Shown here: positions 1 through 64,000 of the stretch, in pieces
Layout: each line of letters starts with the position of its first letter
How positions within the stretch are numbered: position 1 is the stretch's first letter
Assembly (NCBI RefSeq): GCF_018760365.1
Contig: NZ_JAHIAB010000004.1
Span: 310,001-374,000 of the forward strand
DNA length: 64,000 bases
Direction: 5' to 3'
Source: Pseudooceanicola endophyticus
GTDB taxonomy: Bacteria; Pseudomonadota; Alphaproteobacteria; Rhodobacterales; Rhodobacteraceae
The notes under the pieces: model-generated
Databases searched by the model: none
What the model was told of the DNA's origin: nothing
Seen by the model: only the letters and a program-made list of their open reading frames with translations
Made by a program: the position numbers and the translations under genes

Positions 1-378
1 CAGCCGGACCGAGCCCTTGCCGTCCTCGAACAGGATCTTCTGGCGCACGCCGCCACCGGCGGCGCGCCAGCGCGGCGGCTGATGGTTCAGCGCCTCGGCC
101 ACGGGACCGGGGTAGATGCCCATGCGGGCTGGGGCAGCGGGGGGCGCGGCCTCGTCCAGGCGCAGCAGCATCCGCGCCAGCAGGTCATCGGACACGGCGG
201 GCGTGGCGGCGCCTTCCAGCAGGGTGCCTGCCAGGGTGTCCTCGGCCTCCAGCCGGGCGCGGCAGTCGTCGCACAGCGAAACATGGGCCGCGATCACCAG
301 TTCGAACGGGCGCGGCAGTTGGCCCGCCGCATAGGCGCGCAGCATGGTGTCGGGAATATGATGGGCAATCTGGTCCAT
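1..378 (-). CDS. chrR: ChrR-type zinc-binding anti-sigma factor (partial, cut by window start)
   Basis: About 125 N-terminal residues are visible; the C-terminal part lies beyond the window start. The product should hold the adjacent ECF sigma factor inactive until singlet oxygen or a related stress releases it. The N-terminal zinc-binding ligands of ChrR anti-sigma factors can be seen: His6, His32, Cys36 and Cys39 (AAHVSLCDDC). Around residue 95 a second part begins that fits the start of the ChrR cupin-like domain. The ATG (376-378) overlaps the sigma-factor stop by one base (TGATG), so the two genes are translationally coupled. Family assignment rests on the motif and the pairing with rpoE. 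Confidence 0.85.
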   Translation of the reverse strand, partial: MDQIAHHIPDTMLRAYAAGQLPRPFELVIAAHVSLCDDCRARLEAEDTLAGTLLEGAATPAVSDDLLARMLLRLDEAAPPAAPARMGIYPGPVAEALNHQPPRWRAAGGGVRQKILFEDGKGSVRL

Positions 379-941
379 CACGGGCGCAGGTCCTTCAATT
401 CGTGGCGCAGCCGTTCCAGCCCCAGCCGGATGCGCGATTTGATGGTTCCGAGAGGCAGGCCGGTCTCGGCCCGGATCTCTCCGTGGGTGAGGTCGCCCAG
501 ATAGGCGCGGGCGATGACCTCGCGCTGATCGGGGCTGAGCTGATCTAGGGCGGCGCGCAGCTTGGCGGCCTCCTCGGCAAAGGCGAGCTGCTGGCCGGGG
601 TCTTCCTCGGGCGGCGTCTCGATCTCTACCTCCTCGGGCAGGGTGCGGGGGGCGCGGCGCACCAGGTCGATCTGGCGGTTGCGGGCGATGCGGTAGATCC
701 AGCCCGAAACCTGGGCCCGGGCGGGATCGAACTGCGCCGCCTTGCGCCAGACCGACAGCATGACGTCCTGAACGACATCCTCTGCCTCGGCCCCGGACAT
801 GCCCGAGCGCATCAGCATCCCCTTGATCCGGGGCGCGTAGAAGGCAAACAGCCGTCCGAAGGCGGCCCGGTCGCGCTGGTCGCGCACCGCGAGCATCCAT
901 TCCGTCTGGGTACTTGGGGCCTCGGGGGGCATTTGCTGCAT
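378..941 (-). CDS. rpoE: ECF sigma factor, RpoE (singlet-oxygen/ECF11 type)
   Basis: An RNA polymerase sigma factor of about 187 residues. Region 2 is visible (GAEAEDVVQDVMLSVW, then GWIYRIARNRQIDLVRR), as is region 4 with a helix-turn-helix ending in LGTIKSRIRLGLERLRHEL. The reading frame is open up to an ATG at 1037, but a candidate promoter places the transcript start near that position. I therefore prefer the ATG at 941 (MQQMPPEA); 1019 is an alternative. It is coupled to the anti-sigma factor downstream and diverges from a lipid-modification operon that also looks RpoE-controlled. In Rhodobacter sphaeroides the homologous pair controls the singlet-oxygen response; the same role here is inferred from synteny. 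Confidence 0.88.
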   Translation of the reverse strand: MQQMPPEAPSTQTEWMLAVRDQRDRAAFGRLFAFYAPRIKGMLMRSGMSGAEAEDVVQDVMLSVWRKAAQFDPARAQVSGWIYRIARNRQIDLVRRAPRTLPEEVEIETPPEEDPGQQLAFAEEAAKLRAALDQLSPDQREVIARAYLGDLTHGEIRAETGLPLGTIKSRIRLGLERLRHELKDLRP

Positions 942-1042
942 CACCGCCAGCCTGCCTTTCTGCCATGCGCCGCGCCGCACGCGCAGGCGCGGCTGTTCCA
1001 AGGAAACTGTTGCAGGCATGGGGTCCGGGTTCAACATGCGAA

Positions 1043-1071
1043 GAATACGAAAGGCCCCCGGGACCGGATCA
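1043..1071 (-). promoter_or_regulatory. Candidate RpoE-dependent promoter for rpoE-chrR
   Basis: On the minus strand TGATCC (1071-1066), a 17-base spacer and GTATTC (1048-1043) can be read. TGATCC is the -35 core of Rhodobacter RpoE (ECF11) promoters. A partner promoter with the same spacing points the other way 35 bases further on. Autoregulation is known for this family; use of this site is inferred. Confidence 0.5.
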
Positions 1072-1105
1072 GAAAAAACTGGCGCAAATTTATTTTCGCC
1101 GCATG

Positions 1106-1134
1106 TGAACTGTTGCGGCGCCCGATCCGTATCC
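1106..1134 (+). promoter_or_regulatory. Candidate RpoE-dependent promoter for the FAD/DUF1365/CFA operon
   Basis: TGAACT (1106-1111), 17 bases, then GTATCC (1129-1134) mirrors the TGATCC-N17-GTATTC site of the divergent rpoE gene. Transcription would begin about 20 bases before the preferred ATG at 1164. The -35 element is weaker than that of the rpoE promoter. Confidence 0.4.
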
Positions 1135-1163
1135 TAATGCGAACCCCGAGCAGGAGCCGCCCC

Positions 1164-2441
1164 ATGTCCTTCGACGCGCTGTCGTTTCGTCCCCAGAAGA
1201 TCGCGATCATCGGTGGCGGCATCTCGGGGCTGGCCGCGGCCTACCAGCTGGCGCCGCATCACCGCGTGACCCTGTTCGAGGCCGAGCCGCGCCTGGGCGG
1301 CCATGCCCGCACGGTGATGGCCGGGCTGCACGGGGACCAGCCGGTCGATACCGGCTTCATCGTCTTCAACTATGCCAATTATCCCCACCTGACGCGGATG
1401 TTCCGTGACCTGAACGTGCCGGTGCAGAAAAGCGACATGAGCTTTGGGGCCACCATTGCGGGCGGTCGGGTGGAATACGGGCTGCGCGATGCCGGCGCGG
1501 TCTTCGGCCAGCGGCGCAACCTGCTGCGCCCGGGCTTTGCCGCGATGATCCGTGACATCCTGCGCTTCAATGCCCGCGCCGAGGAGACCGCCCGGGACGA
1601 CTCCATGACCGTGGCCGAGCTGCTGGCTGAGATGCGGCTGGGCCCGTGGTTCCGCGATTATTACCTGCATCCGATCTGCGGTGCGATCTGGTCCACCCCG
1701 CCCGAGGATATCGCCCGCTTCCCGGCCCGCGCCCTGCTGCGCTTCTTCCGCAATCACGCGCTGCTGTCGGCCCAGGGGCAGCACCAGTGGTGGACGGTGA
1801 AGGGGGGCTCTGTACAGTATGTTGATCGGGTCGAGCAGTTCCTGCGGGCCGAGGGCGTGACGATCCATACCGGCACGCCGATTGCCGCCGTGCGCCGCAG
1901 CGGCCCCCGCCCCGAGGTGGTGACTTCGGTCGCGCCGCCCGAGGCCTTCGATCAGGTGATCCTGGCCTGCCATTCCGACCAGGCGCTGCGGCTGCTGGCG
2001 CGCCCCACCTGGGAAGAGCTGAAGGCGCTTTCGGCGGTGCGCTATCAGGACAACGAGATGGTGCTGCACCGCGATCCCCGGCAGATGCCGCAGCGGCGCG
2101 CCTGCTGGTCCTCCTGGGTCTACCAGTCCGATGGCAGGCCGCGTCCGAAGATCGGTGTCACCTACTGGATGAACCGGCTGCAGAACATCCCCGAGGAAGA
2201 TCCGCTCTTCGTCACCCTGAACCCCGCCCAGCCGGTTCCCGAGGCCGCCACCTATGACCGCAAGGTCTTCCGCCACCCGGTCTTCGACGGCCCGGCGCTG
2301 GCGGCGCAGAGCCGCATCGCCGCGATCCAGGGCCAGAATGCCACCTGGTTCGCCGGGGCCTGGCTGCGCCACGGCTTCCACGAGGACGGCTTTGCCAGCG
2401 CCATGCGGGTGGTGCGCCAGATCGACCCGGCGCTGGCATGA
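1164..2441 (+). CDS. FAD/NAD(P)-binding oxidoreductase, amine-oxidase-like
   Basis: A 425-residue flavoprotein with an N-terminal dinucleotide-binding fold (IIGGGISGLAAAYQL, residues 15-29), followed by the acidic end of beta-2 (LFEAEPRLGGHA). The frame is open to 933, but the ATG at 1164 has CAGGAG eight bases upstream and puts the Rossmann motif at the N-terminus as usual. It is the first gene of an operon with DUF1365, a CFA-type methyltransferase and an SDR. The equivalent R. sphaeroides genes belong to the RpoE stress regulon and have been tied to methylated, unsaturated and furan fatty acids. I infer that this enzyme acts on membrane acyl chains; the exact reaction cannot be read from the sequence. 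The stop overlaps the next start by four bases. Confidence 0.85.
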   Translation: MSFDALSFRPQKIAIIGGGISGLAAAYQLAPHHRVTLFEAEPRLGGHARTVMAGLHGDQPVDTGFIVFNYANYPHLTRMFRDLNVPVQKSDMSFGATIAGGRVEYGLRDAGAVFGQRRNLLRPGFAAMIRDILRFNARAEETARDDSMTVAELLAEMRLGPWFRDYYLHPICGAIWSTPPEDIARFPARALLRFFRNHALLSAQGQHQWWTVKGGSVQYVDRVEQFLRAEGVTIHTGTPIAAVRRSGPRPEVVTSVAPPEAFDQVILACHSDQALRLLARPTWEELKALSAVRYQDNEMVLHRDPRQMPQRRACWSSWVYQSDGRPRPKIGVTYWMNRLQNIPEEDPLFVTLNPAQPVPEAATYDRKVFRHPVFDGPALAAQSRIAAIQGQNATWFAGAWLRHGFHEDGFASAMRVVRQIDPALA

Positions 2442-3193
2442 CCCTGCCGCGCCACATCCCCGGCCAGACCCTTCATGCGCGTCGCGGCGCGGTGCGCCAC
2501 CGCTTCCGCTACAGCGTCGATTACGTGCTGATCGATCCGGAGGACGACGCCCCCCTGCCGCTGCTGTTCTCGCGCAACCGGATCAACCTGGCCTCGGTGC
2601 ATGACCGCGACCATGGCGGGATCCGCGGGCAGGGCCGGGGCGCCGCCTGGCTGCGCGAGGCGCTGCGCGACCGCGGCCTGCCGGCGGCGCGGATCACCCG
2701 CATCGGGCTGCTGACCCAGCCGGCGTTTCTGGGCCGCGTCTTCAACCCCGTGTCCTTCTGGCTAGTCTGGGAGCGCGCGGCGCTGATCGCCGTGGTGGCC
2801 GAGGTCAACAATACCTTCGGAGACCGCCACAGCTATCTCTGCGCCCATCCCGGTTTCCTGCCCATCGGACCGACCGAGCGGATGCGGGCGCAGAAGGTCT
2901 TTCACGTCTCGCCCTTCCAGGACATCGCCGGCGGCTACAGCTTCCGGTTCGATGTGTCGCAGGAGCGGGTCTCGATCCATATCGATCATGACAACGGGCG
3001 GGAGGGTCTTTACGCTACGTTGACCGGGCCCAGCCGTCCGCTGACCAACCGCGGCCTGCTGGCCGCCGCGCTGCGCCGGCCCACCGGCACGCTGCGCGTC
3101 CTGCTGCTGATCTACTGGCAGGCGCTGAAACTGAAGGCGAAAGGGGCCCGCTACAGAACGCGCCCCACGCCCCCCGAGGAGGAGCTGAGCTGA
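2438..3193 (+). CDS. DUF1365 family protein
   Basis: A 251-residue protein whose N-terminus (GQTLHARRGAVRHRFRYSVD) and central part (GRVFNPVSFWLVW, then VAEVNNTFGDRHSYL) are typical of DUF1365. The family lies almost invariably between an amine-oxidase-like flavoprotein and a cyclopropane-fatty-acid-synthase-like methyltransferase, exactly as here. Its biochemical role is unknown to me; a part in acyl-chain modification is inferred from context. Translation is coupled on both sides: its ATG overlaps the previous stop, and its TGA (3191-3193) is directly followed by the next ATG. Confidence 0.85.
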   Translation: MTLPRHIPGQTLHARRGAVRHRFRYSVDYVLIDPEDDAPLPLLFSRNRINLASVHDRDHGGIRGQGRGAAWLREALRDRGLPAARITRIGLLTQPAFLGRVFNPVSFWLVWERAALIAVVAEVNNTFGDRHSYLCAHPGFLPIGPTERMRAQKVFHVSPFQDIAGGYSFRFDVSQERVSIHIDHDNGREGLYATLTGPSRPLTNRGLLAAALRRPTGTLRVLLLIYWQALKLKAKGARYRTRPTPPEEELS

Positions 3194-4345
3194 ATGCTGA
3201 CCAACCGTGTGAAAAGTGAATTCCTGGCCACCTGCGAGGGGATCGTCCGGGGCAGCCTGACGGTGATCACCCCGGAGGGCGCGCGCCATCACTTCGGCGC
3301 CGGCGCGCCTGAGGCCGAGATCACGATCCACGACTGGTCCGCGATCACCGCGATGATCGCGCGCGGCGATATCGGCATGGGGGAAACCTACGTGGCGGGC
3401 CTGTGGGACACCCCCTCGATCGAGGCGCTGACCACGCTGGCGCTGCTGAACCTCGACCAGTTTTCCTCCTATGCCTACGCGAGCCCGCTTCAGAGCCTGA
3501 AGTTCCGCATCGTCGACCGGTTGGTGCGGGCCAATTCCCGGCGCGGTGCCTCGCGCAACATCAAGGCGCATTACGATGTCGGGAACGAGTTCTTCCAGCT
3601 CTGGCTGGATCCGTCGATGACCTATTCCTCGGCGCTTTATGAGGCGGGGGATGATGACCTGGAGCGCGCCCAGCTGCGCAAGTACGACCGCATCCTGAAC
3701 CACCTGCCCGAGGCCGAGCGGGTGCTGGAGATCGGCTGCGGCTGGGGCGGTTTCGCCGAACGCGCGGCGGGTCAGGGGCGCAGCGTCACCGGGCTGACGA
3801 TCTCTCCGTCGCAGAAGGGCTACGCGGATGCGCGCCTCGACGGGCGCGCCGACATCCAGCTGCGCGACTACCGCGACAGCCAGGGGCGTTTCGACGGCAT
3901 CGTCTCGATCGAGATGATCGAGGCGGTGGGCGAACGCTACTGGCCCTCCTATTTCGCCACGATCCGCGACCGGCTGGCCGAAGGCGGGCGCGCCATGGTG
4001 CAGGCGATCACCGTGCCGGACGCCTATTTCCCGACCTATCGCAAGGGATCGGACTACATCCGCGCCCATGCCTTCCCGGGGGGGATGCTGCTTTCGGACG
4101 GGGAGATCGCGAAGGCCGCGCAGCAGGCGGGCCTGCGGGTTGCCTCCTCTCATGCCTTCGGGACCGATTACGGGCGCACCTGCCGCACCTGGCTTGAGCG
4201 CATGGAGGCCGAGGCGGTGCGGATCCGCAAGTTCGGCTATTCCAACGACTTCCTGCGCAGCTGGCGCTTCTACCTCGGGATTTGCGCCGCCTCTTTCGCG
4301 GTCGGCCAGACCGATGTCGTCCAGGTGGAACTGCAAAGGGTTTGA
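3194..4345 (+). CDS. SAM-dependent methyltransferase, cyclopropane-fatty-acid-synthase family
   Basis: A 383-residue enzyme. After an N-terminal lipid-binding part come the family signature NIKAHYDVGNEFFQLWLDP (122-140), the TYSSALYE element and the SAM-binding motif EIGCGWGGFAER (179-190). These enzymes transfer the methyl carbon of S-adenosylmethionine onto double bonds of phospholipid acyl chains. Whether the product here is a cyclopropane, a methyl branch or a furan precursor (UfaM-like) cannot be told. It is the third gene of the candidate RpoE operon and starts immediately after the DUF1365 stop. Length matches the family. Confidence 0.88.
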   Translation: MLTNRVKSEFLATCEGIVRGSLTVITPEGARHHFGAGAPEAEITIHDWSAITAMIARGDIGMGETYVAGLWDTPSIEALTTLALLNLDQFSSYAYASPLQSLKFRIVDRLVRANSRRGASRNIKAHYDVGNEFFQLWLDPSMTYSSALYEAGDDDLERAQLRKYDRILNHLPEAERVLEIGCGWGGFAERAAGQGRSVTGLTISPSQKGYADARLDGRADIQLRDYRDSQGRFDGIVSIEMIEAVGERYWPSYFATIRDRLAEGGRAMVQAITVPDAYFPTYRKGSDYIRAHAFPGGMLLSDGEIAKAAQQAGLRVASSHAFGTDYGRTCRTWLERMEAEAVRIRKFGYSNDFLRSWRFYLGICAASFAVGQTDVVQVELQRV

Positions 4346-4513
4346 GCTTGCGCCGGCATACATCGGAAAAAAGGTGCCGACGGATTTCCCCTGACACGGG
4401 ATTGCCACAGTTCTTGTCATGACTGCATCCCGCGCGCCCCGGAGCAGGGCCCGCGGCACCGTCCGGATCGCCGACAGTCGTTCACCAGTGCTCTGTTTCA
4501 GAAGGAGGGGACC

Positions 4514-5272
4514 ATGTTCCGTTCCAAGTCCAAGACCCGTGATCTTCACGGCAAGACCTACTGGCTGATCGGTGCGAGCGAGGGGCTCGGCCGGGATCTG
4601 GCGAAGGAGATGAAGCGCATGGGGGCAGAGCTGATCCTGTCCGCGCGCTCGGGCGACCGGCTTCAGGCCCTGGCCGAGGAGATCGGCGGCGCGACGGTGG
4701 TGCCGGTGGACGTGACCGATACCGCCTCGGTCGCGGTGGCCACCGCCAAGGCCGCCCATGCCGACGGGCTGATCTACTGCGTCGGGGAATACGATCCGAT
4801 GACCGCCGCCGAATGGGATGCCACCAAGGCGCTGGCGATTGCCGACACCAATTTCATGGGCGCCATGCGCATCCTGGGGCGGGTCGTGCCCGGATGGGTG
4901 CAGCGCGGAGAGGGGCACGTTGTGCTGATCGGGTCTCTGGCCGGGTTCAAGGGGCTGCCGGGCGCCATCGGCTACGGTGCCTCCAAGGCCGCGCTGCGGC
5001 ACCTGGCCGAGGACATGTACATCGACCTCAAGGGAACGGGGGTCGACGTGCAGGTCGCCAACCCCGGCTTCATCCGCACCCGGCTGACCGCCAAGAACAG
5101 TTTCTCCATGCCGCAGATCATGGAGCCCGGAGAGGCGGCGCGCCAGGTCATGTGCCTGGTGCGCAACAGTGAACCCCGGCAACTGTCCTTCCCGGCGCCC
5201 TTTGCCTGGGTGTTCACCGTGCTGGGCCGGCTGCTGCCGTTCCGCCTTTATGCGCGGATCGTTTCGGGCTGA
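4514..5272 (+). CDS. Short-chain dehydrogenase/reductase (SDR)
   Basis: A 252-residue classical SDR with the cofactor motif GASEGLG (residues 20-26), Ser141 in IGSLAG and the catalytic pair Tyr154/Lys158 in YGASK. The C-terminus is hydrophobic and basic, suggesting peripheral membrane contact. The start has AGAAGGAGG upstream. It lies 168 bases after the methyltransferase, so it may be read from the same transcript or its own promoter. SDRs accompany the RpoE-controlled CFA genes in Rhodobacter, which suggests a lipid-related substrate, but that is context only. A strong stem-loop follows the stop. Confidence 0.83.
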   Translation: MFRSKSKTRDLHGKTYWLIGASEGLGRDLAKEMKRMGAELILSARSGDRLQALAEEIGGATVVPVDVTDTASVAVATAKAAHADGLIYCVGEYDPMTAAEWDATKALAIADTNFMGAMRILGRVVPGWVQRGEGHVVLIGSLAGFKGLPGAIGYGASKAALRHLAEDMYIDLKGTGVDVQVANPGFIRTRLTAKNSFSMPQIMEPGEAARQVMCLVRNSEPRQLSFPAPFAWVFTVLGRLLPFRLYARIVSG

Positions 5273-5283
5273 GCACATCACGC

Positions 5284-5303
5284 CGCGATCACGGCTGATC
5301 GCG
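5284..5303 (+). terminator. Stem-loop after the lipid-modification operon
   Basis: Eight-base perfect arms CGCGATCA and TGATCGCG enclose the tetraloop CGGC and are followed by ATAGTGTTATTTT. It lies 11 bases after the SDR stop, so it is a reasonable intrinsic terminator. Confidence 0.55.
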
Positions 5304-5306
5304 ATA

Positions 5307-5323
5307 GTGTTATTTTGCAACAC
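5307..5323. promoter_or_regulatory. Short palindrome upstream of the siderophore-receptor gene
   Basis: GTGTT-N7-AACAC, in an AT-richer stretch about 150 bases before the receptor ATG. It could be a metal-regulator operator, but it does not match a Fur or Irr box I know. Confidence 0.25.
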
Positions 5324-5475
5324 ATCTTTCCAAAGCGGGTACCTGAGCGAAAAACTCAGGCACCCTGCCTTGTGCCTGTTTCCCGGGTCCTTACATCCGG
5401 CGGTACCGGCCAGCCCAGGGCGTCTTCCCCGTCTGAGCAAGCTTCCCCTGACATTCGATCCCTTCCGGAGGCTTC

Positions 5476-7698
5476 ATGGCTTGCTCTGCGCGCCTGGCAT
5501 CCGGCACCGCTCTGGCCCTGCTGCTTTCGGCAGGCCTGTCCCCGGTGCTGGCCCAGGACACCTCGACCCTTTCCGACACCGATACCGGCGATGTGCTGGT
5601 CCTTGATGCCATCGACGTGAATTCCTACGAGCAGGAGGTGCTGCAATCGCTCGGCGTCTCCGTGATCTCGGCCGAGAAGATCGCCGAGGCGCCGGTGGCC
5701 AACGACATTTCGGAGCTGGTGCGCAAGATGCCCGGCGTGAACCTGACCGGCGCCTCTTCTTCGGGGCAGCGCGGCAACCAGCGCCAGATCGACATTCGCG
5801 GCATGGGCCCCGAGAACACGCTGATCCTGATCGACGGCAAGCCGGTGCTGTCGCGCGATGCGGTGAAGATGGGCCGCGCCGGCGAGCGTGACAGCCGCGG
5901 CGACAGCAACTGGGTGCCCGCCGAGCTGATCGAGCGGATCGAGGTGATCCGCGGCCCGGCGGCGGCGCGTTACGGGTCCGGTGCGGCGGGGGGCGTGGTG
6001 AACATCATCACCAAGCAGCCCGAGAAGGACCTGTTCCAGCTTTCGATGAGCTACAACCAGCCCGAAAGCAGCCTGGAGGGCGGCGACAAGCGGGCCAACT
6101 TCCTCTGGGCCAAGCCGATCGGTGACAGCCTCAGCCTGCGGCTGACCGGCAACTACAACCATTCCGACCCGGATGATCCCGATATCAACGCCGCGACCGT
6201 GGCCGAGGATGACGATGCCGCCGCCGGTTCCGAAGGGGTGATCAACAAGGATCTGACCGCCCTGCTGAGCTGGACGCTCGACGACCAGAACAAGATCGAC
6301 TTCGAGCTGGGCTATTCGAAGCAGTCGAACCTTTATGCGGGGGACACCCAGCTTTCGATGCCCACCGATGCCTCGGCCGAGCTGGCGGAAAGCGGTGCGA
6401 CCACCAACAAGATGACGCGCACCACCGCCTCGGTCACCCATACCGGGCGCTATGCGGTGGGCGAGCTGAAAAGCTACCTGCAATGGGAGCATACCAACAA
6501 CACCCGCCTCTCCGAAGGGGCCAGCGGTTCGCGCGAAGGGGCGATCAGCTCGACCGACGAATGGGGGACGGTGACGCTCGACAATGTCGCGGCCAAGACC
6601 GAGCTGACCCGCGACGGCCAGTTCCTGGGCCGCGAGGCCAAGTGGACCTATGGCGGAGAGCTGCGCTTTGAGCGGATGGACGACCCGGTGTCGATCACGG
6701 CGCGGGGCGACATCGACTTCTCCTATGGCGATACGGTGGCCAGCGCCGAGGATCGCGATCCGGTCAGCTCCCAGATGATGCTGGGCGCCTATGCCGAGGG
6801 CAACATCCTGTGGACCGACCGGCTGTCCATCGCGCCCTCGCTGCGGGTCGATCATGCCGACACCTTCGGCACCAACATCTCCGGGGCGCTGAACGCCAGC
6901 TACGAGATGACCTCGTCCTGGACGCTGAAGGCGGGGGTGGCGCAGGCCTTCAAGGCGCCGAACCTGTACCAGCTGAACCCGAACTACATCTACACCACCC
7001 GCGGCAATGGCTGCCCCTATCCCTATTACCGCAACGGCCCCTGCTACGTGCTGGGCAACGAGGACCTGAACCCCGAGCGCAGCCTGAACACCGAGCTGGG
7101 CGTGGCCTATGCCGGCCCCTCCGGGATCGAGGCGACGCTGACGGCCTTCTACAACGACTACCACGACAAGATTCAGGCCGGCACCGATCAGGTGGCCGAG
7201 CTGACGGTGGATGATTCGACCTACCGGGTCTACCAGTGGGAGAACATTCCCCGCGCCGTCGTCTCGGGGGTCGAGGGCAGTTTCCAGGCGCAGCTGCGCG
7301 AGGACCTGCTGCTGACCACCAACCTGACCTACATGATCCGCTCCGAGAACAAGGAGACCGGCGATCCGCTGAGCCTGGTGCCGAAGTACACGATCAATGC
7401 GGCGCTGGAATGGCAGGCGACGGAACGGCTGAAGCTGGTGCCCTCGCTCACCCATTATGGCAAGATCGAGGCGGCCGAGACCTCGGCCACGACGGGCTAT
7501 GCCGAGGATGACACCACGGCGCAGGATCCCTACACGCTGGTCAACCTGACCGCCGCCTTCGAGGTCCGCGAGGGCTTCACGATCAAGGGCGGGGTGACCA
7601 ACCTCTTTGACAAGCAGATCCTGCGTTCGGACAGCGGCGCGCAGACCTACAACGAGCCGGGGCGGGCCTATTTCCTGGGGCTGACCACGACCTTCTGA
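5476..7698 (+). CDS. TonB-dependent siderophore receptor
   Basis: A 740-residue outer-membrane ligand-gated channel. Residues 1-26 form a signal peptide (ALALLLSAGLSPVLAQ). The plug domain follows, with the typical sequences LVRKMPGVNLTG and ERIEVIRGPAAARYGSGAAG, then a long beta-barrel ending in an aromatic residue (LGLTTTF). A Cys-containing insertion near residue 515-530 (GNGCPYPYYRNGPC) probably forms an extracellular loop with a disulfide. The overall pattern resembles FepA/catecholate receptors, but the ligand cannot be assigned. CCGGAGG precedes the ATG. No TonB, ExbBD or ABC importer is adjacent, so the energy supply must be encoded elsewhere. Confidence 0.9.
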   Translation: MACSARLASGTALALLLSAGLSPVLAQDTSTLSDTDTGDVLVLDAIDVNSYEQEVLQSLGVSVISAEKIAEAPVANDISELVRKMPGVNLTGASSSGQRGNQRQIDIRGMGPENTLILIDGKPVLSRDAVKMGRAGERDSRGDSNWVPAELIERIEVIRGPAAARYGSGAAGGVVNIITKQPEKDLFQLSMSYNQPESSLEGGDKRANFLWAKPIGDSLSLRLTGNYNHSDPDDPDINAATVAEDDDAAAGSEGVINKDLTALLSWTLDDQNKIDFELGYSKQSNLYAGDTQLSMPTDASAELAESGATTNKMTRTTASVTHTGRYAVGELKSYLQWEHTNNTRLSEGASGSREGAISSTDEWGTVTLDNVAAKTELTRDGQFLGREAKWTYGGELRFERMDDPVSITARGDIDFSYGDTVASAEDRDPVSSQMMLGAYAEGNILWTDRLSIAPSLRVDHADTFGTNISGALNASYEMTSSWTLKAGVAQAFKAPNLYQLNPNYIYTTRGNGCPYPYYRNGPCYVLGNEDLNPERSLNTELGVAYAGPSGIEATLTAFYNDYHDKIQAGTDQVAELTVDDSTYRVYQWENIPRAVVSGVEGSFQAQLREDLLLTTNLTYMIRSENKETGDPLSLVPKYTINAALEWQATERLKLVPSLTHYGKIEAAETSATTGYAEDDTTAQDPYTLVNLTAAFEVREGFTIKGGVTNLFDKQILRSDSGAQTYNEPGRAYFLGLTTTF

Positions 7699-7764
7699 TC
7701 GCTTTGGCGGGGCGGGAACGGGGCGGGCGCTGGTCCGCCCCGCTTGCGTTTCGGGGGGCGGGGA

Positions 7765-7849
7765 GGGGGCGCTGCCCCCGTCGTCCGTGCCGGACGACTC
7801 CCCCGGGATATTTTCGGCCAGATGACAGGGAGGCCAGATGACAGGGAGG
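7765..7849. repeat. Intergenic repeat, family A (copy A1)
   Basis: From left to right: GGGGGC-GCT-GCCCCC (7765-7779), a second hairpin GTCGTCCG-TGC-CGGACGAC (7780-7798), the core CCCCCGGGATATTTTCGGCC, and a duplicated AGATGACAGGGAGG tail. The same architecture and core recur at 10280-10388 and 39875-39981. Confidence 0.75.
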
Positions 7850-7917
7850 CCGGGCGTTGACCCCGGGCGGGATCTTTGCAGGATCGGGGGGGCTGTTTCG
7901 GGATTTTGAGGTCTGCC

Positions 7918-8556
7918 ATGCCGTCTGTCTTGCGTTTTCTGCGCCGAACCCTGTGGATCGGGGCGCTGGCCCTGCTGCCTGTCGCGGCGCAGGCCGGGGA
8001 AACGCCCTGGCGGGTCGGGATCTTCGAGGGGCAATGGGCGGCCACCCGCCTGCCGCTTCTGCCCTACAATCTGGTGACCGGCGGGCTGAGCTTTCGCGAC
8101 AGCTACCTGACCTCGGTCATCGTGTCGCGGCAGGTCGGGGAGGCCGACCTGCGGGTGCCGGGGACCGCGCTGGGGCTGGCGGGCGTGCGCTTCGAGCTGG
8201 AGGGCACCCTGAGCCGGCATTCCGGCCTGCAGGACCATGACGAGGCGACGCTTGGGGTGATGACCCGCAGCCGCGATTACACGGGTCGCGCCGGGGCGAT
8301 CAGCCTGGGCTGGGCGAACGGCCTGTCCTGGGCCTTCTCTCCGCCGGATTACGAATACGGCGTCGACGGGGTGCGCGGCGAGAAGACCCGGCAGCTGCAG
8401 TACTACATGGGCTTCGAAGCGGAATACACGCCGGTGGGCGCGCAGCATTTCAGCCTGTTCGCGCGGCTGCATCACCGTTCGGGCATCTACGGGGTGATCT
8501 CTCCCTCGAAGACCGGATCGAACATCCTCGGGGTGGGGCTGCGCTGGAAGGGCTGA
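7918..8556 (+). CDS. Predicted outer-membrane or periplasmic protein of unknown function
   Basis: A 212-residue protein from the ATG at 7918, chosen because it places a standard signal peptide at the N-terminus (RRTLWIGALALLPVAAQA, cleavage near residue 26). The frame is also open to 7876. The mature part alternates polar and hydrophobic residues with many Gly and aromatic residues, and ends in NILGVGLRWKG, which suits an eight-stranded beta-barrel. It loosely resembles the PagL/lipid A deacylase-like fold, but I see no convincing catalytic motif. It follows the siderophore receptor across a repeat element, so co-transcription is uncertain. Confidence 0.65.
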   Translation: MPSVLRFLRRTLWIGALALLPVAAQAGETPWRVGIFEGQWAATRLPLLPYNLVTGGLSFRDSYLTSVIVSRQVGEADLRVPGTALGLAGVRFELEGTLSRHSGLQDHDEATLGVMTRSRDYTGRAGAISLGWANGLSWAFSPPDYEYGVDGVRGEKTRQLQYYMGFEAEYTPVGAQHFSLFARLHHRSGIYGVISPSKTGSNILGVGLRWKG

Positions 8557-8567
8557 AGCCCGACGGG

Positions 8568-8587
8568 CGCGCCCCTTGCGGGGCGCG
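8568..8587 (+). terminator. Stem-loop terminator after the outer-membrane protein gene
   Basis: Perfect 8-base arms CGCGCCCC and GGGGCGCG with loop TTGC lie 11 bases after the stop. The T-tract is short. Confidence 0.5.
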
Positions 8588-8630
8588 TTCGGCACCGATC
8601 TCTCGTCGTCATGGGATGATTTTGGAGGGA

Positions 8631-8707
8631 TGGTAGCGGAGGAGGGACTTGAACCCCCGACACGCGGATTATGATTCCGCTGCTCTAACCAACTGAGCTA
8701 CTCCGCC
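8631..8707 (-). tRNA. tRNA-Met (CAU), elongator
   Basis: Read on the minus strand, a full cloverleaf can be folded. The acceptor stem is GGCGGAG with CTCCGCT (first pair G:U), the D-arm contains AGCTCAGTTGGTTAGAGC, the anticodon stem is GCGGA/TCCGC with loop ATCATAA (anticodon CAU), and the T-arm is GGGGG-TTCAAGT-CCCTC. The discriminator is A and CCA is encoded (8631-8633). The paired G1:U72 end and body fit an elongator rather than an initiator Met tRNA. An AUA-reading Ile tRNA with CAU cannot be fully excluded. Confidence 0.92.
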
Positions 8708-8839
8708 GAACGAGGCGCTGAATACTGTAGGTCCTCGGGGGGGTCAAGAAGAAAAGTTCACTTTTTTCGCGGTTGCACCCGGAGGCGGTTCCTGCTTCCT
8801 CGGGGCAGCGAAAAACGCCTGTTTCGGAAGGGAAAAGTC

Positions 8840-10246
8840 ATGCTGGATCGTCTGCGGGAACTGCTTGGGGCAACGCAGGTTCTGACTGGGGAGGCGGCGG
8901 CACCCTACGGCTACGACTGGAATGGCGGCGGTTTCGCGGCCCCCCTTGCGGTGGTGCGTCCGGCCAGTACGGCAGAGGTTTCGGCGGTGATGAAACTGGC
9001 CTCGGAAACCGGCACGCCGGTCATTCCGCTGTCGGGGCGTACCGGGCTTGCCGGCGGCGGCCAGGGGGCGGGGGCGCTGGTTCTGTCGCTGGAGCGGATG
9101 AACCGCATCCGCGAGATCCGGGTCGGTGCGCGTTCCGCCGTGGTCGAGGCGGGGGTGATCCTTTCGAGACTGCACGAGGCGGCAGAGGCCGAGGGGCTGA
9201 TCTTTCCGCTGAGCTTCGGGGCGCGCGGTTCGGCGATGATCGGCGGGGCGCTGGCGACCAATGCCGGGGGCTCCAACGTGCTGCGCTATGGCAATACCCG
9301 CGATTTGGTGCTGGGGATCGAGGCGGTGCTGGCCGATGGCACCATCGTCGATCTGATGCAGGACCTGCACAAGAACAACTCCGGCTACGACCTGCGCCAC
9401 CTGCTGATCGGCTCCGAGGGGACTCTGGCGGTGATCACCGGGGCGGTGCTGCGGCTGCGCCCCAAGCCCGGCGCCTATGCGACGGCGATGGTGGCGATGG
9501 AGGATCTCTCTCCGGCGCTGGCGCTGCTGAACGAGATCCAGCAGGCCACCGGCGGCGCGGTCGAGGCCTTCGAATACATGCCGGCGAATTTCGTCGAGGA
9601 TTATCTGGCGCTGCACCCCGGCGCCCGGGCTCCGTTCGAAAGCCGCCCGCCGGTGACGATCCTGCTGGAGATCGGTGCCCTGGCGCCGCGCGACTGCACG
9701 CCGGGGCTGGACGGGGCGCTGCCCATCGTGACCTACCTGGAGGACCTGCTGGGGCGTTTCCTGGAGGCGGGGCGGATCTCGGATGCGGTGATCGCCCGTT
9801 CGGGCAGTCAGCGGGCCGAGATGTGGGCGATGCGCGAGGCCGCCAGCGAGATCGCGGGCACGCGGGATCCGCGCATCATCCTCGATATCGCCGTGCCGGT
9901 GGACCGGGTGGTGAGCTTCCTGGAACGGGCGGATGCGGCATTGGTCAAGGCGGATCCGGGCGCGGGGACCTCGGTCGTGTCGCACCTGGGGGATGGCAAC
10001 GTGCACTACACGGTCTTCCCGACCCGCGTGGATCCGGTGCACAAGGACCACCTGGTCGAGGCCATCGAGGATGTCGTTGCAGAGCTTGGCGGAGCCTTCT
10101 CGGCCGAGCACGGCATCGGGACGCACAAGCTCTCGACCATGGCGCGGCGCAAGGATCCCGGGGCGCTGGCGGCCATGCGGGCGATCAAGGCGGCCCTGGA
10201 TCCGCAGAACATCATGAATCCGGGCAAGCTTCTGCCACCTGCCTGA
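8840..10246 (+). CDS. FAD-linked D-2-hydroxyacid dehydrogenase (GlcD/D-2-hydroxyglutarate dehydrogenase family)
   Basis: A 468-residue flavoenzyme of the vanillyl-alcohol-oxidase fold. The N-terminal FAD-binding half contains VVRPASTAEVSAVMKLA and GLAGGGQG. The C-terminal FAD-oxidase half has the metal/substrate motif HLGDGNVHY (382-390) and AEHGIGTHK. Such enzymes oxidise D-lactate, glycolate or D-2-hydroxyglutarate and pass electrons to an acceptor such as ETF, quinone or cytochrome c. The exact substrate is not decidable here; no glcE or glcF partner lies nearby, which makes the stand-alone D-2-hydroxyglutarate/D-lactate type more likely than glycolate oxidase. The gene stands alone, followed by a paired repeat element. 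Confidence 0.87.
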   Translation: MLDRLRELLGATQVLTGEAAAPYGYDWNGGGFAAPLAVVRPASTAEVSAVMKLASETGTPVIPLSGRTGLAGGGQGAGALVLSLERMNRIREIRVGARSAVVEAGVILSRLHEAAEAEGLIFPLSFGARGSAMIGGALATNAGGSNVLRYGNTRDLVLGIEAVLADGTIVDLMQDLHKNNSGYDLRHLLIGSEGTLAVITGAVLRLRPKPGAYATAMVAMEDLSPALALLNEIQQATGGAVEAFEYMPANFVEDYLALHPGARAPFESRPPVTILLEIGALAPRDCTPGLDGALPIVTYLEDLLGRFLEAGRISDAVIARSGSQRAEMWAMREAASEIAGTRDPRIILDIAVPVDRVVSFLERADAALVKADPGAGTSVVSHLGDGNVHYTVFPTRVDPVHKDHLVEAIEDVVAELGGAFSAEHGIGTHKLSTMARRKDPGALAAMRAIKAALDPQNIMNPGKLLPPA

Positions 10247-10279
10247 TCTGCTGCCGCCCTGCGTGCGGATATGGCAGGT

Positions 10280-10388
10280 GCCTCCGGCGGGGATATTTAT
10301 GGCCAGATGATGAAGAGCCCCGGCTCCCCTGTCATCTGGCCGAAAATATCCCGGGGGAGGCTCCGCAGGAGGCGGGGGCAGCGCCCCC
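10280..10388. repeat. Intergenic repeat, family A, paired inverted copies (A3 + A2)
   Basis: The left arm runs from GCCTCCGGCGGGGATATTT to GGCCAGATGA (10280-10310). The right arm mirrors it, TCATCTGGCC...AAATATCCC...GGAGGC (10332-10361). A spacer with GCCCCGGCTCCC lies between them. The right side ends in GGGGGC-AGC-GCCCCC (10374-10388), as in the other copies. The transcript would form an almost 30-base-pair imperfect hairpin between the dehydrogenase and dnaE2. Confidence 0.8.
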
Positions 10389-10408
10389 TTTGTGGCCCCT
10401 CCAAAATG

Positions 10409-10423
10409 GAACAAATCATGAAT
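10409..10423 (+). promoter_or_regulatory. Candidate LexA (SOS) box upstream of dnaE2
   Basis: GAAC-AAATCAT-GAAT lies 17 bases before the dnaE2 ATG and differs at one position from the Rhodobacter LexA recognition sequence GAAC-N7-GAAC. DnaE2 is a known SOS-induced gene, which supports the call. Confidence 0.55.
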
Positions 10424-10439
10424 ATAATGCGGAGTCGCC

Positions 10440-13349
10440 ATGTATGCCGAACTCTGCGTCTCTTCGAACTTCACCTTTCTCACCGGGGCCTCGCTGCCGG
10501 AGGATTTCGTGCGCGAGGCGGTCGAACTCGGGGTTCCGGCGCTGGCCATCGTCGATGCGAACTCGGTTGCAGGCATCGTGCGGGCCTTCGACGTGGCCCA
10601 GGCGATCGCCGGCCAGCAGGCCGCACGCGACACCCATGACCTGTTTCATCCTGCCATCGGGCCGCCCTTGCCGGCCTATGTGCCGCCCTGTTTGCCGCTG
10701 GTGGTGCCGCGCCTGCTGCCTGGCAGCCTGCTGCAGCTGACCTGCGGGACCGAGGTCGTGGCCCTGCCGCGGGATCGGGCCGCCTGGGGGCGGCTCTGCC
10801 GGTTGCTGTCGAAGGGGCAGCAGCGGGCGCCCAAGGGCGAATGCTACCTGGAGATCGGGGATCTTCTGGAAGAGGGGGCGCTTGAGGGCATGGCGCTGCT
10901 GCTGCAGCCGCCACAGGCACAGACGGTGCCTTGCGGCGCGGGCGACTGGCTGCCACGGGTGCGACCGCTGACGCGCCGCCTTGGGGGGCAGATGCACCTG
11001 ATTCTCAGCCCGGGCTACGACGGCAAGGATCACCTGCGGATGCCGGCCATCGCGGCGCTTGGCGCGGCGCTTGGCCTGCCGCTGGTCGCCAGCCTGCGCC
11101 CGCTCATGCATCATGCCCGGCAGCGGCGGATGGCGGATGTGCTCTCGGCGATCCGGCTGGGAACCACGGTGGATGATCTGGGACCCGAGGCGCAGCGGAA
11201 CGCCGAGCGCCGCCTGCGTCCCGTCCCCGAAGTCCACCGCATCTTCGCCGACTACCCCGAGGCCGTTGCCGCCAGCGGGCAGATCGCCGACAGCCTCGAT
11301 TTCTGCCTGAGCGAACTGCGCTACGAATATCCCTCCGAGGTTGCCCCCGGCGAAACCCCGGCCGAGCGCCTGTCGCGGCTGGCCCATGAGGGCCTGCGCT
11401 GGCGCTACCCTGCCGGCGCCCCGCAGCAGATCCGCGACCTTCTGGCCCATGAGCTGGAGCTGATCGGCAAGCTGGGCTACGAACCCTACTTCCTGACCGT
11501 CAACGACATCGTGGCCTTCGCCCGTTCGCGCGACATCCTGTGCCAGGGGCGGGGCTCGGCTGCCAATTCCGTCACCTGCTTCTGCCTTGGCGTCACTTCG
11601 GTCAGCCCCGAGATCGGCACCATGGTCTTCGAACGCTTCGTCTCCGAGGCCCGGGACGAGCCCCCCGATATCGATGTCGATTTCGAGCATGAACGCCGCG
11701 AGGAGGTGATCCAGTGGATCTACGAACGCTACGGGCGCCACCGCGCGGGCCTCTGCGCCACCGTGATCCACTACCGCGGCAAGCGCGCCATCCGCGAGGT
11801 CGGCGCCGCCATGGGCCTGTCGCAGGACACCATCGCGGCATTGTCTTCGCAGCTTTGGGGGCACTCCGCCGCCGGCAGCCTGACGCCCGAGCGCCTGCGC
11901 GAGATCGGCCTGGATCCCCATGATCGCCGGCTGAACCTGACGCTTCAGATGATCGGGGAAATCGAGGGCTTCCCCCGCCACCTGTCGCAGCATGTCGGCG
12001 GCTTCATCATCACCGAGGGGCGCCTGGACGAGCTGGTGCCGGTGCAGAATGCCGCCATGGAGGACCGCACCGTCATCTGCTGGGACAAGGACGACATCGA
12101 CCGGCTGGGCATCCTCAAGGTCGATATCCTGGCGCTTGGCATGTTGTCCTGCCTGCGCCGCGCCTTCGAGCTGATGCAGGTGCACGAGGGGCTGGACTAT
12201 ACCCTGGCCAGCCTTCCGGCGGAGGATCCGAAGACCTACGACATGCTCTGCCGCGCCGACAGCATCGGCGTGTTCCAGGTGGAAAGCCGGGCGCAGATGA
12301 ACTTCCTGCCCCGGATGCGGCCGCGCAAGTTCTACGATCTGGTGATCGAGGTGGCGATCATCCGGCCCGGGCCGATCCAGGGCGACATGGTGCATCCCTA
12401 CATCCGTCGCCGCAACGGCGAGGAAGAGGTCAGCTTCCCCTCCGACGCCCTGGGCGAGGTGCTGGGCAAGACCCTGGGCGTGCCGCTGTTCCAGGAGCAG
12501 GCGATGCAGATCGCCATCATCGGCGCGGGTTTCACCCCGACCGAGGCCGACCGCCTGCGCCGTTCGCTGGCCACCTTCAAGAAGCACGGCAATGTCGCCG
12601 ATTTCCGCGACCGCTTCCTGCGCGGCATGGCCCGCAACGGCTACGACATGGACTTTGCCGAACGCTGCTTCTCCCAGATCGAGGGGTTCGGATCCTACGG
12701 TTTCCCGGAAAGCCATGCCGCCAGCTTCGCGCTGCTGGTCTATGCCTCGGCCTGGATCAAGTGCCACCACCCCGGTATCTATGCCTGCGCGCTGCTGAAT
12801 TCGCAGCCCATGGGGTTCTATGCCCCGGCGCAGATCGTGCGCGATGCGCGTGAACACGGTGTCACGGTGCTGCCCGTCGATATCAACGCCTCCTACTGGG
12901 ACAACGTGATGGAGCGTGACGGCGGCGGCAATCTGGCGCTGCGGCTGGGCTTCCGGCAGATCAAGGGGCTGAGCCGCGACGAGGTGCGCTGGATCTCGGG
13001 GGCGCGCGGCAACGGTTACCTGACGGTGGAGGAGGTCTGGCGCCGCGCCGGCACCCCGCCACCGCTGATCGAGCGCCTGGCCGAGGCCGATGCCTTCGCC
13101 AGCCTCGGGCTGAGCCGCCGCGAGGCCTTGTGGGAGGCGAAGGCGCTGCGCCCGGGAGACCCGCTGCCGCTGTTTGCCCGCGACCTGGAGGGCGAGGGGA
13201 TCGAGGAACCGCAGGCCCTGCTGCCCGAGATGACCCTGGGCGAACATGTGGTGGAGGATTTCGTGGCGACGCGGCTGTCGCTGAAGGCGCATCCGGTGGC
13301 CCTGCTGCGCCATATCCTGACGCCGGGGTGGCGGCGCGAGGATATGTAA
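10440..13349 (+). CDS. dnaE2: Error-prone DNA polymerase DnaE2, C-terminally shortened
   Basis: A 969-residue family-C polymerase for translesion synthesis in the SOS response. The PHP domain opens with YAELCVSSNFTFLTGAS. ALPRDRAAWGRLCRLLSKG is diagnostic for DnaE2, and the catalytic aspartates lie in PPDIDVDFEHERREEV around residue 410. The finger and helix-hairpin-helix parts follow, up to LSLKAHPVALLRHIL. Family members normally continue for roughly 90-100 residues through an OB-fold (GLVLVRQRPGSA-like). Here a stop comes about ten residues later, and that stop lies inside an operator palindrome of the next cassette. Residues 55-100 are more Pro-rich than usual but remain in frame. imuA and imuB, the usual partners, are not in the window. 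GGAG precedes the ATG. Confidence 0.88.
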   Translation: MYAELCVSSNFTFLTGASLPEDFVREAVELGVPALAIVDANSVAGIVRAFDVAQAIAGQQAARDTHDLFHPAIGPPLPAYVPPCLPLVVPRLLPGSLLQLTCGTEVVALPRDRAAWGRLCRLLSKGQQRAPKGECYLEIGDLLEEGALEGMALLLQPPQAQTVPCGAGDWLPRVRPLTRRLGGQMHLILSPGYDGKDHLRMPAIAALGAALGLPLVASLRPLMHHARQRRMADVLSAIRLGTTVDDLGPEAQRNAERRLRPVPEVHRIFADYPEAVAASGQIADSLDFCLSELRYEYPSEVAPGETPAERLSRLAHEGLRWRYPAGAPQQIRDLLAHELELIGKLGYEPYFLTVNDIVAFARSRDILCQGRGSAANSVTCFCLGVTSVSPEIGTMVFERFVSEARDEPPDIDVDFEHERREEVIQWIYERYGRHRAGLCATVIHYRGKRAIREVGAAMGLSQDTIAALSSQLWGHSAAGSLTPERLREIGLDPHDRRLNLTLQMIGEIEGFPRHLSQHVGGFIITEGRLDELVPVQNAAMEDRTVICWDKDDIDRLGILKVDILALGMLSCLRRAFELMQVHEGLDYTLASLPAEDPKTYDMLCRADSIGVFQVESRAQMNFLPRMRPRKFYDLVIEVAIIRPGPIQGDMVHPYIRRRNGEEEVSFPSDALGEVLGKTLGVPLFQEQAMQIAIIGAGFTPTEADRLRRSLATFKKHGNVADFRDRFLRGMARNGYDMDFAERCFSQIEGFGSYGFPESHAASFALLVYASAWIKCHHPGIYACALLNSQPMGFYAPAQIVRDAREHGVTVLPVDINASYWDNVMERDGGGNLALRLGFRQIKGLSRDEVRWISGARGNGYLTVEEVWRRAGTPPPLIERLAEADAFASLGLSRREALWEAKALRPGDPLPLFARDLEGEGIEEPQALLPEMTLGEHVVEDFVATRLSLKAHPVALLRHILTPGWRREDM

Positions 13350-13362
13350 AGCACGCTTTACA
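13345..13362. promoter_or_regulatory. Operator palindrome O1
   Basis: TGTAAAGC-AC-GCTTTACA, a perfect 8-base inverted repeat. It overlaps the dnaE2 stop codon and carries a -35-like TTTACA (13357-13362) that lies 18 bases from TAGTGT (13381-13386). It is probably bound by the downstream XRE regulator. Confidence 0.6.
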
Positions 13363-13383
13363 CGCCGCCCCGATCGGCTCTAG

Positions 13384-13401
13384 TGTAAAGCATACTTTAC
13401 A
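13384..13401. promoter_or_regulatory. Operator palindrome O2
   Basis: TGTAAAGC-AT-ACTTTACA, the same motif as O1 with one mismatched inner pair. Its centre is 39 bases from that of O1 and it covers the presumed -10/start region. Two sites in this arrangement suggest cooperative autorepression. Confidence 0.6.
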
Positions 13402-13422
13402 TGATTCCCGGGGAGGCACGGA

Positions 13423-13797
13423 ATGAGACGTTCGATGATCGAAATCGCCCTGGCGATGACGGCCTATGTGGTGGTCCTGGTGCTGTCGCTTCTGCTGCTG
13501 GCGCGCGGCGGCATCGGCCATCCGGGGGGGCGCATCGCGGTGTCGCTGCTGCCGGTGCTGCCCGCGCTCGGCATCTTCTGGGTCACGCTGCGCGACCTTG
13601 CGCGGCTGGACGAGATGCAGCGCCGCATCGCGCTGGAGGCCCTGGCCCTGGCCTATGGGGCCACGGCCCTGCTGACCTTCAGCTACGGTTTGCTGGAAAA
13701 CGTGGGCTTTCCGCGGCTCAGCATGTTCGCGGTCTGGCCGGTGATGGGGGCGCTTTGGGTGCTGGGCAAGATCATCGCCCAGTGGCGCTACAGATGA
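13423..13797 (+). CDS. Small four-helix membrane protein of unknown function
   Basis: A 124-residue protein made almost entirely of four hydrophobic helices (about 6-26, 37-54, 72-90 and 97-117), with a conserved-looking polar loop RLDEMQRRIALEA between helices two and three. Pairs of such a membrane protein and a small XRE regulator are widespread, and the loop with the DEMQR sequence is typical of them; their function is not known to me. Its stop overlaps the regulator ATG (ATGA), so both are made from one transcript. AGGCACGG is a weak ribosome-binding site. The operators O1 and O2 lie directly upstream. Confidence 0.75.
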   Translation: MRRSMIEIALAMTAYVVVLVLSLLLLARGGIGHPGGRIAVSLLPVLPALGIFWVTLRDLARLDEMQRRIALEALALAYGATALLTFSYGLLENVGFPRLSMFAVWPVMGALWVLGKIIAQWRYR

Positions 13798-13991
13798 GGA
13801 ACAGCATCCCCGATCTGCGCGCGGCGCGGCACTGGTCTCAGGCCGATCTGGCCGAAAAGCTGGGCGTGTCGCGCCAGACCATCAACGCGCTGGAGCGCGG
13901 GCGCTACGATCCCAGCCTGCCTCTGGCCTTCCGTATCGCCGCGCTGTTCGGGACCCGGATCGAGGACATCTTCGAGCCGGATCCCCTCTGA
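13794..13991 (+). CDS. Small XRE-family (Cro/CI-type) transcriptional regulator
   Basis: A 65-residue protein that is little more than one helix-turn-helix domain: LRAARHWSQADLAEKLGVSR followed by QTINALERGRYDPSLPLAFRI. Single-domain XRE proteins like this usually dimerise on a short palindrome. It is translationally coupled to the membrane protein upstream. The two TGTAAAG-CTTTACA palindromes before the cassette are the likely binding sites, giving negative autoregulation. The signal it responds to is unknown. Confidence 0.85.
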   Translation: MRNSIPDLRAARHWSQADLAEKLGVSRQTINALERGRYDPSLPLAFRIAALFGTRIEDIFEPDPL

Positions 13992-13995
13992 GCCC

Positions 13996-14565
13996 TCAGC
14001 GCAGGCCCTTCTGGGCGATCAGGGCGGCCAGCTCGGCCATGACCTGGGCGCGGGCGGCGGCCAGGGCGGCGGCGTTCTCTCCGGCCACGGGGGCTTCCAG
14101 TTCGAACAGGCCCGAGCGGCCCCGCGCCTCGCTGTCGGGCGCCACGAAGTACTGACCCGCCAGGTGGAAACTGCCGTCGGCCTCGGTCACCATCTCCGAG
14201 ATCCGCACCTCGACCCGCGCCGAGGCCCGGTCCAGGAAGGGCCAGGGCGAGGCGGCGATCTGCGCCCCGGTGATGCCCGTGAGGTCGCGCACCAGCGTCA
14301 TCGTCATGCCGCGCGCCGGGTCGTCGGCCCAGAGCTTGGACTTGTCGGCCTTCAGGCTGCCGTCGCCCTGACGGCGGTAGATCTCTCCGCTGCCCGCGTA
14401 ATCGGGCAGCGAGACCGAGGCGACCTCGACCGAGGAGAAGCCGATGCGCTGCTTGGGCAGGGCCTCTACCGGGGTGGCGGGGATGGTGTAGAGCGCCTCG
14501 TTCCCCGAACAGGCCGCCAGAAGCAGCAGGACGGGCAGGGTGCTGAACAGCTTTGCAGGTTTCAT
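13996..14565 (-). CDS. pqiC: PqiC-like lipoprotein (ABC-type transport auxiliary, DUF330 family)
   Basis: A 189-residue outer-membrane lipoprotein candidate. The signal peptide ends in a lipobox LLAAC with the acylated Cys at residue 19. The body has the family pattern (YTIPA near the start, IGFSSVEVASVSLPDYAGSGEIY). The ATG at 14565 was chosen because it gives a proper lipoprotein signal; the open frame runs further upstream. It is the last gene of the pqi-like operon, 10 bases after pqiB. In E. coli PqiC anchors the PqiB needle to the outer membrane for lipid transport. Confidence 0.8.
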   Translation of the reverse strand: MKPAKLFSTLPVLLLLAACSGNEALYTIPATPVEALPKQRIGFSSVEVASVSLPDYAGSGEIYRRQGDGSLKADKSKLWADDPARGMTMTLVRDLTGITGAQIAASPWPFLDRASARVEVRISEMVTEADGSFHLAGQYFVAPDSEARGRSGLFELEAPVAGENAAALAAARAQVMAELAALIAQKGLR

Positions 14566-14575
14566 CAGGTCGTCC

Positions 14576-16660
14576 TCATCGTCCGAAGAGCAGGGAGTTG
14601 GGGTTGCGCTGCACCTCGCGCGCCAGCGCCGAGATGGCGTCGGCGGCACGTTGCACCTGGCGCAGCGTGTCGGTCACGTCGCGGCCCACGCCGTCGCGGG
14701 CGTCGTAGCCGCGCAGGGTGGTGGCGGCCTGGGCCAGCACGGCCTGGGCATTGGCGATCAGCGCCGGCAGATCCTGCGAGACCTTGGTGACATTCTTCGC
14801 GGCATCGTTGGCCGAGGCCAGCGTGTCGTTCAGATTGTCCACCGCGCCGCCCTCGCGCAGCTCCTTGAGCGTGTCGCGCAGCTGGTCGAGCGCCTGCGAG
14901 AGATGCGCCGGAAGCTCCTTGGTGCCGGATTGCTGGAGGAAGCTGTCGACGGTCTGCATCAGCCCGTCGAGGCTGTCGGCCAGCTGGTCAAGCGGCACGT
15001 TCGCGGCATTGGCGGCGATGCTGTCGAGGCGCTGGATCAGGGCCGGAACGCCGGTCACCGCGCCGCTGAAGGCCTGAGCTGCATCGGTCACGCCCTGGAT
15101 CGCGTCGGTCACCTTCTTCACCATCTCCTCGTGCTGGACCTGGGTCAGCACGCCGTTGATGTTGTCGGCCACCGAGGAGAGCTGCTGGGGCAGCTGCTGC
15201 ACCCCGTCGGATCCGACGAACTTGCGGGTATCGTCCAGCAGGCCGCGGATCTCTCCGGGCACCGCGCGGGTGTCGTCGCTGCCCACCAGCGCCGAGATGT
15301 TGTTCAGCGTGTTGATCGCGCTGCTCATCAGCTGCTCGATCGGCAGGGCCGAGACGCGGTCGAGGATGCCCTGGGCATTCGCCGCCACATCCGAGATCTG
15401 CCCCGGTGCCGTCGGGATGACCGGGTTCGGCTGGGCGCTTTCGTCCAGCGTGCCGGGATCGGCATCGGTGTTCGAGGTCAGCTCGACCTTCAGCCCGCCG
15501 GTCAGGATCGAGGCGGTCACCAGCCGGGCCCGCAGGCCCTCGTCCTTGACCTGCTGGCTCAGGTAGGCCAGCGCGCCCTCCGGGGTCTTGTCCTTCAGGC
15601 CCATCTTGGAGGGGCGGATTTCCAGCGTGGCGACCATGTGCATGTCGCTGTCGCCGAAACGGTCCTTGTCGACGATGGCGCCGATGGCATCGACCTTGCC
15701 GATCTGAAGGCCGCCCAGGGTCACCGGGGCATCCACCGACAGGCCGGCGACGTTCTCGCGGAAATAGGCGGTCAGGGTCAGGGTCGGGCCCTCGTCATCC
15801 CCGAAGGTCGAGGCGGCGGCGGAATCCTTGTCCGGATAGACCGTGAAGGTCGAATCCGGCAGCACCTCCTGCCCGCCGGAGGCGGTGGTCTCGAAGCTGA
15901 CGCCGCCCTGCAGCAGCGTCGCCACCGAGGAGATGTCGAGCGCGGCGCCGTTCGGCCCCAGCGTGAAGGAGAAACCCGAAGTGTCCCAGAACCGCGTCGC
16001 CGAGGTGATCAGCTTGTCCTGGGGGGCAAAGATGAAGGCCGGGGCCTCGACGGTGGAGCCGTCCTTGGAAATCTCGGCCTTGCCGACGCGACCGACCTCG
16101 ATGCCGCGGTACTCGATCACCGTGTCGCCGGTCAGCCCGCTGCCGGGGGCGGCACGCAGGCGGATCTTCAGCCCGGGCTTGCCGTCGCTGTTCAGCGGCG
16201 CCTGGGATAGGCCTTCGAATTTCGTCTTTAGCCCCTCGGGCTTGCTGTCCCACAGGCCCTGGATGTAGACGCCCGAAAGAACCGTTCCAAGGCCGGTCAC
16301 GCCGCGCGCCGACACCTCGGGACGCACCACCCAGAAGTTCGAGCTGTCGTCGACATAATCGGCCACGTCCTTGTTCAGCCGCACCCAGACCTCGACCTTG
16401 TTGAGGTCGGCGGAGAAGCCCAGCTTCTCGACCACGCCGACGGCGACGTCGCGGTAGTGCAGCTCGGTCTCGCCGGCCTTGACGCCCTCGGCGCTGTCGA
16501 AGTCGATCTCGATCAGCGGGCCGCGCTGCGCATAGTTGTGCCAGGCGACGCTGAGGGCGATGATCAGCGCCAGGATCGGCACCACCCAGACCAGCGAGAT
16601 ACGCTCGTACAGGCTGCGGCGGGTGGTGGTGACGTGAACGTCCGGGGGCGTGTCGCTCAT
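14576..16660 (-). CDS. pqiB: PqiB-like MCE-domain protein, intermembrane lipid transport
   Basis: A 694-residue periplasmic protein anchored by one N-terminal helix (LVWVVPILALIIALSVAW). Three MCE domains can be picked out, beginning near GPLIEIDFDSAEGVKAGE, GLKIRLRAAPGSGLTGDT and LTAYFRENVAGLSVDAPV. A long helical, low-complexity C-terminal part should form the needle-like coiled coil seen in PqiB. Three MCE domains match E. coli PqiB and not MlaD or LetB. The ATG at 16660 (MSDTPPDVHV) overlaps the end of the preceding pqiA gene by four bases. The product should bridge inner and outer membrane and move lipids with PqiA and PqiC. Confidence 0.88.
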   Translation of the reverse strand: MSDTPPDVHVTTTRRSLYERISLVWVVPILALIIALSVAWHNYAQRGPLIEIDFDSAEGVKAGETELHYRDVAVGVVEKLGFSADLNKVEVWVRLNKDVADYVDDSSNFWVVRPEVSARGVTGLGTVLSGVYIQGLWDSKPEGLKTKFEGLSQAPLNSDGKPGLKIRLRAAPGSGLTGDTVIEYRGIEVGRVGKAEISKDGSTVEAPAFIFAPQDKLITSATRFWDTSGFSFTLGPNGAALDISSVATLLQGGVSFETTASGGQEVLPDSTFTVYPDKDSAAASTFGDDEGPTLTLTAYFRENVAGLSVDAPVTLGGLQIGKVDAIGAIVDKDRFGDSDMHMVATLEIRPSKMGLKDKTPEGALAYLSQQVKDEGLRARLVTASILTGGLKVELTSNTDADPGTLDESAQPNPVIPTAPGQISDVAANAQGILDRVSALPIEQLMSSAINTLNNISALVGSDDTRAVPGEIRGLLDDTRKFVGSDGVQQLPQQLSSVADNINGVLTQVQHEEMVKKVTDAIQGVTDAAQAFSGAVTGVPALIQRLDSIAANAANVPLDQLADSLDGLMQTVDSFLQQSGTKELPAHLSQALDQLRDTLKELREGGAVDNLNDTLASANDAAKNVTKVSQDLPALIANAQAVLAQAATTLRGYDARDGVGRDVTDTLRQVQRAADAISALAREVQRNPNSLLFGR

Positions 16661-17310
16661 GGGGCGGGCGAAGCTCCGTTCTTGGCCTCGCGGTCCCAGA
16701 TCAGGCGGCTGTCGAAGGCCTGGGCCGAAAGCATGGTGAAGATGACGGACAGCGCGAAATAGAGCGCCGCCGGGCCGGGCTTGACCGAAACGATGCTGCC
16801 CAGCTGGACGAGGGACGACAGGATGGCGACGACGAAGACGTCGATCATGGACCAGCGTCCGATATATTCGACCAGTTCGTAAAGCTGCAAACGGCGGCGG
16901 GCCGACAACCGGGCGCGGTGGCGCACGCTGAGCGCCAGCAGGGCCACCACGCCGAACTTGCTGACCGGGATCAGCACCGAGGCCACCAGGATCACCAGCG
17001 CGATGGCATAGCTGCCGTGGTTGGCCAGTTCCACCGCGCCGCCGACGATGGTGTTTTCCTGGGTGAAGACCAGGGTGCGGGTCTGCAGCATCGGGTAGAC
17101 ATTGGCGGGCACGTAGCAGATCAGCCCGACCAGCCACCAGGCCCAGACCTTCTGGATCGATTTCGGATCGCGCGAGCGCAGCTTGTGGCCGCAGCGCCCG
17201 CAGCGGGGCGTGCCATCGGGCCAGACCCGACCGCAGCGGGTGCAGCCGATCAGGCCCATCTCGCGCGCGGATTTCAGCCCTCCAGGCGTTTCCATACCGT
17301 GTACCTGCAC
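16657..17310 (-). CDS. PqiA-like inner-membrane protein (second half-size paralog)
   Basis: A membrane protein of up to 217 residues with an N-terminal zinc-ribbon-like pair (CTRCGRVW and CGRCGHK) and four predicted helices, a half-size PqiA domain. Family hallmarks include YVPANVYPMLQT and the stretch around RWSMIDVFVVAILSSL. It overlaps the paralog upstream if the first ATG (17310) is used; an internal ATG at 17259 would place it 15 bases after that gene's stop, with GGAGGG in between, and may be the true start. E. coli PqiA contains two such domains in one chain; here they are two genes. Confidence 0.82.
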   Translation of the reverse strand: MQVHGMETPGGLKSAREMGLIGCTRCGRVWPDGTPRCGRCGHKLRSRDPKSIQKVWAWWLVGLICYVPANVYPMLQTRTLVFTQENTIVGGAVELANHGSYAIALVILVASVLIPVSKFGVVALLALSVRHRARLSARRRLQLYELVEYIGRWSMIDVFVVAILSSLVQLGSIVSVKPGPAALYFALSVIFTMLSAQAFDSRLIWDREAKNGASPAP

Positions 17311-17924
17311 ATGAGCGTGTCCTGGACGACGACCAGGACAACGAGGATCGAGAACAGCCAGAAGGCCGGGCCCAGGTCCACCTGGGCCAGCGCCGAGATC
17401 TTGATCAGCGCGACGGCGCAGCCGACGGCAAAGACCTCGGCCATGGACCAGGGGCGCAGGTGCTCGGCCAGGCGGAAGGCGCGGGATGCGCCGGGCCAGG
17501 GGGTGCGGTTGCGCACCAGCGGGATCAGCACGTAGATCACCAGAATCGCCCGCAGCGCCGGGATGAAGACGATGAGCGCGGCCAGCGCGAAGGACAGCAG
17601 CAGCAGCAGCGCGCCCGAGGAATTGAAGGCCAGCGCCGCATCCAGGATCGAGCTGCGGTTGGACAGCCCGTTGGTCGAGATCGCCAGGAAGGGCGTGATC
17701 GTCGCCGCCACCACCAGGAACAGCACCGAAAGCGCCACCGCGATGATCCGCTTGCCGGCGCTCTGGCGCGGCGCGATCAGCACGTGGTGGCAGCGCGTGC
17801 AGGTGGCCCGCTGGTTGATCCCGGGGGCCGTGCCCACATGATAGACCGCGTCGCAGCGCGGGCAGGCGATCAGCGCATCCAGCGACGGCGCCGGGCGATC
17901 AGAGGCGGGCAGGGGCTGGGACAT
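17274..17924 (-). CDS. PqiA-like inner-membrane protein (first half-size paralog)
   Basis: 216 residues from the ATG at 17924 (MSQPLPASDR). The N-terminal cysteine pairs CPRCDAVYHV and CTRCHHV are a zinc ribbon, followed by four hydrophobic helices including ATITPFLAISTNG and PWSMAEVFAVGCAVALIKI. It is the first gene of the operon pqiA-pqiA-pqiB-pqiC. The two half-size PqiA proteins probably form the inner-membrane part that feeds lipid into PqiB. In Rhodobacteraceae the split arrangement appears common, but I cannot verify this. Confidence 0.82.
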   Translation of the reverse strand: MSQPLPASDRPAPSLDALIACPRCDAVYHVGTAPGINQRATCTRCHHVLIAPRQSAGKRIIAVALSVLFLVVAATITPFLAISTNGLSNRSSILDAALAFNSSGALLLLLSFALAALIVFIPALRAILVIYVLIPLVRNRTPWPGASRAFRLAEHLRPWSMAEVFAVGCAVALIKISALAQVDLGPAFWLFSILVVLVVVQDTLMCRYTVWKRLEG

Positions 17925-18065
17925 CGGACTGCGGCAGGGCTGCGGGTTCCTTGCAGGGGAAGCTGGCGGACCGGGCCCCGCGGGGCGCAGCGGTCCAGGG
18001 TTCCCCGACATGGTAGCACCTCGGCGCGGCGCGCCAAGGGGCCGGGACAAATTGCTGCCGCAGCG

Positions 18066-19616
18066 TCAGCGCCGCAGCCTTTCCAGCAGGGTGTAGGAGC
18101 CGAAGCCATCGGGCACGGCGCCGATGCTGCGCTGGTAGGCGCGGATCGCGGCGACGCTGCGCCCGCCCAGGATGCCATCGACGCCACCGGTGTCGTAGCC
18201 GCGCCGGGTCAGCAGGGCCTGCATCTCCTGACGCTCGCGGCGGGTCAGGCCGCGTTCGCCCTTCGGCCAGTCATGGGCCAGCGGCCCGGCGCCGGCGATC
18301 CGGTCCCCCAGCAGCCCCACCGCCAGCGCGTAGCTGTCGGCGTTGTTGTAGCGCTTGATGACGTCGAAGTTCTTGAACACCAGGAAGGCGGGGCCATTGG
18401 CGCCGGTCAGCATCAGCAGCTCGGCCGGACCGTAATCGCGCAGCTCTTTCGAGACCGGCCGCACGCCAAGCGCGGCCCATTGCCGGGCGGATTTCTTCGG
18501 CCCGTTCGCCAGGCCGTAATCGAAGCCGCGCGGCAGCTGCACCTCCATGCCCCAGGGCTGGCCGGGCTGCCAGCCGAAGCGCTTCAGATAGGCCGCCGAG
18601 GAGGCCAGCGCATCGGTCGGATCGTCGGACCAGATGTCGCGCCGCCCGTCGCCGGTGAAATCCACCGCGTAATCCAGATAGGAGGTCGGCATGAACTGGG
18701 TATGCCCCATGGCCCCCGCCCAGGATCCCACCATGCGCTCGGGCGTGGTGTCGCCGTGCTGGACGATCTTCAGCAGCGCGATCAGCTGCGCCTCGTAGAA
18801 ATCGCGGCGCCGCCCCTCGTAGGCCAGCGTCGCCATGGAGGAGATCAGCGGCGTCTTGCCCCGGTGCGAGCCGTAGTTGCTCTCCATCCCCCAGATCGCG
18901 GCAACATATTGCGACTGCACGCCGTAATGATTCTGGATCGCCGAGAAGGTGCGGGAATATTGCCGGTAGGCATCGCGGCCATTGCCGACACGGGTGTCGG
19001 AGACGGCGCTCGACATGTAGTCGCCCACGCCCTTGGTGAATTCCGCCTGGTTCTGGTCCTTGCGGATCACGTCGGGCAGCAGCTGGACATGGCGGAAGGC
19101 CCGGTCGAAGGCCGCAGAGGAGACCCCCTTGGCCATGGCGCGGCCCTTGAAGCTGCGCAGCCAGCGGTTGAAGCCCGGATCCATCGAGGCCTGCACGACC
19201 TGCGCCTCGGGCTCCGGGCGCGGTGCTTCGGCCTGCTGGCGCAGCAGGGCGGGACGGGGTTTCGGGCGCAGGCTCTCGTCCAGGCGCTCGACCGCCGCCA
19301 CCACCGGCACCACGGAGGTCTGCGGCGCTTCGGGGGCCGCCGCCCGGGCCTGCAGATGCGCCGGGGGCGCCTTCGGCTCGATCTTGACGGGTTCGGCAGA
19401 GGCGGTGCGCACCGGCGCGCTGCGGGACGGGCTCTCCAGCCCGAGCTGGCTCATCGTGGCGGCGGCCAGAGCCGCGGCATCGTCCTGCGCCAGCGGGGCG
19501 GATTGGGCCGACCTGAGCTTGGGGCGCAGCGACTCGACCGGCGCCTGTTCCAGCGCGGCGGCGGCCTCGGGCAGAAGAAGAAACAGAAGGGGGGTCGCCT
19601 TCAGGATGTGACGCAT
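18066..19616 (-). CDS. Lytic murein transglycosylase, MltB family with C-terminal peptidoglycan-binding domain
   Basis: A 516-residue periplasmic enzyme. The signal peptide is short (ATPLLFLLLPEAAAA). Residues 20-135 are a low-complexity linker rich in Ala, Pro and Arg. The SLT_2 catalytic domain follows, with the catalytic Glu in AAIWGMESNYGSHRG (near residue 245) and the typical AGAMGHTQFMPTSYL. The last 70 residues are a PG_binding_1 domain (LLTRRGYDTGGVDGILGGRS). It cleaves the MurNAc-GlcNAc bond with 1,6-anhydro product formation. It reads in the same direction as rnr, separated by a perfect 15-bp inverted repeat. Confidence 0.9.
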   Translation of the reverse strand: MRHILKATPLLFLLLPEAAAALEQAPVESLRPKLRSAQSAPLAQDDAAALAAATMSQLGLESPSRSAPVRTASAEPVKIEPKAPPAHLQARAAAPEAPQTSVVPVVAAVERLDESLRPKPRPALLRQQAEAPRPEPEAQVVQASMDPGFNRWLRSFKGRAMAKGVSSAAFDRAFRHVQLLPDVIRKDQNQAEFTKGVGDYMSSAVSDTRVGNGRDAYRQYSRTFSAIQNHYGVQSQYVAAIWGMESNYGSHRGKTPLISSMATLAYEGRRRDFYEAQLIALLKIVQHGDTTPERMVGSWAGAMGHTQFMPTSYLDYAVDFTGDGRRDIWSDDPTDALASSAAYLKRFGWQPGQPWGMEVQLPRGFDYGLANGPKKSARQWAALGVRPVSKELRDYGPAELLMLTGANGPAFLVFKNFDVIKRYNNADSYALAVGLLGDRIAGAGPLAHDWPKGERGLTRRERQEMQALLTRRGYDTGGVDGILGGRSVAAIRAYQRSIGAVPDGFGSYTLLERLRR

Positions 19617-19640
19617 GATGGGAAAAATCCGGCTGCTCGT

Positions 19641-19693
19641 GGATTTCAGGCTTTTGTGTTTTTAAGGATGGTAAACCGAAAAGCCTGAAATCC
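19641..19693. repeat. Perfect 15-bp inverted repeat between rnr and the transglycosylase gene
   Basis: GGATTTCAGGCTTTT (19641-19655) pairs with AAAAGCCTGAAATCC (19679-19693) around a 23-base AT-rich loop. It starts 25 bases before the transglycosylase ATG and ends 43 bases after the rnr stop. There is no T-tract after either arm, so a simple terminator is less likely than a 5' leader structure or a large operator. Confidence 0.8.
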
Positions 19694-19735
19694 AAAGCCT
19701 TGCAGCCGGGGAATTTCACGTCTGCGAAGACCCGC

Positions 19736-22039
19736 TCACTTCTGCGTGCGGGTCCGCTTTACTTTCTTCGCGGTCTTGCTGTCCTTGCGCTTCTGGCGGA
19801 CCAGATTGGGCTTGGAACGCGTGGTGCCCGGACGGTTCGGCGCCCCCTTGCCGTAGCTTTTCCTGCGCCCGCCGCGCCGCGACGGCCCGTGCTGCACCGT
19901 GGCGCCGTCCAGCTCGATCAGCTCCAGCTCCAGCCCGCCGGTCACCGGCACGGCCTCGGCCAGCTTGACGGTGACCCGCATCCCCGGCGCCACCAGCATC
20001 CCGGTGTCGGCGCCCATCAGGGTCATTTCCTCGCGGTCGAAATGGAAGAACTCGGAGCCCAGCGAGCGGATCGGCACCAGCCCGTCGGCGCCGGTTTCAT
20101 CCAGCCGCACGAAGGCGCCGAAGCGCGCCACGCCGCTGATCCGACCGGTGAATTCATTGCCCACCCGTTCGCTCAGGTAGGCGGCCAGGTAGCGGTCGGT
20201 GGTGTCGCGTTCGGCCATCATCGACTTGCGCTCGGTCTCGGAAATATGCGTCGCGGTGCCTTCCAGCCGCTCGACATCCTCCGCCGACAGCCCGTCCTTG
20301 CCCCAGCGGTGCACGTTGATCAGGCCGCGATGCACGATCAGGTCGGAATAGCGCCGGATGGGCGAGGTGAAATGCGCGTAGTTCTGCAGCGCCAGGCCGA
20401 AGTGGCCAAAGTTCACCGGCGCGTAATAGGCCTGCATCATCGAGCGCAGGGTCGCCATGTTGATCAGCTCGGCCTGGTCGGTGCCGGCGGCCTGGTTCAG
20501 CAGCCGGTTGATATGCGCCGTCTTCAGCACCTGGCCCTTGGCCAGCTTGAAACCGGCGGCATCGGCGGTCTCGCGCAGCGCCTCCAGCTTTTCGGGGCTG
20601 GGTTCCTCGTGGACCCGGAACAGCAGCGGAGAGTTCTTCGCGATCAGGGTCTCGGCGGCGGCGACATTGGCCAGCACCATGAATTCCTCGATCAGCTTGT
20701 GGGCATCCAGCCGGTCGCGGAACCGCACGGAGCTGACCTGGCCGTCCTCGGACAGCTCGATCTTGCGTTCCGGCAGGTCCAGGTCCAGCGGCTGGCGCGC
20801 CTCGCGGGCGGCGCGCAGGGCGGCATAGGCACCGTAGAGCGGCTTCAGCACGTCCTCCAGCAGCGGCCCGGTCTTGTCGTTGGGCTGGCCGTCGATGGCG
20901 GCCTGCACCTCTTCGTAGGACAGCGACGCGGCGGATCGCATCAGCCCGCGCTGGAAGCGGTGGCTCAGCTTGTGGCCCTGGGCGTCGATCTTCATGCAGA
21001 CGGCGATGCAGGCGCGCGGCACGCCCTCGTGCAGCGAACACAGGTCCCCCGACAGCCGGTCCGGCAGCATCGGCACGACCCGGTCGGGGAAGTAGCTGGA
21101 ATTGCCGCGCTGGCGCGCCTCGCGATCCAGCGCCGATCCCGGCGTCACGTAATGCGCCACATCGGCGATCGCGACCCAGAGCAGGAAGCCGCCGGGGTTC
21201 TTCGGATCGGGATCGGCCTCGGCATAGCAGGCGTCATCGTGGTCGCGCGCATCCGAAGGGTCGATGGTGACCAGCGGCATGTCGCGCATGTCCTCGCGCC
21301 CCGAGAGGCCGGCGGGCTTCATGCGGTCGGCCTCGGCGATCACCTCATCGGGGAAGGCGTCGCGGATGCCGTGCTGGTGGATGGCGATCAGGCTGACGGC
21401 CTTCGGTGCGGTCGGATCGCCCAGCCGCGCGACGATGCGGGCGCGCGGCAGGCCCATGCGGGCCTTGGGCCCGGCCTGCTCGGCCTCGACCAGCTCGCCG
21501 TCCTTTGCCCCGTGGGTGGCGCCCTCGGGGACCAGCCATTCCTTGTCCTGGCCCTTCTCGATGGGCACGATCCGCCCCCCTTCGGAGCCCTGCCGGAACA
21601 CGCCCAGAATCCGCGTGGGGTTCTGGCCGATCTTGCGGATCAGCCGCGCCTCGTAGGCATTCTCGCCCTCGATCGGGGTGACCTTGCCCAGGATGCGATC
21701 CCCGGCGCCAAGCGCGGGATCGCTGTCGCGCAGCACCAGATGCACCACGGGTTCCGGGCCCTCGCCCTGCCATTCCAGCGGCTTCGCGGTCAGGTCGCCA
21801 TCGGCATCCGGCGCGTTCACCTGCAACACCGAGACCGGCGGCAGCCGGTCCGGATCGCGATAGGTCTTGTGGCGTTTCGCCAGCACGCCCTCGGCCTCCA
21901 GCTCCTTCAGCAGGCGCTTGAGGTCGATGCGGGCCTGGCCCTTGATGCCAAAGGCCTTGGCGATGTCGCGCTTTGCGGTCTGGGTCGGATGCTCGGAGAT
22001 CCAGTCGAGGATGTCCTGCCGGGAAGGAAGCTGTGCCAT
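19736..22039 (-). CDS. rnr: Ribonuclease R
   Basis: A 767-residue 3'-5' exoribonuclease that degrades structured RNA. The N-terminal helix-turn-helix part (LPSRQDILDWISEHP) is followed by cold-shock-like domains and the RNB catalytic domain with the metal-binding sequence DPSDARDHDDACYAEADPD. An S1 domain (FTGRISGVARFGAFVRLDE) comes next, then a Lys/Arg-rich tail ending KRTRTQK. The ATG at 22039 (MAQLPSRQD) was chosen because the HTH begins directly after it. It reads in the same direction as the transglycosylase downstream. Confidence 0.93.
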   Translation of the reverse strand: MAQLPSRQDILDWISEHPTQTAKRDIAKAFGIKGQARIDLKRLLKELEAEGVLAKRHKTYRDPDRLPPVSVLQVNAPDADGDLTAKPLEWQGEGPEPVVHLVLRDSDPALGAGDRILGKVTPIEGENAYEARLIRKIGQNPTRILGVFRQGSEGGRIVPIEKGQDKEWLVPEGATHGAKDGELVEAEQAGPKARMGLPRARIVARLGDPTAPKAVSLIAIHQHGIRDAFPDEVIAEADRMKPAGLSGREDMRDMPLVTIDPSDARDHDDACYAEADPDPKNPGGFLLWVAIADVAHYVTPGSALDREARQRGNSSYFPDRVVPMLPDRLSGDLCSLHEGVPRACIAVCMKIDAQGHKLSHRFQRGLMRSAASLSYEEVQAAIDGQPNDKTGPLLEDVLKPLYGAYAALRAAREARQPLDLDLPERKIELSEDGQVSSVRFRDRLDAHKLIEEFMVLANVAAAETLIAKNSPLLFRVHEEPSPEKLEALRETADAAGFKLAKGQVLKTAHINRLLNQAAGTDQAELINMATLRSMMQAYYAPVNFGHFGLALQNYAHFTSPIRRYSDLIVHRGLINVHRWGKDGLSAEDVERLEGTATHISETERKSMMAERDTTDRYLAAYLSERVGNEFTGRISGVARFGAFVRLDETGADGLVPIRSLGSEFFHFDREEMTLMGADTGMLVAPGMRVTVKLAEAVPVTGGLELELIELDGATVQHGPSRRGGRRKSYGKGAPNRPGTTRSKPNLVRQKRKDSKTAKKVKRTRTQK

Positions 22040-22100
22040 TGTGCCGCCATACCACGCCGCCGTATCCTGGTCATCGCGAAAAGCAGCGCCGCCCCCTCTC

Positions 22101-22161
22101 CATTTTCTTGTTCCAAATACCTCGGGGGAGTCGCGCAGCGCGCGACGGGGGCAGCGCCCCC
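22101..22161. repeat. Intergenic repeat, family B (copy B1)
   Basis: Left to right: CATTTTCTTGTTCCAAATAC, CTCGGGGGA, hairpin GTCGCGC-AGC-GCGCGAC (22130-22146), hairpin GGGGGC-AGC-GCCCCC (22147-22161). Copy B2 at 60888-60948 has the same order with two changed bases in the loops. It lies upstream of rnr. The rest of the 22040-22323 gap shows nothing else that I recognise. Confidence 0.8.
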
Positions 22162-22323
22162 GGCCCGCTTTCCACCCCGCGCGCACGCCCCGCATCAGAC
22201 CGGTGCATCCGGCACAGGCATCCCCTGGCATACCGGTCGCCGCCGCAGGTCCGCCCCGCAGATTCCCGTTGCCTCCTTGCCGCCGTGCCGCAAACTGGTC
22301 CGACCCGCAAGGAAAGCCCGAAG

Positions 22324-23058
22324 ATGCCCCAAGACGATCTCCTCGCCGAGCTTGCCGCCTGGGACTGGCAGGAAGGACAGGCCATCGCCATTTCCGCCCA
22401 GCTCGAAGCGCAGATCTGATCTCTGGCTGCGGCCAGTTCTTTCCGCAAAGCGGTGCTGTCGCGCGGGCGGAAGGCTCTCTTCGACACCTGTGCGCTGGAA
22501 CAGACCGCCGAGGCCCTGTTGCCCGCCGCGCCCGATGTCGGCGGCGGTCTCGATCTTGCGACACAGGATCTTGAGGTGCTCTGGCTGATCGTTTCGGCGC
22601 TGGCCCTGTGCCAGGATGCCGGGCTGCGCGCCCTCTACGAGGCCGGAGAGCTTGAGGTCGCCGCCGCCCTGTCGGCCCGTCAGGCGCAGGAGCTGATGGC
22701 GCTGCTGCGGCCGCTCGGCGCGGATGGGCTGGCGCGTCGCGTGGCCGCCGGGATCGCGTTCGAGGACCGCGCCGCGCTGCGCCAGAGGGTGCTGCCGCAG
22801 GCGCAGACCCTGCTGGGCGGCCTGAGAGAGAGCGTCGGCGGATTGCATGGCCGGTCGCTGCTGACCCGGGAGCTGATCGACCGGGGCCATTCCGGTCCGG
22901 CCTACCTGCGTGCCATCGAGGCCGAGCAGGAGGCGCCCTTCCTCTTCCTGCCAAGCTCCGGGGGCGCGCCGGAACGGGCCGTGGCTAGAGCGGCAGAACC
23001 AGCGCCATCTCCCGGTGCGGCACCCCGCCGCCGTCGTATTCCGGGCCGCTGGTGGTAA
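22324..23058 (+). pseudogene. Unrecognised ORF interrupted by an in-frame TGA
   Basis: A frame with normal high-GC codon use starts at ATG 22324 (MPQDDLLAELAAWDWQ), hits TGA at 22417-22419 after 31 codons, and continues in the same frame (SLAAASSFRKAVLS) through 22453 to a stop at 23058. The simplest reading is a CGA-to-TGA nonsense change in a gene of about 220-240 codons. Alternatively the real gene begins at ATG 22453. The last 70 bases overlap the GNAT gene on the other strand and encode a basic tail that looks non-coding, so the original end was probably near 22985. The body is helical, with repeated Leu/Ala; I recognise no family. Confidence 0.4.
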
Positions 23059-23416
23059 AGCCCAGGCCCTCGTAAAAGCCCATCGCCTGCACCTGGGCAC
23101 CCAGCACGATGCGCCTGTGGCCCCGGGCGGCCAGCTGCGCGATCCCCTCGCGCACCAGCGCCGCGCCAAGGCCGGTGCCGCGTGCCGGTGCCAGCACGCA
23201 GATCCGTCCGATCCGCCCATCCGCGCCCTCGTCCAGCAGCCGCGCGGTGCCCAGGGCCACGCCGTCCAGGCGGGCCAGCAGATGCACGGCGCCCGCGTCC
23301 AGCGCATCCCATTCGTCGGCCTCGGAAAAGCCCTGTTCCTCGATGAAGACCTTGCGCCGCAGGGCGAAGCAGTCCGCGGGATCCGCGACCGCCTCGATCC
23401 GCAGCGTGCCGCTCAT
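22985..23416 (-). CDS. GNAT family N-acetyltransferase (ElaA-like)
   Basis: A 143-residue acetyl-CoA-dependent acyltransferase. The N-terminal sequence [20 protein letters not shown] is typical of ElaA-like GNAT proteins. The acetyl-CoA pyrophosphate loop lies in [19 protein letters not shown], and the C-terminal strand contains [10 protein letters not shown]. The substrate is unknown. The ATG overlaps the dapE stop by four bases (ATGA), so it is translated from the dapE transcript; that does not by itself imply a role in lysine synthesis. Confidence 0.85.
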
Positions 23417-24564
23417 GCGAAGTAGTCCTTCAGGATGCGGGCGTAGATGCCCTTCAGCTGGGTGATCTGTTCGACCGGGACACGTTCGTCCACCTGGTGC
23501 ATGGTCTGGCCGACCAGGCCGAATTCCACCACCGGGCAGTGATCCTTGACGAAACGCGCGTCCGAGGTTCCGCCCGAGGTCGACATCTCGGGCACAACGC
23601 CGGTCTCGGCCTCGACGGATTTCGCCACCAGCGTCGACAGTTCGCCCGGGGGCGTCAGGAAGCTTTCGCCCGAGATCTTGATCTCGCAGTCGATCTGGAT
23701 GCCGAAGTTGCGGCTGACGTCCTGGGCCTCGCGCTTCAGCCACTGGCTGAGCTCGGCGCCGCTATGGGCATCGTTGAAGCGGATGTTGACGGCGGCCTTG
23801 CACTGCGCCGGGATCACGTTGGTGGCGCGGTTGCCGGTGTCGAACTGCACCACCGCCAGGGTCGAGGCGTCGAAATGATCGGTGCCCTCGTCCAGCGTCG
23901 CGCTGGCCAGCCGGTCGATCAGCCGCGCCATCGCGGGCAGCGGGTTCTTCGCCTTGTGCGGATAGGCCGAATGGCCCTGCTTGCCGGTCGCCGTGAACCA
24001 GCAGGTCATGGAGCCGCGCCGGCCGATCTTCATCATCTCGCCCATGGTCTCGGGGCAGGTGGGTTCGCCGACCAGGCAGGCGGACATCGCCTCGCCCTCG
24101 GTCTGCATCCAGTCCAGCAGGGCGATGGTGCCGTCATGGGCATCGCCTTCCTCGTCGCCGGTGATCGCCAGGATCACCGCGCCGTCGGGGGGCGTCTGGC
24201 GGACGAAATCCACCGCAGCGGCGGCAAAGGCGGCAACGCCGGTCTTCATGTCGGTGGCGCCGCGCCCCCAGAGGATGCCGTCCTTGATCGCGCCGCCGAA
24301 GGGATCGACCGTCCAGGCGGCCGCATCGCCCACCGGCACCACGTCGGTATGGCCGTTGAAGCCGAAGCTGCGGGCATGGCCCTTGGCGCCCCAGCGGGCA
24401 TAGAGGTTCGAGGTGCCGTTGCGATCGACCCGGGTGCAGGTGAACCCGGCGCCCGACAGCAGGCCTTCCAGCAGGACCAGCGCACCGCCTTCCTCGGGGG
24501 TGACCGAGGGGCAGCGGATCAGATCGGCACTGAGCGCAACGGGATCGACGGGGGCATGCGACAT
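23413..24564 (-). CDS. dapE: Succinyl-diaminopimelate desuccinylase
   Basis: A 383-residue M20-family zinc amidohydrolase that releases succinate from N-succinyl-LL-2,6-diaminopimelate in the lysine and peptidoglycan pathway. Metal ligands and catalytic residues are visible: His72/Asp74 in [12 protein letters not shown], Asp105 in RGATDMKTG, and Glu138/Glu139 in [19 protein letters not shown] and a C-terminal His ([11 protein letters not shown]) complete the family pattern. The ATG at 24564 has AAAGGAGAG upstream and begins [10 protein letters not shown]. dapD, which acts earlier in the same pathway, lies 1 kb upstream on the same strand. Confidence 0.94.
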
Positions 24565-24649
24565 CTGGGACTCTCCTTTGACGCGCATGGCTAGCGCCTT
24601 TCCGGCACGAAGCAAAGCCCCGCCCCTGAAAGACCCTGTCACGTCACTG

Positions 24650-25009
24650 TCAATGAACGGTGTCGCCCGGTTCTCCGGCATCATCGTAGAACGGCGTCAT
24701 CTGCGCCACGATGACCGAGTTCTCTTCCAGCGCGCGCTGCATCAGCTCGCGCTCTTCCTCGGGGATGTCATGGCCTTCTTCCAGCCGCTCCTCGAGCGAG
24801 CCGTAGCCCGAGACATCCAGCGGTGCGAGGTCCGCCTGCTTGAGGATCGCCACCGTCTCGCGGACGGCCTCGGCCTCGTCGACGCCGGAGGCGTAGCACA
24901 TCAGCGCGGCGCCGGTGCTGTCCTCGGGCAGGCCGTCGCCCTCGTGCCGGCCGACCTCGACCAGCAGCGTGTAGACCTGTTGCTTGCGTGGGGTCTTGTC
25001 CTTGGCCAT
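24650..25009 (-). CDS. Conserved small acidic protein of unknown function
   Basis: A 119-residue acidic soluble protein from the ATG at 25009 ([16 protein letters not shown]). The sequence contains [25 protein letters not shown] and [24 protein letters not shown] segments with predicted alpha/beta character and no signal peptide or membrane helix. It lies between the GlsB-like membrane protein and dapE on the same strand, 85 bases before dapE. I do not recognise a functional family. Confidence 0.65.
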
Positions 25010-25166
25010 AGCGCCCTCCGTGGTTGCGGCGGCTGTCCCAGATCGCGGCGCGGAAGTAAAGGGGGCGATGCGGCAGGCGGGGGCGGTCGCCGGACCTCGG
25101 ACAGCCAAACGCCCGCGCCGGGGCGGGCGCGGGCGGGCATGTCGGGGGCGTCGGACCCGCCGGGCG

Positions 25167-25418
25167 TCAGACGCGCCGCAGGGCGCGGGTCAGGGCGATC
25201 AGCAGGCAGGCGCCGATCACGCCGACGATCAGCTGGCCGAACCAGCCGCCCAGGGTGCTGCCGACGATGGCCAGCAGCAGGAAGTTCATCACCACGGCGC
25301 CGACGATCCCGAGGATGATGTTCAGGATCAGGCCCATGCTGGAGCTCATGATCTTTTCTGCGATCCAGCCCGCGATGGCACCGACGATGATCGCCGCAAT
25401 CCAGCCAAGTCCTGCCAT
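25167..25418 (-). CDS. GlsB/YeaQ/YmgE family stress-response membrane protein
   Basis: An 83-residue, very hydrophobic protein with three Gly-rich helices (WIAAIIVGAIAGWIAEKIM, then LILNIILGIVGAVVMNFLLL and GQLIVGVIGACLLIALTRAL). The Gly-spaced first helix with AGWIAEKIM is typical of this family, formerly called transglycosylase-associated proteins, which is often induced by stress. A precise function is not established. It lies in a minus-strand run between dapD and the small acidic protein. Confidence 0.88.
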   Translation of the reverse strand: MAGLGWIAAIIVGAIAGWIAEKIMSSSMGLILNIILGIVGAVVMNFLLLAIVGSTLGGWFGQLIVGVIGACLLIALTRALRRV

Positions 25419-25527
25419 TGGTCTTTCCTTTCGTTGATCTCCGGGCCGCCTCTGGGGCGGGTCGCAAGGTCAACGCGGCGGCAGGGGAAATGTTCCCGCG
25501 GGGCGCGCGGGCGGGTCGGCGCATGCA

Positions 25528-25560
25528 AAGGGCCCGAAGGCGGTCTGCCTCCGGGCCCTT
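25528..25560 (-). terminator. Intrinsic terminator after dapD
   Basis: AAGGGCCCG (25528-25536) pairs with CGGGCCCTT (25552-25560), with an inner AGGC/GCCT pair and a short loop. It lies 24 bases past the dapD stop on the minus strand. Confidence 0.7.
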
Positions 25561-25583
25561 CCGATGTCTGCCTGCGGGCGCGA

Positions 25584-26411
25584 TCAGTCGCGCAGCAGCT
25601 CGTTCACGCCGGTCTTCGAACGGGTGCGTTCGTCCACGCGCTTGACGATGACCGCGCAGTAGAGGTTCACGCCGTTCTTGGAGGGCATGGTGCCGGCCAC
25701 GACGACCGAGTAGGGCGGCACTTCGCCATACATGACTTCGCCGGTCTCGCGGTCGACGATCTTGGTGGACTGGCCCAGGTACACGCCCATGCCCAGCACC
25801 GAGCCCTCGCGCACGATGACGCCCTCGGCCACTTCGGAGCGTGCGCCGATGAAGCAGTTGTCCTCGATGATGACGGGGCCGGCCTGCAGGGGCTCAAGCA
25901 CGCCGCCGATGCCCGCGCCGCCCGAGATGTGGCAGTTCTTGCCGATCTGCGCGCAGGAGCCGACGGTGGCCCAGGTGTCGACCATGGTGCCGCTGCCGAC
26001 ATGGGCGCCCAGGTTCACGAAGGAGGGCATCAGCACCGCGCCGGGCGCGATGTAGGCGGATTTGCGGACCACGCAGTTCGGCACGGCGCGGAAGCCTGCG
26101 GCCTTCCACTGGTTGTCGCCCCAGCCCTTGAACTTGCTGTCGACCTTGTCCCACCAGCCGGAGCCCTGCGGGCCGCCGTCATGCTGTTCCATGTCCTTGA
26201 TGCGGAAGCCCAGCAGCACGGCCTTCTTGGCCCACTGGTTCACTTTCCAGTTGCCGTCTTCCTGCTTCTCGGCAACGCGCAGGGCGCCGCTGTCCAGGGC
26301 GTTCAGCGTGTCTTCGATGGCTTCCCGGGTTTCGCCGGTGGTCGCGGGGGTGATGGTGTCGCGCGCCTCCCAGGCGGCTTCGATGGCAGCTTCGAGCTGA
26401 GCGTTGGACAT
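25584..26411 (-). CDS. dapD: 2,3,4,5-tetrahydropyridine-2,6-dicarboxylate N-succinyltransferase
   Basis: A 275-residue trimeric enzyme that transfers succinyl from succinyl-CoA to tetrahydrodipicolinate in lysine/diaminopimelate synthesis. A helical N-terminal domain ([15 protein letters not shown]) is followed by the left-handed beta-helix made of hexapeptide repeats (for example [20 protein letters not shown] and [18 protein letters not shown]). The ATG at 26411 is preceded by a purine-rich region and starts [11 protein letters not shown], as in homologs. Length equals the family norm. It is followed by a good terminator. Confidence 0.95.
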
Positions 26412-26542
26412 CTTCAGTTCCTCGTTTCGGTTCCCGACCGCTATAGCCAGCACGGGCGGGGGGCGCAATCGCGGGCTGCGCTGCTCTGGCATCGGGCGGC
26501 GGGGCAGGTTACGCAGGGAGATCGACAGAAGGATTGCCGAGA

Positions 26543-27385
26543 ATGAGCGACGACACCCACGGCCGCTTCCGTGATGCCCGGGACGACATCCGCCAGACGG
26601 GCCACCTGCCCGACACGCCCCAGACCCGGTCCGAGGCCTACCGGCTGGCGTTCACCGACGATGATTTCCTGGCCCGCGATGCGCTGCGCCCGGTGCGCCT
26701 GCAACTGGAGCTGCTGAAGCCCGAGCTGGGCATGGACGAGGCCGGCATCGCCTCGACCGTGGTGCTGTTCGGCGGGGCACGCATCCCCGCCCCGGGCGAG
26801 AAGGCCCGCAATCCCGGCCTTGAACGTCTGAGCCATTTCTACGACGAGGCCCGCCGCTTTGCCGCGCTGATGACCGAACGCTCTCTGGCCGGGGGCGGCA
26901 CCGACTGGGTGGTGTGCACCGGCGGCGGCCCGGGCGTGATGGAGGCCGGCAACCGCGGCGCCGCCGAGGCCGGCGGCAAGAGCGTCGGCCTGTCCATCGT
27001 GCTGCCCCACGAGCAGGTGCCGAACCAGTGGGTGACGCCCGAGCTGTGCTTCAACTTCCACTACTTCGCGATCCGCAAGATGCATTTCCTGATGCGCTGC
27101 CGGGCGCTGTGCATCTTCCCGGGCGGCTTCGGCACCCTGGACGAGATGTTCGAGGCGATCACCCTGATCCAGACCGGTCGCATGGCGCAGGTGCCGCTGC
27201 TGCTGTTCGGGCGCAGCTTCTGGGAAAGCATCATCGACTTCGACGCCATCGCCGAGGCCGGCACGATCTCTCCGGATGATCTGAAGCTGTTCCGCTTCGT
27301 CGAGACTGCCGAAGAGGCGATCGAGGTGATCGACGGCTGGGAACATGTCGGCGAGAAACGCCGCCGCATCCCCGGGCGCGGCTGA
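26543..27385 (+). CDS. LOG-family protein (putative nucleotide 5'-monophosphate phosphoribohydrolase)
   Basis: A 280-residue Rossmann-like protein with the two LOG signatures [14 protein letters not shown] and PGGFGTLDE. Enzymes with both motifs hydrolyse the N-glycosidic bond of nucleoside monophosphates, with cytokinin activation in plants and purine turnover in bacteria. The bacterial substrate here is unknown. The N-terminal 60 residues are an extra helical segment, making it longer than the ~190-residue LOG core. The ATG at 26543 has AGAAGGA upstream. Its stop overlaps the next start by one base (TGATG), linking it to the MFS carrier. Confidence 0.85.
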
Positions 27386-28563
27386 TGGCCCCTGCACGCG
27401 GGCAGATGTGGTTTCGCATCGCGGTGCTGTTCCTGGCGGGGCTGGGGGCGGCAGGACAATTCGGCAAGATCTCGGTCCTGTTCCCGGCCTGGGCGGCGGC
27501 CTATCCGGGGGCGGGGGCCTCGCTCGGCTTCCTGCTCTCGCTGATCTCTCTCATGGGGGTGGTGCTGGGGCTGGTCGCGGGGCTGGCGGTGGCGCGTCTG
27601 GGCTTCCGGCGGATGCTGGTCCTGGGGCTGGCCTTCGGCGCGGTGCTGTCCTGCATCGAGGCGCTGATGCCGCCGCTGCCGGTGATGATGGGCCTGCGGG
27701 TGATCGAGGGGCTGTCGCATCTGGTGATCGTGGTGGCCGCCCCGACCCTGATGGCCGAGATCGCCGATGACCGCGCGCGGCCGGTGTCGCTGGCGATCTG
27801 GTCGACCTATTTCGGCGTCGCCTTCGCGCTTTACGCGGTGATCGGCCATGCCCTGCTGGCGCTGGGCGGGTTGCCGGCGGTGCTGCTGACCCATGCCGCC
27901 TGGATGGCGGCCTTCGCGGTCATCGTGCGGGTCTGCCTGCCGGAGGACCGGCCCTTTGCCGGCAATGCCTCCTTCGCGCCGCTGGCGCTGCTGAAACGGC
28001 ATGGCGCGGCCTATCGCTCGGCCTTCATCGCGACGCCGGGGCTGGGGTTCGGCTGCTACGCCGCGACCTACATGGCGACGCTGACGGTGATGCCCGCCTT
28101 CTTCCGCGCCGATGCGCGCGAGGGGCTGATGACGGTGCTGCCGATGGCGGGGATCGTGACCTCGCTCACCCTCGGGGCCTATCTGCTGCGCCGCCACCCG
28201 GCGGTGAAGGTCGTGGTCTGGGGCTTCGGCCTCTCGGCGCTGGGGGCGCTGTGCCTGGCACTGCTGCCGCAGATTGCCTGGGCGCCGGTGCTGCTGTTCT
28301 GCGTGCTGGGGCTGGTGCAGGGCGGCAGCTTTGCCTCCGTGCCGCAGATCAACCTGGATGCAGAGGGGCGGGCGCTGTCGAACGGCGTGCTGGCGCAGAT
28401 GGGCAACCTCGGCAACTTCCTTGGCACGCCCGTCCTGCTGGCCATGACCGGCGCCGCCGGAGAGAGCGGCTTCCTGGTTTTCGCGCTGGTGCTTTACGGG
28501 CTGGGCGCGGCGATCCACGTCGTTTCGGCGCGGATGCGGGCGCGCGGGCCGGTCCCGGCCTGA
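27385..28563 (+). CDS. MFS transporter, 12 transmembrane helices
   Basis: A 392-residue permease with twelve hydrophobic segments and the motif-A-like loop GLAVARLGFRRMLVLGLAFG between helices 2 and 3. The central loop is short and basic. It resembles cyanate/sugar-type MFS carriers in size, but I can assign no substrate. Its ATG overlaps the LOG-family gene stop, so the two are co-translated. If the LOG enzyme releases a free base, a base exporter or importer would be a logical partner; this is inference only. A strong bidirectional terminator follows. Confidence 0.85.
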   Translation: MAPARGQMWFRIAVLFLAGLGAAGQFGKISVLFPAWAAAYPGAGASLGFLLSLISLMGVVLGLVAGLAVARLGFRRMLVLGLAFGAVLSCIEALMPPLPVMMGLRVIEGLSHLVIVVAAPTLMAEIADDRARPVSLAIWSTYFGVAFALYAVIGHALLALGGLPAVLLTHAAWMAAFAVIVRVCLPEDRPFAGNASFAPLALLKRHGAAYRSAFIATPGLGFGCYAATYMATLTVMPAFFRADAREGLMTVLPMAGIVTSLTLGAYLLRRHPAVKVVVWGFGLSALGALCLALLPQIAWAPVLLFCVLGLVQGGSFASVPQINLDAEGRALSNGVLAQMGNLGNFLGTPVLLAMTGAAGESGFLVFALVLYGLGAAIHVVSARMRARGPVPA

Positions 28564-28569
28564 GCTGCG

Positions 28570-28594
28570 GGGCCTGCCCCGAAAGGGCAGGCCC
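28570..28594. terminator. Bidirectional terminator between convergent genes
   Basis: Perfect 10-base arms GGGCCTGCCC (28570-28579) and GGGCAGGCCC (28585-28594) with loop CGAAA, placed between the stops of the MFS gene (plus) and the aldehyde dehydrogenase gene (minus). Confidence 0.75.
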
Positions 28595-28600
28595 GATCCC

Positions 28601-30076
28601 TCATACCGACATGCAGATGTACTTCACCTCGAGGAATTCCTCGATCCCGTGGCGGCTGCCCTCGCGGCCCAGACCCGATTGCTTGACGCCGCCAAAGGGC
28701 GCCACCTCGGTCGAGATCAGCCCGGTGTTCACCCCCACGATGCCGTATTCCAGCGCCTCGGCCACCTTGTACACGCGGCTCAGGTCCCTGGCGTAGAAAT
28801 ACGAGGCCAGCCCGAAGATCGTGTCATTGGCCATGGCGATCACCTCGTCCGTGTCCTCGAACCGGAACAGCGGGGCGAGGGGGCCGAAGGTCTCCTCGGT
28901 TGCGAAGGCCATCTCCGGCGTGGCGCCGGTGACGATGGTGGGCGGGAAGAAGGTGCCGGGCAGGCCGCCCTTGTCGCCGCCCAGGATCACCCTGGCGCCC
29001 TTGGCGGTGGCATCGGCGATGTGGTCGCGGACCTTCTGCACCGCGTCCTCGGTGATCAGCGGCCCCAGCTCCGAGCCCTCCTCCAGCCCGTCACCCACCG
29101 TCATGGCGGCGACCTTCGCCTTCAGCTTCTCAGCGAAGGCATCATAGACGCCCGACTGCACGTAGATCCGGTTGGCGCAAACGCAGGTCTGGCCGTTGTT
29201 GCGGAACTTGCACTGGATCGCGCCCTCGACGGCGGCGTCCAGATCGGCGTCGTCGAAGACGATGAAGGGCGCGTTGCCGCCCAGCTCCATCGAGCATTTC
29301 TTCACCGTGTCGGCGGCCTGTTTCAGCAGGATGCGCCCGACGGCGGTGGAGCCGGTGAAGGTGATCTTGCGGACCTTCTCGTTCTCGCAGAACTCCTTGC
29401 CGACTTCGGAGGAGCTGCCCGAGGGCAGGACGTTGAAGACCCCGGCGGGCAGGCCCGCGCGCGCCGCCAGAACCGCCAGCGCCAGCGCCGAAAGCGGCGT
29501 TTCAGAGGCCGGGCGGGCGAGGAAACTGCACCCGGCGGCCAGCGCCGGGCCGGCCTTGCGGGTGATCATCGCGGTGGGGAAGTTCCACGGCGTGATCGAG
29601 GCGGCAACGCCGACCGGCTGCTTGATCACGGTGATCCGCTTGTCGGCCTGATGGCCGGGAATGGTCTCTCCGTAGATGCGCTTGGCCTCTTCGGCGTAGA
29701 ATTCGATGAAGGAAGCGCCATAGGCGATCTCTCCCTTGGCCTCGGCCAGGGGCTTGCCCTGTTCGGCGGTCAGGATCGTGCCCAGATCCTCCTGGTTCTC
29801 CATGATCAGGTCGAACCAGCGGCGCAGCAGCACCGAGCGTTCCTTGGCGGTCCGCGCCGCCCAGAGCCGTTGCGCATCGTGGGCGGCGTCGATGGCGGTG
29901 GCGATCTGGGCGCGCGACAGGTTCGCGACCTCGGCCAGCACGTCGCCGCGCGCGGGGTTGGTGACGGCGAAGGTCCCGTCGGCGCCGTCGATCCACTTGC
30001 CGTTCACATAGGCCCGGGTGGCCAGCAGCGACGGGTCCTTCAGAAGGGCGGAGAGGTTCGTGGTGGTGTCCAGCAT
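28601..30076 (-). CDS. gabD: NAD(P)-dependent succinate-semialdehyde dehydrogenase
   Basis: A 491-residue aldehyde dehydrogenase. The catalytic Cys is in NNGQTCVCANRIYVQSGVYD and the general-base Glu in MELGGNAPFIVFDDADLD. The substrate/cofactor signature SITPWNFPTAMI and the glycine motif FTGSTAVGRIL are present. The double Cys pattern (CVC) and sequence around it fit GabD-type enzymes, which convert succinate semialdehyde to succinate. Other semialdehydes are possible. No gabT lies beside it. It is followed by the shared terminator and preceded by the P1 peptidase gene on the same strand, 75 bases away. Confidence 0.88.
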   Translation of the reverse strand: MLDTTTNLSALLKDPSLLATRAYVNGKWIDGADGTFAVTNPARGDVLAEVANLSRAQIATAIDAAHDAQRLWAARTAKERSVLLRRWFDLIMENQEDLGTILTAEQGKPLAEAKGEIAYGASFIEFYAEEAKRIYGETIPGHQADKRITVIKQPVGVAASITPWNFPTAMITRKAGPALAAGCSFLARPASETPLSALALAVLAARAGLPAGVFNVLPSGSSSEVGKEFCENEKVRKITFTGSTAVGRILLKQAADTVKKCSMELGGNAPFIVFDDADLDAAVEGAIQCKFRNNGQTCVCANRIYVQSGVYDAFAEKLKAKVAAMTVGDGLEEGSELGPLITEDAVQKVRDHIADATAKGARVILGGDKGGLPGTFFPPTIVTGATPEMAFATEETFGPLAPLFRFEDTDEVIAMANDTIFGLASYFYARDLSRVYKVAEALEYGIVGVNTGLISTEVAPFGGVKQSGLGREGSRHGIEEFLEVKYICMSV

Positions 30077-30151
30077 CTGACTACTCCCTTGGTCTGGGTG
30101 CGTTCAGGCTGAGGGTAGGGCCGGGGTGCCGCCCGGCCACTGTCTGCGCGG

Positions 30152-31153
30152 TCAGTGCCCGGCAAGGTCCTGCCAGCAGGGGAAGGGATCGTGGGGCGCG
30201 GGGGTGGCGGCATGGACGCCGCGGGCGATGGCGCGGGCCATGACGGTGGCGCCGGCATGGCAGAGATCCAGCAGATCCGCGGGGTCGGCGAGGGGCCTTG
30301 CATTGGTGGCGGCGCCAAAGATCAGGTCGCCGTCGGCAGGGGTGTGCGAGGGCACCAGCGCACGGGCAAAACCGTCATGGGCGGCGGTGGCCAGCCGGGT
30401 GCACTGTGCCTGGGTCAGGTCGGCATCGGTGGCGATGATGGCGATGGTGGTGTTCTCGCCCTGCGCGCGCCGGCCCAGCATCTTCGCCTTGGTCAGCGCC
30501 TCGTGGGGATCGGGGAAGCGCGCGGGCAGGCCGAGGCCGCCGAATTCCTCCGACATCTCCCACGGGGCGGCCCAGAAATGCCGCCCGACGCCGACCGTGG
30601 CGGTGCCAAGCGCGTTGACGGCCACCAGCGCGCCCACCGTGTAGCCCCCCGGCAGCTTTACCGAAGCGGTGCCGAGGCCGCCCTTCAGCCCGGCGGTATT
30701 GGCCCCGGTCCCGGCGCCGACCGAGCCAAGCGCGACGCGCCGCCCCCGGGTGCCGTAGGCGGCGCGGCCAAGCGCCTTGTAGGGGTTCTCGCTCCAGGAT
30801 TTGTCGCCGCCGTTGATCAGGTCGAAAAGGATGGCGCCGGGCACGATGGGCACCCGCACCGGCCCGGCCTGAAAGCCGCGCCCCTCTGCGCGCAGCGCAT
30901 CCGCCACCCCCGAGGCCGCATCGAGCCCGAAGGCCGATCCCCCCGAGAGCACCAGCGCATCGACCTTCTGCACCGTCTTGTCGGGCGCCAGAAGGTCGGT
31001 CTCGCGCGTGCCGGGGGCGCCGCCCATGACATGGACGGCGGCGGTGAAGGGGGTGTCGGCAGTCAGCACGCTGACCCCGGATTTCACCGTGTCGTCCTGT
31101 GCCTGTCCCAGCAGCAGCCCCTCGATATCGGTGATCGCGTTCATCCATGTCAT
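30152..31153 (-). CDS. P1 family (S58, DmpA-like) peptidase
   Basis: A 333-residue Ntn-hydrolase-like protein of the P1/DmpA family (L-aminopeptidase D-esterase and relatives). Family sequences include THVMGGAPGTRETDLL-like VHVMGGAPGTRETDLL near residue 45, LSGGSAFGLDAA, and AGTGANTAGLKGGLGTAS. The autoprocessing/nucleophile position should be the Thr in GENTTIAIIATDADL (GENTTI), replacing the Gly-Ser of DmpA. The processed enzyme acts on N-terminal residues or amides; the substrate is unknown. There is no signal peptide. It is divergent from the coiled-coil/ATPase cluster, separated by 160 bases in which I see no clear promoter. Confidence 0.85.
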   Translation of the reverse strand: MTWMNAITDIEGLLLGQAQDDTVKSGVSVLTADTPFTAAVHVMGGAPGTRETDLLAPDKTVQKVDALVLSGGSAFGLDAASGVADALRAEGRGFQAGPVRVPIVPGAILFDLINGGDKSWSENPYKALGRAAYGTRGRRVALGSVGAGTGANTAGLKGGLGTASVKLPGGYTVGALVAVNALGTATVGVGRHFWAAPWEMSEEFGGLGLPARFPDPHEALTKAKMLGRRAQGENTTIAIIATDADLTQAQCTRLATAAHDGFARALVPSHTPADGDLIFGAATNARPLADPADLLDLCHAGATVMARAIARGVHAATPAPHDPFPCWQDLAGH

Positions 31154-31313
31154 GAGAAAATCCTTTCGCGCTGGACTGTTGCCGGAGACGGACGGCTCTG
31201 CAACGGGTCTTGGCGCTCACGCTCCCGTCAGGTCACGGAAAATCGACTGGCGGGGGATGTAAATCCGATTAACACCGCCCATATCGGCAGAAACCCAGGA
31301 CGAGGAGAGCCAG

Positions 31314-32387
31314 ATGTCCGATTTCGAGGCGCAGATCCAGCAGAGCCGGCGCGAGGTGAGCGAGGCGCAGGGGCGCATCGCGCAGGTGACGGCGCGGATC
31401 GAGGCGGCGCGCGCCGATGCCGGGGCCTCGGAGGCGCTGGCGGGGATCGAGGACGCGACGCTGGCGGATGTGCGCGCCCATGCCGAGCAGATGAACGCCA
31501 ACATCGCCGAGCTGATCATGGGCCTCGATGACGTGACGGGGCAGTTCTCGCGCGAGTTCGACGCGATGCGCAACCGCACGGGGATGGAGAAGGTGATGGG
31601 CTTCTTCTCGCGCCAGAAGGCCGAGCAGATGCGCCAGGAGCGGCTGCGCCATGCCTCGATCGACGACAAGCTGCAGGATCTGATCGCCAAGTCGGACGAG
31701 ATCACCCGGCTGTTGCAGGACCAGCTGAGCGAGCTGGAGCACCAGAAGCAGAAGGTGGGCACGAACCTGTCGGAGACCCTGGCCGAGCGCGAGGCGGTGG
31801 TGAGCGAACTGGAGGCGCTGCGGGCCGCGATCCTGGCGATGGATCCGAAGATCATCGACCTGGAGAACCGCATCGGCGTTTGCCAGGACGCCGCCGAACG
31901 CACCCGGCTGGAAAGCGATCTGGCCGGGGTGAATGCGGAATACAACGCCAAGGTGCAGGACGAGCAGGTGAAGATTGCCCGCTCGCAGACGCTGGAGCGC
32001 TACGTGGAAAAGGGCAAGACCTGGGTGGATAGCCTGCAGAACCAGGCGGCGACCCAGATGGTGCTGATCAACAAGCTTCAGACCGACACCAAGCAGCGGG
32101 TGGTGCTGTATGACGCGCTGACGAAATCGCTGAAGACCGCGCAGCAGCAGGAGGTCGCGCACCGGATCAACGAGATCGGCACCGAGACCGACCGCGAGGC
32201 GCAGAAGGCGATGGCGCAGATCGGCGCGGCCACCAATGCCCGGATGGCCGACATGCTGGAGGCGCACGAGGGCCACATGGTCTTTGCCCGAGAGGTGCTG
32301 GAGGCCAAGGCGCGGGCGGACGAGCGCTTTGCCCGCCGTTTCCGCGCCATCGTCGAGAAGCATGACAGCAATCTTTATGGCGGCTGA
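31314..32387 (+). CDS. Long coiled-coil protein, first gene of an ATPase cluster
   Basis: A 357-residue soluble protein, nearly all alpha-helical with heptad-like spacing from residue 1 to 260 (for example LLQDQLSELEHQKQKVGTNL) and a short hydrophobic break at GMEKVMGFFSRQ near residue 97. No signal peptide or transmembrane helix. The C-terminal part (VVLYDALTKSLKTAQQQEVA) vaguely recalls TelA-like proteins, but I would not assign it. ACGAGGAGAG precedes the ATG. It opens a co-directional cluster with an AAA+ ATPase and two membrane proteins, and is a candidate filament, scaffold or ATPase substrate. Confidence 0.75.
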   Translation: MSDFEAQIQQSRREVSEAQGRIAQVTARIEAARADAGASEALAGIEDATLADVRAHAEQMNANIAELIMGLDDVTGQFSREFDAMRNRTGMEKVMGFFSRQKAEQMRQERLRHASIDDKLQDLIAKSDEITRLLQDQLSELEHQKQKVGTNLSETLAEREAVVSELEALRAAILAMDPKIIDLENRIGVCQDAAERTRLESDLAGVNAEYNAKVQDEQVKIARSQTLERYVEKGKTWVDSLQNQAATQMVLINKLQTDTKQRVVLYDALTKSLKTAQQQEVAHRINEIGTETDREAQKAMAQIGAATNARMADMLEAHEGHMVFAREVLEAKARADERFARRFRAIVEKHDSNLYGG

Positions 32388-32452
32388 GGGGATGGCAGCG
32401 CCGCTCGCCCCTGCGGGGCATCGCCCCGCCCGCCATCCCGCAAGGTGTCTTG

Positions 32453-33574
32453 ATGACTGAGGGGCTGGCGTCGGATCACGTGGTGCTGGAGGACGGCACG
32501 CTGTCGCGGCGCTACCTGGCGCAGATGCGGGCGATTTGCGCCCATCTGCCCCGGGTGCTGGGCGTGATGGAGGCCGAGGGGGCGCTTTCGGCGCGTGAAA
32601 GCGCGGCGGTGGCCGGGCATCTGGCGGCCCTGGGCTTCACCTTCCGGGCGCTGGAGATGAAATACATGATGGTCGGGCGCGCGGGGCTGAAGGGCACCGG
32701 CGCGCTGACCATCGACGATCACGAGAGCGGCTTTCCCACCGCCCGCGAGGTGATGGTGCTGGCCAATGACGCCGCCCAGGCCACGGCGCGGCTGGCCGAG
32801 ATGCCTTCGGAAGCGGCGCTGAAGCGGCAGATGCTGGACGAGATCATCGGCGATCTGCGCACCCCGGTGCGGCTGCAATATGCGCTGTCGCAGCGGCTTT
32901 ATCTGGAGGAGCTGGCGAAGGGCCGGCTGTTCTGGCCGCATGTGGAGGCGGAGGCCGAGTGGCTGGGCGATGTGGCACCGGGGCGGCGGCGCTACCTGCT
33001 GCACTGGTCGAGCTGGGACAGCCAGGTGAACCTGCCGCTGATCTGGCTGATGGAGCTGGAGGATACCGGCGCCACCGGCCTGCCCGCCGACGGCGCCCGC
33101 TGGGCCGAGCTGCGCGGCTATCTTTCGGCGCAGAGCCTCTCGGGGCTGAAGCTGCTGACCATCGCGCGCGGGCTGGATGCCGATTTCTCCGACCTGCATC
33201 CGAAGCGGCTGCGGCGGCTGCATGTGGGGCCGATGCATTCGCATCTGTTCACCCGCCAGTCCGGGCCGATCGCCGATGTGCTGGCGGCTGCGGGGGGCGC
33301 GGAGGGCGAGGACTGGGCGCTGGCCTGGACCTCGGAGCTGCTGGAGAGCGAACGCGTGGTGCAGGAGCGCACGGGCTGGTTCGGCCAGGTGGAGCGCGAG
33401 GTCTTCGCGCTGGATCCCGTGCAGGGAAGTGAGCGCGGGGTGAGTGCCCGCAGCCGGGCGCTGGTGCTGCCCGCGCGGCCCTATCAGGTGCTGGTGGAAC
33501 AGGCGCCGGAGGGTTTCCGGAGGCTGCGGAAATATGTCGTCGGCGATGGCGGCCGGGTGCTGAGCCAGCGCTGA
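32453..33574 (+). CDS. Unrecognised protein upstream of the AAA+ ATPase
   Basis: A 373-residue soluble protein; ATG 32453 is preferred over a TTG one codon earlier. Helical N-terminal half (YLAQMRAICAHLPRVLGVME), then a mixed part with Trp-rich LLHWSSWDSQVNLPLIWLME. The last 90 residues are of mixed strand/helix character. I recognise no domain or catalytic motif. It lies 65 bases after the coiled-coil gene and 38 bases before the ATPase gene, so it is probably in the same operon and could be an adaptor for the ATPase. Confidence 0.7.
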   Translation: MTEGLASDHVVLEDGTLSRRYLAQMRAICAHLPRVLGVMEAEGALSARESAAVAGHLAALGFTFRALEMKYMMVGRAGLKGTGALTIDDHESGFPTAREVMVLANDAAQATARLAEMPSEAALKRQMLDEIIGDLRTPVRLQYALSQRLYLEELAKGRLFWPHVEAEAEWLGDVAPGRRRYLLHWSSWDSQVNLPLIWLMELEDTGATGLPADGARWAELRGYLSAQSLSGLKLLTIARGLDADFSDLHPKRLRRLHVGPMHSHLFTRQSGPIADVLAAAGGAEGEDWALAWTSELLESERVVQERTGWFGQVEREVFALDPVQGSERGVSARSRALVLPARPYQVLVEQAPEGFRRLRKYVVGDGGRVLSQR

Positions 33575-33612
33575 GGCCGCGCGACCGGTGCGCAAGAGAG
33601 GGAAGGCGAGAG

Positions 33613-35526
33613 ATGTCGGATCTGGATGTGATGGCGCTGCCCGAGGCGGAGATCCGGGCCTGCTACCCGGCGGCCGAGGCGCTGCTGACGGGGTTCGATC
33701 ACGCGCCGCGGCTGACCAGGCCGCGGGAGGGGCCCGCCACCGGCGCGCGCGCTCTGCCCGGGCATCGCGCCTTCCGTTCGACCACGCCGGGGCTGACGGC
33801 GACGCGCCCGGCACGGGGCGCCTCGGTGCATCTGCTGGAGCGGATCCGGGCGGGGGAGGCGGATGCGCTGATCTCTCCGGCGCAGGCGGGTCTGGCACGG
33901 GCGCTGCGCCGCGCGCTGGCGGTGGCCCTGGCGCTGGGCGAGGTCTTTGCCGCCGGATCGGGGCTCGCGGAGTTGAAGCGGACCAACCGTGAAGGCCGGG
34001 TGCCGGGGGCGCGGCAGGCCGAATTCGCGCGGCTGCTGGAGGCCGAGGCGCTGGTGGTGCTGCATGTCTTCGCCAATGCCACCGCCTTCCTGCTGGCGCC
34101 GCAGCTGGAGGGCGCCGTTGCCGAGGGGCCGGAGCCCGAAGAGATCCTGACCGAGAATGCACCGCTGGCCCTGCAGGGCACCCTGTGGGAGCTGGACACC
34201 GTGCTGGAGGCGGCGGGCGCGGCGCAGGTCGCCGCCGTCGCGGGCCATGCCGAGCGGCTGATGGCGGCGGTGGCGCTGCGGATCGGCACGGCGCCGGTGG
34301 CGGGCTTTGCCGGGCGGGCCTGGCGGATCGGCGACGACGATCTGGTGATCCGGGGCTTCGCGCCGGCGGTGCGGGCGCGCTCCACCCGGGTGGAGATGGA
34401 GTTTGCCGCCCCGCGCGAGGTGGTCGGCAATGCCATCGCCAAGCATCAGGCGATGAAGCTGGCGCGGATGATGATGGCCTATGACCCGCTGACCCGGATG
34501 AACCCCTTTGCCGAGATGGGCGGCTTTGCCTTCACCTTCCTCGGGGACGGGCGACCGGGCACCGGCAAGACCACTCTGATCCGGATGATGGCCGGTCTTC
34601 TGAACGACTATTGCGCGGTCGCGGGCTATGCCTTCTGCTACCGCAACCTCTCGGTCGGGGCGCTGGACAGCTACCAGGGCAAGTCCGGGCAGAATGCCCG
34701 CGATTTCATCGCGGCGGTGAGCGATCCCGCCGGCATCGGCTTCGGCACGATCGACGATGTGGACCAGGTGGCGGGGCGGCGCGGGGACCGGCAGGCCTCG
34801 GCGGGGCAGCAGGAGATCACGGCGGTGCTGATGGAGGCCTTCGCCGGGGCGCAGACCGTGGTGCGCGGGAATTGCAGCTTCGGGCTGTTCTCGAACTTTC
34901 CGGAGCGGGTCGATGATGCGCTGCGCCAGCGCGCCGGGGCGCGCTTTGCGATCGACGGGCCGCAGAGCCGCGAGGATTACATCGACCTGCTGGCGCTGCT
35001 GATGGGGGAGGGGCACGACATCCCCCTGGGGCAGCACGATTTCCTGGCGGCGCAGGAGATCCGCCGCGCGGTGGCGCACAGCTATGCCGGCCATGACCGC
35101 CCTGCCGAGCCCGCCCTGGCGGCGGTTCTGGCCGAGGTTGAGGGGCGGCTGGGGCCGCTGGATACGCTGGCCAAGCTTGGCAGTTACCTGAAGGCGATCC
35201 AGGAGGCCGATCCGCGCTTTACCGGGCGGGCGGTGAAGAACATCACCGATGCGGTGAAGGCGCGGTCTCTGGATGTCGAGCTGCCGGAGGAATGGATGCA
35301 GGACCCGGGCCTGTTCCTGCACCGCGACTACGCGACGAAACGCGCCATGATCGGGGAGTTGCGCAAACCCGTCACAGCCCGGATGCTGATGCAGGAGATC
35401 AACCGCTACGGCGACAGCGAGCTGCGCTATGCCGGGGCGGCGGAGGAGGCGGCGGTGACGGACAGGGTGCGCGAGATGGAACGGGCCGAGGCGGCGCAGC
35501 GGCGCTTCCGGGCAGGGCGCGGATGA
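33613..35526 (+). CDS. AAA+ ATPase with a long unassigned N-terminal region
   Basis: A 637-residue protein. Residues 1-300 are helical and unassigned. The AAA+ module begins with Walker A GDGRPGTGKTT (311-321). The Walker B position is GFGTIDDVDQVAGRRGD (near 375-391), with Asp-Asp in place of the usual Asp-Glu. Sensor 1 and the arginine-finger region read FSNFPERVDDALRQRAG (near 427-443), close to the TN..lD..llRpgR pattern of FtsH/Cdc48-type AAA proteins. A helical lid and a C-terminal extension complete it. GGAAGGCGAGAG precedes the ATG. The product is probably a hexameric remodelling ATPase; its target is unknown, and neighbours include coiled-coil and membrane proteins. Confidence 0.8.
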   Translation: MSDLDVMALPEAEIRACYPAAEALLTGFDHAPRLTRPREGPATGARALPGHRAFRSTTPGLTATRPARGASVHLLERIRAGEADALISPAQAGLARALRRALAVALALGEVFAAGSGLAELKRTNREGRVPGARQAEFARLLEAEALVVLHVFANATAFLLAPQLEGAVAEGPEPEEILTENAPLALQGTLWELDTVLEAAGAAQVAAVAGHAERLMAAVALRIGTAPVAGFAGRAWRIGDDDLVIRGFAPAVRARSTRVEMEFAAPREVVGNAIAKHQAMKLARMMMAYDPLTRMNPFAEMGGFAFTFLGDGRPGTGKTTLIRMMAGLLNDYCAVAGYAFCYRNLSVGALDSYQGKSGQNARDFIAAVSDPAGIGFGTIDDVDQVAGRRGDRQASAGQQEITAVLMEAFAGAQTVVRGNCSFGLFSNFPERVDDALRQRAGARFAIDGPQSREDYIDLLALLMGEGHDIPLGQHDFLAAQEIRRAVAHSYAGHDRPAEPALAAVLAEVEGRLGPLDTLAKLGSYLKAIQEADPRFTGRAVKNITDAVKARSLDVELPEEWMQDPGLFLHRDYATKRAMIGELRKPVTARMLMQEINRYGDSELRYAGAAEEAAVTDRVREMERAEAAQRRFRAGRG

Positions 35527-35659
35527 GCGCGCGTCGGGTGTTCGGGAACGGGGGGTGCGGGAATGGGGGGAGCGCCCTCCGCGCCCCTTGGGGCCCGTCG
35601 GGCGCTGCCCGGGCCCTGCGGTCCCGGGCGGGCCCCCGGGCCGGCGGAGGGGCGCGGCC
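35527..35659. other. Extremely GC-rich linker inside the ATPase cluster
   Basis: The 133 bases between the ATPase and the next gene contain several overlapping GC palindromes, for example GGGCGCTGCCCGGGCCC near 35598 and CCCGGGCGGGCCCCCGGG near 35623. It resembles the GC hairpins of the intergenic repeat families but lacks their AATATCC core. Strong RNA structure is expected just before the next ATG (35660), so it could act as a pause, processing or translation-control site. Confidence 0.5.
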
Positions 35660-37072
35660 ATGATGGATCTGCTTCTGGACAGGGGCCTGATCTACGGCAA
35701 CCTGTTCCGCGTCGACACCGAGGCCCTGGCCGAGCGCTATGCCCGCGCCCTGCGCCATCTGACCGGGCGGGAGACCGCGCTGCGGGAGTTCCACATCGAT
35801 CTGTCGGGCTATTCGCCGGAGGTGGGGGCCGAGCTGGGCGATCCGGCCTATCTGAACCCCCGGGGCGTCAACCGGCAGTTCATCCTGCTGTCGGTGCGCC
35901 AGCAGAGCGCGCCGCTGCTGGAGGCGCGCTTTTCGACCTCGCGCAGCATCCTGCGCCGCTTCATCGCCGCCAACGAGGAACAGCTTTTCGCGCTGACCGC
36001 GCGCGATGCCGTGGCCGGAGAGCTGGTGAACTCGGTCTTCGAGGTCGAGACCCCGGCGCGGCTGCTGGAGATCCGCCATGTCACGGTGGAGGCCGACACC
36101 ACCCGGGGCGTGCTGCGCGCCGCCGAGGCCCTGGGGCGCCTGTCGGACCGTTTCCTGAGGGAGCCGGGCGCCTGGCACGACCAGCGCCTGATCGACGAGA
36201 TGATCGCCACCGCCCGTCAGAGTGGCGATGTCAGCCGCAGCCCGGTCCGCCTGACCTCGGAACGGTTCGAGCAGAAGACTTTCTGGACCGCGCATTTCGG
36301 CGGCGCCTACCTGTTCCGCGATGTCCGGGAGCCGGCGATCCTGGCGGCGGAACCCGAACGCTTTGCCGGCTTGCCGCTGCCGGTCATCGCGCTGTCGGAT
36401 CGTGCCGGGGTGGCGCGCTTCCTGAACGCCAACGGGCTGAGCGAGCCGGTGCTGCATGCCCGCGGCATCGACGGGGCGGCGGTGCTGCGCCAGAAGATGG
36501 ATTTCATCACCGTCGACACCGCCCAGCATTCCGGCCTGGACCTGGAAGGCGCCACGCGCCGCGATCTGCGCCGCATCGCCCGCCTGCATGCCGATGTGCT
36601 GCCGCCCGAATACCACGCCCTGCGCCGCATGGTCGAGGGCGCGACCGGCCTGCCGGACCCCGGCGCGCCGGGCTATTTCTACGCGCTGCGCGCCGCCTCA
36701 GGCCCCGACGAGGACCTGGTGAACATGCTGCTGGCCGAGATGACGCCGAAGGACGTGCGCCAGCTGTTCATCTGCCACAAGACGCTGTTCTACCGGCTCT
36801 GGCAGGGCTGGTCGGCGCCCAAGCAGGCCTATGTGGCGGATTTCCTGGCCCGCGAATATGCCGTCGACACCGCCGGCGCGCGCGCCGCGCTGTTCGGCCA
36901 CGAACCCGCCATGGCCGAGCCGCAGCACCCGCAGAGCGGCCCCTGGGGGCCGTCCAAGGGCCTGAGCGCGCGGGACGAGGTGCGCGGCCTGCACCGCAAG
37001 CCCGCAGCCGGTGACGACCTGGTGGCCCGGGTCGGCCCCTGGGGCGTGCTGCACCGGAAGGACCGCCGATGA
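35660..37072 (+). CDS. Conserved protein of unknown function (possibly DUF6638)
   Basis: A 470-residue soluble protein; start chosen at ATG 35660 (MMDLLLDRGLIYGNLF) after GGAGGGGCGCGG, although the frame is open further up. The N-terminal 250 residues have mixed alpha/beta character (LREFHIDLSGYSPEVGAELG, then NRQFILLSVRQQSAPLLEAR). The C-terminal part ends in short basic motifs. My recollection is that proteins of this kind in Rhodobacteraceae are labelled DUF6638, but I cannot confirm it. The stop overlaps the next start (ATGA), tying it to the membrane protein downstream. The function is unknown. Confidence 0.75.
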   Translation: MMDLLLDRGLIYGNLFRVDTEALAERYARALRHLTGRETALREFHIDLSGYSPEVGAELGDPAYLNPRGVNRQFILLSVRQQSAPLLEARFSTSRSILRRFIAANEEQLFALTARDAVAGELVNSVFEVETPARLLEIRHVTVEADTTRGVLRAAEALGRLSDRFLREPGAWHDQRLIDEMIATARQSGDVSRSPVRLTSERFEQKTFWTAHFGGAYLFRDVREPAILAAEPERFAGLPLPVIALSDRAGVARFLNANGLSEPVLHARGIDGAAVLRQKMDFITVDTAQHSGLDLEGATRRDLRRIARLHADVLPPEYHALRRMVEGATGLPDPGAPGYFYALRAASGPDEDLVNMLLAEMTPKDVRQLFICHKTLFYRLWQGWSAPKQAYVADFLAREYAVDTAGARAALFGHEPAMAEPQHPQSGPWGPSKGLSARDEVRGLHRKPAAGDDLVARVGPWGVLHRKDRR

Positions 37073-37350
37073 TCGCCCTGCTGCGCTTTCTGATCCCCGC
37101 CGCGCTGGTGCTGAGCGTGATCTACGCCGCCGTCTCGCTCTGGTCGCGGCACAAGCGGCGCCGGAAGCTGACCCGCGACTGGACCGACGAACACGGCGAC
37201 ATCCCCGAGGACGATGCCGAGGAGGAGGACTTTGTCGAAAAGGGCCTCGATGCCTATGACGGCAGCTTCCGGCGCCGCCTGATCCTGCTCATCTACATCG
37301 TTCCGGTGGTCATCGTCGCCATCATCATATACGCCCAGAACTACAGGTAA
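37069..37350 (+). CDS. Small two-helix membrane protein with an acidic middle
   Basis: A 93-residue protein: helix 1 (residues 2-24), a basic patch SRHKRRRKL, an acidic segment DIPEDDAEEEDFVEKG, and helix 2 (LILLIYIVPVVIVAIIIY, about 71-88). Both ends probably lie on the same side, with the charged middle in the cytoplasm by the positive-inside rule. Coupled by overlap to the unknown gene before it and 12 bases ahead of the DUF1523 gene. It looks like a membrane anchor or docking partner for the soluble proteins of the cluster; this is inference. Confidence 0.75.
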   Translation: MIALLRFLIPAALVLSVIYAAVSLWSRHKRRRKLTRDWTDEHGDIPEDDAEEEDFVEKGLDAYDGSFRRRLILLIYIVPVVIVAIIIYAQNYR

Positions 37351-37362
37351 GGAGAGACCCCA

Positions 37363-37980
37363 ATGCGTTACGTGAAATGGGCCGTCCGGATCATCGTCGT
37401 CCTCGTGCTGGCGGCGTTCTTCGATTACACGCTGCCCCAGCATGACGTGGTGCGGGTCACCGACACGTTCGAGAAGCGGATCGACTTCGGCGACAACTCG
37501 ATCTTCTGGTCGAATTCCGGCGCCGGCAATGCCTCCAACGCCACCAACCGCGACGTCTTCTTCATCCAGACCATCCGTGCCAACGGCAAGCCGCTGGTGT
37601 TCCGCAACGAGGACACCGGCTGGGGCTGGCCGCCCTATTTCAAGTTCAACACCAACAACCTCCAGACCGAGGCCGCGGATCTGAAATCGACCTCGGACAA
37701 CCCGAAATGGGTCCGCGTCACCCATTACGGCTGGCGCAACGAATTCCTGTCGATCTTCCCCAACGCGGTGCGGGTCAAGCAGGTCTCGGGGCCCGATGAC
37801 GTGGGGCTGCCCTGGTTCAACACCATCGTCATCGTGCTGTTCATCGCGCTGGCCTGGGCGATCCGGGTGCGCGTGCTGCGCTTCTGGGACCGCCGCATCG
37901 ACCCGATGATGGAGGATGTGGGCGACGGTCTCTATGCCGGGCGCTCGAAGCTGCGCCGGATCTTCTCGCGCGGGAAATAA
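37363..37980 (+). CDS. DUF1523 family membrane protein
   Basis: A 205-residue protein with an N-terminal helix (VRIIVVLVLAAFFDYTL), a periplasmic domain of about 120 residues rich in Trp, Asn and aromatic residues (FIQTIRANGKPLVFRNEDTG, then DTGWGWPPYFKFNTNNLQ) and a second helix (IVIVLFIALAWAIRVRVL), followed by a basic cytoplasmic tail. The pattern fits DUF1523, a family of unknown function that I know from Rhodobacteraceae. AAGGAGAG precedes the ATG. It closes the six-gene cluster that contains the AAA+ ATPase. Confidence 0.82.
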   Translation: MRYVKWAVRIIVVLVLAAFFDYTLPQHDVVRVTDTFEKRIDFGDNSIFWSNSGAGNASNATNRDVFFIQTIRANGKPLVFRNEDTGWGWPPYFKFNTNNLQTEAADLKSTSDNPKWVRVTHYGWRNEFLSIFPNAVRVKQVSGPDDVGLPWFNTIVIVLFIALAWAIRVRVLRFWDRRIDPMMEDVGDGLYAGRSKLRRIFSRGK

Positions 37981-38057
37981 ACGGCCCGGGGGCCGCCCCC
38001 GGCAACCGAACCGGGCCCCGCTGCGTTAAGTCCAGAGCTTGAACGCAGGAGGGCCCG

Positions 38058-39050
38058 ATGCCTCTCAGCACGATGTTTTCCCCGGAGGCCGATGCGCGCC
38101 CCGATGCGACGGAGGCCTCGGCCCCGTCCCGTCCCCCCGTGGTCCTTACCCCGGTGGCGATCCTTGCCAACCGCAAGTCCGGCACCAATGCCCGCGACGC
38201 CGAGGCGATCGACCGCGCCATGGCGGTCTTCGGAGACGATGCCCGGCTGCATCACTGGGACACCGAGCAGGACCTGGGCGCCCTGGCCGACAAGGCCATC
38301 GCCGGGGGCGCCCGCACCATCATCGCCGCCGGTGGCGACGGCACCGCCATGGCGGTGGCCCAGGCGGTTCTGGGAAAGGACGTGGCCTTCGGCGTGCTGC
38401 CGCTTGGCACCTTCAACTACTTCGCCCGCGGCCTCGGCCTGCCCGAGGAAGCCTCGGAAGCCGCGCGCGCCCTGCTGGCGGGCACCCCGCACGAGATCCG
38501 CATCGGCACGGTGGATGGTCAGGTCTTCCTCAACAACGCCAGCCTCGGGATCTATCCGCGCATCCTCAAGGAGCGCGAGGATGTCTATGCCCGCTGGGGC
38601 CGCCGCCGCCTGATGGCGCACTGGTCGGTGATCCGGACCTTCTGGCGCTTCCAGCGCCCGATGCGGATGCGGCTGACGGCGGACGGAGCGGTACAGGACG
38701 TGCGCACGCCGCTGCTCTTCGTGGCGCGCTCGGCCTACCAACTTGAGATCTTCGGTCTGGAGGGGGCCGAGGCGATCCACGACGATGCCTTCGCGGTGCT
38801 GGTGGGGCGCGGCGAAACCCGGGCCGAGCTGTTCCGCCTGGCCTGGCGGCTGATCACCCGGCGCATGCAGCCGGGGCGCGATTACGATCTGCTGGCGGCG
38901 AAGCACCTGGTGGTCGAGACCGCGAAACCCCGGATGCTGGTGGCCTTCGACGGCGAGAAGCGCCCGGACCGCAGCCCCTTCACCTTCCACATGGAAGACC
39001 GCCCGCTGCGCCTTCTGCTGCCGGGGCCCCGCCAGGAGGCCCCCGCATGA
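38058..39050 (+). CDS. Diacylglycerol kinase catalytic-domain (lipid kinase) protein
   Basis: A 330-residue DAGK_cat protein. The NAD-kinase-like fold opens with VAILANRKSGTNARDAEAID, and the phosphate-binding motif is TIIAAGGDGTAMAVAQAVL. LPLGTFNYFARGLGLP is the next conserved block, and VDGQVFLNNASLGIYP leads into the second domain. Such enzymes phosphorylate diacylglycerol, undecaprenol-type or sphingoid lipids. AGGAGGG precedes the ATG. Its stop overlaps the ATG of the metallophosphoesterase, so kinase and putative phosphatase are made together. 77 bases separate it from the DUF1523 gene. Confidence 0.87.
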   Translation: MPLSTMFSPEADARPDATEASAPSRPPVVLTPVAILANRKSGTNARDAEAIDRAMAVFGDDARLHHWDTEQDLGALADKAIAGGARTIIAAGGDGTAMAVAQAVLGKDVAFGVLPLGTFNYFARGLGLPEEASEAARALLAGTPHEIRIGTVDGQVFLNNASLGIYPRILKEREDVYARWGRRRLMAHWSVIRTFWRFQRPMRMRLTADGAVQDVRTPLLFVARSAYQLEIFGLEGAEAIHDDAFAVLVGRGETRAELFRLAWRLITRRMQPGRDYDLLAAKHLVVETAKPRMLVAFDGEKRPDRSPFTFHMEDRPLRLLLPGPRQEAPA

Positions 39051-39931
39051 GCCGCCTGCTGCATCTTTCCGACCTGCATTTCGGACGCAGCGAACCGGCG
39101 CTGGAGGCGCCGCTGCTGGCGGCCATCTCAAGGATCCGGCCCGATCTGGTGGTGGTTTCGGGCGATTTCACCCAGCGGGCCCGGGTCGCGCAGTTCCGCC
39201 AGGCGCGCGCCTTCCTGGAGCGGGTCGAGGCGCCGCTGCTCTGCGTGCCGGGCAATCACGACACGCCGCTCGACAATGTGCTGCTGCGCTTTCTGCGCCC
39301 CTTCGGACGCTATCGCCGCTGGATCGACCGGGATCTGGAGCCGACCTACCGGGATGCGGCGCTTTCGGTGGTCGGGGTGAACACGGTCAATCCCTTCGCC
39401 TGGCAGCAGGGTCGCTTCCGCCGTCGCGCGCTGGAGCGGGTCTGTACCGCCTTCGAGGATGCCGGCGACCGGCTGCGGGTTGCGGTGCTGCACCATCCCC
39501 TGGAACACGGGCCCGAGGTGGAAAAACGCCCGATGCGCGGCGCCGCCCGCGCCCTGCGGGGCCTGTCGGACTGCGGGGCCGACGTGGTGCTCTCGGGCCA
39601 CCTGCACCGCGCCGGCACCGCCCCGTTCCGCGCCGCCCCGGGGCTCCTTTTCGTGCAGGCGGGCACCGGTCTCTCGACCCGGCGCCGGGGGGAAACCAAC
39701 ACCTTCAACATGCTCGATCTCTCGGGCGAGCGGCTGCGCGTCACCGAGTGGGCGGCGGAATGGGACCGCGCCGGCGGCGTGGCCTTCGCGCCGGGCCGCA
39801 GCAACTCCTTCTGCCGGGACCGGGGCGCCTGGATCCGCAGCGGCCCGGGGGCGGGCCTTTTCGACGCCGGTGCCGGGGGCGCGGCCCCGGTCTCCCGCGG
39901 AGCCTCCCCCGGGGTGTTCCCGGCCCGGTGA
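39047..39931 (+). CDS. Calcineurin-like metallophosphoesterase
   Basis: A 294-residue dinuclear-metal phosphoesterase. The conserved blocks are LHLSDLHFG (residues 4-12), VVVSGDFTQRA, VPGNHDTPLDN, and the C-terminal pair AVLHHPLEHG and LSGHLHRAGT. The family includes cyclic-nucleotide phosphodiesterases and lipid phosphatases such as LpxH-like enzymes; the substrate is not determined. It is translationally coupled to the lipid kinase. The last ~18 residues (GGAAPVSRGASPGVFPAR) are encoded by a copy of intergenic repeat family A, so the natural C-terminus has probably been replaced by the repeat. Confidence 0.87.
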   Translation: MSRLLHLSDLHFGRSEPALEAPLLAAISRIRPDLVVVSGDFTQRARVAQFRQARAFLERVEAPLLCVPGNHDTPLDNVLLRFLRPFGRYRRWIDRDLEPTYRDAALSVVGVNTVNPFAWQQGRFRRRALERVCTAFEDAGDRLRVAVLHHPLEHGPEVEKRPMRGAARALRGLSDCGADVVLSGHLHRAGTAPFRAAPGLLFVQAGTGLSTRRRGETNTFNMLDLSGERLRVTEWAAEWDRAGGVAFAPGRSNSFCRDRGAWIRSGPGAGLFDAGAGGAAPVSRGASPGVFPAR

Positions 39932-39981
39932 CCTCCGTGCCCCGGCTCCCTCATCTGGCCATAAATATCCCCGCCGGAGGC
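39875..39981. repeat. Intergenic repeat, family A, paired copies (A5 + A4), overlapping a gene end
   Basis: The left half (39875-39929) reads GGGGGC-GCG-GCCCC, then GGAGCCTCCCCCGGGGTGTT, a diverged copy of the A2 arm. A shared spacer GCCCCGGCTCCC follows, and then TCATCTGGCCATAAATATCC and CCGCCGGAGGC (to 39981), identical to copy A3. The left half lies inside the 3' end of the metallophosphoesterase gene. Order and spacer match the element at 10280-10388. Confidence 0.75.
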
Positions 39982-40085
39982 GGCCCGGGACCTGCGGCGC
40001 GGGTCCGCGGGGCTTGGCGGCGCGCCCCCGGCATGGCTAAGATCTGCCGATGAGTCCTTCTTCCCCTCCCAGCCAGGAGAGCGCC

Positions 40086-41366
40086 ATGGACGAGGCGGAT
40101 CGCGTCTTGCTGACCGAATTGTTCGAAGCGGCCGTTGCGGCTGCCGATCCGCGCGAGGCGCTGAAAGGGCACCTGCCCGACGCGCCGAAGGGGCGCACCG
40201 TCGTCATCGGGGCCGGCAAGGGCGCCGCGCAGCTGGCCCGCGCCTTCGAGGCCGCCTGGGAGGCCGCCGGTCATCCCGCCCCCGAGGGGATCGTCGTCAC
40301 CCGCTACGGCTACGCGGCCCGCTGCCGGCACCTGGAGGTGCTCGAAGCGGCCCATCCCGTGCCGGACGAGGCCGGGGAGGAGGCGACGCTGAAGGTGCTG
40401 CGCCTGCTTCAGGGGCTGGGCCCGGACGACCTGGTGGTGGCGCTGGTCACCGGCGGCGGCTCGGCGCTTCTCGCGGCCCCGCCCGAGGGGCTGAGCCTCG
40501 AGGACGAGCAGGCGCTGAACACCGCGCTGCTGGCCTCGGGCGCGCCGATCGGGGCGATGAACGCGATCCGCAAGCAGGTCAGCCGGGTGAAGGGCGGCCG
40601 CCTGGCCGCCGCCGCCGCGCCCGCGCGGGTCGTCAGCCTGATCGTCTCGGACGTGCCGGGCGATGCGCCGGAGGAGGTGGCCTCGGGGCCCACGGTGCCC
40701 TGTACCAAGGGCCGGGCCGAGGCGCTGGCCGCCGTGCGCCGCTACGGGATCGAACTGCCGCGCCGGATCCGGCATTTCCTGGAGACCGCGCCCGAGGATG
40801 CCCCAGCGCCCGGCGATCCGGCCTTTGCCGGCAACCGCGTCACCGTCATTGCCTCGGCGGCGCGCTCGCTCGAGGCCGCCGCGGCCCTCTCGGAAGCGCG
40901 GGGCATCCCGGCGGTGATCCTGTCGGACGCCATGGAGGGCGAGGCCCGCGAGGTGGGCCGGGTGCAGGCCGCCATCGCCCGCGAGGTGCTGAGGAAGGGC
41001 CGCCCCTTCGTGTCCCCGGTGCTGATCCTGTCGGGCGGCGAGACCACGGTGACCCTGCGCGGCCGGGGCCGGGGCGGGCGCAACACCGAGTTCCTGCTGA
41101 GTTTCGCGCTCGAGATCGAGGGGCTGGAGGGGATCGCGGCGCTCGCGGCCGATACCGACGGCATCGACGGCTCGGAGGACAATGCCGGGGCCTTTGCCAG
41201 CGGGCGGACCGCCGACTGGATCCGCGCCGAGGGGATCGACCCGGCCGAGGCGCTGTCCAACAACGATGCCTACAGCGCCTTCGAGGCCGCCGAGGCGCTG
41301 TTCGCCCCCGGCCCGACGGGGACGAACGTGAATGATTTCAGGGCGATCCTTGTGCGCAAGCCCTGA
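40086..41366 (+). CDS. Type-2 glycerate kinase (GckA/TtuD, MOFRL family)
   Basis: A 426-residue enzyme that phosphorylates D-glycerate, usually to 2-phosphoglycerate. The N-terminal DUF4147 half contains VVIGAGKGAAQLARAFEAA and LVTGGGSALLAAP. The C-terminal MOFRL half has LSGGETTVTLRGRGRGGRNT and DTDGIDGSEDNAGAF. Older annotations call this family hydroxypyruvate reductase, which is misleading. The ATG at 40086 has CCAGGAGAG upstream; the frame is open slightly further. It would feed glycerate from glyoxylate or tartrate metabolism into glycolysis. The last codons run into a 19-bp tandem repeat. Confidence 0.9.
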   Translation: MDEADRVLLTELFEAAVAAADPREALKGHLPDAPKGRTVVIGAGKGAAQLARAFEAAWEAAGHPAPEGIVVTRYGYAARCRHLEVLEAAHPVPDEAGEEATLKVLRLLQGLGPDDLVVALVTGGGSALLAAPPEGLSLEDEQALNTALLASGAPIGAMNAIRKQVSRVKGGRLAAAAAPARVVSLIVSDVPGDAPEEVASGPTVPCTKGRAEALAAVRRYGIELPRRIRHFLETAPEDAPAPGDPAFAGNRVTVIASAARSLEAAAALSEARGIPAVILSDAMEGEAREVGRVQAAIAREVLRKGRPFVSPVLILSGGETTVTLRGRGRGGRNTEFLLSFALEIEGLEGIAALAADTDGIDGSEDNAGAFASGRTADWIRAEGIDPAEALSNNDAYSAFEAAEALFAPGPTGTNVNDFRAILVRKP

Positions 41367-41482
41367 CAGGGTGCGCACGCCCTGACAAGGTGTACAAGCC
41401 CCGGCAGGCTGCTCAGGCCCCGGCAGGGTAGGCAGGCCTTAAAAAGGGCGCAGGCCCCGGCAGGGTGCGCTGGCCCTAGCAG
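41361..41482. repeat. 19-bp imperfect tandem repeat at a convergent junction
   Basis: Six units of 18-19 bases plus a partial seventh can be aligned from 41361, 41380, 41399, 41418, 41437, 41455 and 41474. The consensus is CCCCGGCAGGGTGCGCAGG; the 41437 unit is 18 bases and the most diverged. The array begins in the last codons of the glycerate kinase gene and ends across the hypE stop codon (41476-41478), filling the whole gap between the convergent genes. Confidence 0.8.
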
Positions 41483-42519
41483 ATGCGGGGCAGCTGCTCG
41501 CCCACCAGCATGTCGACGATGCGGGTGCCGCCGAAGGCGGTGCGCAGGGTGACGGGGATCGTGCCCTTTTCCACCGCGCGCCCGATGAGGCAGGCATCGC
41601 GGCCCGCCTCGGTGGCGTGCATCGCGGCCAGCGCCGCCCCGGCCTGATCCTCGGGGACGAAGAGGACCAGCGTGCCCTCGTTCGCGAGGTAGAGCGGATC
41701 AAGGCCCAGGATCTCGCACATGCCGCGCACTTCGGGGCGCAGGGGCAGGGCGGCCTCGTCCAGGGCGACGGTGACGCCGGCGCTCATCGCCATCTCGTTG
41801 AGGCACGAGGCGAGGCCGCCGCGGGTCGCATCGCGCGCCGCGCGGGTGCCGGGGGCGGCGGCCAGCACCGCCTCGATCAGCCCGTTCAGCGACTGGCAGT
41901 CCGATTGCAGCGGCGAGGACAGCGCCAGATCGCCCCGTGCCGCGAGGATTGTCGCGCCGTGATCGCCAAGGACGCCGTTGACCAGCGCCACATCGCCGGG
42001 GCGGATGTGGCGGGCGGCCATGTCGCGGCCCGGCGGGATCACCCCCACGCCGGAGGTGGTGATGAACACCCCGTCGCCCGAGCCGCGCCCGACGACCTTG
42101 GTGTCCCCGGTGACTATGCGGACACCTGCAATGGCGGCCTCGCGCGCCATGGAGGCGACGATGCGCTTCAGCTGGGCGATCTCGGTGCCTTCCTCGATGA
42201 TGAAGGCCGCCGAGAGCCACAGCGGTTGCGCGCCGCCCACCGCCAGATCGTTCACGGTGCCGCAGACCGCCAGCTTGCCGATGTCGCCGCCGGGGAATTC
42301 CAGCGGCGTGACGACGAAACTGTCGGTGGTGAAGGCGAGGCGCGCGCCGGGTTCGCGCAGCGCCTCGGCGCTCAGGCGGGCCTGATCCTCGTCGCTGTCG
42401 GGGCGGAAGACATCGGTGAAGACTTCTTCGATGAGGTCGCGCATGGCCCGCCCGCCGCCGCCATGGGCCATGGTGATGCGGGTGTCGCGCAGCCGCGAGG
42501 GCTTGGTTTCGGCGTTCAT
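41476..42519 (-). CDS. hypE: Hydrogenase maturation protein HypE
   Basis: A 347-residue ATP-dependent dehydratase of the PurM/ThiL fold. It converts the carbamoyl group on its C-terminal cysteine (last residues QLPRIC) to cyanide for the NiFe active site. The N-terminal MAHGGGGRAMRDLI and the nucleotide-binding ATGDTK-like IVTGDTKVVGRGSGDGVF match the family. The ATG at 42519 begins MNAETKPSRL; it lies 13 bases after the hypD stop. HypE is the last gene of the long hup/hyp block. Confidence 0.95.
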   Translation of the reverse strand: MNAETKPSRLRDTRITMAHGGGGRAMRDLIEEVFTDVFRPDSDEDQARLSAEALREPGARLAFTTDSFVVTPLEFPGGDIGKLAVCGTVNDLAVGGAQPLWLSAAFIIEEGTEIAQLKRIVASMAREAAIAGVRIVTGDTKVVGRGSGDGVFITTSGVGVIPPGRDMAARHIRPGDVALVNGVLGDHGATILAARGDLALSSPLQSDCQSLNGLIEAVLAAAPGTRAARDATRGGLASCLNEMAMSAGVTVALDEAALPLRPEVRGMCEILGLDPLYLANEGTLVLFVPEDQAGAALAAMHATEAGRDACLIGRAVEKGTIPVTLRTAFGGTRIVDMLVGEQLPRIC

Positions 42520-42532
42520 CTTCGGGGTCCTT

Positions 42533-43675
42533 CTATTCCGCCGCGAGGCGGGCACCGCCATAGGTCCAGTAGGCCGCGCAGGCCCCTTCGGAGCTGACCA
42601 TCAGCGCCCCCAGCGGCGTATCGGGGGTGCAGCCGCGGCCGAACTGCGGGCAGGCGGTGGGTTTCATCCGTCCGGTCATCACCTTGCCGCAGGCGCAGCC
42701 CTCGGGTTCGGGGACGGGGGTGCGCCCGGTAGAGGCCGCGTAGCCGATGCCGAATTTCGTTTCCGCATCATAGGCCAGGTACTTGTCGCGGATGCGCAGG
42801 CCCGAGGCGTCAATTTCCCCGAGGCCCCGCCATTCGAAGCTGGGGCGTTCCTCGTAGACATCGGCCATGGCTGCGATCGAGACCGGGTTGCCGTGTTCGG
42901 GCACGACGCGGGCATACTGGTTCTCAATCTCCGCGCGGCCCGTGCGGATCTGTTCCAGCACCATCAGCACAGATTGCAGCAGGTCGAGCGGTTCGAACCC
43001 CGCAACGACCAGCGGCTTGCCGTAGTCGCGGGCGATGAAATCGTAGGGGTGGATGCCGATCACCATCGAGACATGCCCCGGGCCCACGAACCCGTCGAGC
43101 TGCATGTAGGGATCATCCAGCAGCGCCTTGATCGGCGGCGGCACGGTGATGTGGTTGCAGAAGATGGTGAAGTTCGGGATCTGCTCGCGCGCGGCGACCT
43201 GGATGGTGAGGGCGGTCGAGGGGGTCGTGGTCTCGAATCCGAGGCCGAAGAAGACGACTTCCTTGTCGGGGTTGCGGCGGGCCAGTTCCAGCGCATCGAG
43301 GGGGGAATAGACGGTGCGCACATCGGCGCCCCCGGCCTTGGCCTGAAGCAGGGAGCCCTTGGATCCCGGCACCCGCATGGCATCGCCGAAGCTGGTGAAG
43401 ATCACGCCGGGACGGCGGGCGATCTCGACCGCCTCGTCGACGCGGGTCATCGGCAGGACGCAGACCGGGCAGCCGGGGCCATGGATGAACTCCACCCCCT
43501 CATGCACCAGCTTGTCGAGGCCGTAGCGAAAGATCGCATGGGTGTGGCCGCCGCAGATCTCCATGATGCGGATGGGATTTTCGGCGCTGGCGCCGATCGC
43601 GTCGGCGGCACGGGCGATGGCCGCAAGCAGGGCATGGGCCTTGCTCGGGTCGCGGAATTCCTCGACGTATTTCAT
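42533..43675 (-). CDS. hypD: Hydrogenase maturation protein HypD
   Basis: A 380-residue [4Fe-4S] protein on which, together with HypC, the Fe(CN)2CO unit is assembled. Conserved features are EICGGHTHAIFRYG near residue 45, the thiol pair GPGCPVCVLP, FGLGFETTTPSTA, and the C-terminal cluster-binding cysteines in EGCACGKVMTG and TACPQFGRGC. The ATG at 43675 overlaps the hypC stop by four bases, so HypC and HypD are translated together. Confidence 0.95.
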   Translation of the reverse strand: MKYVEEFRDPSKAHALLAAIARAADAIGASAENPIRIMEICGGHTHAIFRYGLDKLVHEGVEFIHGPGCPVCVLPMTRVDEAVEIARRPGVIFTSFGDAMRVPGSKGSLLQAKAGGADVRTVYSPLDALELARRNPDKEVVFFGLGFETTTPSTALTIQVAAREQIPNFTIFCNHITVPPPIKALLDDPYMQLDGFVGPGHVSMVIGIHPYDFIARDYGKPLVVAGFEPLDLLQSVLMVLEQIRTGRAEIENQYARVVPEHGNPVSIAAMADVYEERPSFEWRGLGEIDASGLRIRDKYLAYDAETKFGIGYAASTGRTPVPEPEGCACGKVMTGRMKPTACPQFGRGCTPDTPLGALMVSSEGACAAYWTYGGARLAAE

Positions 43676-43965
43676 GCCTGCCCCCCGGCGAGGGCCCGGT
43701 CCCCCTCGGCCATCTGATCGAGCGCCTCCTGCGCCTCGCCAAGCGCGCGCAGGGCCTCCAGCGTCCGGGCGGCCTCGTCGGCGTCGATCACCGCCATGGC
43801 GAAGCCGACGTGGATCAGCACCCATTCGCCCACCAGATCCTCCAGCGGTCGGTCGGCGACGCAGGCCAGAGAGACCTCTCGTTTCACGCCGGAAACATCC
43901 GCCAGCCCCATCTGCCGGGCGGCGTCGGTGATGGCCGTGATCTGGCCGGGAATGCCAAGGCACAT
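43672..43965 (-). CDS. hypC: Hydrogenase maturation chaperone HypC
   Basis: A 97-residue HypC/HupF-family chaperone starting MCLGIPGQI, with the essential Cys2 that carries the iron centre after removal of Met1. It forms the scaffold complex with HypD and delivers the cofactor to the large-subunit precursor. It has a longer helical C-terminus than E. coli HypC. The gene begins four bases after the hupR stop and overlaps hypD. A second member of the family, HupF, is encoded 6 kb upstream. Confidence 0.94.
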   Translation of the reverse strand: MCLGIPGQITAITDAARQMGLADVSGVKREVSLACVADRPLEDLVGEWVLIHVGFAMAVIDADEAARTLEALRALGEAQEALDQMAEGDRALAGGQA

Positions 43966-43969
43966 TGGT

Positions 43970-45442
43970 TCAGTCCTCTTCGGAAATGGCGGCGTGGGGT
44001 TCGATCCCGTAACGCTCCAGCTTGGCGCGCAGCCCGACGCGGGACAGACCCAGTTCGGCAGCGGCACGGGACTTGTTCCACTTCAGCCGGGTCAGGGTCT
44101 CGCCCAGGATGCGCATTTCCATGATCTCGACCCGGTCCTTCAGCGTGCCCTCAAGCTGGCTGAGATCGGGAAGCGAGCAGTGCTCCTCTTCGCGCGGATC
44201 GCGCGATTGCAGGATGTGGCGTGAAATCACGTCGGCGCCCAGCGTCATGTCCTGCGCCAGGATCAGCATCCGCGTCACCTCATTGCGCAGTTCGGGCAGG
44301 TTGCCGGGCCAGTCGTAGGCCTGAAGAAAGGCGATGGCGGCGGGCGCGAGGCCCCGCGCCGCCTTGCCGTGTTCGCTGGCGGCCTCGTGCAGGTAGCGCT
44401 CGGCCAGCAGGGCGATGTCTTCGCTGCGCGCGCGCAGCGGCGGCATGGTCAGCTCTGTCACCTGCAGCGCATAGTAGAGATCGCTGCGGAAGCGCCCGTC
44501 GGCGACGCGGGCGCGCAGCTCCCGGTGGGTGCCGGCGATGAGGCGGGCATGGGTGGTCAGGGTCTCGTGCGCGCCGAAGGGCTGGAAGGCGCCCTCGGTC
44601 ACGACGCGCAGGACGGCGACCTGCATGGCGGGCGACAGGGTGTCGATGCCGTTCAGGAAGACGGTGCCCCGGTCGGCCTTCTGCAACAGGCCCGCGCGGG
44701 TCTGGGTGACGCCGGGCAGGGCGCCGCGCCGGGCGCCGAACAGTTCCGCCTGAAGCGCCTCGTCGCCCAGGCCCGCGCAGTTCAGCTCGTAGAACGGTCG
44801 GTCGGCGCGCAGCGATCCATAGTGCATGGCGCGCGCCAGATCGGTCTTGCCGGTGCCCGGTTCGCCGGTGATCAGCACCGGCACGTCGAAGCTGGCGAAA
44901 TGGCGCGCCAGCGCGATGGTCGCGTTCAGAGGAGAGTTCGGGCCGCGCAGCACCTTCTCGAAGCCCAGCCCCGCCTGCAGCAGCCGGCGGCGTTCCTCGG
45001 TGCGCGCCGAGGCGGCGGTGCCGAGGTAGCGCATCTCCAGCGTCATGCGCTCGTGGTCGCGGGCCAGTTCAAAGAGGCGGGCGGCGTTCTTCACCGCCAT
45101 CAGCAGCTGGTCGGGGTGCCAGGGCTTGGTGATGAACTGGTAGATCCCGGCGGCGTTGATCGCCTGGATCATGTCCGCCGTCTCGGTATAGCCGGTCACG
45201 ATGATGCGCACCGTGTCGGGCCAGCGGTCGCGGATCTCGGTCAGCAGCTCGATCCCGGTCTTGCCCGGCATCCGCTGGTCCGAGACCACGACCTGCACCC
45301 AGTGCTCCTCCATCAGCCGCCAGGCCTCGGCCGCGTCGGAGGCCTCGAGGACGTGGAAATCGTCCTCGAGCGCCATCCGCATGGCGGCGACGGAATGGGG
45401 CTCGTCATCGACGACAAGGATGGTGGGGAGCGAGGTGCTCAT
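43970..45442 (-). CDS. hupR: Hydrogenase response regulator HupR (NtrC family without GAFTGA)
   Basis: A 490-residue transcription activator of hupSL. The receiver domain has acceptor Asp55 ([10 protein letters not shown]). The central AAA+ domain keeps Walker A GEPGTGKT (193-200). The sigma54-contact loop reads [10 protein letters not shown] instead of GAFTGA, and the Walker B segment is VFLNGID rather than LFLDEI. The C-terminal Fis-type HTH is [20 protein letters not shown]. This fits R. capsulatus HupR, which works with the housekeeping sigma factor and activates when unphosphorylated. The ATG overlaps the hypB stop by four bases. Its kinase partner HupT is encoded at the other end of the cluster. 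Confidence 0.94.
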
Positions 45443-46311
45443 TCCGCGGCCTGCTCCATGTGCTTGGCCAGCGCATTGGTGCGCAGCCAGCTGATCCAGC
45501 GGTCCAGCCCCTCGCCGGTGCGGGCAGAGACGCGGATCACCTCGATCAGCGGGTTCACCCGGCGCAGGTTGGCCTCGTACAGGTCGAGGTCCACGTCGCA
45601 ATGCGGCGCGAGGTCGGTCTTGTTGAGGATTGCCAGCCGGGAGGCGGTGAACATGTCGGGGTATTTCAGCGGCTTGTCCTCTCCTTCCGTGACCGAAAGG
45701 ATGGCGACCTTGGCGTCTTCGCCCAGGTCGAAGGCGGCGGGGCAGACCAGGTTGCCGACGTTCTCGATGAACAGCGTGGTGCCGGCGGCGGGGTTGAGGT
45801 GATCCAGCGCATGGCCGACCATGTGGGCATCCAGATGGCAGCCCTTGCCGGTGTTGATCTGGATCGCCGGGGCGCCGGTAGCGCGGATGCGGTCGGCGTC
45901 ATTGGTGGTCTGCTGGTCGCCCTCGATCACCGCGACGGGGCCTTCCATGGCGCGGATCGTGGCGCACAGAAGCGTCGTCTTGCCCGAACCCGGAGAGGAG
46001 ACGAGGTTGACCGCGAAACTGTCGAGCGCCTGAAGCCGGGCGCGGTTGACCTGCGCCAGCCGGTCGTTGTGCGACAGGATGCCGGTCTCGATCTCGATCA
46101 GGCGTTCCTGGGACATGCCGGGCACCTCGGTCCCCGCCGGGCCAAGGCCAAGGTGGATGTTGTGGGCATGGCCGTGATGGTGATGCCCGTGGTCATGTGC
46201 GTGGTCATGATCATGCGCGTGGTCGTGATCATGAGGGTGGTGGGAATGGCCATGGTCGTGGGAATGATCATGGGCCAGGTGCGAGTCGCCGCATCCGCAA
46301 ACGGTGCACAT
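45439..46311 (-). CDS. hypB: Hydrogenase nickel-insertion GTPase HypB
   Basis: A 290-residue GTPase that supplies Ni to the large subunit. It starts with the high-affinity site [10 protein letters not shown] nickel-storage stretch follows, with about 23 His among the first 55 residues, alternating with Asp, Gly and Ala. The SIMIBI GTPase domain has the P-loop [11 protein letters not shown] and the metal/switch region [16 protein letters not shown] long His region suggests Ni storage as in Rhizobium or Bradyrhizobium HypB. The ATG overlaps the hypA stop by one base (TGATG). Confidence 0.95.
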
Positions 46312-46652
46312 CAGATGACCTCCATGTCCTTGATCTGCATTTCATCGCCGCCCTGGGGCAGCAGCCTGCCCCCGCCGCACAGCGGGCAGGGATCCAGGCG
46401 GTTCTCGATCTCGACCGTCTTCATGCAGTCGTAGCACAGCGCCACGCCCGGCAGGTCGAGCATCACAAGTTCGGCACCCTCGGCCTTGGAGCCGCGCATC
46501 ACGACCTCCCAGGCGAAGCCGAGGGCGGGTTTCTCGACCCCGGCGAAGCGGCCGATTTCCAGCCGCACGCGGGTCACGCGGGTCACGTCGGGGCGGTCGG
46601 CGGCCTGTTCGACCACCCGGCGGATGCCTTCGCAGAGCGACATTTCATGCAT
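46311..46652 (-). CDS. hypA: Hydrogenase nickel-insertion protein HypA
   Basis: A 113-residue Ni/Zn protein that works with HypB. The N-terminal [10 protein letters not shown] carries the Ni ligand His2. The zinc site is formed by CYDCMKT and CPLCGGGR. The ATG at 46652 is used, because the mature ligand set requires MHE at the N-terminus; a TTG one codon upstream is ignored. It overlaps the hupK 3' end by eight bases. Confidence 0.95.
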
Positions 46653-47532
46653 CAATGGCCTCCAGCGTCACGGGGGAACAGGGATCGAGGATATCGAGCA
46701 GCAGCGGCGCCAGCGCGGTCTTTTCCGGCGGCAGCGTGGCGAGGGCGCGCGCCAGGATGCCGCCCGGGGCAAGCAGGCTGTCGGTCGGTGTCACGCGGGT
46801 CAGGGCTGTCACGGTTTCGTCCCGGGTCTCGATACGGATGGCATAGAACCCGCGGGTGGCGGGCACCACCGCGCAGCCGGGCGCGGGGCGGGCGATGGCG
46901 GGCAGGCTGCCCGCCAGGGCCATCTCCACATCGTAGAGCCGGGCACAGGCGCGCCACAAGGGGCCGCGACCCGATGTCTCTTCCAGGGCGCGCATCGCGG
47001 GGTGGTCAAGGTGCCGCAGGGCCACGGAATTTTCCTTCGGACGCGGGTCCAGAAGGGTCTCGGGGGTGGCCGGAGGCAGGCTCCCGGCCACGGCCTCTCC
47101 CGGGGCGAAAAGCCGGTGGATGGATGCGAAGACCGGCGCCGCACCCCGGGAGGAGGTCAGAAAGGCCTGCATCTCGGCTGCGGTGCGCGGGGCGTGGCCC
47201 ATGGGGCCGAACAGCGTTTCCGCGACGCCTTCGCCGCTGGCCCAGCGGGGTGGCAGGGGCAGCGGCGGCAGGTCCAGCAGCTTCGGCCAGGTGATGCAGA
47301 GCTTCAGCAGGTGGTCGCGCAGGACCTCCTGGGCGATGCCGGCGGGATCTGCGGGGCGGCCGAGCGCGCAGGCCACGGCCGCCCCCTGTGCCGCCCGACA
47401 CAACGCAAAGAGCCGCGGCAGAAGCGCGGCGAGCGCATCCGTGGACAGGCCCGCGGCGATCCGGCCCAGGTCGGGCTGGGGCGCGGCACGGACCCGCAAC
47501 ACGGGCGGAGCTGGGGCGGCAGTGTCGGTCAT
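46645..47532 (-). CDS. hupK: Hydrogenase assembly protein HupK
   Basis: A 295-residue accessory protein, a shortened relative of the NiFe large subunit that lacks the N-terminal CxxC pair and keeps only a relic of the C-terminal motif ([13 protein letters not shown] compared with DPCLACSTH in HupL). In Rhizobium and Rhodobacter HupK is needed for cofactor assembly and may act as a scaffold. Only one Cys of the two C-terminal ligands remains (DPC), consistent with binding an iron fragment but not a full NiFe site. The ATG overlaps the hupJ stop by one base. Confidence 0.88.
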
Positions 47533-48344
47533 CAGGCGGTCGTCTCTCCGGTGGCAAGGCCCGCGGTCAGCACAGAGCGCCGCGACGGGCGGTCGGTCAG
47601 GATCGGCACCGGGGGCTCTTCGGGGGCTTCGGCAGCGGCGGCCTCAGCCTCAGCCTCAGCCTCAGCCTCGCGCGCGGCGCGGATATCGGCGGCGCGGTCG
47701 GTCTCGGCCTGGTTCTCGGGGTCGAACAGCGCCAGCATCACCGCCTCTGCCACCTCTACCGCGTCCTTCTGGCGGGTGAAATCCCCCATGGGCGAGAACA
47801 GAGAGCAGGCCTTGTAGGGGCCGGTCAGCGGGCGGGCGTTGTGGATGAATTCGTAATCGCCCGAGGGGAAGGCGATGACTTCCTTCTCGCCGGCGGTCAG
47901 CTCCCAGGTCTGGCCGTCGGGCAGCAGGATCAGGTTCATGAACCAGGGGCTGACCAGAACCCCCAGCACCTGCCCCTCGTGGGCGCGAAAGCCCACGGCC
48001 TCGACCCGCAGCGCCTTGTTGACCAGCGGCACGTCGCGCATCTTGGAATGCCAGACCTCGTTGAAGTCATCGACAAGGCGCGCGGTCAGGGCCGAGATGC
48101 GGTTGGCCTCCAGCAGGTCGGCGGCGCCGGGATCTTCCAGCACCATGAACTGTTCGGCGGGGGCCGAGCAGGTCGGACAGGACCAGTCGGAGGGCAGCGC
48201 GGCAAACGGCGTGCCGGGGTCGATCTGGCGCGTGGCATCGCCCTCGGCCGGATCGTAGGGGGTCCAGCAGACCTTGCATTCCATGATCGCCTGCGGGCTG
48301 ATGCGGTCCGCCGCGCCCAGGTAGGAGCCCTCGAAGCCGCTCAT
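47532..48344 (-). CDS. hupJ: HupJ with N-terminal rubredoxin domain (HupI-HupJ fusion type)
   Basis: A 270-residue hydrogenase expression protein. Residues 20-70 are a rubredoxin with the iron-binding pairs MECKVCWTPYDP and WSCPTCSAP. A HupJ/HyaF-like body follows to about residue 215. Near residue 230 an Ala-Glu repeat (AEAEAEAEAA) is encoded by a hexanucleotide tandem repeat, before a short C-terminal tail. In R. capsulatus HupJ has the same fusion, while Rhizobium uses separate hupI and hupJ. The rubredoxin is thought to protect hydrogenase assembly under oxygen. It overlaps hupH by four bases. Confidence 0.9.
   Translation of the reverse strand: MSGFEGSYLGAADRISPQAIMECKVCWTPYDPAEGDATRQIDPGTPFAALPSDWSCPTCSAPAEQFMVLEDPGAADLLEANRISALTARLVDDFNEVWHSKMRDVPLVNKALRVEAVGFRAHEGQVLGVLVSPWFMNLILLPDGQTWELTAGEKEVIAFPSGDYEFIHNARPLTGPYKACSLFSPMGDFTRQKDAVEVAEAVMLALFDPENQAETDRAADIRAAREAEAEAEAEAAAAEAPEEPPVPILTDRPSRRSVLTAGLATGETTA
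47641..47670. repeat. Hexanucleotide tandem repeat inside hupJ
   Basis: Five units of GCCTCA (the last GCCTCG) on the plus strand encode an alternating Ala-Glu run in HupJ. The six-base unit keeps the reading frame when copies are gained or lost, so the linker length may vary between strains. Confidence 0.8.
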
Positions 48345-49153
48345 CGGATCGCCTCCACCACTTCGCGCAGGCGCTCGGCGCTGTCGGCCAGATCCTCATG
48401 CGCGGCCAGCACGACCTGGGGCATCGCGGTGATCTCGTAGGTGTCGAGGATCAGCTGGTCGGTGGAGTTGAAGAACTGCACGTGCCAGCAGCGCGGCAGC
48501 GCGGTCGAGGTGATCCGGCAGTTGCCATAGCCGCGCGACAGGATGTCGACGCTGCCCTCGCCCAGCCGGGAACCCAGCCAGGCCAGGTCCTCCTCGGTAT
48601 GGGGCAGCAGCGAAAGGTTGATCACATGCAGTTGGGTGCCGCGGGCGGAGTGGTCCAGCAATTCCGAGAGCAGGGCCGGGGCGTTGATCACGCCGGGGCC
48701 GGGGCGGGCATCGCCGGGGGCGCGGAAGGGGGCGGCGGCGCGGGTGATGGCGGCGGAGGGGGCGGGGGCGACCTCGACCATGTCGAGGCCCTCGCCCGTC
48801 AGGCACCAGACCCCGGCAAAGACCGATTCCTGCACCCGGATCGCGGGGATGTCGCGGATCTTCATCGCCACCTCGCCCTCGCCCAGGGTTTCCGAAAGCA
48901 GCCGGCGCGCGGAGGGGGAGAGCGCGGAGAGGTCGAAGCGCTGCGCCGCGCCGCCGGCTGCCACGCGCTCGCAGGCCTCGGCAAAGGCAAGGAGCGCATC
49001 CAGGGCCTCTGTCGGGGCGTCCATCATCTCCGGCAGGTGCATCGTGTAGGTCCGCATGTCCTGGGGCATGGACATGTATTCAAGCTCTGCGCCGTCCTCG
49101 GAGGTCTGCGATCCGGGGCCGTAGCCGGTGGGCGGCAGGTGGAAGTTCTGCAT
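48341..49153 (-). CDS. hupH: Hydrogenase expression/assembly protein HupH
   Basis: A 270-residue HupH/HyaF-family protein. The N-terminal segment LPPTGYGPGSQTSEDG is characteristic, and the C-terminal domain has SRGYGNCRITSTALPRCWHV and VQFFNSTDQLILDTYEIT. HupH is required for processing of the hydrogenase large subunit or maturation of its Fe-S partner; the precise step is not settled. Gene order and overlap with hupJ match the R. capsulatus cluster. The ATG at 49153 lies 20 bases downstream of the hupG stop. Confidence 0.92.
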   Translation of the reverse strand: MQNFHLPPTGYGPGSQTSEDGAELEYMSMPQDMRTYTMHLPEMMDAPTEALDALLAFAEACERVAAGGAAQRFDLSALSPSARRLLSETLGEGEVAMKIRDIPAIRVQESVFAGVWCLTGEGLDMVEVAPAPSAAITRAAAPFRAPGDARPGPGVINAPALLSELLDHSARGTQLHVINLSLLPHTEEDLAWLGSRLGEGSVDILSRGYGNCRITSTALPRCWHVQFFNSTDQLILDTYEITAMPQVVLAAHEDLADSAERLREVVEAIR

Positions 49154-49173
49154 GGGTCTGGCTTTCTTTTCGG

Positions 49174-49557
49174 CTATTCGGCGGCGGCAGGGGCAGAGAG
49201 GAAGCGGGGGATGCGCGCCATGTAATCGTCCCAGTCGCGCACCCGGGCGATGCCGCCCAGGCAGATGCCGTCATGGTAGAAGATCAGCGCGGGGGTCTTC
49301 AGCACGCCGCTGTCCTCGCGCAGGGTGGCCTCGATCGCGTCACCGATGACGGCGCAGTCGAAGGCGTTCTGGAAGGTCATCCGCAGCTCCGGCAGGATGA
49401 TCGCCACGTCGGGGGTCTCGAGGTTGCGCGCGGCATCGCCGGGCACGAAGGCCACGTGCACGCCGGGGCTGGCGGCCCAGGCATCGAAACTGCCGATATC
49501 GTCAAGGGCGGGCCAGCCAAGCTCGGTCGTCAGGCGGGTCACGAGGGGGTGCGTCAT
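49174..49557 (-). CDS. hupG: Thioredoxin-fold hydrogenase chaperone HupG (HyaE family)
   Basis: A 127-residue HyaE/HupG protein with a thioredoxin-like fold but no CxxC redox pair. Typical sequences are VAFVPGDAARNLETPDVAI and VLKTPALIFYHDGICLGGIA. The E. coli counterpart HyaE binds the Tat signal of the small subunit and is thought to delay export until folding and cluster insertion are finished. The Tat-bearing HupS encoded upstream is its expected client. Gene order (hupF-hupG-hupH) is standard. Confidence 0.92.
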   Translation of the reverse strand: MTHPLVTRLTTELGWPALDDIGSFDAWAASPGVHVAFVPGDAARNLETPDVAIILPELRMTFQNAFDCAVIGDAIEATLREDSGVLKTPALIFYHDGICLGGIARVRDWDDYMARIPRFLSAPAAAE

Positions 49558-49572
49558 GGGCGTCTCCGGGGC

Positions 49573-49893
49573 TCAGGCGTGGGTCTTGCCGGCGGCATGG
49601 GCCGCGGCCAGGTGGGGCGGAAGCTGCGGCGTGCGGGCGTCCAGATCGGCGAAGGCATCGCCGCTGTCACCGCCCGCCATGACCTGGCGCAGGCCCTTGA
49701 GGGCGGCGGCGATCTGGCGCGCCTCGGTTTCCGAGATCACCTCGCGGGCGGTGCCGAGGAAGCCCAGGACCCAGGTGCCGGCGGGCAGCGGGCCGGTCAG
49801 CGACAGGTCGATCAGCTCTTCGCGGGTGCCGTCGGTGGCCAGGCCCGCGATGCCGTCGCAGGACAGGATCCTGAGGGGGGTTCCGATGCACAT
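49573..49893 (-). CDS. hupF: HupF, HypC-like hydrogenase chaperone
   Basis: A 106-residue HypC-family protein with N-terminus MCIGTPLRI (Cys2 essential) and a longer C-terminal region than HypC (PPHLAAAHAAGKTHA). In Rhizobium HupF protects the HupL precursor under oxygen and keeps it competent for cofactor insertion. Two members of this family in one cluster, HypC and HupF, fit an aerobic or microaerobic hydrogenase. It begins four bases after the hupD stop. Confidence 0.92.
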   Translation of the reverse strand: MCIGTPLRILSCDGIAGLATDGTREELIDLSLTGPLPAGTWVLGFLGTAREVISETEARQIAAALKGLRQVMAGGDSGDAFADLDARTPQLPPHLAAAHAAGKTHA

Positions 49894-49896
49894 GGC

Positions 49897-50502
49897 CTAG
49901 TCCGCCGGGAAGAAGCGGGCATCGCCGCTGCGGCAGGCCAGCGTCTGGGAGGGGCGCTCGCCCTCGTAGACATCGCGGCGCAGTGCCGGGTCGGCCAGGT
50001 CGATGGAATGGGTCCGGCCGGGCACCGCATGGATGCCGCGCGCCGCCAGCCAGTCGCGGGCGATGGCGATGGCGGGGGCGACCTGGGCGGCGACAGCGGG
50101 GCGCAGGCTGCCGCCGTAATCCTCAAGCTCGACCGGCTGGACGCCGATCAGCACGACCTCTTCGGGGCAGTAGCCCATCAGCGTGGCGGTGGCGATCACG
50201 TCCTGAAAGCCGGTCTGGTGCAGCGACATCTTCTTGGCGCCCATGAAGGCGGGGACATCCTGCCCCTCGACCACCTTCAGGGTGCCGGCGGGCAGGCCGT
50301 AATCGACGGCATCGAAGACCACCATGATGTCCGCGGCCTCGAGGAAGGGCAGCAGGTAAAGCCCCTGGGTGCCGCCATCGAGCACGGTGACCTCGGGGCC
50401 GAACTGTAGCGTTGCGGCAAGGTCTTCGACGCAGCGCACGCCGAAGCCTTCGTCGGCCCAGAGCATGTTGCCGATGCCAAGGATGAGAGCGGTACGACCC
50501 AT
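49897..50502 (-). CDS. hupD: Hydrogenase maturation endopeptidase HupD
   Basis: A 201-residue nickel-dependent protease that removes the C-terminal peptide of HupL after nickel insertion. Family motifs are LILGIGNMLWADEGFGVRC near residue 5-24, LDGGTQGLYLLPFL, and the Ni ligands Glu, Asp and His: Glu in ADEGFG, Asp in VVFDAVDYG and His in KMSLHQTGF. The ATG at 50502 begins MGRTALILGIG; the frame is open further. The gene lies 277 bases after hupC, with a terminator in between, so an own promoter is possible. Confidence 0.94.
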   Translation of the reverse strand: MGRTALILGIGNMLWADEGFGVRCVEDLAATLQFGPEVTVLDGGTQGLYLLPFLEAADIMVVFDAVDYGLPAGTLKVVEGQDVPAFMGAKKMSLHQTGFQDVIATATLMGYCPEEVVLIGVQPVELEDYGGSLRPAVAAQVAPAIAIARDWLAARGIHAVPGRTHSIDLADPALRRDVYEGERPSQTLACRSGDARFFPAD

Positions 50503-50572
50503 GACGGTCCTCCTGGGGATGGGATCTTTCCGGGGCTCCTCCTGTCCCGGTAGCGGCAAGTTACCGTCCGGG

Positions 50573-50591
50573 CCGGCAAAATGGTTGCCGG
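50573..50591. other. Small hairpin in the hupC-hupD gap
   Basis: CCGGCAA-AATGG-TTGCCGG, a perfect 7-base stem 70 bases before the hupD start. A second one, CCCGGA-TTT-TCCGGG, lies at 50643-50657. Together they suggest a structured leader of a hupD transcript. The 277-base gap holds no convincing gene. Confidence 0.4.
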
Positions 50592-50730
50592 ATTTCCATC
50601 TTTGGCGGGAGGAGTTCAGGGTATTGAAAACGCTTGGTTAAACCCGGATTTTCCGGGGTGGCATCGAGGCGATGGTGGAAAGATTGTTTCCTGTTTGCCG
50701 TATTTTTGGAAAGATGAATTCCGGAAACGA

Positions 50731-50756
50731 GAAACGGGCCCCGAAAGGCCCGTTTC
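50731..50756 (-). terminator. Terminator-like stem-loop after hupC
   Basis: Perfect 10-base arms GAAACGGGCC and GGCCCGTTTC with loop CCGAAA, 24 bases beyond the hupC stop. It would separate hupSLC from the maturation genes or allow partial readthrough. Confidence 0.65.
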
Positions 50757-50779
50757 CGATGCGACGCCGACGAGGGTGG

Positions 50780-51478
50780 TCAGGCGGCGTCGTCATCCTT
50801 GAAGCTGCGGTAGCCGTTGATCATGGTCGAGACCATGGTCTGGCGGCTCATGATGTCCTCGCGGATCGCCAGGTAGATGTGGGCGGTCATGAAGATCACC
50901 ACGAAGTACATGCCGAGGTGGTGCAGCGAATGCATGAGCTGGCTGTTGCCAAGGGCATCGTGCAGCCAGCCGAAAAGCTGGTCGGGCAGGCTGCCCCTCT
51001 GGGCGCCCTCGGCATAGAGCGCGAAGCCGGTGACGATCATGAAGGTCATGCCGACCACCATGAACAGGAACATCGCGATCTGGGCCAGCGGGTTGTGACC
51101 GACATGGATGCCGGGCCTGCTTTCCAGGAAGGCATACCAGCGGGCCTCGTGCAGGACATCGCGCCACCAGCTTTTCTGCCAGAGCGGCAGGTAGAAGGCC
51201 TGCCGGGCGTGGTGGTTGCCGACGAAGGCCCAGTAGATCCGGCCCAGGAAGCCCACCGTCAGCAGCTGGCCGGCGGCGAAATGCGCAAAGCGGATGTAGC
51301 CCATGACGAACTGGTGAGTCGCCTCGCCGATCTGCATCGTCGGCAGCGGGCGGGCGATGAACCAGCCCGAGACGATCAGCACCAGGATGAACAGCGCGTT
51401 GGCCCAGTGCCAGAGCCGCACCGGCCATTCGTAGACGAAGACCGAGGCGCCGGGGCGGGGAAGGGTGTGATGGGACAT
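50780..51478 (-). CDS. hupC: Ni/Fe-hydrogenase b-type cytochrome subunit HupC
   Basis: A 232-residue diheme cytochrome b with four transmembrane helices that anchors HupSL and passes electrons from H2 to quinone. The family signature VYEWPVRLWHWANALFILVL starts near residue 15. Candidate heme ligands are His24, the His in RFAHFAAG and those in MHSLHHLGMY with HIYLAIRED. It starts five bases after the small ORF that separates it from hupL. The C-terminal soluble tail is acidic (SFKDDDAA). Confidence 0.95.
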   Translation of the reverse strand: MSHHTLPRPGASVFVYEWPVRLWHWANALFILVLIVSGWFIARPLPTMQIGEATHQFVMGYIRFAHFAAGQLLTVGFLGRIYWAFVGNHHARQAFYLPLWQKSWWRDVLHEARWYAFLESRPGIHVGHNPLAQIAMFLFMVVGMTFMIVTGFALYAEGAQRGSLPDQLFGWLHDALGNSQLMHSLHHLGMYFVVIFMTAHIYLAIREDIMSRQTMVSTMINGYRSFKDDDAA

Positions 51479-51482
51479 CGGC

Positions 51483-51665
51483 TCAGCCTCGGCGGGGCCG
51501 CAAGGCCGAGAGCGCCAGCCCGCCGGCCAGCGCCAGAAGCCCCAGCCCGTGGGCCGGCGAGAAGACCCAGTGCGCGGCGCCGCTCAGGGCCGGATCATGG
51601 CCGGGATGGGCGCTGGCGGCGCCGGCGGCTAGCAGCAGGGCGAGCGTGCAGGTGACCAGTTTCAT
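51483..51665 (-). CDS. Small exported/membrane protein between hupL and hupC
   Basis: A 60-residue protein: signal peptide (LVTCTLALLLAAGAASA), then HPGHDPALSGAAHWVFSPAH, then a helix (GLGLLALAGGLALSAL) and a basic end. The HPGHD motif directly after the signal cleavage site recalls the start of HupE/UreJ nickel transporters and small DUF6732-like proteins, but it is far too short for a HupE carrier. It sits tightly between hupL (20 bases) and hupC (5 bases), which argues that it is a real gene of this operon. Most hup clusters I know lack it. A role in periplasmic metal or heme handling is a guess. Confidence 0.7.
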   Translation of the reverse strand: MKLVTCTLALLLAAGAASAHPGHDPALSGAAHWVFSPAHGLGLLALAGGLALSALRPRRG

Positions 51666-51684
51666 GGTGTTTCCTCCCTTTCGA

Positions 51685-53478
51685 TCAGCGTACCTTGACC
51701 CGGGTCAACTCTGCGCCGTCGGGCGCCATCACGTGGGTCGAGCAGGCCAGGCAGGGATCGAAGCTGTGCAGCGTGCGCAGCAGTTCGACCGGCTCCTCGG
51801 GGCGGGCCATGGGGGTGCCCAGAAGGCTGGCTTCATAGGCGCCGATATTGCCCTGGGCATCGCGCGGAGAGCCGTTCCAGGTGGTCGGCACGACGCATTG
51901 GTAGTTCTCGATCCGGCCGTCCTTGATGCGGATCCAGTGGCCGAGCGCGCCGCGCGGGGCTTCGGTCATGCCGACGCCCTTGGCCTCTTTCGGCCAGGTC
52001 GAGGGATCCCATTTCTCGATATTGGCGGTGCTTTCGTCGCCGTTGCGGATATTGGCGATCATCTTGTCGAAGAAGTGCTTCTGCAGATCGCCGCAATATT
52101 CCGATTCCAGCGCCCGCGCGGCCGTGCGCCCGAGTGTCGAGAACAGCGCATCGAAGGGCAGGTCCATGTCGCGCAGCAGGCCGTCGACCTGATCCTTGAT
52201 CACCTCGTGGCCCTTGGCATAGCCGATGATGTAGCGGGCCAGCGGGCCCACCTCCATCGCGTGGCCCTTCCAGCGCGGCGCCTTGATCCAGGAGTATTTC
52301 GCGGCCTCGTCGAGTTCTTCGATATTGGTGCGGGTGCCCTTGGCATTGGGGCCAAGCTCATACTGCGGCTCGGTCTCGCCGTCCCAGGGGTGCAGGCCGC
52401 GGCCCGGCTCGCCGTAGGTGTACCAGCTGTGATCGACGAATTCTTGGATCTGGTCGGGGTCGCGGTTGTCGACCTCGTGCACGGTCGAGAGATCGCCGTT
52501 GATGATCGCGCCGCGCGGCATGTGCAGCTGGTCGGGGCTGAAATCGCTGGGGTTCTCGGGGATGTCGCCATAGGCGAGGCAGGCCTGCGAGGCGAGGCCG
52601 CCCCCATAGAGCCAGTTCTTGTAGAAGCCGCCGATGGCCTTCACGTCGGGGATGTAGACGTTGCGGTTGAATTCCTGCGTGCGCTCGATGATCGAGGACA
52701 CCAGGTTCAGCCGCTCCATGTTGATCGCGCCGACCGCGCCGGTGGAATGGACGTTGATCGGGCAGGGCACGCCGCCGACCAGCCAGTTCGGGTGCGGGTT
52801 CTTGCCGCCGAAGATCGCGTGGATCTTCACGATGTCCTTCTGAAGGTCCAGCGCTTCCAGGTAGTGGGTGGTGGCCATCAGGTCGGCTTCGGGGGGCAGC
52901 AGGTAGGCGGGGTTGTCCCAGTAGCCGTTCTTGAACAGCCCGAGCTGGCCGCTTTCGACGAATTTCTTCAGCCGGTTCTGCACGTCGCGGAAATAGCCGG
53001 GGCTGGAGAGCGGGTGGCTCGGGCTGACCATCTGCTGCAGCTCGCTGGTGGCCTTGGGATCGGCCTTCAGCGCATTGATCGGGTTCACCCAGTCCAGCGC
53101 GTGCAGGTGGTAGAAGTGCACGATGTGGTCATGCATCTGCAGCGCCAGCTGCATCATGTTGCGGATCGAGTTGGCGTTGTCGGGAATGGTGATGCCAAGC
53201 GCATCCTCCACCGCCCGCACGCTTGTCAGCGCGTGGGTGCCGGTGCAGACGCCGCAGATCCGTTCCACGAAGGCCCAGGCATCGCGCGGGTCGCGGCCCT
53301 TCACGATGACCTCGAGGCCGCGCCACATGGTGCCGGTGGAGACCGCGTTGCGGATCACGCCATTCTCGTCGACGTTCACCTCGCAGCGCATGTGGCCCTC
53401 GATCCGGGTCACCGGGTCGACGACGATGCGCTTGCCGGAATTGTCCAGCTGGAAGCCGTTGGGGGTTTGCACGGCCAT
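51685..53478 (-). CDS. hupL: Uptake [NiFe] hydrogenase large subunit HupL
   Basis: A 597-residue catalytic subunit. The N-terminal ligand pair is in [11 protein letters not shown] and the C-terminal pair in DPCLACSTH, followed by a 15-residue tail ([15 protein letters not shown]) that HupD removes after nickel insertion. The sequence [20 protein letters not shown] is the N-terminal family signature. Together with HupS it forms the periplasmic membrane-bound group 1 uptake hydrogenase. It lies three bases after hupS. Confidence 0.96.
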
Positions 53479-53481
53479 GGC

Positions 53482-54597
53482 TTACACCTCTTCCTTGGAT
53501 TTCGACGCGGCGTCCTTGGTCTTCGTCTTCTGCGACTTGCGCTGCGCCGTCTTCAGCGCCGAAACGGCGGCATGAAGCGCGACGCCCCCGCCCACCACGC
53601 CGGCGGCGGTCAGGCCGATCTTGTCGGCATTGGCCTCGACCCCGAACTGGGTCAGGTCGGTCACCCGGTTGTAGAAGCTGCCCTGATCCCAGAAGCCATC
53701 TTCCGAACAGCCGATGCAGCCGTGGCCGGACTGGATCGGGAACGAGGTCCCCTCGTTCCAGCGGATCGTCGAGCAGGCGTTGTAGGTGGTCGGGCCCTTG
53801 CAGCCCATCTTGTAGAGGCAGTAGCCCTTGCGCGCGTTCTCGTCGTCCCAGTGTTCGACGAACTGGCCGGCGTCGAAATGGGGACGGCGGTAGCACTTGT
53901 CGTGGATGCGCTGGCCGTAGAACATCGCCGGGCGGCCCTGGCGATCAAGCTCCGGCAGGCGGTCGAAGGTCAGCATGTAGGTGATCACGCCGGTCATCAC
54001 CTCGGCGATGGGCGGGCAGCCCGGGACTTTGATGATCGGCTTGTCGGTGATGACCTTGTGCACCGGGGTGGCGCGGGTCGGGTTCGGCTTGGCCGCCTGC
54101 ACGCAGCCGTAGGAGGCGCAGGCCCCCCAGCTGATGATCGCCTTGGCGTCCTTGGCGGCATGGCGCAGCTGCTCGACGAAGGGCTTGCCGCCGACGATGC
54201 AGAACATGCCGTCCTCGTTCAGCGGCGGGTTGCCCTCCACCGCCAGGATGTAGTTGCCCTTGTACTTCTCGATCGTGTCCTGAAGCGCGGCCTCGGCCTG
54301 CTTGCCGGCGGCGGCCATCAGCGTGTCGTCGTAATCGAGGCTGATCATCGAAAGCACCACATCCTTGGCCAGCGGGTGCGCCGAACGGATGAAGCTTTCG
54401 GAACAGCAGGTGCATTCCAGCCCGTGCACCCAGATCACCGGCGTGCGCGGCTTGGTCTCCATCGCTTCGGCGATCTTGGGCACATAGGCCGGGCCCAGGC
54501 CAAGCGCCGCCGCGGTCAGAGAGCAGTATTTCATGAAGCTGCGGCGGGTGATCCCCTGCCGGCGCATCACGTCGTAGAAGGTTTCGATCTGGCTCAA
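53482..54597 (-). CDS. hupS: Uptake [NiFe] hydrogenase small subunit HupS
   Basis: A 371-residue Fe-S subunit with a twin-arginine signal ([20 protein letters not shown]). The proximal cluster begins at [13 protein letters not shown], and medial/distal cluster cysteines follow (for example [11 protein letters not shown]). A C-terminal membrane anchor ([18 protein letters not shown]) precedes a Lys-rich cytoplasmic tail. The long tail is typical for membrane-bound uptake hydrogenases linked to cytochrome b. The upstream 215 bases hold the expected regulatory region. Confidence 0.96.
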
Positions 54598-54670
54598 GGC
54601 TGGCTCCTCACTGTCCTTCCGGGCGCAGGTGCAGGCGCGCCTTACCCCGTGATGGCGGCAGTTTTACGCG

Positions 54671-54690
54671 TATGCGGAGGTATGCGGAGG
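54671..54690. repeat. 10-bp direct repeat in the hupS upstream region
   Basis: TATGCGGAGG occurs twice in tandem, 74-93 bases before the hupS ATG. It lies between the presumed IHF site and the coding start, so it may be part of the promoter or an activator-binding site. Confidence 0.6.
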
Positions 54691-54731
54691 CGAAAACGCC
54701 CGGATCGCAGGCGCTTTGATAAAATAAGCAA

Positions 54732-54744
54732 TATCAGTTGGTTG
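54732..54744. promoter_or_regulatory. Candidate IHF site upstream of hupS
   Basis: TATCAG-TTGG-TTG fits the IHF consensus WATCAR-N4-TTR. It lies about 140 bases upstream of hupS in an AT-rich stretch. IHF is known to bend the hupS promoter in R. capsulatus and bring HupR to RNA polymerase; I see no clear HupR site (TTG-N5-CAA) here. Confidence 0.4.
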
Positions 54745-54812
54745 TTGGTTTTTCAGGGGGTCCGGAACGGGGCCGCGCCGGTCAGGGAAATGTCGGCTGG
54801 AAGGGCGGGTGG

Positions 54813-57017
54813 TCAGGTGCTTTCCAGCTGCGCCAGCGCAATGAGCACCTGGCCAAGCGCCAGGCTGCCGTCATTGGCAGGCGTTGCGCGGTGGATCAGC
54901 ACCGGGACGCCCTGAAGGCGCGTCAGCACCTCGTCCAGCAGCCGGGCGTTCTGGAAGCAGCCCCCCGTGAGGGCGACGGCGCGGGCGGCGCCGGTTTCGA
55001 CCAGGGTGCGGGCGCGGGTCGCGAAGGCCTCGGCCAGCCCGGCGTGGAAGCGGGCGGACAGGGTGGCAGGGGGCAGCCCCGCCGCATGGTCGCGGCAGAG
55101 GGTCTGAAACAGCGGCGCTGGGTCGATCTGCGTGCCCGTGCCCATCGGGTAGCCGGGCTCCGGCGGGCCGGCCAGCGCTTCCAGACGCATCGCGGCCTCG
55201 CCCTCGAAGCTTTGCCGCGCGGGGTACAGGCCCAGGATCGCGGCCACCGCATCAAAGAGCCGCCCCGCCGAGGAGGACAGCGGCGCGTTCATCCCTGTCG
55301 CTGCCGCCCGGCGCAGCAGCGCGCGCGGTGCCTCCGGGAACAGCCGGTCGGCCAGCTCTGCCAGCCCCGCCGCATCAAGGCGCACCAGCGCGTTGCGCCA
55401 GGGTTCCGCCTGCGCCGCATCACCGCCAACCAGCGGCGCCGGGGCCAGGTGGGCGGCGCGGGTGAAGCCGTGGTAATCGCCCAGCAGGATCTCTCCGCCC
55501 CAGAGGGTGCCGTCCGGCCCCAGCCCCAGCCCATCCAGCACGATCCCGGCAACCTTGCCGCCATCGGCGGGCCAGAGGTTCTCTCCCAGGCAGGCGGCCA
55601 GGTGGGCGTGATGGTGCTGGACCGGGATCACCGGCAGGCCACGGCCTTCGGCATGTTGCGTGGCGCGAAACCCGGGGTGCAGGTCGCAGGCCACGGCCTC
55701 GGGGGTATGGTCGAACAGCGCGGCATAGTCGCGGTCGGCTTGCAGGAAGGCCTCCCAGGTCAGGGCCTCGTTCAGCTCTCCCAAATGGTGACCCAGCAGC
55801 AGCTGGCCGTTCTTCGACAGGCAGAGCGCGGCTTTCATCTGGCCGCCATAGCCGGTCACCTGGCGGTCGGGCAGGCCCGCGGGCAGGGGCAGGGTGGCGG
55901 GCACGCGCCCGCGCGCGCGACGCAGCACCATCGGGCCATGGGGGGTGATCCGCTCGACGGAATCATCCAGCCGCCGGGCGATCTCGCGGTCATGCATCAG
56001 GAAGGCATCGGCGAAGCCGGCCAGCTTTTCGCGCGCCTCGGCGTTGCCGATCACCTGCGGTTCGCCCGAGAGGTTGCCCGAGGTCATCACCAGGGGCCGC
56101 CCGACGGCGGCCAGCAGCAGATGATGCAGCGGCGTGTAGGGCAGCATCCAGCCCAGCGTCGCCTGCCCGGGTGCCAGAGCCTCTGGCAGGCCCGGGGTTT
56201 TCGCCAGCAGCACGATGGGGGCGGCAGGGTCCTTCAGCAGCGCGATCTCGGCCTCTGAGGGCGCAGCATGGCGCAGCAGGATCTCCAGCGGGGCCATCAG
56301 CGCGAAGGGTTTCGCGGGGCGATGCTTGCGGCTGCGCAGCTGCGCGATGGCGGCGGGGTCGGTCGCGTCGCAGGCCAGGTGGAAGCCGCCCAGCCCCTTG
56401 ATCGCGACGGTGCCACCGGCGCGCAGCAGGGCGGCGGCGGCCTCGATGGCGCCGCCGCCCTCCGCCCCCTCGCACCACAGCCGGGGTCCGCAGTCCGGAC
56501 AGGCGATGGGCTGGGCGTGAAAGCGGCGGTCGGCGGGATCGCCATATTCGGCGGCGCAGGCGGGGCACAGGTCGAACGCTGCCATGGTGGTCTGCGCGCG
56601 GTCGTAGGGCAGGCGCGTCAGGATGGTGAAGCGCGGCCCGCAATGGGTGCAGTTGGTGAAGGCATAGCCGTGCCTGCGCCCGGTGCCGAAGATCTCCTCG
56701 ACACAGGCCGGGCAGGTGGCGGCATCGGGGGCAACGCGGGTCTCGGCGCCGGGCGCACCCGAGGCGCGGATCTCGAACCCTGCGCAGGGCGCCGCGATCA
56801 CATCCGACGCCTCGATCCGGTCGACCCGCGCCAGCGGCGGGGCCTCGGCGCGCAGGGCCGCCTCGAACCCCTCGCTGAGCGCCGAAACCTCGATCAGAAC
56901 CCCCTCGGCATCGTTTCGCACCCAGCCCGTCAGGCCAAAGCGCCGTGCCAGTTGCCAGACGAAGGGGCGGAAGCCCACGCCCTGTACCTGTCCGCGCACG
57001 CGGATGCGCCGTCCCAT
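54813..57017 (-). CDS. hypF: Carbamoyltransferase HypF
   Basis: A 734-residue enzyme that turns carbamoyl phosphate and ATP into a carbamoyl adenylate for HypE, the source of the cyanide ligands. It has an N-terminal acylphosphatase domain (RIRVRGQVQGVGFRPFVW), two zinc-finger-like modules (CPACVEEIFG, CTHCGPRF, CPACAAEYG, CPDCGPRLW), a YrdC-like domain (AIKGLGGFHLACDAT) and a Kae1-like C-terminal domain with HHHAHLAACLGE. The ATG at 57017 starts MGRRIRVRG, two bases after the hupV stop. Length is normal. Confidence 0.95.
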   Translation of the reverse strand: MGRRIRVRGQVQGVGFRPFVWQLARRFGLTGWVRNDAEGVLIEVSALSEGFEAALRAEAPPLARVDRIEASDVIAAPCAGFEIRASGAPGAETRVAPDAATCPACVEEIFGTGRRHGYAFTNCTHCGPRFTILTRLPYDRAQTTMAAFDLCPACAAEYGDPADRRFHAQPIACPDCGPRLWCEGAEGGGAIEAAAALLRAGGTVAIKGLGGFHLACDATDPAAIAQLRSRKHRPAKPFALMAPLEILLRHAAPSEAEIALLKDPAAPIVLLAKTPGLPEALAPGQATLGWMLPYTPLHHLLLAAVGRPLVMTSGNLSGEPQVIGNAEAREKLAGFADAFLMHDREIARRLDDSVERITPHGPMVLRRARGRVPATLPLPAGLPDRQVTGYGGQMKAALCLSKNGQLLLGHHLGELNEALTWEAFLQADRDYAALFDHTPEAVACDLHPGFRATQHAEGRGLPVIPVQHHHAHLAACLGENLWPADGGKVAGIVLDGLGLGPDGTLWGGEILLGDYHGFTRAAHLAPAPLVGGDAAQAEPWRNALVRLDAAGLAELADRLFPEAPRALLRRAAATGMNAPLSSSAGRLFDAVAAILGLYPARQSFEGEAAMRLEALAGPPEPGYPMGTGTQIDPAPLFQTLCRDHAAGLPPATLSARFHAGLAEAFATRARTLVETGAARAVALTGGCFQNARLLDEVLTRLQGVPVLIHRATPANDGSLALGQVLIALAQLEST

Positions 57018-57019
57018 GC

Positions 57020-58450
57020 TCAGTGTACCGTGCAGGCCATGCAGGGATCGAAGCTGCGCACGATGTGCTGGACCGACAGCGGCGTCTCCTCGCCGGGGCG
57101 GACCTCGGCGCCCACCAGCGCGGCCTCGACCGGGCCGGGCGCGCCCGTGACATCGCGCGGAGAGAAGTTCCACGTCGTCGGCGCGACGATCTGGTAGCCG
57201 GCGATCCGCCCCTCTTCGATCCGCAGCCAGTGGCCCAGCGTGCCCCGCGCCGCCTCGACCAGCCCGGCGCCGGTGCCGGACCTCGGCCAGGGGGCGGGGG
57301 CCATGAATGGGGCCGAGGGATCGAGGCTGCGCGCCAGATCCTCCAGCAGGATCTGCAACCGGGCGATTTCCAGCAGGCGACCGGCGATGCGGGCGCGCAC
57401 GCTGCCCTCGGCGGCCAGCGCCAGGGCCAGGGGGTGCCTGTCGACCACCTGCCGGGCCAGCGCGCCGACCTCGACCGTGCGCCCGGCAAGGCGCGGCGCC
57501 TTGCACCAGGAATAGCCCGGATCGGCCATGTCCTCGTCCGGTTCGGTCAGGCCGCGCGCGGGATGGGCGGTGTCGCCCAGCATCCAGGCATGGGACAGAT
57601 CCTCGGTGATCGCCCCGGTCTCGAAGGGGGTGATCTGCCCGCCCTCCCAGACGCCCGAGGCACTGACCCGCCCGGTGTCCAGCGGATAGGCCCCGGCGGA
57701 CAGGTAGCGGCGCGGTCCGATCCCCGTCCCCTCCAGCCCCAGATCGGCTGAGATCGCCTGGAACAGCCCGGCATCGCCGCTCTCCCAGCTCTCCAGCGCG
57801 GCGACATCGGGCAGGGCGGCGAAGGCTTCCACGGGCGCGCCGAACAGGCTGTCTTCAAGGAAGCGGCGGAAGCTGCGCAGGGTGGCGAGGATGCGCACCC
57901 TTTCGCCCGCATCGGGGGCCTTGGTGACGCCGCCGGGCTGGATCGCCAGGGTATGCGGCCACTTGCCCCCGAGGATGCCGGCGATGTGCAGCAGTTGCGC
58001 GCGCGCTTCGGTGGCACGGCGCGCGGCGCTGCCCTCCATGGCGGTGAAGCGGGCGAGGGCGCGGTCATGCCAGGCCCGCCCGTCATAGCCGGGGCGGGCG
58101 AAGTCGGGCATGAAGAACAGGTGGAAATGGGTCACGTGGTCGGCCATGTTCTCGACCCCGTGCAGCAGGGCGGCCGCGATGCGGCCCTGCGGCGGCATGT
58201 CGATCCCGCCGGCATCGGCCAGCGCCAGCGCCGCCGCCGAGGACTGGCTGACCGAACAGATACCGCAGATCCGCGGCGTGATCGTCAGCGCGTCGCGCGG
58301 ATCCTTGCCGGGCAGCATCATCTCGAAGCCGCGAAACAGCGGCGCGTTCACCTGCGCCGAGGCGACCGCGCCGTCGCGCACCTCCAGCCGGATTTCCAGA
58401 TCCCCCTCCACGCGGTTGAAGGGGCCGACGATCAACTGCCGTTCGTTCAC
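57020..58450 (-). CDS. hupV: H2-sensor hydrogenase large subunit HupV
   Basis: A 476-residue regulatory [NiFe] large subunit (HoxC type). The ligand pairs are TPRICGICSVSQSS and the C-terminal DPCMACTVH. The protein ends at that His, with no removable tail, which is diagnostic for H2-sensing hydrogenases. It starts with GTG at 58450, which overlaps the hupU stop (GTGA). With HupU it binds H2 and modulates HupT activity. Low turnover and oxygen tolerance are known for the family. Confidence 0.94.
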   Translation of the reverse strand: MNERQLIVGPFNRVEGDLEIRLEVRDGAVASAQVNAPLFRGFEMMLPGKDPRDALTITPRICGICSVSQSSAAALALADAGGIDMPPQGRIAAALLHGVENMADHVTHFHLFFMPDFARPGYDGRAWHDRALARFTAMEGSAARRATEARAQLLHIAGILGGKWPHTLAIQPGGVTKAPDAGERVRILATLRSFRRFLEDSLFGAPVEAFAALPDVAALESWESGDAGLFQAISADLGLEGTGIGPRRYLSAGAYPLDTGRVSASGVWEGGQITPFETGAITEDLSHAWMLGDTAHPARGLTEPDEDMADPGYSWCKAPRLAGRTVEVGALARQVVDRHPLALALAAEGSVRARIAGRLLEIARLQILLEDLARSLDPSAPFMAPAPWPRSGTGAGLVEAARGTLGHWLRIEEGRIAGYQIVAPTTWNFSPRDVTGAPGPVEAALVGAEVRPGEETPLSVQHIVRSFDPCMACTVH

Positions 58451-59436
58451 TTGCGCTTGCCTTCCCCCGGCGGGATCTTCAGCCGGTCCGAATGGGCGTT
58501 CACGTCGATCCGCTTCGGCGTTGCCGCCTTCGACAGCGATGCCAGCGCCATGAACCAGGCCTTCGGCATGTCCGAGGGCAGGCCGACGGGAATGCCCGCG
58601 ATGGTCGGCGTCTCGGTGAAGGGATGGCGGGGTTCCTCGAACTCCGGTGCGGTGCAGTTGATGCAGGGATAGTTGCCCCGCGTGCACGAGCCGGTGCCGT
58701 TCCAGGGCCGGATGTTGCAATCGCCATGAGCCTGGGTGCCGATGCAGCCCAGGTGCTCCATCATGCAGCCCAGCTCCGAAAGCTCGCGGGCGCTGGCCTT
58801 GTATTCGTAATACTCGTTCTTCGGGCAGGCATGGTGGACCAGGTGATCGGCGTAGAAGCGCGGCCGGCCCAGCGGATCGAGGTCCTGCGCGCCCAGCCGG
58901 TCCTCGGCCAGCAGCAGCAGCGTTTGGGTCACCCAGTCGGGATGGGTGGGGCAACCGGCGATGTTGATCACCGGACGGCCCGAGCGGGCGCGGAAACCCG
59001 CATCCAGCGCGCCGCCGCCGAAGCGCCCGTCATAGGCCAGCCCCACGGCGCCCGCCGGGTTGCCCCCCGCCGAGGTGATGCCGCCATAGGCCGCGCAGGT
59101 GCCCACCGCCAGCACGTCGCGGGCCAGCGGCGCGAGGCTTTGCACCCAGTCCAGCATCGCCCGCCCGGTGCCCGCCAGCATGTGATAGCGCCCGGTGCCC
59201 TTCGGCCCGGTGACGATGGAGCCCTCGATGCAGAGCAGGTCGAGCGGGGTTTCCCCCGCCTCGATCGAGGCCAGCAGGGCGCGCACCTCGGCCCCGGTCT
59301 GGACCGAGAAGGAAGGATGCCAGAGCGTCGTGATGCCCGCGTCCGTCAGCAGGTCGAAGACATTCGGGGTTTCGGCGCAGAGCAGCGACATGGTGCAGCC
59401 GCCGCAGCCTGCGGATTGCAGCCAGAGCAGGTTCAT
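58447..59436 (-). CDS. hupU: H2-sensor hydrogenase small subunit HupU
   Basis: A 329-residue Fe-S subunit of the regulatory hydrogenase (HoxB type). It begins directly with the proximal cluster motif LQSAGCGGCTMSL and lacks both the Tat signal and the C-terminal membrane helix found in HupS, so it stays in the cytoplasm. Other cluster ligands are in CPKNEYYEY-like HHACPKNEYYEYK, GDCNIRPWNG and YPCINCTAP. The C-terminal basic tail is where such proteins contact the kinase. It overlaps hupT and hupV by four bases each. Confidence 0.94.
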   Translation of the reverse strand: MNLLWLQSAGCGGCTMSLLCAETPNVFDLLTDAGITTLWHPSFSVQTGAEVRALLASIEAGETPLDLLCIEGSIVTGPKGTGRYHMLAGTGRAMLDWVQSLAPLARDVLAVGTCAAYGGITSAGGNPAGAVGLAYDGRFGGGALDAGFRARSGRPVINIAGCPTHPDWVTQTLLLLAEDRLGAQDLDPLGRPRFYADHLVHHACPKNEYYEYKASARELSELGCMMEHLGCIGTQAHGDCNIRPWNGTGSCTRGNYPCINCTAPEFEEPRHPFTETPTIAGIPVGLPSDMPKAWFMALASLSKAATPKRIDVNAHSDRLKIPPGEGKRK

Positions 59437-60797
59437 CGGGTCTCCTCCGGGGCGGAATGGGGCGGGGCAGGGTGGGACGAGGCGGGCGGCGTCAGCGGCA
59501 GCGACAGGCGGAAATGCCCGCCGGGCCCGGGGCCGAGCGCCAGGCTGCCGCCATGTTCCTCGGCGATCTTGAGGCTGATCGCAAGGCCGAGGCCGGTGCC
59601 CTGGCCGACCGGCTTGGTGGTGAAGAAGGGATCGAAGATCGCCGCGCCAAGCGCCGGATCGACACCAGTGCCGCTGTCGTGCACCGAAAGCACCGCCGTG
59701 TCGCCCTGCTGCGCGATGTCGAGGGTGACCTGCGGTGTCTCGCTGGCCTCGGCGGCATCCATGGCGTTCTGCACGAGGTTCATGATGATCTGCTGCACGT
59801 GGCCCGCGACCCCGGTGACGGTCAGCGCATCGAGGCCGGTGAAGGTGACCGTCAGCCCCGATTTCGTGCCGCGCTCGACCCAGTGGGCGGCGACGCGGGC
59901 GGTCTCGGCCAGGTCGAAGGGGGCGCGGGTGCCGGTGCCGTCGGCAGAGAGGCGGCGCAGGTCGGCAACGATGTCGCGCACCCGCTCGGCGCCGTCGCGG
60001 GCGCCATGGACCGCCTCGCGCAGGTTCTTCAGGCTGCGGTCGATCTTCAGCGTGTCGCGCAGGGCGACCAGCTCGTCGCGGGTGGCGCCGGCCTCGACCT
60101 GCTCGAAGTAGCTCTCGAAGCGAGCGAGGTATTTCTCGAGCGCATGGGCATTGGCGTAGACGAAGCTGATCGGGTTGTTGAGCTCATGCGCGACGCCGGC
60201 CAGCAGGCGACCGAGGGAGGCGAGCTTTTCGTTGCGCACCAGCTGGGTCTGGGCCTCTTTCAGCTGGCGGTGGCTGCGTTCCAGCTCCGAATAGGCCTGA
60301 CGCAGCTCGCCCAGTGGGCGGCCGACGAGGACGGCGCCGATCACCCGCCCGCGCTGGCTGAGCCGGGTGGACAGCGCGATCTCGAAGGGCAGGGGGCCGT
60401 CGGGGGTGGTGAGGTCGGCCTCGAACTGGGCGGCGCCGCGCGACAGACGCAGATCGCGCAGGGCGCGGGCCAGGGCATCTGCGGAGGCCGGGGGGAAGAG
60501 ATCGGCGATGGCGCTGCCCTGGAGCGCCTCGGCGGGGCGGTGCACGAGGCGCGCGAGGGAGGCCGAGACCGTCTCGATCCCGCCGTCGCGGTCGATCACC
60601 GCCATGATCTCGGTCACGGAGCCCAGCACGGAGGCGACGAAGCGGCGCAGCTCCTGCAACTCTTCGCCCTGGCGTTCCAGCTGTTCCTGGTGGGCGACGA
60701 GATCGGCATAGGTGCGGTCCACCGCCGAGAGCACGCTGGCCCAGGCGTCGTCGGTGAAGTCGGTGCTGCCGGGGGATGTCGGCAGGTCCATGGGCAT
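59433..60797 (-). CDS. hupT: Hydrogenase sensor kinase HupT
   Basis: A 454-residue soluble histidine kinase. An N-terminal coiled region and PAS domain (FVASVLGSVTEIMAVIDRDG, from about residue 53) are followed by the phosphoacceptor His204 in LAGVAHELNNPISFVYA and an ATPase domain with NLVQNAMDA, VHDSGTGVD and GTGLGLAIS. No transmembrane helix. In R. capsulatus HupT phosphorylates HupR when H2 is absent, which switches hupSL off, and HupUV prevents this when H2 is present. The first ATG (60797) has GGAGG at the right distance; a second ATG is two codons in. It is the first gene of the cluster. Confidence 0.94.
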   Translation of the reverse strand: MPMDLPTSPGSTDFTDDAWASVLSAVDRTYADLVAHQEQLERQGEELQELRRFVASVLGSVTEIMAVIDRDGGIETVSASLARLVHRPAEALQGSAIADLFPPASADALARALRDLRLSRGAAQFEADLTTPDGPLPFEIALSTRLSQRGRVIGAVLVGRPLGELRQAYSELERSHRQLKEAQTQLVRNEKLASLGRLLAGVAHELNNPISFVYANAHALEKYLARFESYFEQVEAGATRDELVALRDTLKIDRSLKNLREAVHGARDGAERVRDIVADLRRLSADGTGTRAPFDLAETARVAAHWVERGTKSGLTVTFTGLDALTVTGVAGHVQQIIMNLVQNAMDAAEASETPQVTLDIAQQGDTAVLSVHDSGTGVDPALGAAIFDPFFTTKPVGQGTGLGLAISLKIAEEHGGSLALGPGPGGHFRLSLPLTPPASSHPAPPHSAPEETR

Positions 60798-60887
60798 GGG
60801 GGCCTCCGGGGATTGCGGGGACAGTCTAGGAGGTTCGGGGCGCGGTTTGCAATGCGTTGCGGAGGGGATGCGGGGGGCGCGCAGGGA

Positions 60888-60948
60888 GGGGGCTCTGCCC
60901 CCGTCGCGCGATGCGCGACTCCCCCGAGGTATTTGGAACAAGAAAATG
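60888..60948. repeat. Intergenic repeat, family B (copy B2)
   Basis: GGGGGC-TCT-GCCCCC (60888-60902), GTCGCGC-GAT-GCGCGAC (60903-60919), TCCCCCGAGGTATTTGG and AACAAGAAAATG. It is the inverse orientation of B1 with identical flanks and changes only in the two hairpin loops. It lies between the divergent hupT and MFS genes. Confidence 0.8.
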
Positions 60949-61052
60949 CCGGGAGGCAGGGGGGCGTGACGTTGAGGCAAGGGCGGTGTCGCGCTTGCCC
61001 GATCCGGGCGGGCGGCGCAGAGGGGAGGGGCACAACGGATGGAGAGAGCACC

Positions 61053-62492
61053 ATGAGCGCATGGGAGCGGGCCCGCGGGGGGCTGAGGGGGATCAGGGAA
61101 GAGGGGGCGCTGCCTTTGCTGGTGGCGGGGACCTTCTTCATGCAGACGCTGGACGGGTCGGTGATCACGCCGGCGATCCCGGCCATGGCGCAGGCCTTCA
61201 GGGTGCGTCCGGTGGATCTGAACATCGGGGTCAGCGCCTACATGCTGACGGTGGCGATCTTCATCCCGGTCTCGGGCTGGGCGGCGCAGCGCTGGGGGGC
61301 GCGGCGGATCTTCCTGCTCTCGATCCTGGTGTTCACCCTGGCCTCGCTGGCCTGCGGGATGAGCCAGAGCCTGCCGCAGTTCGTTGCGGCCCGGGTGGCG
61401 CAGGGTCTGGGCGGCGCGATGATGGTGCCGGTCGGGCGGCGGGTGGTGCTGGAGCTGACGCCGAAGGACCGGCTGATGGGGGTGATCGCGCTGCTGACCT
61501 GGCCGGGGCTGCTGGCGCCGGTGCTGGGGCCGCCGCTGGGCGGGGTGATCTCGGACAGTGCGAACTGGCGCTGGATCTTCTGGCTGAACCTGCCGCTGGG
61601 GGCGATCGCGCTGACGGCGGCGCTGAAGCTGCTGCCGCGGCTGGGGCGCGATCCGGATCTGCCCTTCGACTGGATCGGTTTCGGGCTGATCGCGCCGGGG
61701 CTGTTCTGCCTGCTGTTCGCCGCCGAGGCGCTGGGGCACGGGGCGGTCGACTGGACGCGGGAGGGGGCGCTGCTGGCGGGTGCGGTGATCCTGCTGGGGC
61801 TGGGGCTGCGGCATCTGCTGCGGGCCGCCCAGCCGATGCTGCGATTCGATGCGCTGCGCCATTCCAGCTTTCGCATCTCGGTCCGGGGCGGGTCGCTGTT
61901 CCGGCTGGGGATCAATGCCGTGCCCTTCCTGCTGCCGCTGATGTTCCAGGTGGCCTTCGGCTGGAGCGCGCTGACCGCGGGCCTCATGCTGACCGCGATC
62001 TTTGCCGGCAACATCGTCATGAAGCCCTTCACCACCCCGGTGCTGCGCCGCTTCGGCTTTCGCAGCGTGCTGGTGGTCAACGGCGTGCTGAACGCGGCGG
62101 CGATCGCCGCCATGGTGCTGGTCGGGCCCGAAACCCCGGTGGGGCCGGTGCTGGCGCTGCTGTTCGTGTCGGGGCTGGCGCGTTCCATGCAGTTCACCGC
62201 GCTGACCACCCTGGCCTTCGCCGATGTGCCCCAGGCCGAGATGGGGACGGCCAATACACTGTTCTCAACGCTGGTGCAGCTGTCGCGGGGGCTGGGGGTG
62301 GCCCTGGGGGCGATCGGCTGGCGGCTGGGAACGGGGCTGTTTCCCGAAGACCCCGCCGCCGGGTTCCGCCTGGCTTTCGCGCTGGTGGCCGCGATTTCCC
62401 TCCTGGCGGTGATCGACAGCCTGCGGCTGGCGCGCGATGCAGGCGATGCGGTGGCGCATCGCGGGCGTCACGTCAGGACGCGAGCATCCTGA
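61053..62492 (+). CDS. MFS multidrug exporter, DHA2 (EmrB/QacA) type
   Basis: A 479-residue permease with about 14 predicted helices. Helix 1 carries the DHA2 signature TFFMQTLDGSVITPAIPAMA, and motif A is GWAAQRWGARRIFLLSI. The antiporter motif C region is LLAPVLGPPLGGVI. It probably exports hydrophobic compounds by proton exchange. No membrane-fusion partner (EmrA) is adjacent. The ATG at 61053 has AACGGATGGAGAG upstream. Its last 20 bases overlap the 3' end of the GntR-type regulator gene on the other strand. Confidence 0.87.
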   Translation: MSAWERARGGLRGIREEGALPLLVAGTFFMQTLDGSVITPAIPAMAQAFRVRPVDLNIGVSAYMLTVAIFIPVSGWAAQRWGARRIFLLSILVFTLASLACGMSQSLPQFVAARVAQGLGGAMMVPVGRRVVLELTPKDRLMGVIALLTWPGLLAPVLGPPLGGVISDSANWRWIFWLNLPLGAIALTAALKLLPRLGRDPDLPFDWIGFGLIAPGLFCLLFAAEALGHGAVDWTREGALLAGAVILLGLGLRHLLRAAQPMLRFDALRHSSFRISVRGGSLFRLGINAVPFLLPLMFQVAFGWSALTAGLMLTAIFAGNIVMKPFTTPVLRRFGFRSVLVVNGVLNAAAIAAMVLVGPETPVGPVLALLFVSGLARSMQFTALTTLAFADVPQAEMGTANTLFSTLVQLSRGLGVALGAIGWRLGTGLFPEDPAAGFRLAFALVAAISLLAVIDSLRLARDAGDAVAHRGRHVRTRAS

Positions 62493-63120
62493 GGCCCTGG
62501 GTCACGTCGGTGCGCACCGCCAGGCGCAGGCCGGGTTCGTCCCCGGCCTTCAGCGCGGCGATGATCGCCAGGTGGTGCTTGGGCGGCTCGTTCTTGCGCA
62601 TCTTGCCGTAGAGCTTGCGCATCGTCGGGCCCAGCTGCAGCCAGACGGTTTCGGCCATGGCCAGCATCGCCGGGGCCTGGGCGCGCAGGTAGAGGGTGCG
62701 GTGGAATTCCAGGTTGGTGCGGATGTAGCCGGCCGAATCATGCTGGGCGACGCGCTCGGCCACCGCCACGTTTATGGTCTGCAGCCGGTCGATCAGCGCC
62801 ATGTGGGCCCTGGGCAGCGCGCGCGAGGCCAGCTCCACCTCGATCAGCGAGCGCAGGGAGGCCAGCTCCTCGATCCGCTCGTTCGAGAGGTCGGGCGTGG
62901 AAACCCGCCCCGAGGAGGACAGTTGCAGCGCGCCTTCGGCGACCAGCCGCCGCACGGCTTCGCGCGCGGGGGTCATCGAGACGCCGTATTCCGCCCCGAT
63001 GCCGCGCAGGGTCAGCGCCTGTCCGGGGGCGATCTGCCCGTGCATGATGCGGGAGCGCAGGCCGCGGTAGACGCGGTCATGGGCAGAGGGGGACGGGTCG
63101 GGGCGCGGCTGGATCAGCAT
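62473..63120 (-). CDS. GntR-family transcriptional regulator, FadR subfamily (FCD)
   Basis: A 215-residue regulator. The winged HTH is in LRSRIMHGQIAPGQALTLRG and YGVSMTPAREAVRRLVAEGA. The all-helical FCD ligand-binding domain contains the metal-binding residues in RTNLEFHRTLYLRAQ and PPKHHLAIIAALKAGD. FCD regulators respond to small carboxylates or lipids. Target genes may include the convergent MFS exporter, but no operator can be identified. It lies next to the YgjP-like gene on the same strand (31 bases). Confidence 0.87.
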   Translation of the reverse strand: MLIQPRPDPSPSAHDRVYRGLRSRIMHGQIAPGQALTLRGIGAEYGVSMTPAREAVRRLVAEGALQLSSSGRVSTPDLSNERIEELASLRSLIEVELASRALPRAHMALIDRLQTINVAVAERVAQHDSAGYIRTNLEFHRTLYLRAQAPAMLAMAETVWLQLGPTMRKLYGKMRKNEPPKHHLAIIAALKAGDEPGLRLAVRTDVTQGLRMLAS

Positions 63121-63151
63121 GAGACAGATGTGATCACAACGGAACCCGAGG

Positions 63152-63838
63152 TCAAGGGTCGAAGCGGTAGCGGTGCAGCTCTGCGCCGTGACGTTTCAGC
63201 CAGAGACGGGGATCGCGATAGGGGCCGTGGATGCGCTCCACCTCGTCCCAGAAGGCCTGGGAATGGTTCATCTGCGCCAGGTGCGCGACCTCGTGCGCGG
63301 CCACGTAGGAGAGCACATCTGGGGGGGCAAGGATCAGCCGCCACGAGAAGTTGAGGGATCCGTCGGCGGTGCAGGAGCCCCAGCGGGACCGCGTGTCGCG
63401 CAGGGTGAGGCGCCGGAAGGGCCGGCCAAGGCGCGCGGAATAGTGATCGCAGGCGTCATGCAGCCGGTCGCGGGCCAGCTCTTTCAGCCAGGCGGCCAGG
63501 CGCGGGGCCATGCTGTCGGCGGGCAGCTCGATCCGGTCGTCGAACAGCCGCACCCGGCGCCCGGGGGTGGCGACCAGCAGGCGGGGGCGGCCCTCGACCG
63601 GGATGCTGGCGCCCGCTTCGACACTGACCTCGTCCGAGCGTCGCGAGAGATGCCCGCGCAGCCAGTCCTCCTTCTCGGCGGCGAAGGCCAGGGCCTCGCG
63701 CTCGGGCACGCCGCGGGGCAGGGTCAGCGTCACCCGACCGTCCAGCGCCGAGACCCGCAGCGAGATCCGCCGCGCCCGCGCCGAACGGCGCAGAAGAAGG
63801 GGAACCGGGGGATTGCCCGGAAGGACATGATTGCCCAT
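63152..63838 (-). CDS. YgjP-like metalloprotein (M48/SprT-like, DUF45)
   Basis: A 228-residue protein with a zinc-dependent catalytic motif HEVAHLAQMNHSQAFWDEV near residue 182 and the preceding family block LTLRDTRSRWGSCTADGSLN. Such proteins are annotated as M48-family peptidases; a UTP pyrophosphatase activity has been reported for a YgjP homolog. The N-terminal half is a beta-rich, Arg-rich domain. Its start at 63838 begins MGNHVLPGNPP. It lies upstream of the GntR regulator. Confidence 0.85.
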   Translation of the reverse strand: MGNHVLPGNPPVPLLLRRSARARRISLRVSALDGRVTLTLPRGVPEREALAFAAEKEDWLRGHLSRRSDEVSVEAGASIPVEGRPRLLVATPGRRVRLFDDRIELPADSMAPRLAAWLKELARDRLHDACDHYSARLGRPFRRLTLRDTRSRWGSCTADGSLNFSWRLILAPPDVLSYVAAHEVAHLAQMNHSQAFWDEVERIHGPYRDPRLWLKRHGAELHRYRFDP

Positions 63839-63977
63839 ATAGCGTCCTCAGTACCGTGCCGCGCGCCCCTCGTGACCGCGGGGTGCCGCCTATTCCAAAA
63901 GGTTTTGACACCCTGCGGTCGTTATGGCAGGTGGCGCGGATTGTGGACAAGAGATGTCAGCCAGGAAGGGACCTGAA

Positions 63978-64000
63978 ATGCCCAAGGAAGAATGGGGCAC
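63978..64000 (+). CDS. Probable TIGR02300/FYDLN-acid protein (partial, cut by window end)
   Basis: Only seven codons are visible: MPKEEWG followed by an incomplete ACN. AAGGGACCTG is a fair ribosome-binding site. The start MPK-EWGTKR is typical of the small, acidic TIGR02300 proteins of alphaproteobacteria, which carry a zinc-ribbon-like N-terminus and an FYDLN motif. The call rests on these few residues. Confidence 0.45.

Follow-up and report, generated by a model that had tools for sequence, protein, structure and literature searches.

A conserved AAA+ ATPase operon with an exchangeable gene slot in Rhodobacteraceae and other Proteobacteria

In Pseudooceanicola endophyticus, a run of six co-directional genes surrounds the gene of an AAA+ ATPase. 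The locus raises the question of whether these genes form one undescribed system, where such a system would end and what it might do. The window analysed is a stretch of 64,000 nucleotides (contig NZ_JAHIAB010000004.1, positions 310,001 to 374,000), and the six genes, here called A to F, lie in its middle. All six open reading frames of the preliminary description of this DNA were recovered at the same places and sizes, together with its two very short or overlapping junctions (a 4-base overlap of D with E, and 12 bases between E and F). In window coordinates, the features are as follows.

A, 31314-32387, + strand: open reading frame of a long coiled-coil protein (357 aa); core
B, 32450-33574, + strand: open reading frame of no known family; core
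C, 33613-35526, + strand: open reading frame of an AAA+ ATPase (637 aa, PF00004); core
C-D slot, 35527-35659, + strand: 133 bp, empty in this genome
D, 35660-37072, + strand: DUF6638 protein (470 aa, PF20343); core
E, 37069-37350, + strand: open reading frame of a two-helix membrane protein (93 aa); linked neighbour, not core
F, 37363-37980, + strand: DUF1523 membrane protein (205 aa, PF07509); linked neighbour, not core

B may start at a TTG codon, giving a product of 374 aa, or at the ATG directly after it, giving 373 aa. Pfam assigns C to the AAA family (PF00004, E = 1.9e-11), D to DUF6638 (PF20343, E = 2.8e-183) and F to DUF1523 (PF07509, E = 3e-67), the last as the preliminary description had named it. 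A, B and E have no Pfam match above the curated cut-off. The ATPase aside, domain searches found no enzymatic motif in A, B or D, again in line with the earlier account.

A was found in 37 of 100 relatives, and C and D have exactly the same distribution. In the 37 regions fetched, which were picked for containing a match to C or to DUF6638, the order and strand of A, B, C, D and F are conserved in every case and those of E in 35, so the arrangement is more than chance. B sits between A and C in all 37. The order A-B-C-D is also kept in 84 of 92 further loci, and it extends to Rhizobiaceae (including Sinorhizobium), Halomonas and Vibrio megaplasmids. Only one of the 92 loci (L089) has C on a long contig without A, B and D nearby, and in all six cases where D is not the neighbour of C, the genome nevertheless contains D. 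Sequence identities of C correlate with those of A (0.87), B (0.87) and D (0.86), compared with 0.74 for a flanking dehydrogenase. By these comparisons of sequence and gene order, A-D is a core unit that is co-inherited, keeps its order and diverges together. The proposal of an undescribed system thus holds as far as conservation is concerned, the genes being kept together across two classes of Proteobacteria, and a literature search at the level of listings found no description of the A-D genes. Strong conservation and a location among genes of metabolism set the core apart from many defence genes. Homologues of C were not found in phages; viral contigs gave at least two weak matches, covering the AAA part only, among the matches listed. 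In the plasmid set, C appears in ten records, all of them large replicons of Rhizobiaceae or Vibrio.

The limits of the system are narrower than the six genes first proposed. The preliminary description had treated A-F as one unit, with E and F forming its membrane site; the A-D part of that claim stands, and the outer boundary does not. In the majority of Rhodobacteraceae loci, and also in those titled Halomonas, D is directly followed by E and F, and DUF1523 is present in 36 of the 37 core-bearing genomes; both observations speak for an obligate A-F complex. The adjacency of D and F in several families shows some linkage. However, DUF1523 is found in 52 of the 100 relatives, 16 of which have no A, C or D, and E lies beside F in eight of ten such regions that were read. 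The identity of F correlates at 0.70 with that of a chromosomal dehydrogenase and at 0.47 with that of C (E with C, 0.58). Since F occurs in 16 genomes that have no core, and its divergence tracks the chromosome better than it does the ATPase, E and F appear to be neighbours of A-D that can be separated from it. In addition, tblastn detected no E or F in any of eight Rhizobiaceae loci, and in Vibrio the gene after D is mfd. An obligate complex of all six proteins is therefore very improbable. A different gene, DUF2333, adjoins D in Sinorhizobium, and a similar reading frame occurs in all eight Rhizobiaceae loci.

The ATPase carries a Walker A motif (GDGRPGTGKTT, residues 311-321) and a Walker B region (GTIDDVD) with Asp-Asp at 381-382, both as previously read from the sequence. 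All 129 aligned C sequences, and the Vibrio copy as well, have Asp-Asp in place of Asp-Glu, which is thus a family trait of C; an Asp of this pair may serve as the catalytic base. Since Walker B is a variant, membership of C in the AAA family rests on the domain score (44.9 bits against a curated cut-off of 21.2). K319, N428, R438, R440 and R444 are each present in all 129 sequences. We take N428 to be the sensor-1 Asn and the arginines to belong to the second region of homology, as candidates for the arginine finger. Among solved structures, the closest in sequence are classical AAA proteins, namely i-AAA protease, Rpt4, katanin and spastin, with Vps4 matching more weakly. C shares with this group (i-AAA/FtsH, Rpt, katanin, spastin, Vps4) the Walker A motif, the sensor-1 Asn and SRH-type arginines. 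However, it differs in its Asp-Asp, in having no protease domain of the i-AAA/FtsH kind, and in its operon partners A, B and D, which are of no recognised kind. Approximately 270 residues at its N-terminus have no Pfam match.

The remaining core proteins offer fewer points of comparison. A is modelled as an all-helical coiled coil at low confidence (mean pLDDT 58), and this model retrieves generic coiled-coil entries from the PDB. No known family was recovered for A by Pfam, by PDB sequences or by hhalign with TelA. It resembles TelA in length and helical character, and its C-terminal half in particular suggested this comparison. The identification of A as TelA found no support, with no Pfam match and an hhalign probability of ~0.1%; several of the TelA sequences were incomplete or mis-started, so this result is a lack of support and not a disproof. 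TelA itself was not found in this genome and is present in 33 of 60 relatives. B has no match in Pfam, NCBIfam or PADLOC. The model of D has a mean pLDDT of 85, and a literature search found no paper naming DUF6638. B and D were also considered as paralogues, and this was rejected (hhalign probability 0.1%).

The gap between C and D exceeds 250 bp in 93 of 123 loci, about one quarter of loci having no wide slot. A filled slot commonly holds one co-directional gene; among the 93 wide gaps, a 4-bp overlap with the stop of C occurs in 43 and with the start of D in 49. Seven loci from outside Rhodobacteraceae and Rhizobiaceae have a closed slot (6-18 bp), and in Vibrio it measures 48 bp. In the window it is empty, and its variability is invisible from this genome. 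Over 60 close pairs, DNA identity is 0.93 at the end of C, 0.44 in the slot and 0.93 at the start of D. The slot content is swapped for unrelated genes between operons whose C proteins are 93-98% identical: 17 operons whose C shares at least 93% identity with that of locus L063, from one Ruegeria-type clade, contain ten unrelated slot groups.

Slot genes mostly encode small membrane proteins and sometimes a nuclease or an AbiJ-like protein. A slot reading frame with at least two membrane segments is present in 59 of 123 loci. The recognised families are mainly DUF559 and other restriction-nuclease models, AbiJ, Mrr, PIN and DUF2971. A set of 90 slot proteins (89 picked by script and that of L022 by hand, some possibly spurious reading frames) matched the NCBIfam models DUF559 (6), antiphage_ProA (3), Hhe (3) and STM4504 (2); none of ten slot proteins tested for it matched antiphage_ProA. 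One slot family, present in four of 100 relatives, is located in the slot in all four, and one slot family also adjoins E-F or F in three genomes that have no A-D. Slot genes are not enriched in PADLOC families, with 17 models matched by the 90 slot proteins and 23 by 90 flanking controls, the output giving members per model and not total members. As the controls matched more models, enrichment was dropped as an argument for defence. The core proteins match no known defence family in PADLOC beyond weak similarities of C to TRIP13 (19.3 bits) and of A to LmuB (less than 9 bits).

The best reading is that A-D encodes an undescribed AAA+ machine working on an exchangeable partner, for which we infer perhaps a role in conflict. 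C would form a ring that remodels or pulls a client at the expense of ATP, with A as the scaffold or substrate of this ring and B and D perhaps as adaptors. The slot of many Rhodobacteraceae and Rhizobiaceae would encode the partner on which the machine acts or by which it is armed, most often a small membrane protein and in some cases a nuclease or an AbiJ/HEPN-like protein. This partner is exchanged faster than the rest of the operon, so the selection is probably antagonistic, involving phages, mobile elements or rivals. Where the slot is empty, as in the window, the core may work alone or may have lost its effector. That A-D is one ATP-driven conflict machine with interchangeable effectors encoded in the slot falls somewhat short of probable. 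The further step, to a new kind of AAA+-driven conflict system in which an ATPase and coiled-coil core fires interchangeable, often membrane-embedded effectors that are supplied by cassette exchange at one slot, is somewhat doubtful.

The high conservation of A-C would also fit an inner-membrane machine with a housekeeping or stress role, like the AAA+ remodellers of coiled-coil polymers, whose membrane partners (slot protein, E, F, DUF2333) vary by fast evolution. The recurrence of membrane genes beside D and the frequency of membrane-spanning slot proteins are consistent with this. However, replacement by unrelated genes, including soluble nuclease-type ones, at nearly identical C goes beyond fast drift alone, and E and F do not co-diverge with C; this explanation is somewhat unlikely. 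The slot could instead be a permissive landing site, where unrelated and partly selfish or defensive genes settle for co-expression and have no bond with A-D. An IS element does occupy one Sinorhizobium slot, some slot genes belong to general families (Mrr, DUF559 and AbiJ among them), the slot is empty in the window and closed in outgroups, and the A-B gap is also wide (more than 350 bp) in 17 of 126 loci. Against this stand the usual single co-directional gene fitted by 4-bp overlaps, the lack of any D-E or E-F gap above 350 bp in 107 loci, and the slot family confined to the slot among 100 relatives, which make a landing site distinctly unlikely.

The A-D operon finds partial parallels in two further kinds of known system. 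Vps4/ESCRT-III and PspF/PspA combine an AAA+ protein with a coiled-coil polymer at membranes. Here too the gene of an AAA ATPase is accompanied by that of a long, helical coiled-coil protein, a likeness in possible working. A, however, has no homology to known families in Pfam and PDB-sequence searches, PspA/IM30 and Snf7 included as far as Pfam matches above the cut-off go, and the operon also has B and D in its core and an exchangeable slot gene. These results speak neither for nor against the analogy to Vps4/ESCRT-III or PspF/PspA drawn in the preliminary description. CBASS, Thoeris and retrons are modular anti-phage systems with swappable effectors. The present operon likewise joins a constant core to a variable gene at a fixed place (nuclease, HEPN/Abi or small transmembrane protein), whereas its core belongs to no known defence family beyond the weak TRIP13 match and its slot may be empty.

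A single phyletic profile is shared by three genes of the operon, and the fourth, B, always lies between them; A and B fall in no named family, and the operon spans two bacterial classes. Near-identical cores with ten unrelated groups of partners constitute a natural experiment, so that exchanging one gene would be a test of function. Should the slot genes prove to be effectors, a new source of small membrane toxins or defence proteins, mostly missed by present libraries, would be at hand.

The window carries six co-directional genes, whose existence, sizes and junctions hold on reading the ORFs as the preliminary description gave them. They encode a 357-aa coiled-coil protein (A), a protein of 373/374 aa (B), a 637-aa AAA+ ATPase (C), a 470-aa protein (D), a 93-aa two-helix membrane protein (E) and a 205-aa membrane protein (F). 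C, D and F match AAA ATPase, DUF6638 and DUF1523, respectively, above curated cut-offs. A, B and E match no Pfam family at that level, and NCBIfam and PADLOC give nothing beyond weak matches for A–D. The unusual Asp-Asp of the C Walker B motif recurs in 129/129 aligned C proteins, in which the Walker A lysine, the sensor-1 asparagine and three arginines are also invariant. DUF6638 is not mentioned by name in the literature searched; DUF1523 and DUF2333 are each named in published work. Overlapping lipid-kinase-like and metallophosphoesterase genes lie 3' of F (38058–39931), and both occur near the cluster in 4/37 regions. TelA (PF05816) is absent from the window's own genome and present in 33/60 relatives.

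In a common set of 100 genomes that includes the window's own, separate searches for A, C and D each identify the same 37 genomes. B is present in 37/37 regions fetched around C or D matches (33 of the 37 C-positive genomes plus G100, G213, G311 and G270; the window's own genome and three fragmented ones, G003, G043 and G049, were excluded). Another 92 loci were compared, the best 80 from a pool of at least 571 candidates together with 12 further regions; all four genes occur together in 84 of them. Contig ends truncate five of the eight exceptions (L083, L086, L100, L114, L135), and three (L071, L108, L089) sit within long contigs, with misassembly possible at L089 because it is a metagenome bin. 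DUF6638 is found elsewhere in 6/6 genomes whose locus has no D beside C: in the L071 genome D-E-F lies at a distance of ~470 kb on an equally long contig, and D has no adjoining E or F match in that of L108. In three genomes (paired regions L071/L189, L108/L190 and L089/L191), C and D (or D-E-F) are far apart or on separate contigs, both are retained, and their separation coincides with the C–D gap, hereafter the slot. Across 54 loci also holding a flanking dehydrogenase (1431 non-independent pairs), protein identity correlates with that of C at 0.87 for A, 0.87 for B, 0.86 for D and 0.74 for the dehydrogenase. These comparisons show that A–D, which include an AAA motor, are inherited together and diverge together as a core; this core probably acts as one machine.

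Of the six-gene unit originally proposed, A–D hold together as the core, and E and F are adjacent genes outside it. DUF1523 occurs in 52/100 relatives; 36 of these belong to the 37 core genomes, and the remaining 16 lack A, C and D. E is beside F in 8/10 regions read from these 16. Three genomes of the window's genus (L193, L194, L195) retain E-F while A–D are missing, with the same dehydrogenase and peptidase genes nearby. In 8/8 Rhizobiaceae loci neither E nor F has a tblastn match, and a membrane protein follows D, named DUF2333 in a Sinorhizobium record and similar-looking in the eight loci. Correlations over the same 54 loci and 1431 non-independent pairs are 0.58 for C-E, 0.47 for C-F, 0.50 for D-F and 0.70 for F and the dehydrogenase; therefore F tracks the chromosome more than the core. 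Adjacency of D and F in several families does show linkage of F to the core, and a six-gene A–F complex is very improbable. In L196 and L197, from genomes without A–D, E-F is kept and a small slot-type three-segment membrane gene lies directly 5' of E. A divergent gene, probably for a secreted protein (ADDVT...), lies 5' of A in 9 loci (e.g. L051) and also adjoins E-F in genomes without A–D (L193:6645–7277; L194:8733–9530).

DUF6638 is found in 6/289 genomes class-wide (five over the cut-off) and C in 26/398 phylum-wide: 14 in the window's family, 11 in two further families of the class and 1 in another class. G270 adds one more family, in which C occurs in only 1/14 genomes. For the large-genome family the closest named proteins are from Mesorhizobium and Rhizobiaceae, and the C loci include two titled Halomonas and others titled Labrys and Roseibium. 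Large replicons of Sinorhizobium, Shinella, Rhizobium and Vibrio carry C. In annotated Vibrio records A-B-C-D is followed by mfd; A and C are each 36% identical to their counterparts in the window, B 27% and D 28%. Two co-directional genes (90 and 279 aa, function unannotated) lie 5' of A on a Vibrio large replicon (L203:4534–5734).

The slot exceeds 350 bp in 76/123 loci and, with refined D starts, 250 bp in 93/123. Other junctions exceed 350 bp in 0/107 (D-E and E-F), 6/128 (B-C) and 17/126 (A-B). Of the 93 wide slots, 83 have their longest ORF on the operon strand. Across the 93, a 4-bp overlap joins the start of that ORF to the C stop in 43 and its end to the D start in 49; both ends are close in 44. 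Seven loci from outside Rhodobacteraceae and Rhizobiaceae were checked and have a closed slot (6–18 bp); three of these loci are alike (two titled Halomonas, one from a genome of another class). The Vibrio slot measures 48 bp, and that of the window, which is empty, 133 bp. A simple hydropathy count finds a slot ORF with at least two membrane segments in 59/123 loci and a soluble one in 22 more; 13 loci with gaps >250 bp, including the AbiJ-like L022, fall in neither class. Pfam recognises ten families among 90 slot proteins.

Pfam families among 90 slot proteins (number of matches)
DUF559: 6
Restriction-endonuclease model: 5
AbiJ_NTD4: 2
Mrr_cat, Mrr_N, NA-iREase1, PIN_10, DUF2971, BrkB, RRG7: 1 each, several of them on the same protein

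Ninety flanking proteins, picked as controls on the basis of codon bias, have matches to 155 families; among the 25 families listed, these slot types are absent. PADLOC does not separate the slot and flanking sets (17 vs 23 models). A two-segment membrane family occurs in 4/100 relatives, by coordinates in the slot every time. A three-segment family occurs in 37/198 genomes of the window's family; of seven placed, four are in the slot (G024, G027, G039, G053) and three, from genomes that lack A–D (G023, G041, G046), directly 5' of E-F or F. In Sinorhizobium meliloti (L204:10410–13640) the slot is occupied by a DUF559-type gene together with an ISRm16 transposase, and a DUF2333 protein follows D.

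Of 101 pairs in which C is 95–100% identical and neither slot is empty, 86 have slot genes without detectable similarity. For 150 pairs whose C proteins are 93–98.5% identical, median identities are 0.969 (A), 0.957 (B) and 0.901 (D), and 0.71 (E) and 0.68 (F) in 144 of these pairs; in the first 60, DNA identity drops from 0.93 at the C end to 0.44 in the slot and returns to 0.93 where D begins. Because pairs share members, a count by loci is plainer: in 17 loci (14 titled Ruegeria) C has 93% identity or more to that of L063; all of them have a slot ORF, and these ORFs form ten groups without detectable similarity. The slot exchanges fast, and its gene often fits closely against both C and D. 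The slots of L026, L030, L043 and others share a similar GC-rich stretch in out-of-frame translations, which may be a repeat element linked to the exchange.

Three readings of the slot gene were weighed. That it is a mere guest at a landing site seems improbable. That it serves a housekeeping machine as its membrane partner is somewhat less unlikely. We infer that the slot gene is an exchangeable partner of the core machine. This partner may possibly be a conflict effector, the leading but still tentative reading.
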